This document shows positions 1 to 64,000 of a stretch of DNA of 64,000 nt, piece after piece (within the stretch, counting starts at the first letter, position 1; each line of letters begins with the position of its first letter). A model generated the notes under the pieces. That model did not search any database and was not told the origin of the DNA. It worked only from the letters and a program-made list of their open reading frames with translations. The position numbers and the translations under genes were made by a program. Origin of the DNA: Pirellulales bacterium (GTDB lineage Bacteria > Planctomycetota > Planctomycetia > Pirellulales > JAEUIK01); assembly GCA_019694435.1 (NCBI GenBank), contig JAIBBZ010000023.1, positions 1-64,000 on the forward strand, written 5' to 3'.

Positions 1-1
1 T

Positions 2-226
2 CCGGGCGCCGCGCCACCGGCGAGCGCGCCACCGGTGTCGCCCGCGCCGCCTCCGCCCGTGGCCTCGGCGCCCGGGCCGCTTCCCGCGCCTCCAGCCAAC
101 CCCACGGCCACCGTCACCGGCGGCCTCCCCTCGACGCAGCCGGCCGAATTGAACCGCTGGTCGCAAGACCTGATGGGCTGGCTGGGCATCCAAGGCCGCA
201 CCGACCTGGCCCAACGCGCCCAGTAG
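2..226 (+). CDS. C-terminal end of a Pro/Ala-rich protein (5' truncated)
   Basis: This reading frame is open from the first base of the window to a TAG stop, so only the last 74 residues of a longer protein are visible. The visible part is a Pro/Ala/Ser-rich, low-complexity linker followed by a short ordered tail that ends in a predicted helix (around NRWSQDLMGWLGIQGR). An internal ATG at 35 exists, but the Pro/Ala-rich character continues unchanged upstream of it, so it is not a convincing start. The family is not recognised. Linkers like this are common in secreted or envelope proteins of Planctomycetes, but nothing visible assigns a function. It converges on the minus-strand gene that ends at 266. 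Confidence 0.5.
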   Translation, partial: PGAAPPASAPPVSPAPPPPVASAPGPLPAPPANPTATVTGGLPSTQPAELNRWSQDLMGWLGIQGRTDLAQRAQ

Positions 227-265
227 CGGAAGTAGGCGAGCGTGCCTTTGCCGGGACGCGCGCCT

Positions 266-913
266 CTAGCGTCGCGAATCGCCGGCTTCGGCCGCATAGA
301 GCTGCGGCAGAAACGCCTCGAAGTTTCCGACTTCTTCGATGTTGTGCTTGATCCACGCGTGGCCGCGCGCCTCGTCGAAGCCGTAGCGGCGGATCAAGGG
401 ATTGATCAGCCGGCCGAGCACGCCGCATACGCCGATCGTCAAGCTATTGCAGTAACGTGTGCCGTCCGGCTGCGGGGCGAACTGGTAGTCCATTTGCGCG
501 AGCGGCAACCCATGAAACCGCGGTCGATGGGCGAACCCTGCTTCGTCGAGCTTGGTGATCAAGGTCTGCGTATCGACGAGATAGTCGGGGTTCGCGCCCA
601 GCATCTCGGTGAGATGAATCACGCAGCCCACGCCGATCGAGCCATCCGGATTGCGGCGGGAATACTCGATGGCCAGGTGATCGCAAGGATGCCAAACGCG
701 ATAGCGCGGCAGCGAGCGCCCGTCGAAGATCATCTCGCCTTCCAGGTGCTTGAACCACCACACGAGCATCGCCGGTGTGACGCCGCGCAAAACTTCGTGC
801 TCGATCCAGCAATGCAATCGGCCGTCCGCCAGCACCGCCAGGCCGCTGCGAGCGCTGGACACGGGTTTGCACGTCCAGCGAATGTCGAGCGGCTCCGGGG
901 CTTGGCGCCTCAT
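266..913 (-). CDS. DAPG hydrolase (PhlG)-like protein
   Basis: A 215-residue protein resembling the 2,4-diacetylphloroglucinol hydrolase PhlG family, zinc enzymes that cleave C-C bonds in aryl ketones. What I see: a VLRGVTPAMLVWWFKH segment near residue 40, a WHPCDH motif near residue 74, and a C-terminal HNIEE motif of the HxxxE type that could supply a His/Glu metal pair. It is shorter than the roughly 290-residue PhlG, so the substrate may differ. The start at 913 is an ATG preceded by AAGGGG at a suitable spacing. It lies 13 nt downstream of the RNase D gene on the same strand, and its ribosome-binding site overlaps the end of that gene, so the two are probably co-transcribed. The family assignment is moderate; the substrate is unknown. 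Confidence 0.6.
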   Translation of the reverse strand: MRRQAPEPLDIRWTCKPVSSARSGLAVLADGRLHCWIEHEVLRGVTPAMLVWWFKHLEGEMIFDGRSLPRYRVWHPCDHLAIEYSRRNPDGSIGVGCVIHLTEMLGANPDYLVDTQTLITKLDEAGFAHRPRFHGLPLAQMDYQFAPQPDGTRYCNSLTIGVCGVLGRLINPLIRRYGFDEARGHAWIKHNIEEVGNFEAFLPQLYAAEAGDSRR

Positions 914-926
914 TGCGAGCCCCTTG

Positions 927-2111
927 TCATTGCTCGTTCAAACGCACGAACGAAAGCGGCTGCTCGGCCAGCGGGTCCTGAATGCGGATGGCCATCTTGC
1001 CGAACAGCAGTTCGTCCAATTGATGGCCCACGACCTCGGCGCGCCAGCCTTGAATGAGCGACGGCGTCGGCAGGCTGGGATCGCCTTCGAGCCGGTAAGT
1101 AATCAACTCACGGACGTCGTCGACGGTGCCCACCAGGCTCGGTGCAACCTCGGCCTGCCGGCAAATGCTCGTCAGGGCGGCGGTCAGGAATTGGCCCACC
1201 ATGACCAGTTGCTGGCTCACCTCACGCCGCGGCAAACGCGGGATCTCGCCGTCGGGCAGGGCCAGGGCCAGCTCGATCGTGCGTGCCAGGTCGCCCAGCA
1301 CCCTCTGCAGGTCGGGCCGCTCGAAGCCGCGTACGGCTCGGATCTGCTTCACGTCGGCCAGGCGGCGCTTGGCGAGTTCGACGATCAGGTCATCGCGCAG
1401 CACGGTGCGCGGCGGCCGATTGCGGCGCTGCGACTCGGCTTCGCGCCATTTCCACAGCTCGCGAACGATGGCCAGACTTCGTCCCGACAGGTTCGAGCTG
1501 CCGGCCACCTTGCGCCAGCGATCGTGATTGCGTGACGCCTCGACGTCGTTCTGCCAACGGATCATCTCGTCAGCCAGCCAGCTTGCGCGACTCAGCTTCT
1601 CCAAGCGCCGGCCGATCGTGTCGCGCAGTGCTGCCAGATAGCGCACGTCGTCGAGTGCGTACTCCAACTGCCGCTCGGTGAGGGGCCGCCGACGCCAGTC
1701 GGTCCGCGTCTCACCCTTCTGGGCCTGCTTGCCCAAGAGGCGATAGAGCAGATTGCCGTATCCGGCCGGGTACTCCAGCCCGATCAGCCCGGCGGCCAAT
1801 TGCACGTCGAACAGATCGCGCGGCCGATGGCCCGACGACTCGAGACAGAACCACAGCTCCTCGCGGCCGGCGTGGACGACCGTCTCGTGCCCGGGCGCGG
1901 CGATGACCTGCCAGAACGGTCGCAGATCGTCGATGGCCAGCGGATCGATGACCGCCAGCATTTCGCCCGCGGCCACCTGCACCAGGCACAACTGCGGACG
2001 ATAGGTGTGTTCCGAGACGAACTCGGTGTCGAAGCAGATCTGCGGCGCATGCGCCAAGCGGTCGCACAATTGCCGCAGGTGGGCATCGGTCGTAATCGTT
2101 TCGTAGCGCAA
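927..2111 (-). CDS. rnd: Ribonuclease D
   Basis: A 394-residue 3'-5' exoribonuclease of the DEDDy family, which in bacteria trims tRNA precursors and other stable RNA 3' ends in the cytoplasm. The N-terminal exonuclease domain shows the motifs FDTEF (Exo I, near residue 27), a VVHAGREE segment, FDVQLAAGL (Exo II), and LEYALDDVRYL (Exo III, with the family tyrosine/aspartate). The C-terminal half contains one or two HRDC-type helical domains, as in the roughly 375-residue E. coli protein. The start is a TTG at 2111. It matches the usual family N-terminus (a short strand followed by ITTDAHLRQLC) but has only a weak ribosome-binding site. The next gene, the PhlG-like hydrolase, follows after 13 nt. 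Confidence 0.9.
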   Translation of the reverse strand: MRYETITTDAHLRQLCDRLAHAPQICFDTEFVSEHTYRPQLCLVQVAAGEMLAVIDPLAIDDLRPFWQVIAAPGHETVVHAGREELWFCLESSGHRPRDLFDVQLAAGLIGLEYPAGYGNLLYRLLGKQAQKGETRTDWRRRPLTERQLEYALDDVRYLAALRDTIGRRLEKLSRASWLADEMIRWQNDVEASRNHDRWRKVAGSSNLSGRSLAIVRELWKWREAESQRRNRPPRTVLRDDLIVELAKRRLADVKQIRAVRGFERPDLQRVLGDLARTIELALALPDGEIPRLPRREVSQQLVMVGQFLTAALTSICRQAEVAPSLVGTVDDVRELITYRLEGDPSLPTPSLIQGWRAEVVGHQLDELLFGKMAIRIQDPLAEQPLSFVRLNEQ

Positions 2112-2229
2112 GCGTCGTTCGAGGGCACGAGTAACAGATCGGCTGGCCGGCTATCTTAGTGTTCGCCGCGAAGGCTTGCCAGGATTCGTCCGGCCGGCGC
2201 GACGGACGGCAATCGGGCCACAAGCGCGG

Positions 2230-3792
2230 TCACCACAAGAAGCGATCGGATATGAGCGACACCACGACCAGGACCGGCAACAGCACGACCAGGCTGTAGA
2301 CGAGGTAGCCGAAAAACGTCGGCATCTTCACCCCGGCCGCTTCCGCGATGCTCTTGACCATGAAATTCGGCCCGTTGCCGATATAGGTCATCGCCCCCAT
2401 GAATACCGATCCCAGACTGATGGCCGAGAGCAGCCCCATCTCCACGCCGGCCATCTTGGCGCCGTCGATCGTCAGCGACCGGGCCGTCTCGAAAAACACC
2501 AGATACGTCGGGGCGTTGTCCAGCACGCTCGACAACGTGCCCGAGGCCCAAAAGAACTTCTGCGGGCTGTCGACGCCCAATTGAGCGCCTCGCGCGTCAA
2601 GGATCTGCAGTGCCGGCTGCATACAGAGAAAGATCCCCAGGAACAGCACGGCGACCTCGACGATCGGTGCGAAGCTGAACTCGTTCCCGGCGCGCGCCTC
2701 TCGGGGCCCGAGAGCGAGGCTGGCCGCGATCAGCAGCAACATCACCACCTCGCGCAGGTACAGCCAGGGCTCCCAACTGGTGCCCGGCAGCGGCTTGCCG
2801 GGCGACAGCAACGCCGCCGCGAGCACGACGCCCACCAGGAGGCAAGCGTTCAACGCGAGCCCCTGCGCCCGGAAGGGAACCAGGACCCGCTCATCGCGGG
2901 CGATGTTCCCGAGTGTTTCGCGCGGATAGGCGAACCAGGTGTCCCACAGGTAATAGATGGCCAGCAGTGCCAGGTTCACCATCAACCATTGCGGCCAAAG
3001 GTGCCACAGCGTCCAGGTGAACTCGACCCCGCGCAGGTAGCCCAAAAACAGCGGCGGATCGCCGATCGGTAGCAGGCAGCCTCCGCAATTGCACACCACG
3101 AAAATAAAGAAGATCACGGTGTGGACGACGCGACTGCGCTCGGAGTTGGTCTGCAGCAACGGACGGATCAGCACCATGGCCGCGCCGGTGGTCCCGATAA
3201 AGCTGGCCAAGAAGCCACCCAGAGCCAGAAATCCGGTGTTGGTCAGCGGATGCGCCGGCACGTCGCCCACGACGCGGATGCCACCGGTGATGGTGAACAG
3301 CGCAAACAACACGACGATGAACGGCACGTACTCGACGAGCAGCGCGTTCTCAATCGTTGCCCAGGCCATACCCAGCGAGATGCCGCCGGCCGCCGGTTCG
3401 ACCAGCCCGGTGCGCAGGAAATGCTGCCGCACCGGGTGTTCGTGCAACAGGGCGTAATACGCCAAGGTGACCAGCCCCAGCACGGCGGCGACGTAAAACC
3501 GGTGCAGATTGTGCTCCCACCAATGCGCCAATTTGCCGGTCAGCGGCAAGATGGCGATGGCGCCCAGCAGCAGCACAAACGGCACCACCGCGTAGAGCGC
3601 GGGGGGCTCGGGCAGGCCGTGGGCCGCTTCGACGCCCGGCTCTTCATGGGCAGGCGCGGTACCCGGGAACCAGCCCCGGCCGACCGCGACAAAATACAGC
3701 AGGGCCGTAAGTAGAATCAGCGCGGTAAGCGCGACATGCCGGTCGCCACGCTGCGCGGCGCCTGTGAGGTTGATCGTTGGTTCGTGCGACAT
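2230..3792 (-). CDS. Na+/H+ antiporter, NhaD/CitMHS-like
   Basis: A 520-residue integral membrane protein with about 12-13 hydrophobic segments, belonging to the ion-transporter superfamily that includes NhaD-type sodium/proton antiporters. Diagnostic stretches are LDNAPTYLVFFE near residue 435 and the Gly-rich MTYIGNGPNFMVKSIAE near residue 480. Both resemble the discontinuous substrate-binding helices of these carriers, and an inverted-repeat counterpart (GTTGAAMVLIRPLL) lies near residue 200. It should sit in the inner membrane and exchange Na+ for H+. A TTG at 3816 would add eight residues; I prefer the ATG at 3792, whose N-terminus is more natural. No partner gene is linked. The exact ion cannot be read from sequence. 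Confidence 0.8.
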   Translation of the reverse strand: MSHEPTINLTGAAQRGDRHVALTALILLTALLYFVAVGRGWFPGTAPAHEEPGVEAAHGLPEPPALYAVVPFVLLLGAIAILPLTGKLAHWWEHNLHRFYVAAVLGLVTLAYYALLHEHPVRQHFLRTGLVEPAAGGISLGMAWATIENALLVEYVPFIVVLFALFTITGGIRVVGDVPAHPLTNTGFLALGGFLASFIGTTGAAMVLIRPLLQTNSERSRVVHTVIFFIFVVCNCGGCLLPIGDPPLFLGYLRGVEFTWTLWHLWPQWLMVNLALLAIYYLWDTWFAYPRETLGNIARDERVLVPFRAQGLALNACLLVGVVLAAALLSPGKPLPGTSWEPWLYLREVVMLLLIAASLALGPREARAGNEFSFAPIVEVAVLFLGIFLCMQPALQILDARGAQLGVDSPQKFFWASGTLSSVLDNAPTYLVFFETARSLTIDGAKMAGVEMGLLSAISLGSVFMGAMTYIGNGPNFMVKSIAEAAGVKMPTFFGYLVYSLVVLLPVLVVVSLISDRFLW

Positions 3793-3929
3793 CCAGAGCC
3801 GTACCCCACGCGTCAAATGCGGACAGTCGATTCGAGATTAGCGGTGATGCTCGAACCGCTCATTGAAGCAACTTGGCAGGACTTTGAGGAGGGCCGCCCA
3901 CGGCGGAGCAATCCGCACGCGACGCTGAC

Positions 3930-4895
3930 CTACCACTGGTCCCATCCGATCGTCTCTAGCCGAGCGAGCTCGCCATCGAGGTCGGTCCCCTCGTAGAACG
4001 AGAGCCAGCCGCGGACTTCTTGCGTGGCTCCGCTGGAGCAATCGGGAAACTTTGGATCGGCATGCAGGCAAGGGCAGGGGACGTTTCCCCACACGCGGTG
4101 GCTGGGCGTCCAAGCCGTGATCACCCAATGGTTTCCGGCCGCGTTGCGACAGACGCCGTAGGGCGCGCGAAACACTTTGTTGTCGTTGGTCTCCGCGGCA
4201 AACTCCGGCGCGCCCTTGAGCATCACGCAATTCTGCACTCGCAGGTCGTCGAGCGGAGCGTCGGTGCCGTTGGTCAACCGCAGGCGCATTTGTACGCCGT
4301 CGCGCCGCGGGCGGATCTCGGCGGCGAAGACGATTCCATTCGGCAAACGGCGCTCGATCGACAACCGCTCGGCGGTGACTTGCCACTCGAGCGGCGGCAG
4401 TTCGACGCCGGCCTTGCTCCAGATCGTCGGCACATGCGTGTGCGCGAGATACGTCAAACCCAGATTCGACCAGATGGCTTCGGGCACGTCGGCCACGACA
4501 TAGGCCGAGTCGTCCCAGGGCAAAAACACGCTGACCTTGGTTTCACGCTGCGGATCGATCGCGCCGTCGCGAAAACCAATCCGCGGATGACGCCCGCCAG
4601 GGTAGGGCAGCACGGTCAGCGGCTCGGCGGGCGTGCGCCGCGGGTGCCGGCCCGGTTGCAAATCGAAACGCGCCAGCGCGTCGGTGACTTGTGCGGGGGA
4701 CAGGCCGGTCGCCTGCGCCGCCTCGGCCGGAGTAAACCGATGCCAGGCGACCATGTTCTCAAGCCACCGGCGCAATTCCGCGTCGTTCGCCGCGGGCCGA
4801 GGCGTAACGCGATCGATATCCGGCTCGTCGGCGCCCGCGAGCGAAGCGCCGAAACACGCCAAGACCAACACGCACAGCCGAGTCAATCGTCTCAC
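3930..4895 (-). CDS. Secreted hypothetical protein
   Basis: Family not recognised. The protein has a clear signal peptide (basic n-region, hydrophobic LCVLVLACFGASL core, AGA cleavage region) and then about 300 soluble residues. The first part of the mature chain, about residues 30-80, looks helical and could be a small helix-turn-helix-like bundle (TPAEAAQATGLSPAQVTDAL). The rest is beta-rich, with six or more Trp residues, several Cys (including PCPCLH near the end) and His residues that might bind metal. The frame extends to a TTG at 4934; the GTG at 4895 is chosen because it gives a compact signal peptide. A role on exported substrates such as carbohydrates is possible but unsupported. 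It stands alone on its strand next to the antiporter gene. Confidence 0.6.
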   Translation of the reverse strand: MRRLTRLCVLVLACFGASLAGADEPDIDRVTPRPAANDAELRRWLENMVAWHRFTPAEAAQATGLSPAQVTDALARFDLQPGRHPRRTPAEPLTVLPYPGGRHPRIGFRDGAIDPQRETKVSVFLPWDDSAYVVADVPEAIWSNLGLTYLAHTHVPTIWSKAGVELPPLEWQVTAERLSIERRLPNGIVFAAEIRPRRDGVQMRLRLTNGTDAPLDDLRVQNCVMLKGAPEFAAETNDNKVFRAPYGVCRNAAGNHWVITAWTPSHRVWGNVPCPCLHADPKFPDCSSGATQEVRGWLSFYEGTDLDGELARLETIGWDQW

Positions 4896-5038
4896 GCGCC
4901 GTACCCTGCGGACCAGTTTGGATTTGCCGGACAATCGTCAGGGCCAGTGTAAGCCGTGCGGCGTTTGGCCCGCCAGTGACCCTTTGGTAGACTCCGCACG
5001 GCTATTGCTCCCCGAACCCGCCGCGAATCCCGCCCGAG

Positions 5039-5806
5039 ATGTCTCCGCGATCCTTGCGCATGGCCTACGCCCATCCGAGCCGCCTGCTGGTCAGCGTGCG
5101 CGACGAGCACGAAGCACGCCTCACGATCGAGGCCGGTGTCGGCTGGATTGACGTCAAGGAACCGCGGAACGGCTCGCTCGGTGCCGCGCCGGCAAAGATC
5201 GTCGCTCAGGTACTCGAGCTGGTGGGCAATCGAGCCGTCGTCAGCGCCGCGCGCGGAGAATTGCTCGACGGGGCTCGCTGCGCCCCGTGCGATGGCCGCC
5301 TGGCGCTGGCCAAGTTCGGGCTGGCCGGCTGCGCTCGCGTCGTCGATTGGCCGTCGCGGTTGATGCAATGCGTGTCGACCTTTTCTGCGACGACGGCCGC
5401 CGTCGCGGTGATCTATGCCGACTGGCGTTCTTGCCACGCCCCCGAGCCGGAGGCAGTGCTCGAACTTGCGCAACGCGATCGCTTTGCAGCCGTGCTGGTC
5501 GACACCTTCGACAAATCGGCCGGCGGGTTGTTTGAGCACCAGGCCGAACGGCAACTCGAGGCCTGGATCGGCGCGGCGCAACAATCGGGCCACCTCTGCG
5601 TGCTGGCCGGTTCGCTCGATCGGCAGAGCCTGCGGCGCGCCCTCGAACTCGGGCCCGACCTGGTGGCGGTCCGGGGTGCGGTGTGCGGCGAAGATCGAGC
5701 GGCAGGGATCGATCCGTGCAAGCTGGCCGCCGTCGTCGAGCAAGTGCGCAACAGCGAACGCTGTTCGCGACCCGTCGGCGAGCGGCTACTTTCCGGCCGC
5801 GCCTGA
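5039..5806 (+). CDS. mfnB: (5-formylfuran-3-yl)methyl phosphate synthase, MfnB
   Basis: A 255-residue TIM-barrel enzyme of the MfnB (formerly DUF556) family. MfnB condenses two glyceraldehyde-3-phosphate molecules to the furan precursor of methanofuran. The family signature is visible: LLVSVRDEHEA at the start, IDVKEP with Lys40, then GSLGA, LAKFGLAG with a second lysine, and VLVDTFDKSAGGL carrying the Asp/Lys pair near the active site. In bacteria this enzyme belongs to methanofuran/tetrahydromethanopterin-linked C1 oxidation, which Planctomycetes are known to encode; no other pathway gene is in this window. An alternative ATG lies at 5060. Its last 21 nt overlap the end of the convergent DUF1080 gene. 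Confidence 0.85.
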   Translation: MSPRSLRMAYAHPSRLLVSVRDEHEARLTIEAGVGWIDVKEPRNGSLGAAPAKIVAQVLELVGNRAVVSAARGELLDGARCAPCDGRLALAKFGLAGCARVVDWPSRLMQCVSTFSATTAAVAVIYADWRSCHAPEPEAVLELAQRDRFAAVLVDTFDKSAGGLFEHQAERQLEAWIGAAQQSGHLCVLAGSLDRQSLRRALELGPDLVAVRGAVCGEDRAAGIDPCKLAAVVEQVRNSERCSRPVGERLLSGRA

Positions 5807-6652
5807 GGCCGCGTTCCCGCGCGGCTGCGCCTCGTCGAGGGGGTGCAACTCGAGCCGCCGGAAAAAGATCTCCGCCCCCTCGCTTTGCAACAGAATGTGT
5901 CCCGCTTGCGGGCTTGCCGCGCGACCTTCGCAGACCTTGCGGCCGTTCACGTAATGCTCGACGCGATCGCCGCGCGCGATGAGTTCGCAGTGCGTCCACT
6001 CACCGAAAGGGCTCTCCAGGTCTCGGTCCCCGCGAAAACCGAGCCGGTCTTCCCAATCGGGGTCCCGCCCGAACCAGTTGATCCTCCCCGATTCGAAGCG
6101 TTGGACTTCACCGCCCGGCTGCCACACGGCTTCGCCATCGCGATCGCGTGCGATCTCACAAGTGACCGAGACCGGGTAGGTCTGGCCCTCGAAAGTTGCC
6201 GGCACCGCCAGCAGGTCGCCCGTACCGCCTTCGATGATCTGGTATTCGAGCGAAGCCATCCACACGCCCGTGGCGCCGTCGGGCCCGAGAGCGTGATACA
6301 TGATGCCCGAGTCGCGTGACGCCTTTTCGCGCGGCGCCCAGGTTCGCGGGCCCCAGCGATACTCGGCGACGAGACGATAGTCGCGATAGGTCGCCGCGGT
6401 GCGCACGTAGCCGTAGGCCTCGCCGGAGATGTGCAACAGGCCGTCCTGGACCGTAAACACGCCGCGCGGGTCGTCGTGGCCGCTGTCGCGCAGCCAGACC
6501 ACCAGGCCGGACAGATCGCGGCCGTTGAACAGCACCAGCGGCTGATCGACCGGAGCGATCGCGTCGGCGCCCCGGCAGGGTTCGACGGCGGCCAGGCCAA
6601 CGAGCAGGACCGCCGACCAGGTGCAGCGCCGCGAGAAAGCGGTGGAGTTCAA
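5786..6652 (-). CDS. Secreted DUF1080 (3-keto-disaccharide hydrolase-like) protein
   Basis: A 288-residue exported protein with a signal peptide (WSAVLLVGLAAVEPCRGADA) followed by a single DUF1080 domain, a concanavalin-like beta-sandwich now often labelled 3-keto-disaccharide hydrolase. Family motifs are LFNGRDLSG near residue 41, RLVAEYRWG, DSGIMYH, the Glu-rich EYQIIEGG segment and the terminal EIFFRRLEL. Planctomycetes carry many copies, thought to act on sugars or glycans in the periplasm. The start is a TTG whose last two bases overlap the TGA of the preceding gene (TTGA), so translation is probably coupled to that membrane protein. The 3' end overlaps mfnB by 21 nt. Confidence 0.8.
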   Translation of the reverse strand: MNSTAFSRRCTWSAVLLVGLAAVEPCRGADAIAPVDQPLVLFNGRDLSGLVVWLRDSGHDDPRGVFTVQDGLLHISGEAYGYVRTAATYRDYRLVAEYRWGPRTWAPREKASRDSGIMYHALGPDGATGVWMASLEYQIIEGGTGDLLAVPATFEGQTYPVSVTCEIARDRDGEAVWQPGGEVQRFESGRINWFGRDPDWEDRLGFRGDRDLESPFGEWTHCELIARGDRVEHYVNGRKVCEGRAASPQAGHILLQSEGAEIFFRRLELHPLDEAQPRGNAASGAAGK

Positions 6653-7302
6653 CGGTCACCGCCCACGCCGATGCGATTCGACATATTCTGAACCAATTGG
6701 TACTGGGCCGCGGCGAGAAACTCACGAATTTGCACTTGCTGTTCCGGCGTGGACTGTTTCAACCAGTCGTTGGCGCGGGCAAACAGCGCCAGTAACAGCT
6801 CGCCGCGCCGGCCGCCTTCGGTTTGCGATCCCTCGACGGCGCTGCGAATGGCGGGCCAGCGCAACAGCGATTGCGTTTCGCGCGCAACGAACCGCTCGCG
6901 ATGGCGTTCGTGCCGGATTTCGTGGTAGGCCGTCACTTTGTCGAGAAACCAGACGCGCATCAGCTCGAATAGGCTGTCGAGACAGCGTTGGCGCTGGCCG
7001 GTAGGCAGTTCGGCGATTCGAGCCGTCCAATCGAAATCGGTCGACATGCTCTCGTCGATCCGCGCGATCAGCCGCCGTTGCATTTCCGGCGAGGCTTTCG
7101 CCGCGTCGTTCGTGGCGAGCCAGGCGACGATCGCGCTATAGTCGCGCAAGCCCCGTTCGGGCAGGCCTTGCCGCGCGGCCAGCACGCCTGCCGCCACGCT
7201 CACGCCTGTCGAGGCAATCAGGACCAGGTAGGTCAAGGCAACTCGTACGTTGCGGATCACGCGATTTCTTGCCTGTGAGTATTCGAGATCGCCCCCGACC
7301 AT
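6649..7302 (-). CDS. Membrane-anchored hypothetical protein
   Basis: Family not recognised. The protein has 217 residues: a short basic N-terminus, one hydrophobic segment at about residues 21-43 (VALTYLVLIASTGVSVAAGV), then a soluble, helix-rich domain that should face the periplasm. The soluble part has charged and aromatic runs such as RVWFLDKVTAYHEIRHERHRERF and ends in a Gln-rich helix. The open frame extends a further 136 codons upstream, but that part runs over the 15-bp repeats of the neighbouring gene in the wrong frame and reads as noncoding, so the ATG at 7302 is used. Its stop codon is embedded in the TTGA that starts the DUF1080 gene. A GAATCGATTC dyad lies about 50 nt upstream. 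Confidence 0.6.
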   Translation of the reverse strand: MVGGDLEYSQARNRVIRNVRVALTYLVLIASTGVSVAAGVLAARQGLPERGLRDYSAIVAWLATNDAAKASPEMQRRLIARIDESMSTDFDWTARIAELPTGQRQRCLDSLFELMRVWFLDKVTAYHEIRHERHRERFVARETQSLLRWPAIRSAVEGSQTEGGRRGELLLALFARANDWLKQSTPEQQVQIREFLAAAQYQLVQNMSNRIGVGGDR

Positions 7303-7348
7303 TGCCGCCAAGCGCGGCCCTCGCAGAGAACACTTTCTTGCTCGGCGA

Positions 7349-7358
7349 ATCGATTCTC
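7349..7358. promoter_or_regulatory. GAATCGATTC dyad, copy 1
   Basis: A perfect 10-nt palindrome inside a 20-nt segment (7339-7358) that recurs with one mismatch at 7521-7540. This copy is about 46 nt upstream of the minus-strand gene starting at 7302. It is a candidate operator; no regulator is identified. Confidence 0.35.
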
Positions 7359-7530
7359 TCTGCCCGTATTGTAAGTCCGCCGCGGCGACGGTCGAGCACG
7401 CACGATAGCATGCTCGGATAGCGCACAACTGCGGTTTCCTCTTGACGGACCCGGAATACGGGGCCACGCTGTTAGCTAGGCATTTGCCGCACCCTGGACG
7501 TGCGCGCACGCGCGAGTGCCTGCTTGGCGA

Positions 7531-7540
7531 ATCGATTCTC
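7531..7540. promoter_or_regulatory. GAATCGATTC dyad, copy 2
   Basis: The second copy of the dyad, within 7521-7540. It lies 17 nt before the ATG at 7558 of the plus-strand gene, where a bound protein could block translation initiation or early transcription. The two copies flank the divergent intergenic region from both sides. Confidence 0.35.
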
Positions 7541-7557
7541 ATGCGGGAGTGCCACGG

Positions 7558-9711
7558 ATGGGCACCTATACCTGGCTCGTGGGCCTGGGCCTGTTGGCTC
7601 AAGTCGGCAGTGCCCCCCTTGGCAGTGCCCCCCTCGGCAGTGCCCCCCTCGGCAGTGCCCCCCTCGGTAGTCCGCCCGCGCAGCCGGCTGCATCGGCGCA
7701 GCCGCCGCACGCGTCGAAGACGCCGCCTGCACTGCTCGGCGAAGCCCTGACACCTCCGGCACGCAGCCCTCTGGCCGGGCAGCCATTGCGGCTGGTTGAC
7801 CTATTGGCTCGATCAAACGATCGGACACGCCAACTCCAGGCCGTGCGGATCTATTGGACGCTCTCGGCGGCGGTCGCCTCTTACTACTCGCGGCGCAGCG
7901 AGTTCGACTTCCTCGCCCGACTTGAAGGCTTCGAATCGGCCGCGGCCGAAACAGCGCAACCCGCTGGTGAAACGGTGCGGCTCGACGGCGCGTTGGCGCT
8001 GGTCGAAGCGCAAGCCCGCGAGGCCGAGCTGGCCGCCATTGATCGGCAATATGAGTTGGCGCCCTGGTTGGGCGCCGCAGTGGTGACGGCGCTGCCCTTG
8101 CCGGCCGATATGCCGCAAATCGGTCAATACCGCACAAATTTCGAGCAGATTTTTGCCGGTCGTGCCGCTCCCGAGCCGGCCCGGCGGGCCCACGACACGT
8201 TGCCGTTGCGGTTTCGAGAAATCGAATTGCGCGCCGCAGCGGTACAGACGTTGAACGACCTGTTGTCGGCCAGCGAAGAGGCCTACGTCTCGGGTCGCGC
8301 CCCGCGCGAGCAAGTCGTCGAGCGGCTCCAGGAACTGAGCCGCGAACGACAAGAGTTCATTCAGGCGGTGCTGGCCTACAATTTCGACATCACCGATTAT
8401 GCCCTGGCCGTGGCCCGGCGCGGGGCGCCCGCCAACGAGCTGGCGGCCATGCTCGTGCCCGGCGGCTCAAACACCCCGCAAGCGCAGCCTGCCGCGACGG
8501 CTCCCCCGCCCGCACAGCCGGCGGCGGCAATGGCACCGCCCCCGGCCGCACCGCGATCCGGTCGCCGAGCGTTACCGGGCCGGCAAATGACCTACGAGGA
8601 GCCGCTGCTTGGTGCGCCGGGCATGGCGACTCAGCCGGGTCCGCTGACCGCGGGGCAGCCTACGCCGGGCGATCCAGCCTCGGGTTGGCAGCCGCGCGAG
8701 GAAGGCACACCACCCGCCGAAGAGCCCCCGGCGGAATTGCCGATCGATCCCGACGCCGATCCGATCGAGATTCCCGACGCCGCCGAACCGCCCGAGGCAG
8801 CAACCCCGGAAACCATGGAGGAAGCCCGCGCTGGCCGCAATTCGCAGGCCGCGCGGATCGTCCTCGTAGCCCAGCGCGCGGCCAGCGATCCGACACCGCC
8901 GGCCGGCGCCCCCTTGTATCAATCGCTGGTCGAGATCAATCCGATGCAGCGTGCGCAAGAATTGGCCACGCAGCTCGCACTGTCGGCCCCCTTGCCACCG
9001 GCCGCAGGCTCGCCCATTACGCTCGATGCCTGTGTGCAGGCCGTCAGCGCGCGTGACAGGTCGGCCGTCACCAGCACCTATTGGCAAGCTCGATCGACGA
9101 TTACCGAGTACGGCATTCTTCAGCGCCAGCTCGAGCAATTCGCAGCCTTGGAATCCTCGGTGCTGGCCCTCCACGATCGCGTCGGAGGCGCTGAAGCGAT
9201 GCTCGAGTTTCGTGCCATGCGCCTGGTCGCCGAGGCCGAGTTGACCCGGGCCCATGCCAGTTCGATCGTCGCCCAAGCCGCGCTGCCGCGAACTGCGGCC
9301 TTGGCCGGGGCCCGGCTGCTGCCCGTCACGGCCCCGCACGGTGGACGTTACGCCATGCGCCTCGAGCTGTTTCCGGCCAATATTCAATCTTCCGGACCCG
9401 TTGTGCGCCTGGCTGCAGCGATGCCGCGCTGGTTTGCCGCCGTCGCCGCCCGGGCCGAGGAAGTCGTCGCTGCCGATCTGGCCCGCGCGCGGTTGACCGA
9501 TCAGTTGCTGCGCGAGCCGGCTTTGCCCGGACCGGCCATGCGAGCGATCCGTCAACAGGCTCGCGCTACGCTCGGCTTCAACGACACGGTCACTCGGTAC
9601 AACATGGCCATCGGCGAATACGCCGCGGTTGTGTTGCCGCCGAATCTTCCGGCCGCTCAATACGTCGCGGCCCTCGTGCTGTCGCCGGCCGGCACCGTGG
9701 GCAGAATGTAG
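7558..9711 (+). CDS. Large secreted Ala/Pro-rich protein with two similar halves
   Basis: Family not recognised. It has 717 residues, beginning with a short hydrophobic signal (YTWLVGLGLLAQV) followed directly by four GSAPL repeats. Two helical regions, about residues 75-300 and 470-715, look like diverged copies of one module: each starts with a Y-W-x(n)-Y pattern and a Leu-rich helix ending in LE, has a Glu/Ala-rich heptad stretch, and ends with YN-x-I-x-(D/E)-YA. They are separated by about 160 residues of Pro/Ala/Glu-rich linker. Long Ala/Glu helices and the YNxAIGxYA ending recall TolC-type outer-membrane channel proteins, which are also duplicated, but this is only a suggestion. The ATG at 7558 is preferred over the in-frame start at 7516 because it begins right at the signal peptide. 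Confidence 0.6.
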   Translation: MGTYTWLVGLGLLAQVGSAPLGSAPLGSAPLGSAPLGSPPAQPAASAQPPHASKTPPALLGEALTPPARSPLAGQPLRLVDLLARSNDRTRQLQAVRIYWTLSAAVASYYSRRSEFDFLARLEGFESAAAETAQPAGETVRLDGALALVEAQAREAELAAIDRQYELAPWLGAAVVTALPLPADMPQIGQYRTNFEQIFAGRAAPEPARRAHDTLPLRFREIELRAAAVQTLNDLLSASEEAYVSGRAPREQVVERLQELSRERQEFIQAVLAYNFDITDYALAVARRGAPANELAAMLVPGGSNTPQAQPAATAPPPAQPAAAMAPPPAAPRSGRRALPGRQMTYEEPLLGAPGMATQPGPLTAGQPTPGDPASGWQPREEGTPPAEEPPAELPIDPDADPIEIPDAAEPPEAATPETMEEARAGRNSQAARIVLVAQRAASDPTPPAGAPLYQSLVEINPMQRAQELATQLALSAPLPPAAGSPITLDACVQAVSARDRSAVTSTYWQARSTITEYGILQRQLEQFAALESSVLALHDRVGGAEAMLEFRAMRLVAEAELTRAHASSIVAQAALPRTAALAGARLLPVTAPHGGRYAMRLELFPANIQSSGPVVRLAAAMPRWFAAVAARAEEVVAADLARARLTDQLLREPALPGPAMRAIRQQARATLGFNDTVTRYNMAIGEYAAVVLPPNLPAAQYVAALVLSPAGTVGRM
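7606..7665 (+). repeat. 15-bp tandem repeat, four units
   Basis: Four consecutive copies of a 15-bp unit (ggcagtgccccccty) encode GSAPL four times; a fifth, diverged unit at 7666-7680 encodes GSPPA. The near-perfect DNA identity suggests recent slippage expansion just after the signal peptide. Confidence 0.9.
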
Positions 9712-9780
9712 TCTCTGCCCAAGCGGGGTTTCCTGAGAGCGGACCGCCGAAGAGCGGCTCGACTGCGATGGGCTCCAAAC

Positions 9781-9828
9781 GCGGAGGAGCCCAGGGGATG
9801 GGACCCCCTGGGCTCGCGATGCCTCCGC
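9781..9828. terminator. Bidirectional hairpin between convergent genes
   Basis: A perfect 11-bp stem (9787-9797 with 9805-9815, 7-nt loop) is nested in an outer 7-bp GCGGAGG/CCTCCGC pairing (9781-9787 with 9822-9828, sharing one base with the inner stem). It lies between two convergent genes that end at 9711 and 9856, so it probably stops transcription from both sides. There is no T-tract. Confidence 0.6.
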
Positions 9829-9855
9829 CGGAATACGTGTGTCGATCCGCGTGGA

Positions 9856-11349
9856 TCAGCGGTTGACTTCGACGCCGATGTTGAAGCCGTGGAAGAAGAC
9901 ATCCTGGGTATTGCGGTCGTCGCGAATCCCCATGAATGGCACCTTGTACAGCACCATGTTTGACGGCCGCGCCAGGGCGTCCTGCCAGTTGGCCGTCCAA
10001 CCACCGCGAATTGCGATCGCCTTGGTCAATTGATAGCTGGTCTGCAGCCGCACTTCGGCACCCGGCGAGAACTCCACCGCGGTGAAGTCGTGCTCGAACG
10101 TATTGGGCGAGAACTGCTGTGAGGTGTTCACCGGACGGAACAACGACGGGTTCGGCGGAATCGGCCGCGTCAGGCCATCCAAGGTGTTGGTATTCGAGAA
10201 GATCTCGAAGCCACCGGTCTGGTGCACGCTCTGAAAGTTCCAGCCGACGAAGCCACGCCCTTCGGCCGACAGCGTCCAGTGACCGTGGGTCTGCGACCAC
10301 CGGGCCGACACTTGCGGTCCGACGATGCGGTTCCGGGCCCGGGTGTACCAATCGCTTTCCCCGAGAATGCCGCCCCAGCCCTGGACGTCGAAGTTCTCCT
10401 CCCAGTCGCTGTACCGCATACCGGTACCGACTTCCAACAGGCTCCCGTTGTGGAACGGATCGAGCCGGTAGAAGGGCATGACTTCGAGATTGTTGTACTT
10501 CGTTTGGTTGCGCACACGGAGCTCGTTGTAGACGACCGGCAGCCGGTACAGGTCGTCCAGGTCGTAGAGGACAGGATCGCTGAGGTTGTCTTCGATGTTG
10601 GTCGGATCGATCACCCCGTCGCCGTTGCCGTCGTAGTAGCGGCCCGCGGCAAAGTTGGCGACTGGGACGAAGCCTTCGATCGGCAACAAGATGTCAAGCG
10701 ACGAGTCGTCCACGACATCCAGTTCGCTGCGGTTGACGAAGCCGTCGAGATAACCCACCTGGCGCGTCTTGAGTAGCCCGGTTTCCAGGTCCCAGAAGGT
10801 CATGGGCACATAGGTGTCCAGGAACACCACATCGACGTCGCCGCGCGTCACGCGCTCGGTCCAGGGATGAATGAACTGGCCGCCGAACATGATGCCCCAA
10901 TGTCCGTCGCAATCGACGCACCCGAATTCGACGCGTTCACCCATGGCGCTGCCGGTGGTGAAGGCCGTCGTATTCAAGCCGTTGGTTGACAGGCGTCCCC
11001 ATTCATCGAGCGGCAGCACCGGCTTGGCCACCGGGTCGGCCTCGCCGAAAAAGGTCTCAGGAATGCGGCCGCCGATTCCACCGTCGGCCACGATCACCTG
11101 GCCGCCGTCGACGCCGATGTCGGATTGCTTGGGAGTGCTCAACCACCAGTTCACTTCGTCCAGCGTGGCGAACCAGCCCGTCTTCGGATCAGGACCACCG
11201 CTATATGCGCTCACGTCCGGAGGAGCGAAGAACTGTAAGTCCTCCACGCCGACCCAGGAGCCGGGCACCAATTGCGCAGCGGCAGTACCCGAGCCGGCCA
11301 GCGCAATGACCGCGAACAGCAACCATGACTTGGTGCGGAAGATGTCCAT
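9856..11349 (-). CDS. BBP7-type outer-membrane beta-barrel protein
   Basis: A 497-residue exported protein with a signal peptide (WLLFAVIALAGSGTAAAQ) and a beta-strand-rich body, matching the BBP7/DUF1551 planctomycete outer-membrane barrel family. The conserved N-terminal pattern is visible: TGWFATLDEVNWWLS near residue 57, then a Gly-rich region, LEVGTGMRYSDWEE, and alternating aromatic/hydrophobic strands to the C-terminus, which ends FNIGVEVNR. A dockerin-like acidic loop (DGNGDGVIDP near residue 245) may bind calcium. It is expected in the outer membrane or cell surface as a structural barrel or porin; no substrate can be read. It has its own leader of more than 300 nt. Confidence 0.7.
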   Translation of the reverse strand: MDIFRTKSWLLFAVIALAGSGTAAAQLVPGSWVGVEDLQFFAPPDVSAYSGGPDPKTGWFATLDEVNWWLSTPKQSDIGVDGGQVIVADGGIGGRIPETFFGEADPVAKPVLPLDEWGRLSTNGLNTTAFTTGSAMGERVEFGCVDCDGHWGIMFGGQFIHPWTERVTRGDVDVVFLDTYVPMTFWDLETGLLKTRQVGYLDGFVNRSELDVVDDSSLDILLPIEGFVPVANFAAGRYYDGNGDGVIDPTNIEDNLSDPVLYDLDDLYRLPVVYNELRVRNQTKYNNLEVMPFYRLDPFHNGSLLEVGTGMRYSDWEENFDVQGWGGILGESDWYTRARNRIVGPQVSARWSQTHGHWTLSAEGRGFVGWNFQSVHQTGGFEIFSNTNTLDGLTRPIPPNPSLFRPVNTSQQFSPNTFEHDFTAVEFSPGAEVRLQTSYQLTKAIAIRGGWTANWQDALARPSNMVLYKVPFMGIRDDRNTQDVFFHGFNIGVEVNR

Positions 11350-11965
11350 GATTCCGAGCTACCCTGGTTCGAGGGCGAACAATGGCCGGCGCAGCAGCTC
11401 CCCCAATGGAGCCGCCGCGCATGGTCTCGTGCGGGTAGTATCGGACGCACCGGTCGTAACAATTGAACAAGAAAGGCAAAGAGTACGGAGAAGACCGGTT
11501 GTTCCGATCTTGCAGGCGCACCAGCGGCGTCGGCGTTGCTGGCAGCGAAATCAGCCTGCACCCCCCGAAACGCAATCGTTCGATCGCCAGCGGGGACAAC
11601 ACTCGCACCAGCATCCGCAGCAGTCGCTAACTGGCAGAATTGCCGCCCGTCCTGAGAAACCAGCCGGTTTCTTGCGAAAAGGCGCTCTTCGATGCTAATC
11701 AAACGCTCATCGAGCGCAAAAAAAAGTCCCCGCAGGCGGGGCAGGAACCTGCGGGGAACATTGGATTGAGGTACCCCCCAATCACGCCCGCATTATGTAC
11801 AGGTGCATTTTTTATTGCAAGCATCGATTGCCAAAAAATAATCTGCTCAGTCGCCAAGGTTCCCCCGAGCGAAGGGGGCACATCGGCAAAGGGCCATCGC
11901 TTGCCGGCCCGGCCAACGTTGATAATGACGCTCCCCGGGGGCCAGCCCCCAAAAGCGAGGCGATT
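11350..11965. other. 616-nt intergenic region between divergent genes
   Basis: No protein gene is supported here; the open frames present lack a ribosome-binding site and have no family features. It contains the leader of the barrel gene (minus strand), a minus-strand intrinsic terminator at 11718-11757, an AT-rich stretch at about 11800-11850, and the leader of the methyltransferase gene (plus strand). Confidence 0.6.
11718..11757 (-). terminator. Rho-independent terminator on the minus strand
   Basis: A 10-bp perfect stem, TCCCCGCAGG paired with CCTGCGGGGA (11727-11736 and 11748-11757) with an 11-nt loop. Read on the minus strand it is followed by a run of eight T residues (11725-11718). 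No minus-strand protein gene lies upstream before the plus-strand methyltransferase, so it may end a small RNA or an antisense transcript, or act as an attenuator ahead of the barrel gene. Confidence 0.7.
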
Positions 11966-12580
11966 ATGGGTCTCTACGCAAACTACGTGTTTCCGCATCT
12001 GCTCGACTGGGTCATGCAAAGCCCGGCCATGGCCGAGCAGCGGCCGCGCGTCGCCGGCGCTGCCGCCGGGCATGTGCTGGAAATCGGCTTCGGCACCGGT
12101 CTCAACCTGCCGCATTACACCGACGCCGTGAAGCGACTCGACGCGATCGATCCGGCCAGCGTCTTGCGCAAACGCGTGGCTCGACGCATCGAACAGTCCG
12201 TTGTGCCGGTCCACACGCATCAGCTCGACGCCGCGCGTTTGCCGTTTGACGACGCGATGTTCGATTGTGTCGTCAGCACCTGGACGCTCTGCTCGATCGA
12301 CAACGTGCAAAAAGCTCTCGGCGAAATCCGCCGCGTCCTGCGGCCCGGCGGCCGGTTCCTGTTCGTCGAACATGGCCGCAGCGACGATCCGCGCGTGGCC
12401 CGTTGGCAAGACCGGCTGAACCCGTTGCAGCGCCGCGTGGGAGTCGGCTGTAATTTGAATCGCGCCATCGACCGGCTCGTTTGCGACGCGGGGTTCGAAC
12501 TGAACCGCATGGAACGGTTTTGCCTCCGCGGCACCCCGCCGGTGTTCGGCGAACACTACCTGGGTGAAGCATCGCGCTAA
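11966..12580 (+). CDS. Class I SAM-dependent methyltransferase
   Basis: A 204-residue cytoplasmic protein with a complete Rossmann-type methyltransferase fold of the UbiE/Methyltransf_11 type. Motif I is VLEIGFGTGLNLPHY near residue 36, the acidic motif II position is LDAIDPAS, motif post-II is DAARLPFDDAMFDCVVS, and motif VI is IRRVLRPGGRFLFVEHG. The methyl acceptor is unknown; the C-terminal part resembles small-molecule or phospholipid N-methyltransferases of this class. The frame opens further upstream, but the ATG at 11966 fits the normal family N-terminus (a helix around YVFPHLLDWVM). The DJ-1/PfpI gene follows after 37 nt on the same strand, so the two may form an operon. Confidence 0.8.
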   Translation: MGLYANYVFPHLLDWVMQSPAMAEQRPRVAGAAAGHVLEIGFGTGLNLPHYTDAVKRLDAIDPASVLRKRVARRIEQSVVPVHTHQLDAARLPFDDAMFDCVVSTWTLCSIDNVQKALGEIRRVLRPGGRFLFVEHGRSDDPRVARWQDRLNPLQRRVGVGCNLNRAIDRLVCDAGFELNRMERFCLRGTPPVFGEHYLGEASR

Positions 12581-12617
12581 ACCCGCTCGAACCAAGTTCC
12601 CCTGGCCTAGACCACCG

Positions 12618-13193
12618 ATGCCTAAAGTATTGATGCCGATCGGCGACGCTTCGGAAGTGCTGGATACGTTCTATCCCTACTTCCGCTTGCCCGAAGACGA
12701 TTTCGAGGTCGTGGTCTGCGGGCCCGAAGCCCGGCTCTATCACCTCGTGCTGCACGAGGTCCCGCCGGGGGCGCTCGTGCCCTGGGACATTACCGAAGAA
12801 CGGCCGGGCTATCATCTCCGTGCCAGTCTGGCCTTCCGCGACGTGGTGGCCAGGGACTATGCGGGGTTGTTCGTCTCGGGCGGACGAGCCCCGGAGTATT
12901 TGCGCTACGATCCTCACCTGCTGGAAATCACCCGGCATTTTTTCGCCGCCGGCAAACCCGTGGCCTCGGTGTGCCACGGCATCGAGATCCTGACCGCGGC
13001 CGGATGCCTGCAAGGCCGCACGGTGACGACCGTGGCCAAGTGCCGCCTCGACGCGGAGCAGGGGGGCGCCCAATATGTCGACCAACCCTGCGTCGTCGAC
13101 GGACAGCTCGTCACTGCCCGCACCTGGCACGACAACACGCCGTTTCTCAAGGCCTTCGTGCGGCTGCTGCGCCAAGGCGTGCAAAGAGCCTGA
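12618..13193 (+). CDS. DJ-1/PfpI family protein
   Basis: A 191-residue protein of the class I glutamine amidotransferase-like superfamily (DJ-1/PfpI). The nucleophile-elbow cysteine is Cys119 in the motif VASVCHG, and the family acidic residue sits in the GGRAPEYL turn near residue 93, the layout seen in PfpI-type proteins and many stress chaperones or glyoxalases. Family members act as cysteine peptidases, deglycases or glyoxalases, and the exact activity cannot be read. The start at 12618 begins MPKVLMPIGD, the usual first beta strand. It lies just downstream of the methyltransferase gene, probably in the same transcript. Confidence 0.8.
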   Translation: MPKVLMPIGDASEVLDTFYPYFRLPEDDFEVVVCGPEARLYHLVLHEVPPGALVPWDITEERPGYHLRASLAFRDVVARDYAGLFVSGGRAPEYLRYDPHLLEITRHFFAAGKPVASVCHGIEILTAAGCLQGRTVTTVAKCRLDAEQGGAQYVDQPCVVDGQLVTARTWHDNTPFLKAFVRLLRQGVQRA

Positions 13194-13216
13194 CCGCAGT
13201 CGTGCGCCGGCCCGCT

Positions 13217-13234
13217 CCCGGGCGGCGGCCCGGG
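13217..13234. terminator. Short GC-rich hairpin after the DJ-1 gene
   Basis: Arms CCCGGGC and GCCCGGG with a 4-nt loop lie 24 nt after the stop codon of the DJ-1/PfpI gene and before the TraB-like gene. There is no T-tract, so termination is only a possibility. Confidence 0.3.
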
Positions 13235-13302
13235 CGTATACTTTGCAAAGCGTCCGACAGTGATCCTTGGCGATCGCCTCCTGCGGGAAAAGGAAATTGC
13301 AG

Positions 13303-14268
13303 ATGCAAGTGCAGCTACGGTCCGGCACACAAGGGAGTTGGATTCAGTTAGGACGCCATGTGGCGCTGCTGCTGGCGGCGCTCTCGCTGAGTTCATCGCG
13401 AGCCCAGGAGGTGTCCGGCGCCGTCGACGCCCCGGAGAAGCTCGAATACCTGCGCGTGGCCCGCGACGAAGCGGGCAACCCCACGGCCCTGCAAACGGCG
13501 ATCGTCAGCTTTCACACCCCCGCTGACGCCCAGCGCCCGGTCCAGGTCGACTTGATCGGGGCCATCCATATCGCCGAGACGGAGTATTTCCAGGCGCTCA
13601 ACAAGCGGTTCGCGGACTACGACGTCGTCCTGTACGAATTGGTCGCGCCGAAGGACGACAATCGCCCGCAACCGGGCCGGCGGAGCGGCCACCCGATTGC
13701 GGCAATGCAATCCAACATGCAGCAGATGCTCGGTCTCGCGCATCAACTCGACGTGATCGACTATCAGGCCAAGAACCTGGTGCACGCGGACATGTCGCCC
13801 GAACAGTTCGAAACATCGATGAGCAACCGCAACGAGAGCTTTGTGAAGATGTTCATGAAGCTTTACTTTCGGGAAGTGGGTCGGATGCTGGCCGAACAGA
13901 GCAAACCGGCCGACCCTGAGAACCCCGGTCGCCGGACGAGCGATGCCGACTTGATCTCTGCATTCTTGAGTCCCAACCGCTCCGCGGCGCTCAAGCGCGT
14001 CCTGGCCGATCAATTCGGCGATATGGAAACGGCGCTCAACGCGCTCGACGGGCCCGAAGGTTCGACGATCATCACCGAGCGCAACAAGGTGGCCCTCGAA
14101 GGACTGCGCGAACAGCTCGACAAGGGGCACAAGAAAGTGGCCATCTTCTACGGGGCAGGGCACATGGCCGATCTGCACGAGCGCCTGCTCGAAGATTTTC
14201 ACTTGCAGCCGGGCGAGCCGCAGTGGCTCGATGCCTGGAACCTCGGCGACGAAGGCAGCGAACGCTAG
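13303..14268 (+). CDS. Secreted TraB/GumN-like protein
   Basis: A 321-residue exported protein with a hydrophobic signal segment (VALLLAALSLSSSRA) and a domain of the TraB/GumN/TIKI superfamily, metal-dependent peptidase-like proteins. Conserved motifs are visible: GAIHIAETEYFQ near residue 86 (the first GxxH), VVLYELV (the paired acidic residue), ITERN near residue 262 and FYGAGHMADLHERL near the C-terminus (the second GxxH). These His/Glu positions form the presumed catalytic metal site. The substrate is unknown. The ATG at 13303 is preferred because AAGGAAA lies just upstream; a TTG at 13267 would add 12 residues. Confidence 0.7.
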   Translation: MQVQLRSGTQGSWIQLGRHVALLLAALSLSSSRAQEVSGAVDAPEKLEYLRVARDEAGNPTALQTAIVSFHTPADAQRPVQVDLIGAIHIAETEYFQALNKRFADYDVVLYELVAPKDDNRPQPGRRSGHPIAAMQSNMQQMLGLAHQLDVIDYQAKNLVHADMSPEQFETSMSNRNESFVKMFMKLYFREVGRMLAEQSKPADPENPGRRTSDADLISAFLSPNRSAALKRVLADQFGDMETALNALDGPEGSTIITERNKVALEGLREQLDKGHKKVAIFYGAGHMADLHERLLEDFHLQPGEPQWLDAWNLGDEGSER

Positions 14269-14488
14269 CGTCGCGCAGGGCATGACTGCGATCAGCGTAT
14301 CTTCACGGCCGGGGCTTTCGCGCTCTGGGGTGTGCTAGCAACGTCAAGCGACCTTGACGCCTCCGCGGTCACGCGCGAGACTTCGGCCCCGCGATGCTCC
14401 GCCTTGGCGCCCTGATTACGCGCTCGCCGCGCCGGCGGGGCACCCGGCCGAATCGCGATCGGCATCACGGCCAAGGACGGCCCTCAGC

Positions 14489-16222
14489 ATGCGCGCCCCA
14501 GCGGCAATCTCGAACAGTCGAAGCGATCGTGCTTGGCGCGATCCTGTGCTGTTGCTGCTCGTCGCGCTGGCTGCACTGGTGCACGGGGCTCGCCTGGGCA
14601 CGCTGAGCATCCGCGGCGAAGAGCCGCGTCGCGCCCTCGTGGCCGGCGAGATGCTCGCCAGCGGCGATTTCGTCGTGCCGCGGCAGCAAGGACTGCTGTA
14701 TCTCAGCCGCCCACCGCTGCAGAACTGGACCATTGCCCTCGCGGCCTGGCTCACCGGACGCTGCGACGCGGCCGTCGTCCGGCTGCCGGCATTGCTCGCC
14801 ACCGTCGCGACGACCGGGCTGATCTATCTCTGCGCCCGCGCTTGCACGAGCCGCGCCGCAGCCTTCGTCGCCGGTGCGGCGTATGCGACCATGTTCCAGG
14901 TGCTCGAACTCGGACGGATGGCCGAAACCGAAGCGACGCTGACCTTGTTGATCGCGTCGTCGCTGCTGGTGTGGCAGGCCGGATACGTCGCCCGGTGGCG
15001 ACCGGTGTTCACCTGGTCGACCGGCTATACCTTGGCCGCCTTGGCTGGGCTGGCCAAGGGGCCTCAAGGCCCGGTCTATTTCGTGGCCGTGACCACGGTG
15101 TACTTGCTGGCCGTGCGGCGCGATTGGCGCATGTGGCTGAGCGTCGCGCACCTCGCCGGGCTCGTGGCTTTCGCCGCAGTCATCGGTGCGTGGCAGATCC
15201 CATACTGGCGCGCCGCCGGTCCCGAGGCCGCGTGGGAAATCTGGGTCCACAACGCGAGCATCCGATTCCTGGGCTCGCAAACCAGCGCGCTCTCGATCCA
15301 TGCCGCTTCGTTTCCGCTGCATGTGTTCGCATGCACGATGCCGTGGTCGGCGCTGCTGGTCGCCTATGCGTGGCCCAGCCTGCGGCGCAATCTCGGCGAC
15401 TCTCGATCGCTGGTTGTGTTCGCGGCCGTCGCGCTGCTGGTGACGCTGCCCAGTTGCCTGCTGGCCATCGAGGCCCGGCCGCGCTATTTCATGCCACTTT
15501 ATCCGTGCCTGGCGGTGCTGACCGCCCCGGTCGTCGAAGCGGCCCTGGGCCAGGGCGTCCGACGCGCAGCAAGCGTCTGGTTCCATTGGCAAGGTCTGCT
15601 CGCGCTCGGCTTTGCCGGGGTCGCGATCGTCATGCTGGGCGCGAGCCTCAGCGGCGGCGGCCGTTCGGTGTTGGTGCAGCCGCCGCTGTTCGCCTGCGGC
15701 TTTGCCGCCTATGTCGCCGTCACGGCCGTGGCCCTCTTCGTGATCCGCAGCCGCACCGAGCCGGCCCGCGTCGTTCTGGGCACGTCGCTGATCATGGGTC
15801 TGCTGGGATTGTCGTACGCCGGCGCGCGGATTAACGAACTCGCACGCAATAGCGAGGACCACCTGGCCGCGATGAACCAGTTGCGAACGCAGCTCCCCCG
15901 GGGCGCCGAGTTGGTCAGCTTTGGACTGGCTCACCACCTGTTCACCTATCACTACGGCAAACCGATTAGCACCGTGGCCTGGCCCACCGTGCCCGAGGCC
16001 GTTCCGCCCCAAGTCGAGTACTTCTGTTACGAAGATTTCGACGGGTACGAGGAACCGCCGCTGCCCTTTGCCTGGGAACCGCTCGCCGTGATTTCCTGCG
16101 AGCGCTACAAGACACCACACCCTGCCCAACGAATGATCGTTGGGCGGCGCATCACATCGGACACGGCCGCTGTGCATCGTTCAGAAACCTCGAACTCGCG
16201 ATCGCATGTCTCCGCCAACTGA
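14489..16222 (+). CDS. GT39/ArnT-like polyprenol-sugar glycosyltransferase
   Basis: A 577-residue membrane protein with about 11-12 transmembrane segments of the GT39/GT83 superfamily (protein mannosyltransferase/ArnT). These enzymes use polyprenyl-phosphate sugars on the outer face of the cytoplasmic membrane. The first periplasmic loop carries the conserved acidic motif in [17 protein letters not shown] (near residue 41), followed by [10 protein letters not shown], as in ArnT. The C-terminal soluble part is small. The ATG at 14489 has AAGGA 11 nt upstream; longer in-frame starts read as noncoding. It overlaps the next gene by 17 nt, and that gene encodes a GT2 enzyme of the type that makes polyprenyl-phosphate sugars, so donor synthesis and use are probably linked. 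Confidence 0.8.
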
Positions 16223-18425
16223 TCCTTCGCACGACGATTTAAGCCCCTCGTTTCAACTCGCGGGCCCGAGCTGGGGGTTCGTGCTGCGTATCGCCGTCAC
16301 CGGGGCGCTGGTGCTCTACCTGGCCGACCAGATCGATTGGGCCGAAATGGTCCATTCGCTCGGTCAGGTCGGCTGGAGCTACTGGTTCGCGGCGCTGGGC
16401 GTGTATCTCGTGGCCCAAACGATCAGCAGCGTGCGCTGGGGGGGCCTGGCCCGCGCGGTCGCGCTCGGCGCCAGTCACGGCCAGTTCCTGCAGCTCTACT
16501 TCGAGGGCATGTTCTTCAGCCTATGCTTGCCGACCTCGGTCGGGGGCGACGTCGTCAAGGCCTATCGCCTGGCGCCTACGCTGGCCACTCGGGTCTTGGC
16601 AGGCTGCACGGTGCTTGCGGATCGCCTGACCGGCCTGACGGCGCTCCTGTCGATCGCGACCGTGGCGATCATCGGGCAAAGCCTCGCCGCGGGCCTCGTG
16701 TCGTGGATCGCCGTCATCGTGCTCGTCGGCGCGGCGGTCGCGTTTCTGACCCGGGCCGGCCTGGTCTTGGCACAACAACATGCGGCGCGGCTCACGCTGT
16801 TACCGCGCGTCGGCCGGCTGATCGGCGCCTTGCAACCCTACTTCGATCGACCGCCAGTCATCGCCGCGGCACTCGCCTGGAGCCTGGCGATCCAGGCACT
16901 GAACATTGTCTGCGTGTGGACCCTGGGACAGGCCTTGGGGCTCGAGATTCCCGCCAGCGCGTACTGCGTGGCCGTGCCAATCGTCAGCCTGCTGACGGTG
17001 CTGCCGTTGTCGATCAACGGCGTCGGCATTCGCGAAGGCGGGCTCGCTTTGCTGCTGGCCGGATATGGCATGACGCACGAAGCGGGCATTGCGCTCGGTT
17101 TGCTCTGGTTCCTGGTCGTCATGGCGTCGGGCCTGATCGGCGGGGCGGTCTACCTGCTGGGTCCCGTCCGGCCGCGAATCCCAGGGCCGCCTGCGGCCGA
17201 GTCGCCGCCGGAACCGGTTGCCGCGACGCCCGCGCCCACGACGGTCGAACCGGCCCGCGCCGTCGCCGCGCAAGAACTTCTCCGTCTGCAAGTCCACGCG
17301 GCGCACCGTCGCGCGGAGCGTTTTGCCACCCACACACTTTTTCCCGGACGTGCCACCGCGCGCACTCCCCAATCAAGGAATGGCGTCATGGACCTGTCGG
17401 TCGTCGTGCCGATCTATAACGAACGCGAGAACATCCGCCGCCTCTACGACGCGCTGCAAGCCGTGCTCGTGCCGATGGGCTGCAATTATGAAATGGTCCT
17501 GGTCGACGACGGCTCGACCGACGGCTCGAGCGAGCAGCTCCAGGCGCTGGCCGAACACGATCCGACGGTGAAGATCGTGCTCTTCCGCCGGAACTACGGG
17601 CAAACGGCCGCCATGCACGCCGGCATCCAGATGGCCACCGGCGACGTGATCGTGACGATGGATGCCGACCTGCAAAACGATCCGTCCGACATCCCGATGC
17701 TGCTCGCACGGCTCAACGAAGGCTACGATCTGATTCACGGTTGGCGCCGCCATCGGCAAGACGGCCTGGTGCTGCGCAAGATCCCCTCGAAGATCGCCAA
17801 TTGGCTGATCTCGAGAGTCACCCGGTTCCCGGTGCACGACCTGGGCTGCACCCTGAAGGCCATGCGCCGCGAAATTGCCCAGGAGCTGCAGCTCTACGGC
17901 GAGATGCACCGGTTCATTCCGATTCTCGCCGCCTGGCGCGGCGCGCGCTGCCTGGAGGTCGAGACCAAGCATCATCCTCGCCGCTACGGTCAATCGAAAT
18001 ACGGCATTTCGCGCACGCTGCGCGTCGTGCTCGACTTGATCACCGTCAAGTATCTGATTTCCTACTTGAGCAGCCCGATGCGCCTCTTCGGCGGGATCGG
18101 CATGGCGAGTACGGGCCTGGCCATCGCCTCGGGAGCCGCCACGATCGGCATGAAGATCGGCATGGGGCAAGACATGACCGATAACCCGTTGCTGCTGCTG
18201 TCGACGCTGTTGATCATGGTCAGCCTGCAATTCTTTGTGCTGGGCATGCTCGGCGAAGTCGGCGTGCGCACCTACTACGAAAGCCAGGGCGCGCAGCCTT
18301 ATGCCATTCGCGAATTGATCAACTTCGAGCCCGAGGCCGGCCTCGGCGCCGACGCGCCGCCGGCCCGCGGCGGCCGCTATGCCCCGCCGCGCAGGACGCT
18401 GCGTTACGCCCGCCGTGCCGCTTAA
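16206..18425 (+). CDS. Fused LPG-synthase-TM (flippase-like) and GT2 glycosyltransferase
   Basis: One open frame of 739 codons holds two full proteins. Residues about 20-315 are an AglD/MprF-type membrane domain (lysylphosphatidylglycerol synthase TM region, UPF0104) with about eight helices and the motifs [24 protein letters not shown] and [14 protein letters not shown]. Residues about 395-715 are a GT2 polyisoprenyl-phosphate glycosyltransferase like GtrB/ArnC/DPM1, with [24 protein letters not shown] and two C-terminal membrane helices. They are joined by about 80 residues of Pro/Ala-rich, then weakly protein-like, sequence. An ATG at 17388 (residue 395) has AAGG nearby, so the GT2 part may also start independently. 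The gene overlaps the GT39 gene at its start and the convergent DMFase-like gene by 4 nt at its end. Confidence 0.7.
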
Positions 18426-20002
18426 GTTGTACCAGCCGCGCTCGCCAGAAAGCGATCGAGCACGTTGGCGGTGATCCGCGCTACGTGCCGATCGCAGAGC
18501 AGGGCAGTGGGGTAGGTGATCGACCCTGCTGAGAACACGGCGCCGCCGCACGGAGTGTCGAAATAGACCATGTGTGCCCCGCCGTCGTCGGGGTTCAATC
18601 CCCGCGCCAACAGCACGGCGTCGCGCGGCGAACTGGCGCTCAGCTTGTCGGTTTCGTGACCGCTGGCGCCGTCGCCATACCGCTCGTGCAGCGTCCGCTC
18701 GCCGAACCGATCGCCGCGGCGCAGGCCCGTGCCGGCGAACACCCAATGGTTCGAGGCGACCGATTCATAGGGCGCCACGGTCATCGCCCCCGGATCGGTG
18801 TACACGACCCCCAACAGGCGCGCCTCGGATTCGTGCTGGCACGCCATGCGGCTTTCGGTGCCTGGGTCCCAGCGGTTCAGGCAAGTCATCGCCGCACCGG
18901 CGTCCAGCTCCACCGCGCAATTCAACCCGTTGCCGGCCAGGTACAGGAGCCTGCCGCCGCGCTCGAACACCCACCGCTTGACGGCTTCGTACATCCGAAT
19001 CGTCCAATACTCGGGATGCACGTTGAGCAGCAGCGCCCGATAGTCGTCGAGCCGCAAGGTGCCGTCGTCCAATTGGGCGTCGGCGTACAGGTCGTAGGAG
19101 TAGCCGGCCTGTTCGAGCCAGGCCAGCGTGCGCCACTCGGCGGGGGCCAGCGCACATTCCATCCGGCCTTCGATCGGATCCGTGGCCTGCTCGCCCTCGC
19201 GGATCTGGTTGTCCGGCTCCGGCCGATCGAACGAGAGCGGCGCATAGGTGTCGCCTTGCCATTCGCCGTAATCGGCCAGCTTGTACCGGGGCAAGTCGCT
19301 CTTGGCGTTCACGATCGGCCGGTCGAGCATCCGCGCGGCCAAAATATAGTTGCTGCGACCGCCGAAACGGTTGTACGCGTTCCAGGTGTTGGTCGACGCC
19401 AGCACGGCCAAGGGCGCCGTCGGCCGCGCGGGCGCCACCACCAACGGAAACGAGCAATATTCGCCCCGGCGATTTCGCGCTTCGAAGTAGTGCAGCCCGC
19501 CTCGCTGGGGTGCGACGATCGACTGGTGATGCACGGCGCCGAAACCAGCGTCCCACCGCACGCCGGTTTCGACAAAATGGCCGTCGGGCAAGGTCTGCAT
19601 CGCGGCGCGCGGCCCGTGGTTGTCGTACCAGCCGATGTTCCGCACGTGCTCGCGCGCAAGCCCCAGACGCACGAGGCCCAACTTGTACGGGGCCACCGAA
19701 TGGACGCGAAACTCGACCGCATCGCCGGCACGGCACCATTTGGGCCAGGCGTAGCCCGACAGGCGATCGGCCAAGAGACGAAAGTGCCAGGGGCGCCCCT
19801 CGACCAGCTCGACCTCGACGCGTTTCGAGCCGAAGCCGTCCTTGGCGAGCGTGACTTCGTAGCGGCCCGGCGGCAACTCGGCCCACAGCGCACCGCTGGG
19901 CGTCGATCGCACGACGGCCCTCGCGCCCCAGCTGCCGGTGAATTCCGCCGTCACGTCGGCCAGCGCGGCGTAATACTCGTCGCTCACATATCCGGCCAGC
20001 AT
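18422..20002 (-). CDS. N,N-dimethylformamidase beta-subunit-like protein
   Basis: A 526-residue protein matching the C-terminal domain family of the large subunit of N,N-dimethylformamidase. The family signature [21 protein letters not shown] is visible near residue 196, along with a Trp/Tyr-rich region, [11 protein letters not shown] near residue 336 and a terminal [10 protein letters not shown] segment. The N-terminal about 100 residues resemble a beta-sandwich. Members are mostly uncharacterised and most do not act on DMF, so the name gives the fold, not the substrate. It starts 2 nt after the kinase gene, so it is the third gene of a sigma-factor/kinase unit and could be its target. It ends in a 4-nt TTAA shared with the convergent GT2 fusion. 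Confidence 0.7.
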
Positions 20003-20004
20003 GT

Positions 20005-21684
20005 TCAGGCGCCCTCTTGCTCGGGGAACTGTCGATCGAAGTACCGGCTCAACGAGCGCACGCGGTGCACCTGGTAAGCGATCACTCCTCCCAGCAGGAA
20101 AAACGTCGCGACATAGACGACGTGCTGCGCCATGCTGACCGGTACCACAGCGTGCAGCTCGCTGCGCAACAACTCGTAGTCGAGGACCAGGGCCAGGTAC
20201 GACGCCACGACCAGGGCCGTTTCGTACCACACCAGCCGCACGCGAAACCACAGGCCGGATCCGGCAATCAACAGCGGAAACAACATGACCAAAGGGCTAG
20301 CGACGGAGTTCGCCATCCAGACCACGAGAACCAACAGCGCGCAGTCGACCGTCCCCCACACGAAACCGGCGCCCAGCTCCAGGCGGCGCCGCTTGATCAG
20401 CCGGCCGGCCGCGAGCGAAACCAGTACCCAGATTCCCAGGATGACGCAGACCTGGAAATGGAATTGGGCATCCGAGGCGTGGAAAACGCGGTAGTTGAGC
20501 TGCTGCACCAGGTAAAAGGCCGCCAACACGATCAGCCGGCCGGCCAGCGCCGGTTCGCGGCGCATCCACCGCCAGATGCGCTGCCAGATGTCGGTCGCCT
20601 CGACGGCCAGCGGCTCGCCGCGCTGATATTTTTGCAATTCGCCCGCCACGGCCGCGGCGCCGGGGTAACGGTCCTGCGGGCGTTTTTCCAGGCATCGCAG
20701 GCAGATCTGCTCGAGTGCCGGATCGATGCGGCGCTCGATTTGCCTCGGCGGAATCACTTCGCCGCTCAGCACCTGCAGCACCGTATCGAGCGGCGTCTCG
20801 GCGCGAAACGGCGGGCGTCCCGTGAGCAGCTCGTAGAGGATCGCGCCCAAGCTGTACACGTCGGCAGCGGGTCCCACTTCGTCTGGTCTCCCCGCGGCTT
20901 GTTCCGGCGCCATGTAGCTCGGCGTGCCGGCGATCACACCACTGGCGGTGCGCGCGCTGTCGGCCGCGAGCAATTTGGCCAGGCCAAAATCCGTTATCAA
21001 CGGTTCGCCGTCGGCCGCGAGCAAGATGTTCGCCGGCTTCAGATCGCGGTGCACGATACCGTGGGCATGTAGATACTCGACGGCACCCGCAACGCGCACC
21101 AGCAGCTCGATCGCCTCGTCCAAGGGCAACGGGCCCGCGGCCAGGCGCTGGGCGAGGCTCTGGCCGGCCACGTATTCCATCGCGAAGTAATGCTGTCCGT
21201 TGACCTCACCGGCGTCGAACACGCGGACGATGTTCGGATGGCTCAGGGCGGCGGCCGACTTGGCCTCGAGCCGAAACCGGCGCAACTGCTCGGGCGAGGC
21301 CAGGTGACAACCGAGCACCATCTTGATCGCCACAGGCCGGTCGAGGCTTTTCTGGCGTGCGCGAAAGACCACGCCCATGCCGCCGCGGCCGATCTCCTCG
21401 ATGATCTCGTAGTCACCTGCCAGCGCCGGCGCGGCAGGACCGGCCGCCGTGTCAGTTGGCGGCCCGCTCGCCGGATCGGCCAACGTCGGATCGAGTGCTT
21501 CGGCTTGCGACAGTTCGACCTCGCTGGGCGCGAACCGCTCGAGCCGGTCAAGACATTCCAGGATCGAGGCCAGGTCCGGGCGGCGCACCAGCAGCTCGCC
21601 GCGCGCCGCGGCGTCGCCGCGCTGCAACCGCTCGAGATAGGCGTCGAGCAGCGCCCCCGTATCGGCATCGTCGTGGTCGCTCAA
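20005..21684 (-). CDS. Membrane Ser/Thr protein kinase
   Basis: A 559-residue Hanks-type Ser/Thr kinase. Residues 1-90 are a short N-terminal region followed by a Pro/Ala linker. The kinase domain (about 92-355) has GRGGMGVVF (P-loop), Lys121 in VAIKMV, HRDLKPANIL with Asp214, DFG at Asp232 and GTPSYMAPEQ near 253, so it should be active. It is followed by about six hydrophobic segments, placing the kinase on the cytoplasmic face of the membrane with an integral C-terminal sensor-like part instead of the usual extracellular domain. Translation starts at a TTG at 21684 that overlaps the TGA of the sigma-factor gene (TTGA); the longer open frame upstream is only the antisense frame of that gene. 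Confidence 0.85.
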   Translation of the reverse strand: MSDHDDADTGALLDAYLERLQRGDAAARGELLVRRPDLASILECLDRLERFAPSEVELSQAEALDPTLADPASGPPTDTAAGPAAPALAGDYEIIEEIGRGGMGVVFRARQKSLDRPVAIKMVLGCHLASPEQLRRFRLEAKSAAALSHPNIVRVFDAGEVNGQHYFAMEYVAGQSLAQRLAAGPLPLDEAIELLVRVAGAVEYLHAHGIVHRDLKPANILLAADGEPLITDFGLAKLLAADSARTASGVIAGTPSYMAPEQAAGRPDEVGPAADVYSLGAILYELLTGRPPFRAETPLDTVLQVLSGEVIPPRQIERRIDPALEQICLRCLEKRPQDRYPGAAAVAGELQKYQRGEPLAVEATDIWQRIWRWMRREPALAGRLIVLAAFYLVQQLNYRVFHASDAQFHFQVCVILGIWVLVSLAAGRLIKRRRLELGAGFVWGTVDCALLVLVVWMANSVASPLVMLFPLLIAGSGLWFRVRLVWYETALVVASYLALVLDYELLRSELHAVVPVSMAQHVVYVATFFLLGGVIAYQVHRVRSLSRYFDRQFPEQEGA

Positions 21685-22316
21685 GCGTCGGCCCCCGGAG
21701 CGTCGGCCGGGCGCAGCTTGCGTTCGAGCTGTTTCATCGCCCGCATCCACAGCATTTGCGCGGCGGGCCGGCTGCGATTCATCCGCCGCGCGACTTCGTC
21801 GAAGGGTAATCGCTGCAAGTTGCGGAGCATGATCACCTCGGCATGGTCCGGGGCCAGGCTCGCCACGGCCGCAGCCAGCTCCAACTCCTCGTCCTGCGCC
21901 AACACCTGCTGGCTGGGCGACGGATCGTCGGCGGCGGGCTCCCAGGCCGGTTGCGATTCGGCCGCGTCGCCCCGCGCGCCCAGGGCCACTTCGCGGCGCG
22001 CCTGGCGTTTCTCGGTGCCGCGGTAATGCCGCACGAAATCGGCCGCGTTGTGCGTCAGCATGCGGCGCAGCCAGGCCAGCCACTCGCCGCCCGTGCGACC
22101 GGTGAAGCGATCGAAATCGCGATGCGCTTCGAGCAGGGTTTGCTGCACCAGATCCGAGGCGTCGACCTTGGCCTGCAGCCAGCTTTCCACTTGTGCGCGC
22201 GCCAAAACGCCCAGATAGCTGCGGCAAGCCTCGAACAGGGCATCGCGCTGCTGTCCTTCGCCGGCCTGTGCGCGGGCCAACAAGTCGTTGACGCGATCGA
22301 GCGATTCGTCGGTCAT
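21681..22316 (-). CDS. ECF-type RNA polymerase sigma factor
   Basis: A 211-residue sigma-70-family factor with region 2 (DASDLVQQTLLEAHRDFDRF, then GGEWLAWLRRMLTHNAADFVRHYR) and region 4 (LAPDHAEVIMLRNLQRLPFDEVARRMNRS). The overall pattern, including the long charged linker between the regions, is that of the planctomycete ECF group found beside Ser/Thr kinases. It probably directs transcription of a stress or envelope regulon, and the coupled kinase gene downstream is the likely partner controlling it by phosphorylation; no anti-sigma gene is present. The ATG at 22316 has no strong ribosome-binding site. Its stop codon is shared with the TTG start of the kinase gene. Confidence 0.85.
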   Translation of the reverse strand: MTDESLDRVNDLLARAQAGEGQQRDALFEACRSYLGVLARAQVESWLQAKVDASDLVQQTLLEAHRDFDRFTGRTGGEWLAWLRRMLTHNAADFVRHYRGTEKRQARREVALGARGDAAESQPAWEPAADDPSPSQQVLAQDEELELAAAVASLAPDHAEVIMLRNLQRLPFDEVARRMNRSRPAAQMLWMRAMKQLERKLRPADAPGADA

Positions 22317-22546
22317 GGTCGTCAGGCAAGCGGCCCGCGGAGTGGATGCGCGGCGTCAGTCTACGGTGGCCGCCGGAAGAGTACCAGCAAAGAGATTGTC
22401 AAGTTGAAAAACGACCCTGCGAGACAAGTTGCTGGCGCGACGCGCCACGGGGCCGGATTTTGCCTTTACCCGCGCGGATCGGTTCGGCTATCCTCGCGCC
22501 TCATGCGGATCACCGCACGCCGCGAACATCACGGAGGAATTCGGTC

Positions 22547-22915
22547 ATGGAGACCCCCAACGCACGATCGAATCGCCGCGCCGCAACCTTGGCCGGTGTG
22601 TTTGTCGAACTCTTCGACGCCCACGATCACTGCCTGGGCCAGGCACTCTATTTCGATTGGCCCGTGGCCACGTTGCCAGCGCCGGGGGAGACCATCAGTC
22701 TCGCTGCGACGCAAGCCTGGACCAAGCGGCGGCAACTCGCGGGCCGCGTGCGGAAACGACAGTTCGACGTACAACAAGACGACGCCGGTCGTCCCTGCGT
22801 CTGGGTGCGCATCGAGCTGGAGCACATCCCCTACGAAACGCCGTCGCGCCCCCGCCCCCAAGACAAGCGCCGCGCGACGGGCCTGCTACCCGAAGACGTT
22901 TTTTCGTCGAACTAG
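22547..22915 (+). CDS. Conserved hypothetical protein
   Basis: A 122-residue cytoplasmic protein with no recognised domain. It has two beta-rich stretches (GVFVELFDAHDHCLGQALYFDW and VWVRIELEHIP) and a basic C-terminus. The start at 22547 has a good ribosome-binding site (GGAGGA). It lies alone in an otherwise empty interval between the sigma-factor gene (minus strand) and bioB (minus strand), so context gives no function. Confidence 0.5.
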   Translation: METPNARSNRRAATLAGVFVELFDAHDHCLGQALYFDWPVATLPAPGETISLAATQAWTKRRQLAGRVRKRQFDVQQDDAGRPCVWVRIELEHIPYETPSRPRPQDKRRATGLLPEDVFSSN

Positions 22916-23003
22916 CCGACTGCTCGGCAATCGATCGGGCACCGCGCAATCGATCAGGCGCCGCAGTGGCGCTGCGTTGGGGGCCCTGCGCTGTAGCTAC
23001 CGA

Positions 23004-24122
23004 TCAGTGGCAACCGCAGCCGCCGCTACGGCAAGCGCCTGCGGGCGCCGGGGCCGGCTGAGCGGCCGTGGCAGTGGGCGCGTTTGACGCTTCGTCGTCC
23101 GGTAGCACGTTCGCCCGGACGATCTCGAAGCCCAGGTCTTCGAGCATCCGCAGGTCTTCCAAGGGCGCTTGCCCCTTGGTGGTCAGATAGTCGCCGATAA
23201 AGATCGAATTGGCAGGGTACAACCCGAGCGGTTGCAGGCTGCGGAGATGAATCTCCCGGCCCCCGGCGATGCGCAGTTCGCGCGCTGGATTGACCAGCCG
23301 AAACATCGCCAGCACCTTCAGGCAATAGCGCGGCGTCAGCTTGCTCAGCCCGGCCAGCGGCGTGCCGTCGATCGGGTTGAGAAAATTGACCGGAATCGAC
23401 AGGACCCCCAGTTCGGCCAGGCTGAGGGCGAGCCGGACCACGTCGCGGTCCTCTTCGCCCATCCCGATGATGCCGCCGGAGCACATTTCCAGGCCGGCCG
23501 CCTTGACCGCCTGCAACGTACGCACGCGATCGTCGTAGCCGTGCGTCGTGCAGATTTCGCTGTAGTAGCGGTCGCTCGTGTTGAGGTTGTGATTAACGCG
23601 ATCGACGCCCGCGGCCTTCAGACGCAGCGCTTGTTCGTCGTTCAGCAGCCCCAGGCATGCGCAGATGTTGAGGTTGTACCGAGCCTTGATCTGCGGCACG
23701 ATCTCGCACACCGCCTGCATTTCGCGCTCGTTCGGGCCACGGGCCGAGATCACGATGCAGTAGGTCTTGGCTTGTTGCTCGGCTGCCAGGCGGGCGCCTT
23801 CGAGAATCTTGTCAGCCTGCAGCAGGTTGTAGCGCGGGATCTCGGCGTCCGACACCTTGGATTGCGAACAATACGAGCAATCCTCGGGGCACAGGCCGCT
23901 CTTGGCGTTCATCAAGAAATAGAGCTGCACCCGGTTGCCGAAATGGCGATAGCGCACGCGGTAAGCCGCCGCAAGCAGGTCGAGCAGCTCCTCGTCCGGC
24001 GCACGGACCACGGCGAGGGCCTCGTCCTCGGTCAAGGCGTGGCCGTCGAGCACCGCTTGGGCCAATTCGTGCCAGCGTCCGGTTCCTGGTTGAACGCCGC
24101 TTAGCGGGAAAGTCGTGCTCAT
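23004..24122 (-). CDS. bioB: Biotin synthase
   Basis: A 372-residue radical-SAM enzyme that inserts sulfur into dethiobiotin, the last step of biotin synthesis. The [4Fe-4S]-SAM cluster ligands are Cys78, Cys82 and Cys85 (CPEDCSYC); further signatures are YNLLQADKILEGA, GIIGMGEE, IPVNFLNPIDGTPLA and RIAGGREIHLR, with the Cys/Arg residues expected for the auxiliary [2Fe-2S] cluster. The C-terminus has an unusual Cys-rich tail (CRSGGCGCH). The ATG at 24122 is preceded by GAGGA; a start seven codons earlier is also possible. No other biotin gene is linked. It is divergent from the PSP1 gene. Confidence 0.92.
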   Translation of the reverse strand: MSTTFPLSGVQPGTGRWHELAQAVLDGHALTEDEALAVVRAPDEELLDLLAAAYRVRYRHFGNRVQLYFLMNAKSGLCPEDCSYCSQSKVSDAEIPRYNLLQADKILEGARLAAEQQAKTYCIVISARGPNEREMQAVCEIVPQIKARYNLNICACLGLLNDEQALRLKAAGVDRVNHNLNTSDRYYSEICTTHGYDDRVRTLQAVKAAGLEMCSGGIIGMGEEDRDVVRLALSLAELGVLSIPVNFLNPIDGTPLAGLSKLTPRYCLKVLAMFRLVNPARELRIAGGREIHLRSLQPLGLYPANSIFIGDYLTTKGQAPLEDLRMLEDLGFEIVRANVLPDDEASNAPTATAAQPAPAPAGACRSGGCGCH

Positions 24123-24313
24123 GACGGTCCTCAGCGAGATCATTGCCTGCGGGGAAGCTCCTTAGTATGGCCCGCGGCGCCGCCTTGCCAAGGGCATCAC
24201 TACCTGCCGGTCGACGCCCTTGGCAAGCCGCGGGAAATCGCGTCACAATGCATGGCGTGGGGGAAAATCGAGCCGATCCGCGCTCTGTTCCGTGTTCCAT
24301 GCGGTGGCCTGCC

Positions 24314-24889
24314 ATGAGCTTGTATCACCTGGTCCGCGTCGGCACCTGGGCTGAAGTCGGCCGCTTTCAGGCGGTCGATGCCACCCACTATCCGCGCGGC
24401 AGCCGGGTCGTGCTGCGAACGGCGCGCGGGCTCGAACTCGGCGAGGTGCTGGCCCCGCCGGAGCGGGCCGCCGATAACGAGGCTCCAGGCGACGGCGTCA
24501 TTTTGCGCGGCGTGACCCCGGCGGACGACCTGTTGGCCTTGCGGCTGCAGCGCAATCGCGCCGCGGCGATCGAGGCCTGCGAAGCGGCCATTCGCGAACG
24601 CCAGTTGCCGGTCTCGCTGGTCGACGCCGAGCCGCTGTTCGATGGCCGGACCCTGGTGTTCTATTTTCTCGGCGAGCCATCCGCCGAACTCGATCAGTTG
24701 ACCGAGCGCCTGGCCGAGGTCTATGAGGGCCAGGTGCAGTTCCGCCGCTTTGCCGAGGCGGTGAACACCGGCTGCGGACCCGGCTGCGGAACGACGGCCG
24801 CCACCGGCGGCTGCGGCAATTGTGCCGAACAAGGTTGCACCATCGCCAGCGCCTGCGCCGCCTCGAACGGTGCGGGCAAGCGTGCTTAG
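24314..24889 (+). CDS. PSP1 domain protein with Cys-rich tail
   Basis: A 191-residue protein whose first part is a PSP1 (YaaT/RicT-like) domain, with the pattern VRVGTWAEVGRFQAVD, YPRGSRVVLRTARGLELGEVL and a central helix region. In Bacillus the related YaaT belongs to a complex that influences phosphorelay and RNA turnover; here the function is unknown. The last about 45 residues are unlike the family: they carry eight Cys residues (starting NTGCGPGCG), suggesting an added metal or Fe-S site, as in RicT-type proteins. The neighbouring bioB also ends in a Cys-rich tail. The ATG at 24314 starts at the family N-terminus; the frame upstream of it is noncoding. It ends overlapping the gamma-carbonic anhydrase gene by 4 nt. 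Confidence 0.7.
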   Translation: MSLYHLVRVGTWAEVGRFQAVDATHYPRGSRVVLRTARGLELGEVLAPPERAADNEAPGDGVILRGVTPADDLLALRLQRNRAAAIEACEAAIRERQLPVSLVDAEPLFDGRTLVFYFLGEPSAELDQLTERLAEVYEGQVQFRRFAEAVNTGCGPGCGTTAATGGCGNCAEQGCTIASACAASNGAGKRA

Positions 24890-25413
24890 GCCGACGGTTT
24901 TGCCGCGGCCGCAAACGCCTTGGCGTTCTCGACGTAGTGCTGCGCGCCCAGGTGATTCATGGCGATCTGCTCGGGCGACAGCTCGCGCTTCACCTTGGCC
25001 GGCACCCCGACGGCGAGCGAATTGGGCGGAATCTCGGTGCCCTCGGTCACGACGGCTCCGACGCCGACGATCGAGTTCGCCCCGATGCGGGCGCCGTTCA
25101 TGACCACGGCCTTCATGCCGATGGTGACGTTGTCTTCGACCGTCGCTCCATGCACGACCGCTCCGTGCCCCACCGTAACGCCGTCGCCCACTGTGCAAGG
25201 AAAACCAGGATCGGCATGCAGCACGCAGCAGTCCTGGATGTTCGACTGGCTGCCGACGACGATTTTCTCACAGTCGCCCCGCAGGACCGCGTTGAACCAA
25301 ACGCTCGATTCGGCCCCGATCGTCACGTCACCGACGACCACCGCGCCGGGGGCCAGGTACACGGTCTCATGCAACAGTTCCGGCCGATGGCGAACGCTTT
25401 CGGTCATGCACAT
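24886..25413 (-). CDS. Gamma-carbonic anhydrase family protein
   Basis: A 175-residue left-handed parallel beta-helix protein built from hexapeptide repeats (the gamma-CA/PaaY/Paa-type family). The repeat face is visible as runs such as GDVTIGAESSVWFNAVLRGD, VGDGVTVGHGAVVHGA and IGANSIVGVGAVV, with metal-ligand His residues in VLHADPG and VGHGAVVHG. Members bind a divalent metal and act as carbonic anhydrases or, in PaaY, as thioesterases, so the true substrate is uncertain. The C-terminal helix ends in an Ala-rich tail. Convergent with the PSP1 gene (4-nt overlap). Confidence 0.85.
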   Translation of the reverse strand: MCMTESVRHRPELLHETVYLAPGAVVVGDVTIGAESSVWFNAVLRGDCEKIVVGSQSNIQDCCVLHADPGFPCTVGDGVTVGHGAVVHGATVEDNVTIGMKAVVMNGARIGANSIVGVGAVVTEGTEIPPNSLAVGVPAKVKRELSPEQIAMNHLGAQHYVENAKAFAAAAKPSA

Positions 25414-25526
25414 CTCGAGACATCAAATGAGCGGCGCGGGCTGCCGCGCCGATGGAAAACAACAGGTCGCCGCCGCGCCGCGAATCTTTCGCGGCCCCAG
25501 CGACAGTTCCGCCGCGGCTTACCTCG

Positions 25527-25844
25527 CTAGTGCAACACGACCCGCTGCGGGGCGTGCCGATGCGATGCGGCAGCAGGCTGCGGCGGCGCCAGGTGCACCA
25601 GCGTATAAGAGCGGTCGGCCTTCGTGAAGACCGTCACCATATCGCCCAGCGGCGTCTCGTAGGTCGATACCAGATGCAACCGCTGCTGCAGCGACATCTC
25701 GTTGAGCCGTCGCTGCTCGGGGCTGACCGACCCCCAATCGCCGGCCTGGTGACGCGCCAACAACACGCTGGCCTCGACGCCTGCCCGATCCAGCACCTCT
25801 TGTGCTCGTGGCGTCACGACAATCTCGCCAACGGAGAACCTCAT
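25527..25844 (-). CDS. Small conserved hypothetical protein
   Basis: A 105-residue protein without a domain I can name with certainty. It starts MRFSVGEIVVTPRAQEVLDRAG, with an AGAGGAGC ribosome-binding site just upstream of the ATG at 25844, and its middle (LARHQAGDWGSVS, then TVFTKADRSYTLVHL) resembles small proteins often annotated plasmid-related. That resemblance, if real, would point to a mobile origin, but no other mobile feature lies near. The longer open frame to 25952 reads as noncoding upstream of the ATG. Confidence 0.45.
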   Translation of the reverse strand: MRFSVGEIVVTPRAQEVLDRAGVEASVLLARHQAGDWGSVSPEQRRLNEMSLQQRLHLVSTYETPLGDMVTVFTKADRSYTLVHLAPPQPAAASHRHAPQRVVLH

Positions 25845-26096
25845 CGAAGTTGCTCCTCTCTTCTCTTTGCAGTCTCGCTGCCCCCACCGCAAGTGCCTGC
25901 GTCGCGGGCAAACTCTGACCCGATCCTTCGCAACCGCTGGCCACGTGTCCAATTCTCCACAGGTCCAATGCGAGTTGCAACCAGGTGCAGAAAACTTATC
26001 TGCGCAAACGCCAGCAAATCGCTAACATTCGATCATCGCATTCCCTGCGATGCTGGCCCCGCCATCGCTTCGACCCCCGAACTGTCGAGCAGCCCG

Positions 26097-27425
26097 ATGC
26101 CCTCGGCAACCGCGATCCGCCAACTCGCCGAGCGTGTGCGCCACGGTTCGGCGCGCGCTGCAGACCTGCTGGCAGCCTGCTTGGAAAGTATCGATCGGCA
26201 CGAGGCCCGGATCGGTGCCTGGGTCGTCGTCGATCGTGCAGGCGCCCAGCGCGCGGCCGAAGCGAGCGATCGTCGACGCGCCGCGGGACGTTCGTTGGGG
26301 CCGATGGACGGCATGCCGATCGGCGTCAAAGACCTGTTCGACGTCGCAGGTCTGCCCACGCGGTCCGGCTCGTCGCTCACCTCCGACGCGCCCGCCCAGC
26401 GCGACGCGAACCTCGTCGAGCGGCTCCGCGCCGCCGGTGCGGTCATCCTCGGCAAGACCGTGACGACCGAGTGGGCGTGTTTCGACCCCTCGGCGACCGC
26501 CAACCCCTGGCATCCCCAGGCCACGCCGGGAGGTTCGAGCAGCGGGTCCGCAGCGGCCGTCGCAGCGGGCATGTGCTGGGCCGCGCTCGGCTCGCAAACC
26601 GGAGGCTCCATCACTCGCCCGGCAACCTTTTGCGGCACCAGTGGGCTCAAGCCGGCCTGGAACGAGTTGAGCCTCGCCGGCGTCTGTCCGGTGAGTTATC
26701 ACCTCGATCACCCTGGTCCGATCGCCGTTAGAGTCGGCGAGTTGCGCGACGTCTTTGCCGCGCTCACAGGCGATGCGCCGGCGGATGGATCGGCCGCTTC
26801 GACGCCAGGCCAGGCGTCTTCTCCACCCCGAATTCGCTGGCTCAAGGGCTTCTTCTGGACAGCCGCCGATGCAACCGTGCAAGCGCACACCGCTCAGGCC
26901 GTCGAACGCCTGCGCAGCGCCGGTGCCCAAGTGCACGAGCATCCGTTGCCGACCATGTTCGACGAGGTTATTCCCGCACACCGCACGATCATGGCCGTCG
27001 AAGCGGCGGGCGTGCATCGCGAGCATTTTCCAGCGCAGCGCGAATGGTTTGGTCGCGAGGTCGCGCGGCTGTTGGACGAGGGCCGCGCCGCGGCGGCAGT
27101 GGATTTTGCCGTGGCGTTGGAATTCCAACGGGACTGGCGAACCGCGGTCGACGCCCTGACGGCTGCCGAATCCTGCGACGCGCTGCTGACGCCTGCGACC
27201 CTATCGCCGGCCCCGTTGCGGCGGGACACGACCGGCGATCCACGGTTCAATTCCCCCTGGAGCCTGGCCGGCGCCCCGACCGTGTCGCTGCCGTGCGGGC
27301 TGTCGTCCGAGGGTCTCCCGGTGGGGTTGCAGTTGATCGGGAGCCGCAGATCGACGCGTGCTTTGCTCGATATCGCCGCCTGGTGCGAGACGGTGCTGGG
27401 ATTCGCCGCCGAACCCCCGACTTGA
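26097..27425 (+). CDS. Amidase signature family enzyme
   Basis: A 442-residue amidase-signature enzyme. The Ser-cisSer-Lys triad is recognisable as Lys78 in IGVKDLFDV, cis-Ser147 in GGSSSGS (residues 145-151), and the nucleophile Ser171 in TGGSITRP; the 24-residue spacing of the two serines matches the family. Members hydrolyse carboxylic amides, including aryl amides, ureides and the Glu-tRNA amide of GatA. The C-terminal region here (LSCGL- and VGLQLIGS-type strands) fits generic amidases, not the full GatA. No GatB or GatC gene is linked. The ATG at 26097 has no strong ribosome-binding site, so a slightly different start is possible. Confidence 0.85.
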   Translation: MPSATAIRQLAERVRHGSARAADLLAACLESIDRHEARIGAWVVVDRAGAQRAAEASDRRRAAGRSLGPMDGMPIGVKDLFDVAGLPTRSGSSLTSDAPAQRDANLVERLRAAGAVILGKTVTTEWACFDPSATANPWHPQATPGGSSSGSAAAVAAGMCWAALGSQTGGSITRPATFCGTSGLKPAWNELSLAGVCPVSYHLDHPGPIAVRVGELRDVFAALTGDAPADGSAASTPGQASSPPRIRWLKGFFWTAADATVQAHTAQAVERLRSAGAQVHEHPLPTMFDEVIPAHRTIMAVEAAGVHREHFPAQREWFGREVARLLDEGRAAAAVDFAVALEFQRDWRTAVDALTAAESCDALLTPATLSPAPLRRDTTGDPRFNSPWSLAGAPTVSLPCGLSSEGLPVGLQLIGSRRSTRALLDIAAWCETVLGFAAEPPT

Positions 27426-27531
27426 CACCCGGCCGGAAGGAGTCAGGCTAGGCCTGTTCTTCACCACCCCTGCGCGATCGGATCGGGGCCGATTGACCGC
27501 GCTGTTGCTGTCCCCACCTGGAGCCCCTGGC

Positions 27532-28962
27532 ATGTCTTTCCGCACGTTCGGCCGACTGGCCCTGGCCTGTTTCGTTGGTGTGTGTTGCCTGACCGGCATG
27601 GCCGGACCTGCCCGGGGACTCGACGTCGGCTTTGCCGAAGTCGAGATCACGCCCACGGTCGGCGGCAAGCGGCCCGTCTATATCGCCGGATATGGCATGA
27701 ACCGTCGGGCCAAAGACGTGCACGACCCGTTGTTTGCCCGGGCCGTGGTGCTGCGCGACGGCGAGACGAAGTTTGCCCTGGTTTCGATCGACGTCGTCGG
27801 TTTGCAGTACCCCACGGTACTGAGCATCCGCTCCAAGCTCACCGACTACGGCTACGTGATGGTTTCGAGCACGCACAACCACGAGGGGCCCGATACAGTC
27901 GGCATCTGGGGCCCGTCGCCGATCGCCTCGGGCGTCGACGCCAAGTGGCTGGCCAGTCTGGAAGAAAAGGCCGTCGCGGCCGTCAAGCAGGCCGAAAGCC
28001 AGGCGGCGCCGTGCAAGGCGACCTACGGCACGGCCTCGGACGAAGCACTGCTGCGCGACTCGCGCGAGCCCTATGTGTTCGACCCCGTCCTGAGGGCCAT
28101 CAAGTTCACCCGCGAAGACAACCAGCAACTTCAGGGCGTGCTGATCCAATGGAACTGCCATCCCGAATCGATGGGCAGCGAAAACCAAAGCATCACGGCT
28201 GACTTCATCTGGGCCACCGTGGCACAGGTCAAGGAAAAGCTGGCCTGCCCCGTGGCCTATTTCACTGGCGCAGTGGGCGGCCTGATGGCTCCGCCGCGCG
28301 GCAAGATCCCCAATGCCCAAGGCGAGTTTCCGCCTGAAGGCGATTTCGAGTTTTGCGAGTTGTACGGCAAGGCGGTTGGTCAGTTGGCGCTCAAAGCGCT
28401 CGAAGCGACCGAGCCGGTCAACCTGTCGCCGCTGCAGGTGGCCGCGAAGCCGATTTCGATTCCGTTGGAGAACAAGCTGTACCAGGTGGCGCGGATGCTG
28501 GGCATCATGAAGCGCAACGGCGTCCGCTGGACCGGCAATTCGGAGGATGTTGGCGAAGAGCTGCCGCGCGGCGTCAAAGACGTTCAAGGCGCCGCCGTCA
28601 CCGAGGTGGCCGTCATCCGGCTGGGCGACGTCCACGTGGCGTGCATCCCGGGCGAGCTCTACCCGGAATTGATCTACGGCAAGTACCAGGATCCGGTTGA
28701 CCCGGCGGCCGATTTTCCCGAGGCCCCGCTGGAGCAGACGATCGTCGGCATCCTGCCCAGCGACAAATGGCTGCTGTTCGGCCTGGCAAACGATGAGATC
28801 GGCTACATCGTTCCCAAGCGTCAATGGGACGTCGTCGCGCCGTTTTGCTACGGTCGCACCGAGGCCCAATACGGCGAGGAGAACAGCATCGGCGCCGAAG
28901 CCGCGCCGCTGGTGATGGATGCGCTGGCGCGGCGGATGGCCGAGCTTCGCGCCAAGCCATGA
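27532..28962 (+). CDS. Secreted neutral/alkaline ceramidase-like hydrolase
   Basis: A 476-residue exported enzyme: a signal peptide (LALACFVGVCCLTGMAGPARG) followed by a neutral/alkaline ceramidase N-terminal type domain. Shared features are the pattern GFAEVEITPT, IAGYGMNRRAKDVHDPLFARAVVL, VSSTHNHEGPDTVG (the zinc-binding His-x-His motif), and WNCHPESMG. True ceramidases are longer, and planctomycete members may act on other amides or glycolipids. A Glu/Asp-rich C-terminal part follows. It is translationally coupled to the peptidase gene downstream: its TGA overlaps that gene's ATG (ATGA). It probably acts outside the cytoplasm. Confidence 0.75.
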   Translation: MSFRTFGRLALACFVGVCCLTGMAGPARGLDVGFAEVEITPTVGGKRPVYIAGYGMNRRAKDVHDPLFARAVVLRDGETKFALVSIDVVGLQYPTVLSIRSKLTDYGYVMVSSTHNHEGPDTVGIWGPSPIASGVDAKWLASLEEKAVAAVKQAESQAAPCKATYGTASDEALLRDSREPYVFDPVLRAIKFTREDNQQLQGVLIQWNCHPESMGSENQSITADFIWATVAQVKEKLACPVAYFTGAVGGLMAPPRGKIPNAQGEFPPEGDFEFCELYGKAVGQLALKALEATEPVNLSPLQVAAKPISIPLENKLYQVARMLGIMKRNGVRWTGNSEDVGEELPRGVKDVQGAAVTEVAVIRLGDVHVACIPGELYPELIYGKYQDPVDPAADFPEAPLEQTIVGILPSDKWLLFGLANDEIGYIVPKRQWDVVAPFCYGRTEAQYGEENSIGAEAAPLVMDALARRMAELRAKP

Positions 28963-30920
28963 GGCCGCGGTTCACCGTCACGATCGCGGCGATAGCCCAG
29001 TGCGCGGCGCTGATCGCCTGCGCAGCGCACGGCGTCGCCAGGGGCGAAGAACCCGAGGATCCGCGCCGGCCCGCCGCCGTGCAGACCGAGGGCGTGCCGG
29101 TTGTTCCGGTCGAGGTGTTCGAACGCCTGCGGCAGTACCAGAACGTGCGCACCGCGACGTTCGCCGGCTGGGCACCCGACGGGCGCGGCGTCCTCGTCGC
29201 CACGCGGTTCGGCAACGCGACGCAGTTGCATCGCGTCTACGATCCCGGCGGCCGGCGCGAGCAGATCACGTTTTTCGACGAGCCCACCGGCGGACAGTTC
29301 GTTCCCCAGGCGACCGACGGCGCCATGCTGGCGGTTCACAGCCAAGGTGGCGACGAAAACGACCAGGTCTACCTGATCGAGCCGGCCGCCGGGCGTTCGA
29401 CGTTGTTGACCGACGGCCATTCGCGCAACCTGTTGGGCCCCGTGCGCGACGACGGCACGCAGATGATCGTGCACAGCAATCGCCGCAACGGCCGCGATAC
29501 GGATCTGTACGTCTGCGCATCCCGCCAGCCCGGTCCCGGCGAATTGCTCCTGCAGGTCGACGGACAGTTTTGGCAGGCGGCCGATTGGTCGCGCGACGGC
29601 GGCCGAGTCCTGCTCAAACGGTACGTTTCGATCAACGAGGCCTATCCGGCGGAAATCGCCGTCGACACGCGCAAACTCCGCAATCTGCCGCTGCCCGACA
29701 TTGCCCGCGCGGCCGTTGGCGATCTGCGGTACGCCCACGACGACGCGGCGGCCTTCATCACAACCGACGCCCGGGGCGAATTCCTCGAGCTGGCCCGGCT
29801 CGATCTGGCCACGGGACGCTACACCTGGCTGGCCGACGACCTGGGCCAGGACGTCGACAGCCTGGAAGTCGATCGCGCCACGGGCCGGCTGGCCTTCACC
29901 ACCAACGATGACGGCGCGAGCCGGTTGTTTCTCTGGCAGGCCGGCGAGCGCCGCGAGCTGAAGCTGCCGCTGGGCATCGTCGGCAACCTCGAGTTCTCGC
30001 CCGACGGCAGCCACTTGGGCTTCACGCTGGCGCGACCCGCTGCACCGGCCGATGCCTATTCGGTCCGCGTCGACAGCGGCGAGCTCACCCGCTGGACGTA
30101 TAGCGAGGTCGGCGGGCTCAACCCCGAGCGCTTTGTGACGCCCGAGCGGATCAAGTGCCCGAGCTTTGACCAGCGCGACGTGCCGGCCTATCTGTACCTG
30201 CCCCAACCGCCCGGCGCCGGGCCCGCGCCCGTGCTGATCCTGATCCATGGCGGTCCCGAATCGCAATACCGGCCGTTGTTCAGCGGGTTGATTCAATACT
30301 GGGTCAACGAGCAGCAACTGGCGGTGATTTGCCCCAACGTGCGCGGTTCGGCCGGTTACGGCAAGACCTACCTGCAACTCGACAACGGCCCCAACCGCGA
30401 GACCAGCGTGCGGGATATCGGCGCGGTGCTCGACTACATCGCTAAGCGACCGGAGCTGGATGCCGGGCGCGTCGGCGTGATGGGCGGTTCGTACGGCGGC
30501 TACATGGTCTTGGCCTCGCTGGCCATGTTCGGCGAGCGGTTGCGTGCCGGCATTGATCAGGTGGGCATCGCCAATTTCATTTCATTCCTCGAACAGACCA
30601 GTCCCTATCGCCAGGACTTGCGCCGGGCCGAATACGGCGACGAGCGCGACCCGGCGATGCGCCAGGTATTCGAACGGATCAATCCGACCAACAACGCCGA
30701 GCGGATCCGCGCGGCGCTGTTGGTCTCGCACGGAGTGAACGATCCGCGCGTGCCCTTTGGCGAAGCGCAGCAGATCGCCGCCAAGGTCCGCGCCGCCGGG
30801 CAGCCGGTGTGGACCGTGTATGCTGACAACGAAGGACACGGTTTTGCCAAGAAGGACAACCGCGACTATCTCACGGCCGTCGAGGCGATGTTCCTCGAGC
30901 GCTACTTGATCGCGCCCTGA
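28959..30920 (+). CDS. Secreted S9 prolyl oligopeptidase-family peptidase
   Basis: A 653-residue serine peptidase of family S9 with an N-terminal signal peptide. The first about 390 residues form a beta-propeller-like domain (repeated D-x-G and WxxDG patterns such as AADWSRDGGRVL and NLEFSPDGSHLGF); the C-terminal domain is an alpha/beta hydrolase. The triad is Ser511 in GGSYGGY, Asp595 in GVNDPRVP and His627 in EGHGF, all in the expected order. It should hydrolyse short peptides after Pro or other residues outside the cytoplasm. It starts in ATGA overlap with the ceramidase-like gene, so the two form one operon of secreted hydrolases. Confidence 0.9.
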   Translation: MRPRFTVTIAAIAQCAALIACAAHGVARGEEPEDPRRPAAVQTEGVPVVPVEVFERLRQYQNVRTATFAGWAPDGRGVLVATRFGNATQLHRVYDPGGRREQITFFDEPTGGQFVPQATDGAMLAVHSQGGDENDQVYLIEPAAGRSTLLTDGHSRNLLGPVRDDGTQMIVHSNRRNGRDTDLYVCASRQPGPGELLLQVDGQFWQAADWSRDGGRVLLKRYVSINEAYPAEIAVDTRKLRNLPLPDIARAAVGDLRYAHDDAAAFITTDARGEFLELARLDLATGRYTWLADDLGQDVDSLEVDRATGRLAFTTNDDGASRLFLWQAGERRELKLPLGIVGNLEFSPDGSHLGFTLARPAAPADAYSVRVDSGELTRWTYSEVGGLNPERFVTPERIKCPSFDQRDVPAYLYLPQPPGAGPAPVLILIHGGPESQYRPLFSGLIQYWVNEQQLAVICPNVRGSAGYGKTYLQLDNGPNRETSVRDIGAVLDYIAKRPELDAGRVGVMGGSYGGYMVLASLAMFGERLRAGIDQVGIANFISFLEQTSPYRQDLRRAEYGDERDPAMRQVFERINPTNNAERIRAALLVSHGVNDPRVPFGEAQQIAAKVRAAGQPVWTVYADNEGHGFAKKDNRDYLTAVEAMFLERYLIAP

Positions 30921-30924
30921 CCGC

Positions 30925-31242
30925 TTAGAGACTCGCCAGCAGGCCGCTCATCTCGCCGGCCGCATGGTGATTGCCCTCGCGTTGGGCCGCTTCGATCCCT
31001 TGCTGGAGTGCGGCGCGGGCCTCTGCGGCGCGCGCCAGCGCAATCAACCGCTGGCCAGCCATCAAGAACGCGGGCACATACGGAGGCGAGTCCGCCATCA
31101 GGCCCGACAAGATCTCCAGGCTCCGCTCGTGGTTGCCCTCTTTGTCGAGTTCGAGGGCCAGGCTGTAGCGCAAGAAGGCATCGTGCGGATCGTCGGCGAG
31201 CATGGCCTCGATCCGCTGCCGGCGAGAAATGGGCGCGTTCAT
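30925..31242 (-). CDS. Small TPR protein
   Basis: A 105-residue helical protein with two to three tetratricopeptide-like repeats (DPHDAFLRYSLALELDKEG, then YVPAFLMAGQRLIALARAAEA). TPRs mediate protein-protein contacts; no enzymatic function is suggested. The ATG at 31242 is the first good start; the open frame upstream is noncoding. It converges with the S9 peptidase (4 nt apart) and lies downstream of a methyltransferase-like gene on the same strand. Confidence 0.65.
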   Translation of the reverse strand: MNAPISRRQRIEAMLADDPHDAFLRYSLALELDKEGNHERSLEILSGLMADSPPYVPAFLMAGQRLIALARAAEARAALQQGIEAAQREGNHHAAGEMSGLLASL

Positions 31243-31360
31243 CGTGCTGCAAACTTCCAGGCAGGCCCGGTGCTCGAGGCCCCGGGTCGAGAAACGATCG
31301 ACACCGCGCCAGGGTGCTTGGCGGCCGGCTCGACCTGTCGCCAACATACCGCGGCGGCGA

Positions 31361-31897
31361 CTAGGCTGCTTTGCGCCCGTTAGCTTTGGCCGCCAGCCGT
31401 TCGACTTCGGCGCGGTCGAGCTCGTCGAAATCGACCCGGAGTTCCTCGTCGATCTCCTCGCGCATCACCAGCGAGTGCTTTTCCAGTAGCCGGGGCAGGT
31501 AGAACCAGGCCTTGGCGAGCGACTGCTTGTCGACCGTGGACGAGATCACCACCAGTTCGGCCTTGGGCAGGTCGTTCGCCTTGCGCGAGAGGGCCGAGAA
31601 CGGGTCGCCGGGGATCAAGCGGAACTTGGCGCCCGTCGGCGACAGCAGGCGGTGCATTTCCTTGATGGCAACCCCCTCGCCATCGTTGCGCGCCTCGAAT
31701 AGATCGATGCCCGAGTAGCGAATCGTTTCTTCGGGGTGCAGCCGCCGGGCGAGGTCGATCATCCGCAACGCGCGTTGGCCTTCGCCGACGCCGATCTCGA
31801 GGATCGAGGTCACCTGCTCGCGCTTGATGGTGCGGTAGAGCTTGCGTTCGCTTGCTGGCTTGGATAGATACGCCAGGTAGAGATACTTAAGTCCCAT
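31361..31897 (-). CDS. SAM-methyltransferase-fold protein
   Basis: A 178-residue protein with a Rossmann-like methyltransferase core: motif I ILEIGVGEGQRALRMID near residue 32 and an acidic motif II in YSGIDLFEA. A later strand, AELVVIS, sits where motif IV is expected. The typical proline/aromatic active-site motif is not obvious, so catalytic activity is uncertain, and no substrate is suggested. It starts at 31897 with AGGAAGG upstream and ends in a Lys/Ala-rich tail. It precedes the TPR gene on the same strand. Planctomycetes seem to conserve this short form; the family is otherwise unnamed. Confidence 0.55.
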   Translation of the reverse strand: MGLKYLYLAYLSKPASERKLYRTIKREQVTSILEIGVGEGQRALRMIDLARRLHPEETIRYSGIDLFEARNDGEGVAIKEMHRLLSPTGAKFRLIPGDPFSALSRKANDLPKAELVVISSTVDKQSLAKAWFYLPRLLEKHSLVMREEIDEELRVDFDELDRAEVERLAAKANGRKAA

Positions 31898-32208
31898 CGT
31901 CGCTCGACCTTCCTGGGATGCGACTGTTCGAGCCCGTGCGGGCGAGCAGTCGGGGCCGGCCCTGACCCTGCTGGATGGATGCCCGCTGCTGGCGCGCCCA
32001 GGGGTGGCGCGAGGCGGCGTGCCTAATCGTTATTCGGATGCTCCAGGAAACAAAATCGAGCCGTTTTTTCCGACTTTTCGGCCAGCGTACGGCCGCTCCG
32101 ACCGCCCATTCGTAGCGATAGGCTATATTCCTGAAGACCATTCCCGGGGGAGCGGCCGGCCGCATTCCCCCTCGGGATTCCTCGATTTGCCCGGAGCGAA
32201 GGACCTTC
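31898..32208. other. 311-nt intergenic region upstream of rfbB
   Basis: No gene is supported here. It holds a candidate minus-10 box TATATT (32124-32129) and a strong palindromic hairpin (32146-32171) in the probable leader of rfbB, described separately. No convincing minus-35 is seen. Confidence 0.5.
32146..32171 (+). promoter_or_regulatory. Leader hairpin upstream of rfbB
   Basis: A perfect 12-nt palindrome (GCGGCCGGCCGC, 32152-32163) flanked by GGGGGA and TCCCCC (with 2 nt extra), giving a stable stem-loop 40-60 nt before the rfbB start codon. It could affect transcription or stability of the dTDP-sugar operon. Confidence 0.35.
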
Positions 32209-33270
32209 ATGCGCACGATTCTCGTCACCGGCGGCGCCGGCTTTATCGGTAGCTGCTTCGTTCGCCTGGCCATTGCCCGGCAAGACGTGCAAGTGGTCAA
32301 CCTCGACAAGCTGACCTACGCCGGCAACCTCGATTCGCTGGCCGGCGCGCTCGACGATCCGTTGCACGTGTTCGTCCACGGCGACATTTGCGATCGCGCG
32401 CTGGTCGACCGGCTGCTCGACGAGCATCAGCCGCAAGCGATCGTCAACTTCGCCGCCGAATCGCACGTCGATCGGTCGATCGACGGACCCGAGGCGTTCG
32501 TCAAGACCAACGTCGGCGGCACCTTCACCCTGCTCGAGGCCGCCCGCGGCTATTGGAAGGCGCTGGCCGACGGCCCGCGCGACGAGTTCCGCTTCTTGCA
32601 CGTCTCGACCGACGAGGTCTACGGTTCGCTGGGGGCCACGGGGGCGTTCGTGGAAACGACTCCCTATGCCCCAAATTCGCCGTATTCGGCCTCGAAGGCG
32701 GCCGCCGACCACTTCGTCCGTGCTTATCACCACACCTACGGCATGCCCACGCTCACGACGAATTGTTCGAACAACTACGGCCCCTATCAGTTCCCTGAAA
32801 AACTGATCCCGTTGATGATCCTCAACGCGCTCGACGGCAAACCGTTGCCGGTCTACGGCGACGGGCTCAACATCCGCGATTGGCTGTACGTCGAGGATCA
32901 CTGCCGGGCCATCCAGACCGTGCTCGACCGCGGGCAGCCCGGCGAGGTCTACAACATCGGCGGCAACTCGGAACGTACCAATCTCGACGTCGTCCATACC
33001 ATCTGCGACATCGTCGATCGCTTGCGCCCGGGACTGAAACACGCGCCTTGCCGTTCGTTGATCACGCGTGTCAAGGATCGCCCCGGCCACGACCGGCGCT
33101 ATGCCATCGACGCCTCGAAGATCAAGACGCAGTTGGGCTGGGAGCCGCAGGAAACCTTCGCCACGGGCATCGAACACACGGTCCGCTGGTATCTCGAAAA
33201 CCCCACCTGGGTCGAGCGCGTCACCTCGGGCAAGTACCAGCGCGAGCGTCTCGGCCTGGCCGTGTCTTGA
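32209..33270 (+). CDS. rfbB: dTDP-glucose 4,6-dehydratase
   Basis: A 353-residue short-chain dehydrogenase of the extended type that converts dTDP-D-glucose to dTDP-4-keto-6-deoxyglucose, the second committed step of deoxysugar synthesis. The NAD-binding motif TGGAGFIGS is at residues 7-15, the catalytic STDEVYG near 138, and the YSASK (YxxxK) pair near 162; the substrate-binding [17 protein letters not shown] and RDWLYVEDH motifs are intact. AAGGA precedes the ATG at 32209. The next gene is rfbA, 29 nt downstream, so the two are an operon making dTDP-sugar for surface polysaccharide; rfbC and rfbD are not in the window. Confidence 0.95.
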
Positions 33271-33299
33271 ACTCTTCCTTCGTCGAAAGAACTCGCCGC

Positions 33300-34214
33300 A
33301 TGTCGCCCGAATCGACCGCACCGACGCCGCGTTGCAAGAAGGGGATCGTGCTCGCCGGCGGGTCGGGCACGCGCCTGCACCCGATCACGCGCAGCGTGAG
33401 CAAGCAATTGCTGCCCATTTACGACAAGCCGATGGTGTACTATCCGCTGTCGACCCTGATGCTGGCTGGCATTCGCGACGTGCTTCTGATCTCCACGCCA
33501 GAAGACATCGGCAGCTTCGAACGCCTGCTCGGCGACGGCCATCAGCTGGGCATCTCGATTCGGTATTGCGTGCAGGCGCGCCCCGAGGGGCTCGCCCAGG
33601 CATTCATCCTGGGCCGCGATTTCGTGGGCCGCGACCACTCGGCGCTGGTCCTGGGCGACAACATCTTCTACGGCCAGGGCTTTCAGAAGATGCTCGCCAA
33701 TGCCGCGTCGCAGGACGTCGGCGCCACGGTCTTCGCCTATGCCGTGAAGGACCCGCAGCGCTATGGCGTCGTCGAGATGGGCCCCGACGGCAAGGCTTTG
33801 TCGCTGGCCGAAAAACCCAAAGAGCCGAAGTCGAACCTGGCCGTGACGGGCCTGTACTTCTACGACAACCAGGTGCTCGACATCGCGGCGAATCTCCAGC
33901 CGTCGGCCCGCGGCGAGTTGGAGATTACCGACGTCAACAAGGAATACCTCCGCCGCGGACAGTTGCGCGTCGAGCGCTTCACCCGGGGTTTCGCCTGGCT
34001 CGATACCGGCACGCCCGAATCGCTGCTCCAGGCCGCGAACTTCATCGAGGCGATCGAGGCCCGGCAAGGGCTCAAGGTCGCGTGCCTCGAGGAGATCGCG
34101 CTGCACAAGGGCTTCATCACGGCCGACCAACTCGAAAAGCTCGCGACGACGATGAAGAACACCTACGGCCAGTACCTGCTGGAAATCCTGGCCCGTCCCG
34201 AGTTGGGCGGCTGA
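33300..34214 (+). CDS. rfbA: Glucose-1-phosphate thymidylyltransferase
   Basis: A 304-residue nucleotidyltransferase that makes dTDP-glucose from dTTP and glucose-1-phosphate, the substrate of RfbB. It shows the signature [22 protein letters not shown] near residue 15, [26 protein letters not shown] (metal-binding Asp) and GLYFYDN. The length fits the long form (about 290-300 residues). The first about 12 residues ([12 protein letters not shown]) are an extra N-terminal stretch. It follows rfbB by 29 nt on the same strand and is probably co-transcribed with it. Confidence 0.95.
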
Positions 34215-34405
34215 GCGTCGTGCCCTTCCAGCCGCAGAGCTTGCCCGGTTTGCCCGACCGGCGGCCGGCCGCAAGGCCGTGGCCCGGATCGTTCAAGCCG
34301 ATGCGAATCTGCACTCGATAACCCGTGCTGGTGGTGCCGTTTTCTCGCGCCAGGCTGCGCGACTTTGCCCCTGGCCGGCGCCGTCACGTTTTCACGGGTT
34401 GGCCC

Positions 34406-34912
34406 ATGTGCAGACGCCTGTTCGGCTCGGCGGCGCTGACCGTGGCACTGGCGCTGTCGCCCGCTATGGCGCGGGCCCAGGTCATTGGCACAGGCCCATC
34501 GATCCGGCCTTCGCGAATCACGTTCCCCGAGTTGCATTTCGAACAGATCCGCTCGCAGCGACTCCAGATTCAGCCGCTGCAGTTCTCGCAGCTGGACGTG
34601 CCACCGATCCAACTGCCTTCGCTGCAACAGCCCGATTTGACGTTCGCGCCACTGGTGGTGCCGCGGCTGACGCGGGACCCGGTCCCTACGATTGGGGCCC
34701 CCGCCGGCTCGTTGTTCCTCGGACGGCTGACGACTCCCACTCGGCGCCCCGCTGCGCCGCCGCCTGCTCCGGCAGCGACTTTCGAAGGCTTTCGCCCCCG
34801 CACGAGCAGCCGCGCAATGGATACCGATCGGACGATGGCGGCCCCTTCAATGTCGCGCCCAAGCGATGAGCCGAGCACCAAGCTATCACGGCGTAAGCCT
34901 TTAGGCTGGTAG
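34406..34912 (+). CDS. Secreted hypothetical Pro/Gln-rich protein
   Basis: Family not recognised. A 168-residue exported protein with a signal peptide (LFGSAALTVALALSPAMARA) and a repetitive, Pro/Gln/Leu-rich mature part with short repeats around QIQPLQF and IQLPSLQQ, then a Pro/Arg-rich, basic C-terminus without predicted domain structure. It is likely a low-complexity envelope or surface-associated protein. The ATG at 34406 begins directly at the signal peptide; a GTG 81 nt earlier is unlikely. It lies between rfbA and the ketosynthase gene on the same strand. Confidence 0.5.
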   Translation: MCRRLFGSAALTVALALSPAMARAQVIGTGPSIRPSRITFPELHFEQIRSQRLQIQPLQFSQLDVPPIQLPSLQQPDLTFAPLVVPRLTRDPVPTIGAPAGSLFLGRLTTPTRRPAAPPPAPAATFEGFRPRTSSRAMDTDRTMAAPSMSRPSDEPSTKLSRRKPLGW

Positions 34913-35168
34913 CCGCAACGCATGTCGCGATGGGCACTGCGCCATCCCGGTGCGAGCCACGTCACATGACGAGGGCTTTTCGCGCTGTCTAGAGGGAGGA
35001 CGGCACCGCCAGCAGCGCCCGAATTGACCCTTTGTGCGCGGCTGTGGTAGCCTGCCCGACTTGGTTTTTCGATGATCTGGCCTGCCTGGGCAGCTCGCCC
35101 GGGCAACCGCCTTGGCCATCGGATGGCAAGGCCCCGCCGCACCGCATCCCCCACCTCCCGCAGCCGCG

Positions 35169-36173
35169 ATGAAGTACGCCGCTATTGGCCCGATCGCCCG
35201 GCACCTGCCCGAACGGGTCGAGACGAACTCTGAACTGGCCGATCTGTTCCCCGGCTGGGACATGGCCGAAATCGAGGCCAAGACGGGCGTGCGTCAGCGT
35301 CATATTGCTGCCCCCGGCGAATGCGCCTCGGACCTGGCGGTGCGGGCGGCCCAACGGCTGTTTCGAGATCACAATATCGACCCCGCGTCGATCGATTTCG
35401 TGCTCCTCTGCACGCAAACGCCCGACTACCCGCTGCCCACGACGGCCTGCTTGATTCAAGACCGGTTGGGCCTCCCCAAGCGGTGCGGGGCGCTCGATTT
35501 CAATCTCGGCTGTTCGGGGTTCGTGTACGGCGTCTCGCTGGCCGACGGGCTGATTCGCTGCGGTGCCGCGCGGCGCGTGCTGCTGCTCACGGCCGAGACC
35601 TACTCGAAGTACATTCATCCGGAAGATCGTTCGCTGCGCACCATCTTCGGCGACGCCGCTTGTGCCACGCTGATCGACGCGGCCGACGAGCCCTGCCTGT
35701 CGGGCTTTGTGTTCGGTACCGACGGCAGCGGCGGCGACATGTTGCTGGTCGGTTGCGGAGGGGCAAGGCCCGCGCCCGACGCGATCAAGCCGCGGCACCG
35801 CAAGCGCTGGGCCAGCGACCTCTACATGGACGGGCCCGAACTGCTGAATTTTACGCTCGATTCGATTCCCGGAACTATCGACGAAGTACTACAGCGCGCC
35901 GGCTGGCGCCACGAGGAGATCGACTTCTACCTGATGCACCAGGCCACGCGGTTGCTGCTCGAAGGGCTGCAAGGACTGCTGAAGGTCGACCAGACGCGGT
36001 TGCCCATTTTGCTCAGCGAGTACGGCAACACGGTCTCTTCCACCGTCCCCTTGCTGATCTACGACTTGCGCTGCGCCGGAAAATTGCGGCGGAACATGAA
36101 AAACCTCCTCGTGGGGTTCGGCGTGGGGCTTTCCTGGGGTGGCTGTGCATGGCGCGAGACGTGGGGCGGCTAG
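35169..36173 (+). CDS. 3-oxoacyl-ACP synthase III (FabH-like ketosynthase)
   Basis: A 334-residue thiolase-fold enzyme of the FabH/KAS III family. The catalytic triad is Cys115 in NLGCSGF, His257 in LMHQATRLL and Asn287 in YGNTVSST; the GVRQRHIAAPGE and GDAACATLI segments are also typical. Such enzymes condense acetyl- or acyl-CoA with malonyl-ACP to start fatty acid synthesis, or make short acyl chains for secondary products. The length fits FabH. A second copy in Planctomycetes is common, and no fab partner is linked, so a dedicated role such as hydrocarbon or secondary product formation cannot be excluded. The ATG at 35169 is the first start matching the family N-terminus. Confidence 0.85.
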   Translation: MKYAAIGPIARHLPERVETNSELADLFPGWDMAEIEAKTGVRQRHIAAPGECASDLAVRAAQRLFRDHNIDPASIDFVLLCTQTPDYPLPTTACLIQDRLGLPKRCGALDFNLGCSGFVYGVSLADGLIRCGAARRVLLLTAETYSKYIHPEDRSLRTIFGDAACATLIDAADEPCLSGFVFGTDGSGGDMLLVGCGGARPAPDAIKPRHRKRWASDLYMDGPELLNFTLDSIPGTIDEVLQRAGWRHEEIDFYLMHQATRLLLEGLQGLLKVDQTRLPILLSEYGNTVSSTVPLLIYDLRCAGKLRRNMKNLLVGFGVGLSWGGCAWRETWGG

Positions 36174-36276
36174 TTGCACGTCGTCCCCTGGTTTTGGTTG
36201 TGTGCCGGCTCGCGGCGGCGGTAGCATAGTTTCGACGTCTCGCCCCCCGCGAAATCGCCCCAGGCCCGGCACGTTC

Positions 36277-38814
36277 ATGATCGGCCCCGGTCGCCTCGTT
36301 CGCCGCTTTGTTCTGGCTGCCGCGTTGGTACGGCCGCTTGCGGCCATGGGCGACGAACTCGACTATGCCCGCGAGATCCAACCGATCCTGCTCCAGCATT
36401 GCGTTGCGTGCCACGGGGCGGACGAGCAGAACGGTAGCTTGAGGCTCGACACGGCGACCGGACTGGCGGCAGGCGGCAGCAGCGGTCCGGCGATTGTCGC
36501 CCAACGACCCGAGGCCAGCCGCCTGTACCTGGCCATCACGCATCAGGGCGACGCGACTCCGATGCCGCCCGAGGACCAGCCGCCGCTTGCGCCCGAAGAG
36601 ATCGAGCGCATTCGCCAGTGGATCGCCGCCGGCGCCGTCCTGCCCGAGGGAGCCGACGCCGAGAGCACCGCAGCCAATTCGCGTGCGCTGCACTGGGCAT
36701 TTCAGCCGATTCGTCCGCGGCCGCTGCCCGCCGTCGCCGACGCGGCCTGGCCGCGAACGGGCATCGACGCGTTTGTCTTGGCCAGGCTCGAGCAAGCGCA
36801 AATCGCTCCCTCGCCACCGGCCGACGCGGCGACCTTGCTGCGGCGCGTGTACCTCGATCTCGTGGGCTTGCCGCCGACTGCCGACCAACTGGAAGAGTTC
36901 CTGACCGACACGCGGCCAGATGCCTACGAACGACTGGTCGAGCGGCTCCTGGCATCGCCGCACTACGGCGAGCGTTGGGGCCGGCATTGGCTCGACGCAG
37001 CGCGCTATGCCGACAGCGACGGCTACAATATCGATGCCCCGCGGTCGATCTGGAAGTACCGCGATTGGGTCATCGACGCGCTGAACCGCGATCTGCCGTT
37101 CGACCAATTCATCGTCGAGCAGTATGCCGGTGACCTGCTGCCCGGGGCGAATCCCGAGCAATGCACGGCCACCGGCTTTCATCGGAACACGCTGTTCAAC
37201 GGCGAAGGCGGTACCGACCGCGAGCAGTTCCGCGTCGAGGCCGTGGTCGATCGCGTGGCGACGACCGGTACCGTGCTGCTGGGCCTCACGCTCGGCTGCG
37301 CGCGTTGCCACGATCACAAGTACGACCCCATCACACAGCGCGAGTTCTACGAACTGTTTGCCTACTTGAACCAGGACGACGAGCCGTTGCTCGAACTGCC
37401 CACGGCCGAGCAGGCCGGACAGCTGGCCGTGTTGCGTCCGCAAGTGGCCGACGTGCGCCGACAGCTCGACAAGCTCGACGCCGAGTTCGACGCCCGCCAA
37501 ACGGCCTGGGAGGCGGCCCTGACGATGGAAGACAAAGGCCGCTTGCCGCAGAACGTCCGCGACATCATCTACAACCCGCCCGAAAAGCGCGATGAAGCCC
37601 AGCGCAAGGTCGTGGCCGATTACTACCGGCGTATGGACGACGCCTACCGCGGCCTGACCGACCAGTACGCGGCTTTGCTAGCCCAGCAGCCGGCCGTCCA
37701 GACGACGATGGTCCTGCGACAGCGTGCGGAGCCCCGCGTCACGCATGTTCACTTGCGCGGCGATTTCCTCCGCCCGGGGCGCGAAGTCGTCCCCGGCACG
37801 CCCGAGGTGCTCCCGCCGTCCCATCCGCTCGACCCGGCGCGTCCGACGCGGCTCGACTTGGCCCGCTGGCTGGTTGCGCCCGACAACCCGCTCACTCCTC
37901 GCGTGACCGTCAACCGCGTCTGGCAGCATTATTTCGGTACGGGTCTGGTCGAGACCGAGAACGATTTCGGCACCCAAGGCACGCCTCCCTCGCATCCCGA
38001 GCTGCTCGACTGGCTCGCGCACCAATGGATCGAGGCCGGCTGGAGCTTCAAGTGGCTGCATCGCACGATCGTTTGTTCGGCCACCTATCGCCAATCATCG
38101 CACACCCGCGCCGAGCTGGCCGAGACCGATCCGCAGAACCGTCTGTTGGCCCGGCAAGCGAGGATTCGCCTCGATGCTGAAACGATTCGGGACTGTGCCC
38201 TGGCTGCCAGTGGCCTGTTATCGCCGAAGCTGGGCGGGCCCAGCGTGTTTCCTCATCAGCCCGACGGCGTGATGCAACTCACACAGGTGAGCCGCGCCTG
38301 GGAAGTCAGCCCCGGCGAAGACCGCTATCGCCGTACTTTGTACACGTATCTCTGGCGGTCTACGCCACACCCGCTGCTCAAGACGTTCGACGCGCCCGAC
38401 ACCACGACGGCCTGCACGCGGCGCCCGCGATCGAATACGCCATTGCAGGCGCTGATGTTGCTGAACGATGCAGGCATGTTCGAGGCCGCTGCGGCGCTGG
38501 CAAATCGCCTGCAGGCGGCCCCGTCCGGCAGCGACGAGGAGCGGATTCAACTGGCCTTCCGCTGGGCACTCGCTCGAAGGCCTGCGTCGGCCGAATCCGC
38601 GCGCGTCGTCCGCCTGCTCGAGCAGGAGCGTCGCGCGGCGGCGGTCGACTCGGCCCTGGCCGCCGTCGAGGTGCCCGCAGCGTGGACGGCTACCGACTCT
38701 CAGCCGGCGGCGCTCGGCCTGAGCGACGCGCAGCAGCAGGCGATCGAGCGCGCGGCGTGGACTGCCGTGGCCCGCGTGCTGTTGAATCTCGAAGAGTTCA
38801 TCACGCGTGAGTAG
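36277..38814 (+). CDS. Secreted PSD1-type cytochrome c-like protein (DUF1549/DUF1553)
   Basis: An 845-residue exported protein of the planctomycete PSD1 family. Order of domains: signal peptide (residues 1-25), a planctomycete cytochrome c domain with heme motif CVACH (Cys42, Cys45, His46), then DUF1549 (with LDAARYADSDGYN, and a second C-x-x-C-H, CARCHDHKYDP, near residue 340), a coiled region, and DUF1553 with LARWLVAPDNPLTPRVTVNRVWQHYFG and RRPRSNTPLQALMLLNDA. It is thought to act outside the cytoplasm in redox or sugar chemistry; the true reaction is unknown. It is followed by a DUF1501 protein after 4 nt, the usual PSD1/DUF1501 pair. Confidence 0.9.
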   Translation: MIGPGRLVRRFVLAAALVRPLAAMGDELDYAREIQPILLQHCVACHGADEQNGSLRLDTATGLAAGGSSGPAIVAQRPEASRLYLAITHQGDATPMPPEDQPPLAPEEIERIRQWIAAGAVLPEGADAESTAANSRALHWAFQPIRPRPLPAVADAAWPRTGIDAFVLARLEQAQIAPSPPADAATLLRRVYLDLVGLPPTADQLEEFLTDTRPDAYERLVERLLASPHYGERWGRHWLDAARYADSDGYNIDAPRSIWKYRDWVIDALNRDLPFDQFIVEQYAGDLLPGANPEQCTATGFHRNTLFNGEGGTDREQFRVEAVVDRVATTGTVLLGLTLGCARCHDHKYDPITQREFYELFAYLNQDDEPLLELPTAEQAGQLAVLRPQVADVRRQLDKLDAEFDARQTAWEAALTMEDKGRLPQNVRDIIYNPPEKRDEAQRKVVADYYRRMDDAYRGLTDQYAALLAQQPAVQTTMVLRQRAEPRVTHVHLRGDFLRPGREVVPGTPEVLPPSHPLDPARPTRLDLARWLVAPDNPLTPRVTVNRVWQHYFGTGLVETENDFGTQGTPPSHPELLDWLAHQWIEAGWSFKWLHRTIVCSATYRQSSHTRAELAETDPQNRLLARQARIRLDAETIRDCALAASGLLSPKLGGPSVFPHQPDGVMQLTQVSRAWEVSPGEDRYRRTLYTYLWRSTPHPLLKTFDAPDTTTACTRRPRSNTPLQALMLLNDAGMFEAAAALANRLQAAPSGSDEERIQLAFRWALARRPASAESARVVRLLEQERRAAAVDSALAAVEVPAAWTATDSQPAALGLSDAQQQAIERAAWTAVARVLLNLEEFITRE

Positions 38815-38818
38815 CTCG

Positions 38819-40270
<1,452 letters not shown>

Positions 40271-40308
40271 ACGAGCACGCCGCCGCAGGCGTGTCGGAGG
40301 ATCAAACC

Positions 40309-41826
40309 ATGGCCAGCCCGCGTCGCGAGTTTCTCCGCAACAGCGCCACGGCCAGCCTGCTCGTGGCCGCCGGACATTGGCCCGCCGTGGGGCGCCTGGC
40401 CTGGAGTGCATCGGGCGACGATCGCCCGGCAGACGGCCCGCCGCTGAGCCCGTTCTTGCAGGGCGACTTCGCGCCGGTGCACGAGGAGATCACGGTCGAA
40501 CGGCTCGAGGTGATCGGCGAGTTGCCCCCGGATCTCGACGGGATGTTCGTCCGCAACGGACCCAATCCGCAGTTTCCTCCCAAAGGCAACTATCACTGGT
40601 TCGACGGCGACGGCATGTTGCACGGCGTCCGCATCCAGGCCGGCCAGGCCAGCTACCGCAACCGCTATGTGCGCACCGCCGGATGGCAAGCCGAACACGA
40701 GGCCGGCCGGGCGCTGTGGACCGGCATGAACGATCTGCCCGATCTGCAACGCATTGCCGCGGGCGAAGCACCGTTCAAAAACGCAGCCAACACGGCACTC
40801 GCGTGGCACGATGGCCGGCTGTTGGCGCTCTGGGAGGCCGGCCCACCGCACGAAATCGCAGTGCCACGGCTCGATACGGTCGGTCCCTACGACTACGGCG
40901 GCAAGCTGCGACACCCGTTCACCGCGCATCCCAAGGTCGATCCGGAGACCGGCGAAATGCTGTTCTTCGGCTACTCGGCGATGTCGCGCAACATTCGGCA
41001 CAGCACCGTCGACGCCCAAGGGCAGCTCCAGCGGACGGTGAGCGTGCCGATGCGGCGCCCGATCATGATGCACGACTTTGCGATCACCGCCTCGCAGGCG
41101 ATCTTCTGCGATTTGCCGGCCGTCTTCGACTTTGCCGCCGCCCAGCGCACCGGCTCCATGCTCCGTTTCGACAAGGACCTGGGGGCCCGATTTACCTGCG
41201 TGCCGCGGCGCGGCGATCCCACCCCGCGGTCGGTCGACACGGCGGGCTGCTTCATGTTCCACACGCTGAACGCCTACGACGACGGCGACGAGGTGGTGCT
41301 GCTGGGCTGCCGCATGGACGACTATCCCGCGGCCGTGGCGATCGGACCGCAGGCGGCCAAGGAAGCCCGCGGTCTGGCCGATGGCCCAAAGGCCGTGATG
41401 TATCGCTGGCGGATGAACTTTGCCACGGGTCAAGTCAAGGAAGAGCAGCTCGACGACCAGAGTTGCGAGTTTCCGCGCATCAACGAGCATTTCCTGGGGC
41501 GCAGCGCGCGCTATGGCTATGCCATGGCGTTCGATATGAATGCCCTGTTGAAGTTCGACTTTGCCTCGGGCGCTGTCGAGCGTCACGAACTGGGCCCCGG
41601 GCGCTTTGGCGGCGAGGGCGTCTTCATCCCCCGGCCCGGCGGAAAGGACGAAGACGATGGTTTCGTGGCGACTTATGTGGTCGATTCAGCCGAGCAGCAC
41701 AGCGAACTCGTGCTGCTCGATGCCCGCAACTTCACCCGATCGCCACGGGCGCGACTGGTGATTCCAGCGCGGATTCCGTTTGGATTCCACGGCATCTGGC
41801 TCGACGGCGGCATGTTCAGCGGCTAG
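40309..41826 (+). CDS. Carotenoid oxygenase family protein with Tat-type signal
   Basis: A 505-residue non-heme iron dioxygenase of the carotenoid cleavage (RPE65/lignostilbene dioxygenase) family. The four iron-binding His residues are visible at His207 (TAHPKVD), His255 (MMHDF), His318 (MFHTLNAY) and His494 (FHGIWL), and the family motifs FVRNGPNPQF, WFDGDGMLHGV and GEGVFIPRP are intact. It should cleave a conjugated C=C bond of a carotenoid, apocarotenoid or stilbene. An N-terminal RREFLRNS motif followed by a hydrophobic segment suggests Tat export, so the enzyme would work outside the cytoplasm. GGAGG lies 8 nt upstream. It is the third gene of the PSD1-DUF1501 run. Confidence 0.9.
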   Translation: MASPRREFLRNSATASLLVAAGHWPAVGRLAWSASGDDRPADGPPLSPFLQGDFAPVHEEITVERLEVIGELPPDLDGMFVRNGPNPQFPPKGNYHWFDGDGMLHGVRIQAGQASYRNRYVRTAGWQAEHEAGRALWTGMNDLPDLQRIAAGEAPFKNAANTALAWHDGRLLALWEAGPPHEIAVPRLDTVGPYDYGGKLRHPFTAHPKVDPETGEMLFFGYSAMSRNIRHSTVDAQGQLQRTVSVPMRRPIMMHDFAITASQAIFCDLPAVFDFAAAQRTGSMLRFDKDLGARFTCVPRRGDPTPRSVDTAGCFMFHTLNAYDDGDEVVLLGCRMDDYPAAVAIGPQAAKEARGLADGPKAVMYRWRMNFATGQVKEEQLDDQSCEFPRINEHFLGRSARYGYAMAFDMNALLKFDFASGAVERHELGPGRFGGEGVFIPRPGGKDEDDGFVATYVVDSAEQHSELVLLDARNFTRSPRARLVIPARIPFGFHGIWLDGGMFSG

Positions 41827-41897
41827 CGCGCGGGCGTTTGGGCCGCTGCTGCGCGATCGCGGTTTCCGGCCGAAAAATCGATCGACCGGTGGCGCAA

Positions 41898-42806
41898 CTA
41901 TTTCGCACGCGTGCTGTTGCCGCCGGCGTCTGGTTGCTGGTTTGCCAGTTCGACCTTGAGCCGTTCGTAGTGCACGCGCGCGACTTCCCACATGAATTGG
42001 GCCGGCGCCTTGATGTTATCGACATATGCGGCGAGGAAATTGCGCGCGAGCTCCTTGCGCCCGTTCAAGTCGTGGAACAGCGCCACATAGAGGTGGGCGT
42101 ACAGCAGTCGCTCGTTCAACTCAGGGACCGGCGGGGCGTCGGCCTGAACCGCCATGAGAATCGCCTGCTGCTGCACGTCGCCCTTGTAGAAGGCATAGAT
42201 CTCCTTCATCGGAATCCGGTGATCCTTGCCCAGGGGCAACATTCGCTTGCGCGCCTCTTCAATGCCGAACACTTTCGCCGTACAAAGAAAATGCCACAGC
42301 GCGTTTTCGACGTCGTTGGGCGAGGCCTTGCCCGTCTCTTCGAACTGCAGCATCGCCTCCGGGAAGTTGCCGAGATAGTACAACGTGATCCCGCGCTGCC
42401 AGGCGTCTTTGCTCTGCGATTCGTCGATGGCGATGATCCGATCGAAATCTTGCTGGGCTTCTTCGAACATCGAGAGGTAGAAGTACATTTCGCCGCGCTT
42501 CCGGTACAGCTCGACAGCCCGCGGCCGGATCTTGAGCAACTGTGAGTATTCCGAAGCCGCCTGGCGAAACGCCTGCTTCTGCTCGAGCACCGCGGCCCGG
42601 AGCAGATGCGCATCGGGCAGGTTGGTATTGGCCACCAGTTCGAGCGAGATCGTCTCGGCCTCGGCAATCTTGCCTTCGCGCAGCGCCTTGAAGCCTTGCT
42701 GCAACTTGGCCGTCAATGCAGCGTCCTGCGCCGGGGCCCAGGCGCCCGACGCCGCCACGAGCCCGACCACCGCTGTGAATACGCCGCGCAGCACCACGCG
42801 TTTCAT
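41898..42806 (-). CDS. Secreted TPR-repeat protein
   Basis: A 302-residue exported protein: a signal peptide (VVLRGVFTAVVGLVAASGAWA) followed by about five tetratricopeptide-like repeats (LQQGFKALREGKIAEA, LLRAAVLEQKQAFRQAASEYSQLL, LYRKRGEMYFYLSMFEEAQQDF, AWQRGITLYYLGNFPEAMLQFE). It is likely a periplasmic protein-binding scaffold; nothing specific is visible. The ATG at 42806 has GAGGA just upstream. It converges with the carotenoid oxygenase gene. Confidence 0.7.
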   Translation of the reverse strand: MKRVVLRGVFTAVVGLVAASGAWAPAQDAALTAKLQQGFKALREGKIAEAETISLELVANTNLPDAHLLRAAVLEQKQAFRQAASEYSQLLKIRPRAVELYRKRGEMYFYLSMFEEAQQDFDRIIAIDESQSKDAWQRGITLYYLGNFPEAMLQFEETGKASPNDVENALWHFLCTAKVFGIEEARKRMLPLGKDHRIPMKEIYAFYKGDVQQQAILMAVQADAPPVPELNERLLYAHLYVALFHDLNGRKELARNFLAAYVDNIKAPAQFMWEVARVHYERLKVELANQQPDAGGNSTRAK

Positions 42807-42929
42807 GTCGTCCTCGCCAGGGAATTCGCTTGAAGCCGAGAAGTCCGCGTATTGTAATCCTCCTGCGGCGCGTTGCACGCCCGCCGGGCCCGAGAGCCGC
42901 TGCCCCGTTTCAACACTATGAGGAATGTC

Positions 42930-43937
42930 ATGACTTCGTCGGCGTCCGGACTGCTAGCGCTGGTCTCGTTGTTGCTCGTCGTCGTGCTGGGCGCCTCCGG
43001 CACGGTGCTGGCCGCGCCGCTCCGAGCGGGCATTATCGGCTGCGACACGTCGCACGTGGTCGCGTTCGCCTCGTTACTGAACCGCCCCGACGCCACGGGA
43101 GATTTGGCGGACCTGAAGATCGTGGCGGCCTTTCCCGGCGGGAGCCCCGATATTCCCGAAAGCAGCGGGCGCGTGGCCGGTTTTGTCGAAAAATTGCGCG
43201 AGCTGAATGTGGAAATCGTCGATTCGATTCCCGCGATGCTCGAGCGAGTCGACTGCGTCCTGTTGGAAAGCGTCGACGGACGGCCGCATCTCGAACAGCT
43301 CAAGCCTGTTCTGGCGGCACGCAAGCCGGTCTTCATCGACAAACCGGTGGCCGGCACCTTGGCCGACGCCGTGACGATCTATCGACTGGCCAAGGAGGCC
43401 GGCGTACCCTGTTTCTCCAGTTCCTCGCTGCGATTCAGCCCGGGAATTCTGGGCATGCGCAACGATCCACGCGTCGGCAAGGTCCTGGGCTGCGAGGCCT
43501 ACGGCCCCTGCGCCCTCGAATCGCACCATCCCGACCTGTTCTGGTATGGAATTCACGCCACTGAGGTGCTGTTCACGATCATGGGCACCGGCTGCCAATC
43601 GGTGACCCGTATCCATACCCCCGACGTCGACGTGGTCACGGGACTGTGGCAGGACGGCCGGGTGGGGATCTTTCGGGGCATCCGCGGCGGCAAGGCCGAC
43701 TACGGCGCCCTGGTCTTCGGCAGCGACGGCATCGTCCCCAGCGGCGGCTACGCCGGCTATGAACCGCTCGTGGTCGAAATCGTGAAGTTCTTCAAGACGG
43801 GGCAAGCCCCGGTCAGTGCCGAGGAGACGATCGAGATCTTCGCCTTCATGGAGGCCGCCGACGAAAGCAAGCGACAAGGCGGCGCCCCGGTCACCCTCGA
43901 AAGCGTCTTGCAGAAGGCCGGCTACCAAGCACCCTGA
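42930..43937 (+). CDS. Gfo/Idh/MocA-family oxidoreductase, exported
   Basis: A 335-residue NAD(P)-dependent oxidoreductase of the Gfo/Idh/MocA family with an N-terminal signal-like segment (LVSLLLVVVLGASGTVLA). The Rossmann motif is degraded to RAGIIGCDTSHVVAF, and the family EKP motif appears as DKP with Lys138 in FIDKPVAG. The C-terminal sugar-binding domain is present (YGIHATEVLFTIMG). Planctomycetes have many exported copies, probably acting on sugars in the periplasm. GAGGA precedes the ATG at 42930; a start 12 nt earlier is also possible. It is divergent from the TPR gene. Confidence 0.75.
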   Translation: MTSSASGLLALVSLLLVVVLGASGTVLAAPLRAGIIGCDTSHVVAFASLLNRPDATGDLADLKIVAAFPGGSPDIPESSGRVAGFVEKLRELNVEIVDSIPAMLERVDCVLLESVDGRPHLEQLKPVLAARKPVFIDKPVAGTLADAVTIYRLAKEAGVPCFSSSSLRFSPGILGMRNDPRVGKVLGCEAYGPCALESHHPDLFWYGIHATEVLFTIMGTGCQSVTRIHTPDVDVVTGLWQDGRVGIFRGIRGGKADYGALVFGSDGIVPSGGYAGYEPLVVEIVKFFKTGQAPVSAEETIEIFAFMEAADESKRQGGAPVTLESVLQKAGYQAP

Positions 43938-44131
43938 TCGGCCGGCGATAGCAAGGCCGCAGCGTCCTAAAATGAGAATCCGGTCTCAGAAGGGGACGGC
44001 TACCGGGCCTGCGCAGCAATCAGTCCGGCCGACCCGGAGACGATTCCCACGGAACCAAAAAACCGCAATCCATTATCCAATAAAGACTTAAACAAATCCA
44101 AGCAGCCTCGAGGGAATTGTTCAAGCGGTTC

Positions 44132-44147
44132 TGGCATCCCCCTTGCG
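44132..44147 (+). promoter_or_regulatory. Candidate sigma-54 promoter of csrA copy 1
   Basis: TGGCATCCCCCTTGCG has the invariant GG-N10-GC core of a sigma-54 (-24/-12) promoter (GG at 44133-44134, GC at 44145-44146). It is 72 nt before the csrA ATG, so transcription would begin near 44158 with a leader of about 60 nt. Two positions differ from the consensus. Confidence 0.5.
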
Positions 44148-44218
44148 ATTAGGTCTTCTCGTTCGACCCACGGCCGTCCGGAGGTAACCGGCGGCACAGT
44201 CACAAGGAGGCCCACGCC

Positions 44219-44446
44219 ATGCTCGTTCTTAGCCGCAAAGTCAATGAGGCAATCCACATCGGCCAAGGGATCACGGTGACCGTGACCCGCATCTCGGGCA
44301 ACCGAGTCACGCTGGGAATCACGGCCCCTGCGAACATGAAGATCATCCGCAGCGAACTGAAGCCCTTTCCCGAAACTCCCTGCAACGCCCCGGTCGTGAC
44401 GACCGAGTTGCCGGCGACGCTCGTCGGTTCGATGCCGCCACGGTAA
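44219..44446 (+). CDS. csrA: Carbon storage regulator CsrA, copy 1
   Basis: A 75-residue RNA-binding post-transcriptional regulator. The whole CsrA core is present: MLVLSRKVNE, HIGQGITVTV, GNRVTLGI and the C-terminal RNA-contact Arg44 in KIIRSEL. CsrA dimers bind GGA motifs in mRNA leaders and control carbon storage, motility and biofilm in other bacteria. The ribosome-binding site reads ACAAGGAGG, which matches the CsrA recognition core (ACARGGA), so the protein may repress its own translation. The core is followed by about 20 residues of Pro/Thr-rich tail. A second, longer copy lies at 52159-52611. Confidence 0.92.
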   Translation: MLVLSRKVNEAIHIGQGITVTVTRISGNRVTLGITAPANMKIIRSELKPFPETPCNAPVVTTELPATLVGSMPPR

Positions 44447-44537
44447 CGCGAGGCTGTTCGCCTGCAGCACCAGGGATCGAGCAGGCGGTCCCCGCGCCGA
44501 CGTGCTGACAGAGTCCGGGGGCAGAAGACCACGGGAC

Positions 44538-45260
44538 TCAGGCGCGCAAGTGGAGGGTTAGTGACGTGACGGTGATGTGACCGCCGAAACACAACGCCAC
44601 GTCGTGCCCGTCCGTTCGCTGCCGTTCTTGATAGCGAGCACGAAAATGAAAAACGTCGTCTTGAACCTCGAAGCGTACGGGCAACGGGTTGGGATCCAAA
44701 GGACAGTGGACGATGGGCGGAACCCAGTCGATACCGAACCGCTCGATACAAGCCTCGACCTCGGGGCCGTCGGGCAAGTTCACGTTCCAATAGGTGGCCG
44801 CCGGCAACGGCTCGGCGAGCAGCCGGGCAAGGACTGTACGGCTCCAGCGGGCAGCGCGATCCCAGTCGACCGGGTGTCGGCTGGCGAGGTACTGCGAGAT
44901 GGCAACGCCCGGGGTGCCAAGCAGCACGGCTTCGCGGACCGCGGCCACCGTGCCCGATCGATAGACGTCTGCGCCCAGATTGCCGCCTTCATTGATGCCG
45001 GACAATACCCAATCGGTCTGCGGTGCGAGGTGGCCCAAGCCGATGCGGGCACAGTCGACTGGAGTGCCATCGAGCGCAAATTGTCGATCGGCGCGGCGCA
45101 ACAGCGCCAGCGGACGATGGGTCGTCGCTTGATGGCTGCAGCCCGAGAGCGGCTCGCTCGGCGCTAAGACGACAGGCTCGCCGAGCATCTCGACGGCCCT
45201 GCGCAGGGCCTGAATTCCCGGCGCGTCGATGCCGTCGTCGTTGGTCAGCAAGAGCTGCAT
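44538..45260 (-). CDS. surE: 5'/3'-nucleotidase SurE
   Basis: A 240-residue metal-dependent phosphatase of the SurE family that removes phosphate from nucleoside monophosphates and short polyphosphates. Signatures are MQLLLTNDDGIDAPG with the metal-binding Asp pair at residues 8-9, the SGCSHQAT segment, and LSGINEGGNLG. The length is normal. The ATG at 45260 is the first residue of the family; the longer open frame is noncoding. It is the last gene of a minus-strand run that starts at 48526. It converges with csrA. Confidence 0.88.
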   Translation of the reverse strand: MQLLLTNDDGIDAPGIQALRRAVEMLGEPVVLAPSEPLSGCSHQATTHRPLALLRRADRQFALDGTPVDCARIGLGHLAPQTDWVLSGINEGGNLGADVYRSGTVAAVREAVLLGTPGVAISQYLASRHPVDWDRAARWSRTVLARLLAEPLPAATYWNVNLPDGPEVEACIERFGIDWVPPIVHCPLDPNPLPVRFEVQDDVFHFRARYQERQRTDGHDVALCFGGHITVTSLTLHLRA

Positions 45261-45331
45261 GCGCGCCAGGCTCACGGCGTAATGATCGGGCGAAACGAGC
45301 CCCTTTAGCGTCGGGCAATCGACGCTGCTCG

Positions 45332-45892
45332 TCAACTCACGGCTGCGTCGCCCGACACGATGGAATAACAGACTGCGTCGTGCCAACGCCCGCCCAGGCA
45401 AATGCGCCGGCGAGCGATCCCCTCGCGTTGGGCGCCGCTACGTTCGGCCACGCGCTGGCTCGGCAAATTGTCGACTGCCGCCACGATTTCCAAACGCTCG
45501 AATCCGAGCGACTCGATGCCGAACCGCGCCACGGCCCGGGTCGCCTCGACCGCCAGGCCCCGGCCGCGTGCATCGTCGCGCAGCCAGTAGCCCAGGTTCG
45601 CCCGAGCGTGGGCACGGTCGATAAAGTTCAAGCCACAGCCGCCCAACAGGTCGCCGCTTGCCGGATCGAACAGCGAAAACGCGTACTGTTCGTCCTTGTG
45701 CCAGGCCGGCGCGCAGTCTTCGATCCAGCGAACGGCATCGTTGGGACCATAGGCCGAGTGCGCCCACGGCAGCCAGGCACCCAGGCCGGGGAGCGACGCG
45801 CGCACCGCGCCGACGAGGCGATCGACGTCGTCCGGCTCGGGGAGCCGCAGCAACAATCGGGCGGTGGTCAAAGAGGAGATCGCGTGAGTCAT
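45332..45892 (-). CDS. GNAT-family N-acetyltransferase (RimJ-type)
   Basis: A 186-residue acetyl-CoA-dependent N-acetyltransferase of the RimJ/RimL subgroup. Conserved features: LTTARLLLRLPEPDDVDRL at the start, LGGCGLNFID, the acetyl-CoA-binding LGYWLRDDARGRGLAVEA, and ERLEIVAAVDNLPSQRVAERSGAQREG. Such enzymes acetylate the N-terminus of ribosomal proteins or small amines; the substrate here is unknown. The ATG at 45892 matches the family start. It lies between MaoC and surE on the minus strand. Confidence 0.85.
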   Translation of the reverse strand: MTHAISSLTTARLLLRLPEPDDVDRLVGAVRASLPGLGAWLPWAHSAYGPNDAVRWIEDCAPAWHKDEQYAFSLFDPASGDLLGGCGLNFIDRAHARANLGYWLRDDARGRGLAVEATRAVARFGIESLGFERLEIVAAVDNLPSQRVAERSGAQREGIARRRICLGGRWHDAVCYSIVSGDAAVS

Positions 45893-45977
45893 GCGTCGTT
45901 CGACACGTCCGGCGCGGCCGCGGTTCGCCCACCTTGTGGAACCGGCGCAGCACGCCGACGGACGACCGCCGGCATGC

Positions 45978-46439
45978 TCAGGCGATGAATCGAGCGACGG
46001 CCTCGGCGACACAGGCCGGTTTTTCGACGCCCTCGACTTCAATCGTATTCTTGAAGGTGCCCTGCACGCCGCCGGGAATGTCCTTGATATCGTGCAACGT
46101 GACCACCAGCCGGATGCGCGAACCCTCTTTCACGGCGGCTGGGAATCGCACTCGATTCAAACCGTAGTTGAGCCCCATGCGAATGCCTTCGATCGTGAAG
46201 GCCATGTCGCTCAACAAGGTGCACAGCGAAAGCGTCAGGAAGCCGTGGGCAATCGTTCGGCCATAGGGCGACTGCGTCGTGGCGCGCTCGGGATCGCAAT
46301 GGATCCACTGATGATCGCCCGTGGCGTCGGCGAACAATTGAATGCGGGCCTGATCGATCGCCAGCCAATCGCTGACGCCGATTGTTTGTCCGACGAGCGT
46401 CTTGAGCTCCTCGATCCCCTGAATCACGCGTTTAGGCAT
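45978..46439 (-). CDS. MaoC-like (R)-hydratase/dehydratase
   Basis: A 153-residue hot-dog-fold protein of the MaoC/NodN hydratase family. The hydratase motif is visible as ADATGDHQWIHCDPE near residue 37, with the catalytic Asp/His pair, followed by GRTIAHGFLTLSL. Members add water to enoyl-CoA in the (R) direction during fatty acid or polyhydroxyalkanoate metabolism. A start 10 codons earlier (46469) is possible; ATG 46439 fits the family better. It follows the DUF1559 gene by 45 nt. Confidence 0.8.
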   Translation of the reverse strand: MPKRVIQGIEELKTLVGQTIGVSDWLAIDQARIQLFADATGDHQWIHCDPERATTQSPYGRTIAHGFLTLSLCTLLSDMAFTIEGIRMGLNYGLNRVRFPAAVKEGSRIRLVVTLHDIKDIPGGVQGTFKNTIEVEGVEKPACVAEAVARFIA

Positions 46440-46484
46440 CTCGACAGTCTCTCGTGGTAGCGCGGGCATACCCGCCGTCGCGCG

Positions 46485-47648
46485 CTATTTGATCGCCAAA
46501 TCGTCCTTGGCGTTAATCGTCGATTGCGCGCGATAGGACCAAATATCGACGGTGTCCGCCGTAAACCCGACGTGTCCGTCGGCAAAGAGAAAATTGGCGC
46601 CGCCGGAATGATCGCTGCGAAAATTCGGCACGCGATGCGGATGGTTCGGGTTATAGATTTTGCTGTTTTGCGGGTTATTCGGCATGCTCAGCGAGCCGCG
46701 GCAGTCTTCGGTCTGCTGGTACTGATCGTCGTGCAGGAAATGCGTGACAGGGTTTTTGTTCAGCCGATCCCGGGTGCAGGCCAGGATGCCCGCCGAATAG
46801 TACTGTCCGGCGTCGGCCAGCGACTTGATATTGCCCACATTGATCCAGTGCTGGCGGGCAAAGTAGCCCGTGCCAGGTGGCAGCGCCGCATCGTACGGGG
46901 TTGTGCACTCTGGATCGAAGCACAGCTGCCAGTGCGGTCCACCGGCCGCTTCTCCCATCGCAAACGTGGTCGAGCTCCCGTCGAGTAAGTGCGAGGGCAG
47001 CACGGTCAGATGAATGTCGAACATCCCGCGCGTGGCAAAATCGACCTTCGGTACGCCGTTGCCATAGGCCCCGGTGCCGCCGACCTCGCAAAAGCCGTCG
47101 TTGATCCCCTTACAGAACACGTAATCGGTCAGGCCTAGCGTCGAGCCCATGCGGAACTCGGTCAGCTCCGGCATCACCTGCTTGGCCACCGACAGAAACG
47201 GCTCTTCAAACAGCTTTTCATGAATCGGGTTCTGTTTCCCGGTGTTCGAGGGGCAGGTGTACACCGGCACCACAAAGCTTGCCACTTCGGGCGACTGGGA
47301 CCACAGCGGCAGCTTGTGGTTGTACATCCGCTCGACGTTCTGTTGTTCTAGATAGGGCAACATCAACACCAGCCCGTTGGCATAGATCCCGTGGTTGCCC
47401 GGTTCGCCGTTTTTCTTGCCGGGCAAGAGAAACTTCAAACCGCCCATCGGATAGCAACCCAAGTGGGTCTGATACTGCAGCATGGCCAGGCCGAGCTGCT
47501 TGAGATTGCTGCTGCATTGATTGCGTCGCGACGCCTCGCGGGCAAACTGCACGGCCGGCAGCAACAGCGCCGCCAGGATGGCGATGATCGCCACCACGAC
47601 CAACAGCTCGACAATCGTGAACCCGCGCCGGGAGGGTACGCATCGCAT
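46485..47648 (-). CDS. DUF1559 protein with type IV pilin-like N-terminus
   Basis: A 387-residue protein of the planctomycete DUF1559 family, which is very abundant in the phylum. It begins with a prepilin-type motif ([19 protein letters not shown]) for processing by a PilD-like peptidase, keeping the hydrophobic helix as a membrane anchor or filament core, then continues with [12 protein letters not shown] and the C-terminal [10 protein letters not shown] motif. These proteins are thought to act on the cell surface, possibly in uptake or pseudopilus-like structures. The start is well marked by AAGGAG before the ATG at 47648. Seven-plus Cys residues in the mature part could form disulfides. 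Confidence 0.9.
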
Positions 47649-47752
47649 CAGGCAACTCCTTGCTCGCCGCTCCGAGTACGGCCGCCGCCGTCTCGAAATA
47701 CTGTCTGGCCCCCAGCCTAGCCGCCTCATTCTTCGCTGTCGCGACAAGCCAA

Positions 47753-48526
47753 TCAAGCGAACTTCCTCGATTCATGCCAGCCGCAATCGCCCAGATAGGC
47801 CAGGGCGTCGCGGAGCCGACGTCTGGTTGCCGGCAAGGTCGCTGCGCCGCGGCGACGTCCAAAGTCGATCACGCATGGTCCGCGAAAGGCCATCGACTGA
47901 AAGATCTCGGCCAGTCGCGCGAACTCGCCGGCGCCTTCGCCGGGCGCCAACCAGTCGTCGTCGCCGTGGCTGCCGGAGACATCGCGCATCCGCACGGCTC
48001 CCACCAGATCGATCACCCTCAGCAGCGCGATCTCGACGTTGGCCCCCGGGTTGAAGCGAGCATAGGCCCCCAAGTCGAATTCGAGCGCGACACCGGGCGT
48101 TGGCAGGCTTCGCCATAGATCGCTGGCCGTTCGCGCATCGGGAAAAACGTCGGCGGCCGTTTCCACAAGCATCTCGCGGCGCAACTCGGCGGCCTGCGCG
48201 ACCAGACATCGCAGCGAGTCGGCCGGGGTCGCGCCCACCGTGCCGTCGCGCGGCACTAGCAGCGGCATGGCGGCATCGAGCTGCATGCAGGCCGACGGCC
48301 AGCGGACAGGAGCGGCGCGGGTCCAGGCGATTCGCAACCGAGTATCGGCCACTGCCTGGGCCCAGCTTTCCAACCAGGCGCCGGCCGCATCGGCCGGCAC
48401 GTCCGGGGCCTCAAGGTCGATCGCTACCTCGGTGAGCCCCAGATCGGCCAGGTCGGCCGCAATGGCCGCCGGTGGTCGTGGCGCGACCGGGTCGTCGAGC
48501 ACGGAGTGCAAGCAGGCGATGCGCAT
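47753..48526 (-). CDS. Sugar isomerase-like TIM-barrel protein
   Basis: A 257-residue protein that fits a xylose-isomerase-like (AP endonuclease 2) TIM barrel, based on alternating strands and the C-terminal pattern [13 protein letters not shown], then [26 protein letters not shown]. The usual metal-ligand Glu and His residues are only partly visible, so activity is uncertain. The first ATG is at 48634; the one at 48526 is chosen because it begins [11 protein letters not shown], a typical first strand. It is the first gene of the minus-strand run that continues to DUF1559, MaoC, GNAT and surE. Confidence 0.5.
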
Positions 48527-48771
48527 CCACCCGACCTTTCCGTCTTGCCCCATGCTGGCGGTCGGCGCAGCGCACCAACATGCCAGCAGCGCTCGCACCG
48601 CGATCTCCGCAGATTCCACATTGACCCGCGGCAAGCGGTCAACGTACTTTTCCCGTCGCGTCGTTGCCGCCAGCGCCCCGCTTCAGGTCGCCCCCGGCGG
48701 TCTCGTCACGACGCGCGAAGTTGGCGCTTCTTGCCTGACAGCATTTCGTAACACCGCCTCGCGGTCGACTC

Positions 48772-50931
48772 ATGCTTCCGGCACCGTCCCCCCGACACCG
48801 GCAACCGTCATTGCGCGCCCGCCCGGGCAGCGTTGGCGCCCGCTTTGTGCTAGTTGCCTGGCTGGTCGCGCTGGGCACCTTGGCAAGCAGCGGCTGCGCG
48901 CAGCTCCAGTATGTCAAAGTCCGCGAAGTTCCCAAGAGCCCGCTCTCGGACGTGCTCAAACTCGATTCGGAGTCGGGGCCCGAGGCCAGCGAGCGCACCC
49001 GGCAGTTGCTCCGCCAATACGCCCTGGCCGAGCGTTGGGAAAGCGATCCGGACGGCACGCTCGAGTCGCTGCAGAACTGCCTGCAAAGCGAACCTTCGCC
49101 CGAGCTGAGCTACGCCTTTGCCGAGTTGAGCTTTCTCCAAGGCAAGCGGCACGAAGCCGGAAATGCCCGCGAGGCGTTGAACTATTACGCGATCTCCGTC
49201 ACGAACTCGTACATCTACCTGTTCGACGACCGCTTCGGTGCGATGCGCAACCCGTATGACCCCCATTTCCGCGGCGCCTGCGACCTGTACAACGGCGCGC
49301 TGGAGTGCTGCATGCGGATCCTGGCACGGCAGGGCGGGCTCGAGCCAGGCGAGGCCCTCTCGGTCGAGACCGCCAACAGCGCCTGCGAGATCGAAATCGC
49401 CACGCGCGAGGCGACCTGGCGGCCGGAAGATTTCGAGCGGTTTGAATTCGTCTCCGACTACGAGATTGAAGGCCTGACCAACCAATACCGCACCTTCGGG
49501 CTGGGCGTACCGTTGATCGCGGTGCGCCGCGCCAGCGAGCGGCCCAGCCCCGCCGAAAAGTTCTACCCTCCGGGACTGTCATTCCCGGTTTCGGCGTTCC
49601 TCCGCATCTTGCCCGGCTGCCAAGTCGACTCGTCGGGCTGCTCGCATCGCAAAGCGGTGCTCGAGCTGTACGACCCGTTGGCCGCCACCGACGTGATGGT
49701 TGGGCCGACACGCGTGCCGATCGAAAGCGATCTCAGCACACCGTTGGCCTACTTTCTACAACAGCCGGGACTCGGCCAATTGGCCACGCTCGGGCTGGTC
49801 CGCGTCGACAAGACCCAGAACGTGCGCGGGCTCTACATGGTGGCGCCCTACGAATCGGGCAAGATTCCGGTCGTAATGGTCCACGGGCTCTGGTCGAGCC
49901 CGATCACCTGGATGGAGATGTTCAACGATCTGCGTAGCCAGCCGGCAATCCGGAACAAGTACCAGTTCTGGTTCTATCTCTACCCGACAGGGCAGCCGTT
50001 CTGGATCTCGGCGGCCCAGCTGCGCGAGGACCTGGCCAAGATGCGCGAGACGCTCGATCCTGCGCATCGCGAAGTGGCGCTCGACCAGATGGTGCTTGTC
50101 GGCCACAGCATGGGAGGTCTGCTGGCGAAGATGCAGGTGGTCAACAGCGGCGATGAGTTCTGGAAGACGGCCAGCAATACGCCGTTTCAACTGGTCAAGG
50201 CCTCGACCGATCTGCGCAAGACGCTCGAGGCGACGTATTTCTTCCAGGCGAATCCCGGGATTCGCCGGATCATCACCATCGGCACTCCGCATCGCGGCAG
50301 CGATTTTGCGAATCCGCTGACCCAATGGTTGAGCCGCAAGCTGATCATCTTCCCGCAAATGTTTGAGGAAAACCGCCGCCAGATCCTGGCCGATAATCCC
50401 GGCCTATTGCGCGATGGATCGACCGCCGATATCGCGACGAGTATCGACTCGCTGTCGCCCAAGTCGCCGATCCTGCCCGTGCTGTTGCGTTCTCCACTGC
50501 GTCCCGGCGTGCTCCATCACAACGTCGTCGGGGTGCTCGAAAAGGACGGCAAGCCGGTGCCGCTCGCCGAAGGGGGCGACGGCGTGGTCAGTTATCCGAG
50601 CGCCCACTTGGAGAACATCGCGAGCGAGATCGTCGTGAACTCGGATCACATTTCGATCCACCGGCACCCGCTGAGCGTGCTGGAAGTGCGGCGCGTGCTG
50701 CTCGAGCATGCTGCGGCACTGCCCCGGCCGCCGGTGACCAACCCGTTCCAGTTTGCACAGCTACCGCAGCCGGCGATGCAGCCGCCACCGCCGTTGGCTC
50801 ACCCGCCCATCGTGCCGTTGCCGCCGACGGGGGAGGGGTTTGCCGCGCCGCCGCTCAGTGCTGCGGCGGCTGGCTCGCCAGTTGCACGAGCGCCTCGCGG
50901 ACCTGTGCCACTTGCGCCGCGTCAACCGTGA
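48772..50931 (+). CDS. Exported alpha/beta hydrolase (lipase-like)
   Basis: A 719-residue exported protein with a hydrophobic signal ending in a lipobox-like LASSGC near residue 41, so it may be a lipoprotein. Residues about 60-350 form a helical N-terminal region of unknown function. The C-terminal alpha/beta hydrolase domain has the oxyanion segment VVMVHGLWSS, the nucleophile motif GHSMGG (Ser446) and a later Asp/His pair, as in lipases and esterases. A Pro-rich tail closes the protein. The last 77 nt overlap the end of the convergent nucleoside hydrolase gene; both frames read through the overlap. Confidence 0.75.
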   Translation: MLPAPSPRHRQPSLRARPGSVGARFVLVAWLVALGTLASSGCAQLQYVKVREVPKSPLSDVLKLDSESGPEASERTRQLLRQYALAERWESDPDGTLESLQNCLQSEPSPELSYAFAELSFLQGKRHEAGNAREALNYYAISVTNSYIYLFDDRFGAMRNPYDPHFRGACDLYNGALECCMRILARQGGLEPGEALSVETANSACEIEIATREATWRPEDFERFEFVSDYEIEGLTNQYRTFGLGVPLIAVRRASERPSPAEKFYPPGLSFPVSAFLRILPGCQVDSSGCSHRKAVLELYDPLAATDVMVGPTRVPIESDLSTPLAYFLQQPGLGQLATLGLVRVDKTQNVRGLYMVAPYESGKIPVVMVHGLWSSPITWMEMFNDLRSQPAIRNKYQFWFYLYPTGQPFWISAAQLREDLAKMRETLDPAHREVALDQMVLVGHSMGGLLAKMQVVNSGDEFWKTASNTPFQLVKASTDLRKTLEATYFFQANPGIRRIITIGTPHRGSDFANPLTQWLSRKLIIFPQMFEENRRQILADNPGLLRDGSTADIATSIDSLSPKSPILPVLLRSPLRPGVLHHNVVGVLEKDGKPVPLAEGGDGVVSYPSAHLENIASEIVVNSDHISIHRHPLSVLEVRRVLLEHAAALPRPPVTNPFQFAQLPQPAMQPPPPLAHPPIVPLPPTGEGFAAPPLSAAAAGSPVARAPRGPVPLAPRQP

Positions 50932-51871
50932 GGTAGCGGTGCCGCCCCTGAGGCGCAGGCACAAACTGCGTCACCTTTTGCTCGTCGACGCTGATGGTGC
51001 CCGGCTCAGAAACGCCGAAATAACCGCGGTCGGGACGCACCGCGTAGAGCACGCTGGTCAAATCCCAGGTCTCACGGTCGTACGGCATCTGCATGTAGAG
51101 CTCGTAAGCCTCGCGCAGCGGGTGATGCGCAACGTAGCCATAATCGCGCTCGATGCTCACCGCCGGATACTTGATCGCCCGACCGATCTCGAAACCGCTG
51201 GCGACGATCGGGCTCGGCCAGCGAGCGTAAACCGTGCGTGCAGCCTCGAGGTCGATGAAGACGTTGTATTCCGGATGCCGATCGGTCGCCGAATACATGC
51301 CGGCCATGATCGACAACAGACGCACCTTGCGGGCCACGAGCTCTTCGCCCGTGACCGGCGCGAAGCGATCGGCCGGCGAATCGAGCAATCGCGCGAGGTT
51401 GGTGGAAAACCCGACCACGACCATGACCACCGATTGATCCGGCTGCGCGGCAAGTGTTTGACGCAACAGGCTCACCGCCTCGGGGGCTGCAGCGCCGTCG
51501 GGCAAATCTCGCGGATAACGCGGCCGACCGTTGTCGACCGCCTGGACGGGGCCGTCGATATAGCGGCTCGGCTCGGGGGTCTTGCCGCCGCGCACGGCGC
51601 CGATCGGTACGTCGCCCCGACCATAGAACGAATTCACCAGGTCGACGAACGCCGCACACGGGGCATAGTCTTTCGACAGAGTAACGGCCAGCAGCTCGCA
51701 TTCGCCGCGACTGGCCAGAGCGTGAATCACCCCCAATGCCAGGGCGTCGTCGATGTCGTTCCCCATATCGGTATCGAAAATCAGCCGCACAGGCTCGGCG
51801 GCGCAGCAGCGATTGTCGGGACAAACAACGGCCGCCAACACCACCACGGCAACGACACGGAGCGGTCGCAT
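50855..51871 (-). CDS. Exported nucleoside hydrolase
   Basis: A 338-residue inosine-uridine preferring nucleoside hydrolase family enzyme with an N-terminal signal segment (VVAVVVLAAVVC). The calcium-binding DxDxxxDD motif is complete as DTDMGNDIDD (Asp33, 35, 39, 41, 42), and the C-terminal part keeps the ribose-binding region. It should cleave nucleosides or related N-glycosides outside the cytoplasm. The C-terminus overlaps the lipase-like gene by 77 nt. A perfect 13-bp hairpin lies about 40-72 nt upstream of the ATG at 51871. Confidence 0.8.
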   Translation of the reverse strand: MRPLRVVAVVVLAAVVCPDNRCCAAEPVRLIFDTDMGNDIDDALALGVIHALASRGECELLAVTLSKDYAPCAAFVDLVNSFYGRGDVPIGAVRGGKTPEPSRYIDGPVQAVDNGRPRYPRDLPDGAAAPEAVSLLRQTLAAQPDQSVVMVVVGFSTNLARLLDSPADRFAPVTGEELVARKVRLLSIMAGMYSATDRHPEYNVFIDLEAARTVYARWPSPIVASGFEIGRAIKYPAVSIERDYGYVAHHPLREAYELYMQMPYDRETWDLTSVLYAVRPDRGYFGVSEPGTISVDEQKVTQFVPAPQGRHRYLTVDAAQVAQVREALVQLASQPPQH

Positions 51872-51910
51872 ACGCAAGAAACCTCGCAGACTTGATGACC
51901 AGGGCGTGTT

Positions 51911-51943
51911 GGTCGGCGGCCTGCACGCGTCAGGCCGCCGACC
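51911..51943. repeat. 13-bp perfect inverted repeat
   Basis: Arms 51911-51923 and 51931-51943 (GGTCGGCGGCCTG and its complement) with a 7-nt loop. It lies between the stop of csrA copy 2 and the start of the nucleoside hydrolase gene, both minus strand. There is no T-tract, so it may be a processing site or weak terminator for csrA, or a leader element of the hydrolase gene. Confidence 0.55.
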
Positions 51944-52158
51944 TCCTCCTGGGACACAAGTATGACAGCGCGAGCAATCGCGCACCACGAGGGTCATTAC
52001 GACCGATAATGGATTCGCTGCCTGCGTGGGAGTTGTCCACGACTGCGGACCACGACAGGCACTACCGAAATGGCTGGCCGCGAACGCGGCAAACGGACAG
52101 GCTCAGGGAAAAGTACCGGCTCCGTCTCGAACGGACCTGGTCTGCAGTTCAGCGACGA

Positions 52159-52611
52159 TTACAACTGCGCGCCCAACCGCGACGACAACGTGACCGAAAC
52201 GTGCGAGGCCAGCGGAGTGGATCCCGGCCGGCGGTTCGTGCTCGACCACCGGGGCGACGTCGCGGGGGCAAACTCGCTGACCTTTCGTTCGCGGCGCGGC
52301 AACGACAGCCGTCCTGTACCGCGAGCGCTGCCCGCTTTGCCCGCGGGGGCGTCGGCCTGCTCCTGCGCGCCGGCCACCACGAACATCTCGGCCAACTCGC
52401 TCATCTCGATCAGTTCAGACTCGACCTCTTCGGCAACGTCTGCGTCGGTTACCATCATCTCGCGGGGCGGCAGTTCGCTACGGATCACCCGGACATCGCG
52501 CGGCGCCTCGATGCCGAGCTTGATCTGGTTTCCTTTGATTCGCAGCACGGTCACCGTGATCCCGTCGCCGATCTGAATCTTCTCGTTCGCCTTCCGCGAT
52601 AGCACCAACAT
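52159..52611 (-). CDS. csrA: CsrA-like regulator with long C-terminal extension, copy 2
   Basis: A 150-residue protein whose first 60 residues are a complete CsrA (MLVLSRKANE, QIGDGITVTV, GNQIKLGI, Arg44 in RVIRSEL), about 65 % similar by eye to copy 1. The remaining about 90 residues are not CsrA: first an acidic helix (EEVESELIEMSELAEMF), then a Ser/Arg/Pro-rich low-complexity tail. Extended CsrA proteins are rare; the tail may bind a partner or modify RNA binding. AAGGA lies 8 nt before the ATG at 52611. It has a strong sigma-54-like promoter and upstream repeats (see 52664-52680 and 52766-52838). Confidence 0.88.
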   Translation of the reverse strand: MLVLSRKANEKIQIGDGITVTVLRIKGNQIKLGIEAPRDVRVIRSELPPREMMVTDADVAEEVESELIEMSELAEMFVVAGAQEQADAPAGKAGSARGTGRLSLPRRERKVSEFAPATSPRWSSTNRRPGSTPLASHVSVTLSSRLGAQL

Positions 52612-52663
52612 GGCTGGTTCCTTTTTGCCTTGGTTTCACTGTTCCACAGCGTTGAACTCATAG

Positions 52664-52680
52664 AGCACAGCGCGTGCCAA
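52664..52680 (-). promoter_or_regulatory. Candidate sigma-54 promoter of csrA copy 2
   Basis: Read on the minus strand, TTGGCACGCGCTGTGCT matches the consensus TTGGCACR-N4-TTGCW at all but one defined position, with GG (52678-52677) and GC (52666-52665) 10 nt apart. Transcription would start near 52653, leaving a leader of about 42 nt before the csrA ATG. Confidence 0.6.
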
Positions 52681-52765
52681 GGCGCGAGGGGGCCTGCATG
52701 TCGTGACGTAACCGGCAATCTGATTTGCGCTTCGGAAGAACAGCCCGGCGCAGGCTAGCGTGCAA

Positions 52766-52838
52766 GTTTGTACACCAAGTTACAAACCGCTTACAAACGG
52801 CAGAGTTTGCCAGGCCAGCGGCGCCACGCGGTACAAAC
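52766..52838 (-). promoter_or_regulatory. Repeated TACAAAC boxes, possible enhancer-binding sites
   Basis: GTTTGTA (52766-52772) and TACAAAC (52781-52787) form a dyad with an 8-nt spacer; another TACAAAC follows 11 bp on (52792-52798), one helical turn away, and a fourth at 52832-52838. They lie about 90-160 bp upstream of the sigma-54-like promoter, the usual distance for an activator of sigma-54 holoenzyme. Confidence 0.45.
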
Positions 52839-52990
52839 CTGACAGTGCCAACGCGGGGCACCGTCAAGGTTCTCGCAAGCCACCCAGCTTCGCACGCTCG
52901 AACCGTAGCGGGTTGCCAGGAATGCCGTGACGAAGGCTGCCTGGAGTATGGCTGGGGAATGCTGCCTAGAGGATCACCAGCGGATACTGG

Positions 52991-53755
52991 CTAGGACGAA
53001 GAACGGCGCCGGCGGCGGCGCGGCCCTTTGCGACCGGCAATTTCATCGCGGAGGGCGGCCGCGCGTTCGTAGTTTTCCGCCGCCACGGCTGCGGCGAGTT
53101 GTTCTTCCAGGGTCTGCTCGACGCCAAAACGATCGCGAATGGTGCCCTGCATCTCGCGCAGCCGCTGGACCAGCTCGCTCGTGTCGAATTGCTCGGCGTC
53201 CGCGTAACGTTCGAACCACTCGCGCATCCGCTGAATGCCGGAAGTGACCGCTTCGATCGCCTCTTCCGCCAGGCCCTGCTCAACCAGCCCCATCGCTGCA
53301 GCTTGCGTGCGATGGTAGAGGATGAACGGCCGGTACTGCTCGTGCGACATCACCCATTTCTCGTCCTCCGAGCACTCACGGACAAAGTCCATGAACGACA
53401 GATTGTGATCGGCGTCGCGCACCGCCCGGTCGTACTCACGCAGGGCCAGCCAGCAGATGCGGCGGTGATAATACTGGACAAATTCGCGATCGACTTCGGC
53501 GCATTGCTCCTCGTTCAGGCGGAACGCGTCCCCCTCGTGGACGGCCAGTGCCACGAGGTAGTCGTAATACGACTCGGCCCCACCCGGCCGCTGACCGTCG
53601 GGCCGATGATCGGTTTCCAGCTGCAAAACGCCCATTTCGACGCGCATCTGCAGCACTTCGCGGCCATCCTTCGCGCGCACCCGGCGCGCGCTGACCGAAC
53701 CCGGCTGGTAAGGCCAGGAACGCAAGATGTGGTCGATATGGTGTTGCCGTGCCAT
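52991..53755 (-). CDS. UVR-motif protein
   Basis: A 254-residue cytoplasmic protein with a C-terminal UvrB/UvrC-type motif (TLEEQLAAAVAAENYERAAALRDEI), a short coiled coil for protein-protein contact, then an Arg-rich tail. The rest is helical, with many Arg and Glu residues and a conserved-looking HRRICWLALREYDRAV segment; it is not a nuclease. Proteins with this motif include McsA-type adaptors, but the zinc-binding Cys of McsA is not seen. The ATG at 53755 has a normal N-terminus. It stands alone at the end of the large 630-nt intergenic gap. Confidence 0.65.
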   Translation of the reverse strand: MARQHHIDHILRSWPYQPGSVSARRVRAKDGREVLQMRVEMGVLQLETDHRPDGQRPGGAESYYDYLVALAVHEGDAFRLNEEQCAEVDREFVQYYHRRICWLALREYDRAVRDADHNLSFMDFVRECSEDEKWVMSHEQYRPFILYHRTQAAAMGLVEQGLAEEAIEAVTSGIQRMREWFERYADAEQFDTSELVQRLREMQGTIRDRFGVEQTLEEQLAAAVAAENYERAAALRDEIAGRKGPRRRRRRSSS

Positions 53756-54388
53756 GACGGGGTGACTGAACTTCGCTCGCCCGTGGTTTCTCCCAAGTCG
53801 CAGGCAATTATATCAGCCGTCTTTGGCGATGCGCGAAGTCCGCCTCGCAGAGGGGGGGCGACTCGAGTACTTCGCGTGCAAACCAATTCGCGATGGGCCT
53901 GTCAGCCGCAATAAAACGCCGCGCGTGGGAATGGCGGTGAGCGCACCCCAATTTCCGGTCAGGTCGATCAACGACGCGCACGCCCCGCGGCTAGCGCCGA
54001 CGACCACGAGTGCGAGAACCCGCAACCGGCAACAAGAGCGTCGTAGATCAACGCGCCGGCGGCAACGGACAGGCACGTGCGCAGATTTGACGCAGGCGGA
54101 CGCGAAGGACAATTCATTGTCTCGATAACACAGAAACGTTGGTGTAAATCGCGGACCATTCGACATTCGATCGCCTGTCTACAGTACATCGACTCGTCGC
54201 AATGGTGACCGCGGCACCGCGGTAATCCGAGGCGAGATTCCTGGATTTGCTACTCGCATTCGTCACATCCGCACATGGATAAAATTAAGTCACCTCAAGG
54301 GGGGGTGGCATGAATTTCCGTTATCGACTTAACTAGCACTCGGTAAAGTTGGGCGAACTACTTTCGATTCTTGAGGAGGACGGAACAC
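53756..54388. other. 633-nt intergenic region with short dyads
   Basis: No protein gene is supported; the one short open frame (53823-54128) has no ribosome-binding site or recognisable fold. The region separates divergent genes and contains two short dyads, GACAAT-TC-ATTGTC (54108-54121) and ACCGCGG-CA-CCGCGGT (54208-54223), and an AT-rich stretch (about 54275-54340) probably holding the promoter of the small gene at 54389. Confidence 0.5.
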
Positions 54389-54721
54389 ATGCCACGAGGC
54401 AAGCAGAAGAGAGGGGCCAAGGCCGAAGCCATTCGCGCGGCTTTCGATGAGTTAGGCGTGAACACGGCCCCGAAGGACGTGATTGCCAAACTCGCAGAAG
54501 GTGGAATCAAGGTCGCGCCGGCGCAGGTCAGCAACATTCGGACCAAGCTGCTCGGCAAGGCGGGGCGTCCCGGTCCGCGCGGTCGCCGCGCCGGTCGGGT
54601 CATGACGAATGGACTGACGGTCAGCCAGTTGTTCGAGATCAAGAAGCTGGTCGACTCCGTGGGCGGTGCGGATCACATGCGCCAGGCACTCGATGCCCTG
54701 GCTCAGCTCGGCCATTCCTGA
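54389..54721 (+). CDS. Small basic HTH-like protein
   Basis: A 110-residue basic protein of a family found mainly in Planctomycetes, with the pattern KAEAIRAAFDELG, then a helix-turn-helix-like segment (DVIAKLAEGGIKVAPAQVSNIRTKL) and a C-terminal helix (LFEIKKLVDSVGGADHMRQALDALAQL). It probably binds DNA or RNA; I know of no characterised member. Expression looks strong: GAGGAGGA sits 9 nt before the ATG, the upstream gap of 630 nt is unusual, and the gene ends in a strong terminator at 54785-54829, so it is a single-gene transcript. Confidence 0.6.
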   Translation: MPRGKQKRGAKAEAIRAAFDELGVNTAPKDVIAKLAEGGIKVAPAQVSNIRTKLLGKAGRPGPRGRRAGRVMTNGLTVSQLFEIKKLVDSVGGADHMRQALDALAQLGHS

Positions 54722-54784
54722 GCCGAAGCACTCGCGGCCCACGCGAACCGGGGTCTAGGCGCGTTCGCTCGGTCATCGAATTTG

Positions 54785-54829
54785 CGAGGTCGTTCCCTGC
54801 ACCGCTGGGGAACGACCTCGTGTGCTTTT
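54785..54829 (+). terminator. Strong intrinsic terminator
   Basis: A perfect 13-bp stem (54785-54797 with 54808-54820, 10-nt loop) followed by TGTGCTTTT. It ends the transcript of the small HTH-like gene and separates it from the acyl-CoA dehydrogenase gene. Confidence 0.75.
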
Positions 54830-54989
54830 CAAGGCTGGCATTTCGGGCCCTCCGCGGCCCGGGGGGACTTCTGCCCGGGCTGCATCCCGTTGTGTTTTCG
54901 CGGAGCAGACTGATAATGAGTCCCTTTCATGCATCCGTACCTCGCGGGGTGCGGTCGCCGCCCTTGCCTCGTTCTGGGAAATTGTCGTC

Positions 54990-56783
54990 ATGAACGTTGC
55001 CGATCGGGAAAAACAGATCGCCGAAGCCGAGGAAATGCTCGGCGAATCGCTCGACAGCATGGGGTTTGCCAAGGGCCTTTACTTCGGCCAGTATCTCAAC
55101 GGCAAGTTGCCCCCTTATCCCGATTTGTATGCCCAGGCCGAGGTCAACGAGGCGGTCAAGGAGTTGAGCGAGTTTGCCTGCCGCCAGATTGACCCGGTCA
55201 AGATCGACCGCGATGCCCGGATTCCCGATGCCGTGATCGAGGGGCTGGGCCGGCTCGGCGTGCTCGGCGCCTGCCTGCCGAAGGACTGCGGCGGTCGCGG
55301 ATTCAGCCAAACGGCCTATTGCCGCCTGGTGGAAGTGCTGGGGGGCCACTGCGGCGGCACGGCCCTCTTCGTCAACGCGCACCATTCCATCGGACCGCGC
55401 GCGTTCGTGCTCTTCGGCTCCAGGGAGCAACAGGAGAAGTATCTGCCCAAGCTCGCCACCGGCGAACACTTGAGCGCCTTCGCCTTGACCGAGCCCGAGG
55501 CCGGGTCGGACGCCGCCAATGTGCAGACCCAGGCTGTGCCCAAGGCCGACGGCAGCGGCTATGTCATCAACGGCCAAAAGCGCTGGATCACCAACGGCGG
55601 CATCGCGAAGGTGCTCACCGTGATGGCGCGGACCCCCGTGCCTGGCAGCCGGGACACGAAGATTACGGCCTTCATCGTCACACCCGACATGCCCGGTTTC
55701 CAGGTCATCGAGCAGCGCATGGACAAGGTCGGCGTGCGCGGCAGCGCGACGGGCCGGCTGGAGTTCAAGGACATGTTTGTCCCGCGCGAAAACATTCTCG
55801 GCGAATTGGGCAAAGGTCTGCGAGTCGCGCTCACGGTGCTCGACTATGGCCGGACCACGTTCGGCGCCAGTTGCACGGGTGCGGCCAAGTTCTGCGTGGC
55901 CAAGGCCAGCGAGCATGCCAACCGTCGCGTGCAGTTCAACGAGACGTTGGGCTCTTTCGAACTGGTCAAAGACAAGATTGCCTACATGGCGGCCGGCGCC
56001 TTCGCCATGGAATCGTGCACTTATGCGACGGCTGCCCTGATCGACGGCGGTGCCGACGAATACATGCTCGAGACCGCCATGCTCAAGGTCTTCGCCACGG
56101 AGACGCTGTGGCGGATCATCAACGACACGATTCAGATTTACGGCGGCAAGGCCTATTTCACCGACGAGCCGTTCGAACGCATGATGCGCGACGCGCGCAT
56201 CAACACGATCGGCGAAGGGGCCAACGACGTGCTGCGGATCTTCATCGCTCTGGTCGGCATGCGCGACGTCGGCCTGGAGCTCAAAGGCGTGCTCGATTCG
56301 CTCAAGAGCTTCAGCAACATGAGTCGCATCAGCGGCTTCGCCGGCCGCAAGCTGGGCGCCATCCTCGGCGCGCCGGTTGTGGAGGTCCGCAACCCGGAAC
56401 TCCAGGAAGACGGTCAGCGGCTGGGTCGCATGGTGCGCGACTTTGGCCAAGCGACCGAAAAATTGCTGCGGACCTATCAGGAAGCGGTGCTCGACAAGCA
56501 ATATCTGCTGGCACGCGTTGCCGACACGGCCACGGAGCTCTATGTTTCGAGCTGCGTGCTAGCGCGGCTTGACCGCCTGGTCCGCGATGCCGCGGTCAGC
56601 GATCCCGAACGACAGCGCCAACTGGCCATCGGCCGCTACTACCTGGCGACGGCGCGACGGCGGATGCGGCGCAACCTGGCCGACCTGTGGGACAACGACG
56701 ACGAATCGACCACGGCCGTCGCCGACCTCGCGCTCAATCGGACAGCGCCGGCGGCGGGCCACGGCGGGCACAATGGCCATTGA
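54990..56783 (+). CDS. Acyl-CoA dehydrogenase (VLCAD-like, about 600 residues)
   Basis: A 597-residue FAD enzyme of fatty acid beta-oxidation, of the long VLCAD/ACAD9 type with a C-terminal extension of about 180 residues. Motifs: FALTEPEAGSDAANVQT (FAD/substrate), KRWITNGG, the C-terminal ACAD signature with the probable catalytic Glu in NTIGEGANDVLR, and YGGKAYFTDEPFERMMRD. It is soluble or membrane-associated in the cytoplasm. The ATG at 54990 is the first plausible start; the open frame upstream lies over the terminator of the preceding gene. The His/Gly-rich tail (GHGGHNGH) is unusual and could bind metal. Confidence 0.9.
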   Translation: MNVADREKQIAEAEEMLGESLDSMGFAKGLYFGQYLNGKLPPYPDLYAQAEVNEAVKELSEFACRQIDPVKIDRDARIPDAVIEGLGRLGVLGACLPKDCGGRGFSQTAYCRLVEVLGGHCGGTALFVNAHHSIGPRAFVLFGSREQQEKYLPKLATGEHLSAFALTEPEAGSDAANVQTQAVPKADGSGYVINGQKRWITNGGIAKVLTVMARTPVPGSRDTKITAFIVTPDMPGFQVIEQRMDKVGVRGSATGRLEFKDMFVPRENILGELGKGLRVALTVLDYGRTTFGASCTGAAKFCVAKASEHANRRVQFNETLGSFELVKDKIAYMAAGAFAMESCTYATAALIDGGADEYMLETAMLKVFATETLWRIINDTIQIYGGKAYFTDEPFERMMRDARINTIGEGANDVLRIFIALVGMRDVGLELKGVLDSLKSFSNMSRISGFAGRKLGAILGAPVVEVRNPELQEDGQRLGRMVRDFGQATEKLLRTYQEAVLDKQYLLARVADTATELYVSSCVLARLDRLVRDAAVSDPERQRQLAIGRYYLATARRRMRRNLADLWDNDDESTTAVADLALNRTAPAAGHGGHNGH

Positions 56784-56831
56784 ATCCAGCGGGGCCATTG
56801 AATCCGGCGTGCGAATTGAGTTCGGCGGCGG

Positions 56832-57263
56832 TCAGTCCAGCTCGCGCCCGGAGCGGCCGGCGCGGCGCGACTGCTTCTTGGCCGATTCGTGACGCTTCTC
56901 CTCCAGGCGCCGCCGCTTGACCGCCTTCGACGGCTTCGTCGCCTTGCGCACCACCGGTGCCGTCGCGACGGCTGCCAGCATCTCGGCGAGCTTACTGCGG
57001 CAGTCGGCCAGATTCTGCAGCTGCGTCCGGTACCGCTGGCTCGTAAGCACCAGGCTGCCTTCGGCCGTGATCCGCCGAGAGTATCGCGCCAGAAAGCGGC
57101 TGCGAACGTCGTCCGGCAGGCCCGTGCTGCGCGTCACGTCCCAGTGCAGCACCGCCTTGGTGTTGACCTTGTTGACATTTTGCCCGCCCGGACCGCCGCT
57201 GCGCGCAAAGGTGAATTGCAACTCTTCGTCCGGGATCCGGATGCGGCGGTTGACGATCAGCAT
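56832..57263 (-). CDS. arfB: Alternative ribosome-rescue factor ArfB (YaeJ-type peptidyl-tRNA hydrolase)
   Basis: A 143-residue class-I release-factor-like protein with the GGQ motif (residues 26-28 in RSGGPGGQNVNKV) that hydrolyses peptidyl-tRNA on stalled ribosomes. It lacks the codon-recognition domains and has a basic C-terminal tail (KATKPSKAVKRRRLEEKRHESAKKQ) that inserts into the mRNA channel of rescued ribosomes. The ATG at 57263 is the family start; the longer frame upstream is noncoding. Divergence from the family is small. It is followed downstream by nothing on its strand until the window's other genes, and upstream lies an isomerase gene. Confidence 0.9.
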   Translation of the reverse strand: MLIVNRRIRIPDEELQFTFARSGGPGGQNVNKVNTKAVLHWDVTRSTGLPDDVRSRFLARYSRRITAEGSLVLTSQRYRTQLQNLADCRSKLAEMLAAVATAPVVRKATKPSKAVKRRRLEEKRHESAKKQSRRAGRSGRELD

Positions 57264-57333
57264 GGCTTGCGCTGCGCGCCCGGAGGATGTCGATGCTGAA
57301 GGTGCGGCGAAAGGCTCGGACACGGTCAGTCGC

Positions 57334-58140
57334 TCAACGAGCCAGCAGCCGCGAAAACTCGGTGCACGAAAGCTTCAGCAGTTCATGATAGTCACTGGCC
57401 TCGATGTCTTCGCCGAAAAGCTCGACATCGTAGTAGCCGCGATAACCACCTGCTTCCAGGGCCTGAACGATCTCGCGTAAGCCCAAGTTGCCTTTTCCGA
57501 GACAACAGCGATTCTGCTCTTGGCCGGGTGGCAGTTGACCGTCGCCCAAGTGCACGACCGCGATGCGATCGGCGCACCGCGCGGCGGCCTCGCAAGCGGC
57601 CGGACCGTGCCCCAGATGATACGTGTCGAACGCCAAGCGAACCTGCGGGCTTTCGACCTGGTTGAGCAACTCGAGGGTCTGATCGAGCTGGGTCAAGAAA
57701 GTCCACTCGGCCGCACAGTTCTCGTGCATCGGCTCGACGGCCAACAGCACTCCGGCCGCGGCAGCCTGGGGCGCCAATTCGCGCAGCGCGTCGCGCAACA
57801 GCCGCCGCGCATGGCTGAGCGTATGGCCGCCGCGGGCACCGCTGTAGACCACGAGGCAATCGGCCTTCATGGCGCCAGCCAGTTCGATCGCTTCGGCGGC
57901 ATCCTCGAGGCTTTCACGGTATGAACGGCCGTCGCTGCCCGTGAAGCCGCCGGCCCAGAGCAGGTTCGAAACGTGCAAACCGCTTTCGGCGAGCAGCTCG
58001 ATGCCCTTTTCCTCGCCGAAGTCAGAGAGCTTTTGTCGCCAGACGCCGATCGCCTGATAGCCCGCGCGCCGATAGTTCTCGACGTCTTCTTCGAACGACC
58101 AGCGAAAGGTCGTCATCTCGTTCATCGACAACCGCGACAT
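57334..58140 (-). CDS. Sugar phosphate isomerase/epimerase (xylose-isomerase-like TIM barrel)
   Basis: A 268-residue TIM barrel of the AP-endonuclease-2/xylose-isomerase-like family, typical of sugar and inositol isomerases or epimerases. Metal ligands are visible as the Glu in AVEPMHENCA near residue 137, Asp in LAFDTYHLGHG, His in IAVVHLGDG and Glu in YYDVELFGED near the C-terminus. The substrate is unknown. The start at 58140 fits the normal N-terminal first strand (TTFRWSFEEDVENYRRAGY). It lies upstream of arfB on the same strand. Confidence 0.85.
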   Translation of the reverse strand: MSRLSMNEMTTFRWSFEEDVENYRRAGYQAIGVWRQKLSDFGEEKGIELLAESGLHVSNLLWAGGFTGSDGRSYRESLEDAAEAIELAGAMKADCLVVYSGARGGHTLSHARRLLRDALRELAPQAAAAGVLLAVEPMHENCAAEWTFLTQLDQTLELLNQVESPQVRLAFDTYHLGHGPAACEAAARCADRIAVVHLGDGQLPPGQEQNRCCLGKGNLGLREIVQALEAGGYRGYYDVELFGEDIEASDYHELLKLSCTEFSRLLAR

Positions 58141-58367
58141 CCGTGTGCTCCTCGAGCGGGTGCACGGTTAGCATCCCGGGAAGCGTCTAGCGGGCAGCCG
58201 AAAGCTCTGGCCTCGAGCGTGGCCTCGAAGGCAGGGTAGTATCCGCAATCGGTTGCGCGGTGTAAAGCAGCCCGACGGCGGCGCCGCAGACCGCGTTGTC
58301 GGTTTTCGGCGTTTCACGTAGCATAAGGTCCGAGAACACACGACTTAGGACCAGTACGCGTTTAGCG

Positions 58368-59210
58368 ATGTCGCAGGTTTGTTACGGGTTCCTCGGCGCC
58401 GGTCGCATGGCGACCGCTCTTGCGTCGGGGATCGTACGCGCAGGCGCAGCGGCGCCCAAGGATCTGATCGCCAGCGATCCGCTCGAGGTTGCCCGCGCGG
58501 CCTTCGCTGCCGCGACGGCAGGTCGCGTCACGACTGACAATCGCGAGGTGCTGGCTGAAGCCACCGTCGTGTGCTTGGCCGTCAAACCGCAGCAGGTCGC
58601 TGACGTCTTGGCATCGTTACAAGGTCAATGGCGACGCGACCACTTGCTGGTCTCGGTGGCGGCAGGTGTGCAGCTTGGCACACTCGACGGCGCCACTGGC
58701 GGTGTGCCGCGATTGGTTCGCGTCATGCCGAACACACCGTGCCTGATCGGCGAAGGCGCCAGCGCCTATTGCCTGGGACCGCGCGCGACGCCCGAAGATG
58801 GTGCCCACGTCGCGCGCTTGCTGGCAACGGTCGGCATGGCCCACTCTGTGGCGGAAACGCTGCTGGATGCCGTGACGGGGCTGTCCGGGTCGGGGCCGGC
58901 ATTCGTCTATGTGATGGTCGAGGCCCTGGCCGACGGCGGTGTCCGCATGGGCCTGCCGCGCGACGTGGCAATGGCCCTGGCTGCCCAAACCGTCAAGGGC
59001 GCCGCCGCAATGGTCTTGGCCACTGGCCAGCATCCTGGCCTGTTAAAGGACCAGGTGGCCAGCCCCGGCGGCACGACCATCGCCGGCCTGCAAGCCCTGG
59101 AAAATGGCGGCGTGCGGGCTGCGCTGATCAATGCCGTCGAAGCTGCAACCCGACGCAGCGCCGAGCTGGGGGCAGCCGCCCAGGCTCCATCGAACAAACC
59201 GCCGGCCTGA
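58368..59210 (+). CDS. proC: Pyrroline-5-carboxylate reductase
   Basis: A 280-residue NADPH-dependent enzyme for the last step of proline synthesis. The dinucleotide-binding motif is GFLGAGRMATAL (residues 7-18), followed by AVKPQQVADVL, RVMPNTPCLIGEGA and the C-terminal signature VTGLSGSGPAFVYVMVEALADGGVRMGLPRD and LKDQVASPGGTTIAGLQALE. The length is normal. The ATG at 58368 is the family start; upstream sequence is noncoding. It is the first gene of a plus-strand group leading to efpL. Confidence 0.95.
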   Translation: MSQVCYGFLGAGRMATALASGIVRAGAAAPKDLIASDPLEVARAAFAAATAGRVTTDNREVLAEATVVCLAVKPQQVADVLASLQGQWRRDHLLVSVAAGVQLGTLDGATGGVPRLVRVMPNTPCLIGEGASAYCLGPRATPEDGAHVARLLATVGMAHSVAETLLDAVTGLSGSGPAFVYVMVEALADGGVRMGLPRDVAMALAAQTVKGAAAMVLATGQHPGLLKDQVASPGGTTIAGLQALENGGVRAALINAVEAATRRSAELGAAAQAPSNKPPA

Positions 59211-59295
59211 GCCACGCGGTGTGCAGCCCGTTGCGCCACCTCGCAGCCAGCCGCGTAGAATGAATACCAAGGAAGTAGATTGGGGAGAATTCGCC

Positions 59296-59526
59296 ATGTC
59301 GATCTTCTGCGTCGTTGATGATAAACATATCCCGTTGTACCGCGTGATCTGGGTCGCCTCGGTCCCACACTTCTGTGGGGCCACGGACTGCGAGCAGGAG
59401 GGGAACTACGAGATTCGCCTGGAGCAGGGCGAAAGCGTTTGGGCCAACCGCGAAGAACGCGATGCGATGCTGCGGGCACTTGAAGAATGGCAAGGCGGCA
59501 TCGAGCGCGACGCAGACGACTATTGA
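59296..59526 (+). CDS. Small conserved hypothetical protein
   Basis: A 76-residue protein, not recognised. It starts MSIFCVVDDKHIPLYR with GGGGAG 8 nt upstream of the ATG at 59296; an ATG 36 nt earlier would add 12 residues. It has two Cys residues in the segment HFCGATDCEQEG, perhaps a metal site, and an acidic C-terminus (EEWQGGIERDADDY). It lies between proC and another short conserved gene, so it may belong to the same transcript. Confidence 0.5.
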   Translation: MSIFCVVDDKHIPLYRVIWVASVPHFCGATDCEQEGNYEIRLEQGESVWANREERDAMLRALEEWQGGIERDADDY

Positions 59527-59664
59527 GCGCACAGGGCGGGGCCGCTATGGAGCACCGCAGGGCCGCGGCGCAGCACGTCTCGGGCAGACGTGCTGTGGTC
59601 CGACGAAACCGGGCGATGCGAAACGCTGTTTCAACGCCGGCTTACCTGCCGGCCGGAGTGAGGG

Positions 59665-60147
59665 ATGAGCTTGTTTGAAGACCAGGAATACGAGTGGCGC
59701 GACACGTACTTCGTGATGTTCAAGAGTGCCAAGCGGCCGCAACTCAACCAGGTGCGCGACGCCATCGCCCGTCTCAATCGCCGCTTCGAACTGACCAACC
59801 TGACGAGCGACGACGCCGGCCGGTTCGAGGCCATGACCATCCGCTCGCCGGAAGATTTCGCCGCCCTCGACATCAGCTTTCTCGAGGGCGACGACGTGAT
59901 CGACCAGCGTAATGCCCTCTGCAAGGAGCTGCGCGGCTGTGCCCGGGATGCCGACGAAGAACAGCGACTTGCCCAATTGCCGCAATGCGACGTGCGATTC
60001 GACGTCCTGCATTTCGAACGCCTCGACGTCCCCGGCGGCGAAGAGGAACCCAGCTTTGATCCCGGCGCGTTGTTGGCCGTCGTCGAAACACTCGCCCAGA
60101 TGACCGACGGCATCGGCGTCGATCCGCAATCGGGCACGATGCTCTGA
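59665..60147 (+). CDS. Conserved hypothetical protein
   Basis: A 160-residue acidic cytoplasmic protein of unknown family, beginning MSLFEDQEYEWRDTYFVMFKSAKRP and rich in Asp/Glu. A mixed alpha/beta pattern (FDVLHFERLDV, LLAVVETLAQM) suggests a small globular domain. GAGGG precedes the ATG. It lies 119 nt upstream of the efpL gene on the same strand, and Planctomycetes seem to conserve it, so a link to translation is possible but not shown. Confidence 0.55.
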   Translation: MSLFEDQEYEWRDTYFVMFKSAKRPQLNQVRDAIARLNRRFELTNLTSDDAGRFEAMTIRSPEDFAALDISFLEGDDVIDQRNALCKELRGCARDADEEQRLAQLPQCDVRFDVLHFERLDVPGGEEEPSFDPGALLAVVETLAQMTDGIGVDPQSGTML

Positions 60148-60266
60148 GCGATCTGCGATCGTCCCGGGGTGGAAGCCGTGCAGCTTCCCTCGCCTGCGGC
60201 AGCCCGTTTGCCGCCTTACCGCACACCCCTATTGCTGGCCCGGATTACAGGAGTACGGAAACCGCC

Positions 60267-60830
60267 ATGTTGGCCAAGGACATCAAGCCCGGCACCGCTG
60301 TGGTGTTCAACGCTCAGCCCTGCCTGATCAAGTCGGTAAACGTGCAGTCGCCTTCGGCCCGCGGCGCCGCGACGCTTTACAAGTACCGGGCGATGAACCT
60401 GATCTCGAAACAGAAGGTCGACATCGTGCTCAAGGGCGGCGAATCACTGCCCGAGGCCGATTTCACGCGCCGGCCGGTGAAGCTGATGTACGCCGACGCC
60501 AACGAGGTCCACTTCCTCGATCAGGAGGATTTCAACCAGTACAGTCTCTCGCAGGAGGCCGTCGGCGACGAGGCGAAATACCTCACGGAAAACACCGAGG
60601 GCGCCATGGCATTGATCTACAACGACGAGTGCGTCGGCATTCAATTGCCGTTGACGGTCGAGTTGAAGGTCACGCAGTGCGACCCGGCCGTGCGCGGCAA
60701 CTCGGCCACTTCGCGCACCAAGCCAGCCACGCTCGAAACGGGCCTGATGGTGCAGGTGCCCGAGTACCTGGCCGAGGGAGAAACGATCAAGATCGACACG
60801 CGCACGGGCGACTACCTGTCGCGCGCCTGA
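60267..60830 (+). CDS. efpL: Elongation factor P-like protein EfpL (YeiP-type)
   Basis: A 187-residue translation factor of the EF-P family. The N-terminal loop reads VQSPSARGAATLYK, which is the YeiP/EfpL version with Arg32 at the tip, not the modified lysine of EF-P (PGKG). EfpL rescues ribosomes stalled on polyproline and other motifs; here Arg would act without a modification enzyme. The three beta-barrel domains and the C-terminal pattern TKPATLETGLMVQVPEYLAEGE are intact. A hairpin overlapping its stop codon (60815-60841) may end its transcript. Convergent with the histone-like gene. Confidence 0.85.
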   Translation: MLAKDIKPGTAVVFNAQPCLIKSVNVQSPSARGAATLYKYRAMNLISKQKVDIVLKGGESLPEADFTRRPVKLMYADANEVHFLDQEDFNQYSLSQEAVGDEAKYLTENTEGAMALIYNDECVGIQLPLTVELKVTQCDPAVRGNSATSRTKPATLETGLMVQVPEYLAEGETIKIDTRTGDYLSRA

Positions 60831-60841
60831 GGCGCGACAGG
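60815..60841. terminator. Hairpin between efpL and the histone-like gene
   Basis: Arms CCTGTCGCGC (60815-60824) and GCGCGACAGG (60832-60841) with a 7-nt loop that contains the efpL stop codon. It lies between two convergent genes that end 21 nt apart. There is no T-tract, so termination is probable but not certain. Confidence 0.45.
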
Positions 60842-60851
60842 CCGCCGGCCG

Positions 60852-61082
60852 TTACTTCTTCTTGCCCTTGGTCTTCTTCTTGGTCGAGGCCTTGGCGACG
60901 GCTTTTTTCGGTGCCGGGGATTTTTTCGCAGGGCTCTTCGAGGCCGACTTCTTCTTGCCCGAGGGCTGCTGGGCAGTCTTTTTGGCGGTGCCGGAGGACG
61001 ACGACTTGCCGCCCGACTTGCCGAAAATGTCCTCCCATCCGGCCGCAAAGGCCTTGGTGCTGCCGGTGTGCAAAACGGTCAT
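60852..61082 (-). CDS. Small Lys-rich histone-H1-like protein
   Basis: A 76-residue protein: a short N-terminal part (MTVLHTGSTKAFAAGWEDIF) followed by a Lys/Ala/Pro/Ser tail of the histone H1 type (SPAKKSPAPKK, STKKKTKGKKK). Proteins with this N-terminus appear widely in Planctomycetes, where a nucleoid-binding role is plausible given their condensed DNA; no function is proven. AAGGAAA precedes the ATG at 61082. It is divergent from the HAD gene and convergent with efpL. Confidence 0.7.
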   Translation of the reverse strand: MTVLHTGSTKAFAAGWEDIFGKSGGKSSSSGTAKKTAQQPSGKKKSASKSPAKKSPAPKKAVAKASTKKKTKGKKK

Positions 61083-61316
61083 GGTTTCCTTTTCCTTCTC
61101 AAAGACCAGGACGGATCCGCCCCAAGCGGCCGCTATTCTTTCGCGGCGCCGCGGATCTCGCAAGATCGCCGCGCCAATCAGTGAGCCGGCTCGATCGTGC
61201 GGCAGCGCAGCGGAGTCTGCCTGTTCAATCCGGCCCGGCCCGACTATTCTGCCGGCCGACAAACCGCGGCAACCGGCCGCGGCCGTGTTACGACCGACGA
61301 ACCACGAAAACTCCCG

Positions 61317-61940
61317 ATGACTCGCCCGAAATTCCTGTTCTTCGATATCGGCAACGTGCTGCTGTTCTTCGATCACCGGATCGCCTGCCGGCAAGTGGCG
61401 GCGCTCGTCGGCAGCACCGAACAGCGCATCTGGGACCTGCTGTTCGCCAGCGGGCTGGAGCTGCGCTACGAACAGGGAGAATTGTCCACGCCGGAGTTCT
61501 ACGAGGAGTTCTGCCGCGTCACCGAGTCGCGGCCGACGATCGAGCAAGTCGCGTATGCCACGAGCGCAATCTTTGAGATCAATACACCCGTGCATGCCAT
61601 CGTGGGGCATCTGCGACGCGCCGGCCACCGGCTCGGGCTGCTGTCGAACACCAGCGAAATGCACTGGGACTATTTCACCTCGGGGCGCTACGGGATCATT
61701 CCCGGCGCTTTCGAGGTCCACGCCGCCAGCTTTCGCCTGCAAGCGCTCAAACCGCAACGGGCGATCTACGAGCGGGCCGCCGCGCTCGCCGGAGTCGCTC
61801 CGGAAGAGGCGTTCTTCGTCGACGATATTGCGACCCACGTCGAAGGGGCCAGGGCTGCGGGCTTCGATGCCGTGCAATTCACCACGCCCCGGCAGTTGAC
61901 GGCCGATCTCGCCGCCCGCGGCATCCACATCAATTGGTAG
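61317..61940 (+). CDS. HAD-family hydrolase
   Basis: A 207-residue haloacid-dehalogenase superfamily phosphatase. Motif I is FFDIGNVLLFF near residue 8 (the nucleophile Asp9; the second Asp is replaced by Asn, a variant seen in the HAD-IA/YihX group), motif II is LLSNTSEMH, motif III the Lys in LKPQRAIYE, and motif IV is FFVDDIATHVEGARAAGF. It resembles YihX-type sugar phosphatases, but the substrate is unknown. The ATG at 61317 is the family start. It is convergent with ruvA. Confidence 0.8.
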   Translation: MTRPKFLFFDIGNVLLFFDHRIACRQVAALVGSTEQRIWDLLFASGLELRYEQGELSTPEFYEEFCRVTESRPTIEQVAYATSAIFEINTPVHAIVGHLRRAGHRLGLLSNTSEMHWDYFTSGRYGIIPGAFEVHAASFRLQALKPQRAIYERAAALAGVAPEEAFFVDDIATHVEGARAAGFDAVQFTTPRQLTADLAARGIHINW

Positions 61941-61979
61941 GCGCCCGCAAGGGGAGAGCGAACGCCGTGGCCGCACCAA

Positions 61980-62609
61980 CTACGCGCGCTTGTGGCTCTG
62001 TTGATATACGGCCTGCAGCAGTTCCTGTACGTCCTTGTACTTTTTCTTGCCGCCGAGGGCCGCGTCGAGCAGCTTGCGGGCATCGCTGTCGCTGTGGCCC
62101 AAGCTGCGCAACACCTCGAACGTTTCGGCGACGACGTCGCGCGAGACCTCGGCCCCTTCGGGCATTTCCCGCGCCACGAGCAGGGCGAACTTGGGCACCT
62201 TCCGACGCAGCTTGGCGATAATCCGTTCGGCCACGGCCGGCCCGACGCCCGGCAATGTCGACAACAACTTGGCGTCCTGTTCCTCGATGGCTTGCGCGAT
62301 CTCGGCCACGGGCCGGACCATCGCCCGCAAGGCCTTCTTCGCGCCGACGCCATCGACCGAGCAGAACAAGTCGAAGAACTCGCGCTCGACGAGGTTCAAG
62401 AATCCCACGATGCGCGGCGTTTGCCGCCCCTGCATCGGGTTCCCTTCGAGATATTCGATCGTGTGCAGCACGATCTCCTGGCCCAAGCTGGCCTGCAACT
62501 GGCGCCGCGCAAACTCGGGAATCAGCACCTCGTACTCGAACGCCCCCGCCGCCACGGTGAGCTCCTCCTCGCCGACGCTCACCAGCCGTCCGGTCATCTT
62601 CGTGATCAT
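61980..62609 (-). CDS. ruvA: Holliday junction helicase subunit RuvA
   Basis: A 209-residue DNA-binding subunit of the RuvAB branch-migration complex. The OB-fold N-terminus ([14 protein letters not shown]), the two HhH motifs ([14 protein letters not shown] and [16 protein letters not shown]) and the flexible C-terminal RuvB-contact domain ([18 protein letters not shown]) are present. It starts in ATGA overlap with the stop of ruvC, so translation is coupled; ruvB is not in the window. Confidence 0.95.
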
Positions 62610-63145
62610 TCGGGCAGGACCTTCTTGGCCGATCGCATCTGTCGGCCGTGGAGATAATAATGACACAGGGCCACGGCCAGCGCGTCGGCCACGTCGGGCG
62701 GCTCGGGCACTGTCAGCAGCCGCAGTTCGCGTTGAATCGCCAGTTGCATCTGCGACTTGGGCGCACGGCCCGCGCCGGTGAGCACCTTTTTCACCTGGGT
62801 CGACGCGTAATGGACGACCGGAATCCCGGCCTGCGCCGCGGCCAGGCAGATGACGCCCCGCGCGTGGCCCATCAGGATGGCCGTGCGCGGCCGTTCATAG
62901 TGCCCGTACAACTGCTCGACCGCCATCACTTCGGGCCGCAGTTGTCGAATCACCTCGGTGACGCCCTCGTGCACTTCCAGCAGCCGCGCGGTGAGCGAAT
63001 TGCGCGTCCGCCCGCGGACGACGCCGGCCTCGCACAGCCGCGGTCCCTCGGGGGCAACCTCGAGCACGCCGTAGCCGGTGATGTTCAATCCCGGGTCGAT
63101 GCCCAGGACGCGGCGTTTCAGATTCGCGGGTTCCGCAGCAGTCAC
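62606..63145 (-). CDS. ruvC: Holliday junction resolvase RuvC
   Basis: A 179-residue endonuclease that resolves Holliday junctions. The acidic active-site residues are in [22 protein letters not shown] and the C-terminal [15 protein letters not shown]. Start is GTG at 63145. It overlaps ruvA by 4 nt (ATGA) and follows cysS by 40 nt on the same strand, so cysS, ruvC and ruvA probably share a transcript. Confidence 0.95.
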
Positions 63146-63185
63146 TTCGCCACGCCGAGAGGAAACATCGGCGTCCGTCGCCTGG

Positions 63186-64000
63186 TCAACTGTTGCGCGA
63201 CCATTCGGTACCGCCGGGGCGATCTTCGATCACGATGCCCAAGGCGGCCAACTGGTCGCGAATCATGTCCGACATTGCAAAGTTCTTCGCCTTGCGCGCC
63301 TCGGCCCGCACCCGAATCAGCAGCTCGACCAGCGGCGCGACGAGCGAATCGTCGCCCGATCCGGCCAGCGGCGGCGACGGCGTCCGGAACAGTCCCATCG
63401 TCAGGGCCAGCTCGCGGAAGACGGCCGTCGCCCGGGTCAGCGCGGCAACGGCGGACTCGGTCGGTTTGTTGCCCGTGTCGAGTTTTTCGCTGTCGATGAA
63501 TTTGTTGAGCGTCCGTACCAGGTCGAATAGCACGCCCACGGCGGCGCCGCTGTTGAAGTCGTCGTCCATGGCTTCGAGAAACCGTCGCCGGGCCTCGCTC
63601 GCCTGCGCGCGCAGTTTCGTCTCGGCGTCGCCCTGAGCGCTCCACCCGGCCAGATGCTTGTCGCCTTGGTCGCGGCGGGCCGGAGCCTCGAGGGCGTAGT
63701 AATCCTGGCCCGTGGCGCGCTGAAACCGCTTGAAGAAGCGGTAGAACGATTCGAGCGCGGCATCGTCCGACTTGATTTGTTCTTCGCTGTAGTAGATCGG
63801 GCTGCGGTACTGCGTCTTGAGCAGGAAATAGCGGATGGTCTCGGCACGGAATTGGGCGAGCAAATCTCGAAACGCGCTGGCGCCCTTCGATTTGCCCATT
63901 TTGCCGGCCTCTTGCGTAGCCTGATCGGCAGGGGGCGCTTCGTCGGTGCGCGTGTTGCGCCCGCCGACCTTGCCTACCTCGCCGGCCGCTTGCATCAGAC
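63186..64000 (-). CDS. cysS: Cysteinyl-tRNA synthetase, C-terminal part (5' end outside window)
   Basis: The last 271 residues of cysteinyl-tRNA synthetase, which charges tRNA-Cys; the open frame runs off the right edge of the window. It includes the second class-I signature near the start of the visible part, here KMGKS instead of KMSKS (in QEAGKMGKSKGASAFRDLL), preceded by an unusual stretch of about 25 Ala/Glu/Thr-rich residues, then AETIRYFLLKTQYRSPIYYSEEQI and the helical anticodon-binding domain (LEAMDDDFNSGAAVGVLFDL) and a C-terminal domain with KAKNFAMSDMIRDQLAALGI. The Ser-to-Gly change should be checked, as the Ser contacts ATP in other synthetases. Confidence 0.93.
   Translation of the reverse strand, partial: LMQAAGEVGKVGGRNTRTDEAPPADQATQEAGKMGKSKGASAFRDLLAQFRAETIRYFLLKTQYRSPIYYSEEQIKSDDAALESFYRFFKRFQRATGQDYYALEAPARRDQGDKHLAGWSAQGDAETKLRAQASEARRRFLEAMDDDFNSGAAVGVLFDLVRTLNKFIDSEKLDTGNKPTESAVAALTRATAVFRELALTMGLFRTPSPPLAGSGDDSLVAPLVELLIRVRAEARKAKNFAMSDMIRDQLAALGIVIEDRPGGTEWSRNS

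Follow-up and report, generated by a model that had tools for sequence, protein, structure and literature searches.

Binding sites of the NtrC and NifA type consist of dyad half-sites located about 100 bp 5' of a sigma-54 promoter. The NtrC half-site is GCACC/GGTGC in a 17-bp geometry, and the NifA site is TGT-N10-ACA. In the BarA-UvrY/Csr circuit, the regulator drives antagonist small RNAs. This small-RNA circuit controls CsrA in gammaproteobacteria (see PMC4682653). For planctomycetes, the accessible part of a 2025 article (PMC12316311) reports predicted sigma-54-dependent csrA promoters in Planctomycetia, with reference to Studholme and Dixon (2004, FEMS Microbiol Lett 230:215) for Pirellula sp. 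strain 1. Another article (PMC2754498) describes rpoN in Rhodopirellula baltica, and csrA is not mentioned in the part accessible. Both csrA copies and sigma-54 activators are numerous in planctomycetes, and we found no published pairing of one of these activators with csrA. A published account of a csrA activator site in planctomycetes was not found either, in a search whose coverage left subscription journals mostly outside.

We analysed a window of 64,000 nucleotides from a Pirellulales bacterium. The locus studied here shares with those in PMC12316311 a planctomycete csrA gene behind a -24/-12 element. The accessible part of that article treats promoters only and already predicts sigma-54 control for planctomycete csrA; the present analysis adds a putative activator site together with its consensus, spacing and csrA specificity. 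The 17-bp geometry of NtrC sites is matched by TTACAA-N5-TTGTAA in several relatives, and TGTA-N8-TACA fits the NifA pattern TGT-N10-ACA. However, the half-site here is TTGTAA and not GCACC, and with TTGTAA/GTACA against GCACC/GGTGC an assignment as an NtrC binding site was rejected. The site also differs from NtrC and NifA sites in that it appears to serve essentially one gene in Pirellulales. The likeness to the BarA-UvrY/Csr circuit lies in a signal-responsive regulator that would set CsrA activity, whereas the control proposed here would act on the transcription of csrA itself.

The box cluster and the promoter of csrA copy 2

The features of the two csrA loci in the window are as follows; distances are counted from the -24 T of the csrA copy 2 promoter.

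52159..52611, minus strand: csrA copy 2, an open reading frame and the predicted target gene of the boxes
52665..52680, minus strand: sigma-54 -24/-12 element TTGGCACGCGCTGTGC, 66 bp 5' of the csrA start
52766-52772, minus strand: promoter-proximal box, the GTACAAAC arm of the dyad, at -93; corresponds to the conserved GTACA half-site
52781-52787, plus strand: central box at -106, reading TTGTAA on the csrA strand; the best-conserved half-site
52792-52798, plus strand: upstream half-site at -117, 11 bp (one helical turn) beyond the central box
52832-52838, plus strand: distal box at -157, with no conserved counterpart
44219-44425: csrA copy 1, with a sigma-54-like element CTGGCATCCCCCTTGC at 44131-44146, plus strand

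The product of csrA copy 2 matches the CsrA domain (PF02599) at residues 1-47 of 150 (Pfam, E 7e-23). Past this domain, the protein continues for about 90 residues as a C-terminal extension (window 52159-52450, minus strand). The CsrA proteins of site-bearing relatives also have extensions, and the conservation of the extension is poor.

The element TTGGCACGCGCTGTGC corresponds to TGGCAC-N5-GTGC, with one mismatch to the sigma-54 consensus TGGCAC-N5-TTGC, and its GG (-24) and GC (-12) are separated by 10 bp. When up to two mismatches were allowed, the sigma-54 pattern was found 20 times in the window, against 20.1 expected. Since the pattern is no commoner than chance, the promoter call relies on its conservation: 64 of the 97 csrA upstream regions of the order have the same element at a comparable position. 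No terminator match and no Rfam family was found in the box region.

The sequence-only reading had described four TACAAAC/GTTTGTA boxes at 52766-52838, about 90-160 bp 5' of a sigma-54-like promoter, two of them one helical turn apart and one pair forming a dyad with an 8-nt spacer. All four are exact, are the only ones in the 64-kb window and lie within 73 bp. Moving 5' from TTGGCACGCGCTGTGC along the csrA strand, one meets TACAAAC, 8 nt, two GTTTGTA 11 bp apart and then the fourth box, again GTTTGTA, which bears out the helical turn and the dyad. The TTGTA/TACAA cores begin 157, 117, 106 and 93 bp 5' of the -24 T, which confirms the distance given in that reading. Repeated or dyad half-sites about 80-150 bp 5' of a sigma-54 promoter, as expected of an upstream activating sequence, are thus present at -93, -106 and -117; the role of the distal box is doubtful. 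The GTTTGTA-N8-TACAAAC dyad has a single exact occurrence in the 6,131,874-base genome, and the direct pair GTTTGTA-N0-20-GTTTGTA also occurs just once.

Upstream of csrA copy 1, the TTGTAA site was absent despite the sigma-54-like element. With the site at one copy and not at the other, the two copies probably respond to different activators.

Conservation in Pirellulales and link to csrA

The csrA gene was located in 57 genomes of the order Pirellulales, including that of the window, and the upstream DNA was compared. This gave 97 upstream regions after a duplicate (L127) was dropped; closely related genomes were kept, and 8 of the 97 loci had been selected for csrA and a sigma-54 element, not for the site. 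Of the 64 regions with a good -24/-12 element, 63 had enough sequence. TTGTA or TACAA was found 60-160 bp 5' of -24 in 37 of these 63 promoters, whereas dinucleotide shuffles gave a mean of 9.2 and a maximum of 16 (n=300). In the adjacent interval further upstream, the motif was found in 3/63, and among csrA genes without a sigma-54 element in 2/33. TTGTA at -105 +/-3 was observed in 23 of the 63 promoters, against 0.39 in shuffles (maximum 3). The motif was missing at 60-160 bp in 26/63 promoters, csrA copy 1 of the window included, so the site belongs to some csrA copies only.

The consensus was TTGTAAATTTGTACACT (anchored on 44 sequences; the pool held 75, of which 11 were selected via the site pattern), often with TTACAA/TTGTAA 10-11 bp further upstream. 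What is conserved in the sequences compared is TTGTAA-N4-6-GTACA(C), together with a further half-site on its upstream side. Literal TACAAAC was rejected as the conserved unit, since TTGTAA/GTACAC is what is kept in relatives. Conservation of the boxes of the sequence-only reading therefore concerns TTGTAA/GTACA half-sites with a constant spacing to the promoter, and neither the literal word nor the distal fourth box. In the cultured Blastopirellula marina DSM 3645, TTGTAAGTATGTACACC lies 106 bp 5' of TGGCATGGCAAGTGC upstream of csrA, and a Pirellulales bacterium contig (L380) also carries the site. The site layout was found in none of 19 csrA loci from other groups.

At the same position, TTGCA was observed in 5 of 36 sigma-54-type promoters that have no TTGTA/TACAA, compared to 0.45 in shuffles (maximum 3, n=500). 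Among these five, L021 and L064 retain the UVR-motif gene that adjoins csrA in the window, a gene present at 14 loci of the relatives. Separately, GTAA[GC] stands at -53 to -56 from -24 in 10/78 sigma-54-type csrA promoters, with and without the TTGTAA site; it may perhaps point, weakly, to a second conserved element.

The link to csrA was analysed with the composite pattern TTGTA-N6-9-TACA-N70-100-TGGCA-N7-TGC. With zero mismatches allowed, so that weaker targets may escape, it gave 29 matches in 296 genomes of the order, and a reversed control pattern gave 15. Of the 29, 22 stand 5' of csrA, the window's own among them; the seven that do not look like chance matches. The pair and the dyad are absent elsewhere in the genome, and in the order the combination of site and promoter is essentially a marker of csrA. 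The boxes thus withstand both refuting checks proposed with them, lack of conservation in close relatives and random occurrence across the genome. A csrA-plus-promoter pattern was too strict and matched 13/296 genomes. In 246 genomes across the phylum, the composite gave 25 matches and the control 11, and none of the 22 new ones was found before csrA. Most likely, the site is a csrA-specific upstream activating sequence kept across the order Pirellulales. A distant planctomycete (G307) has three copies (L265, L275, L279) of a repeat TTGTAAAC...TTTTTACACTAATTTGG...AAACGTTTTAAACGG, which are not upstream of csrA.

Proposed mechanism and other explanations

Conservation and csrA specificity support the proposal of the sequence-only reading that enhancer-binding activators would bind here. 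Very probably, the boxes serve the sigma-54-dependent csrA promoter as its upstream activating sequence (enhancer), to which an AAA+ enhancer-binding protein would bind. The Fis-type (HTH_8) domain of this protein would bind the phased TTGTAA/GTACA half-sites about 105 bp from -24, and the bound activator would loop the DNA toward the sigma-54 RNA polymerase. ATP hydrolysis by the activator would then open the polymerase complex, and the product of csrA copy 2 would be made only when the activator is switched on. As the csrA-specific site is also present in the cultured B. marina DSM 3645, the pairing of activator and csrA is directly testable, and the site can be used as a DNA bait for the activator of the global regulator CsrA.

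The boxes might instead be the operator of an ordinary non-AAA+ factor, such as a repressor or a nucleoid protein, acting apart from a sigma-54 activator. The half-sites here are palindromic, like those of many dimeric regulators, and DNA alone cannot tell binding proteins apart. This is nevertheless unlikely: the spacing of about 105 bp between the site and the sigma-54 element is fixed, whereas that between the element and the start codon is more variable, and the site is rare at csrA genes that have no such element. Still less probable is that the boxes are the -35 and -10 of a second, sigma-70-type csrA promoter. TACACT/TATACT-like hexamers do occur at the GTACA half-site in some relatives, but no sigma-70-type match was found in 52600-53000, and the half-sites are inverted and 5-8 bp apart, compared to 16-18 bp for a sigma-70 -35/-10 pair.

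That a short A/T-containing word clustered here by chance is hardly credible, as the sequence-only reading had also argued. A lone TACAAAC is not rare, with a mean of 1.08 boxes expected per shuffled window, and four were reached in 1/100 shuffles. Against chance stand the clustering in 73 bp, the uniqueness of the pair and the dyad in the genome, the positional conservation in many families and the excess of TTGTA near -105 over the shuffles.

Candidate activators of csrA

The genome of the window has 20 PF00158 matches, of which 16 are full-length sigma-54 activators, so rpoN is likely present in this genome. The genome offers activators that combine a sigma-54 interaction domain with an HTH, as expected with an upstream activating sequence; the domains of two were checked with Pfam. 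Reciprocal best hits in all five genomes then scored site-positive were found for 7 of the 16 activators (eight further genomes were compared). Nine activators (L035, L038, L039, L041, L043, L044, L048, L049 and L050) were provisionally set aside, since one or more of the five genomes gave no reciprocal best hit; the genomes were few, and one of them, G014, has a single half-site only.

Co-occurrence with the site was scored on 164 csrA upstream regions, in two of which (L352, L358) the start is one codon off. L047 (G000:C15:49623-51431), with the Pfam domains FHA, GAF, Sigma54_activat and HTH_8, was found in 28 of 30 site-positive genomes and in 13 of 27 site-negative ones (Fisher p = 2e-4, which ignores phylogeny and comes from uneven csrA sampling). 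Two genomes, G023 and G039, count as positive through loci selected by the site pattern (L132, L133) and carry that bias; these loci were outside the TTGTA shuffle test and inside the TTGCA test. In many genomes only some csrA copies were scored (one in G014), so their site-negative status is weak. G002 was scored negative with its contig ending within the site and a half-site pair visible, and L047 was scored absent there though a fragment at 71% is present. In G015, the spacing of the site is too wide for the scoring rule.

L047 was absent from the site-positive genomes G013 (99% complete) and G027. Conversely, it is present in G011, G028 and G050 of one family (f6), where the standard site is absent and two have TTGCA instead. 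By co-occurrence L047 is the leading candidate activator, a tentative lead that has less than an even chance of being right. On a more speculative and rather unlikely reading, the site would be a single-gene enhancer through which this FHA-GAF enhancer-binding protein, in principle reading threonine phosphorylation, turns on csrA, and in some lineages the half-site would have drifted from TTGTAA to TTGCAA. If true, this would tie Ser/Thr-kinase signalling directly to a global post-transcriptional regulator, order-wide.

Co-occurrence cannot discriminate among L036, L037, L040, L045 and L046, which are near-universal; their HTH regions showed no clear divergence in site-negative genomes. Each of these five is a possible csrA activator. 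When the flanks of csrA were searched up to about 1.5 kb, an activator gene was matched only at the site-less locus L027, and no own site was found within the roughly 500 bp scanned before the activator genes. The response-regulator type activator L042 (G000:C31:54225-55619), one of the seven with reciprocal best hits in all five genomes, was rejected as the sole activator: it had no ortholog-level match in the site-positive genomes G001, G005, G037, G039 and G048, and no association with site presence (p = 0.6). Immediately 5' of its start, L042 itself has a good sigma-54 element, TGGCACAGACGTTGCT.
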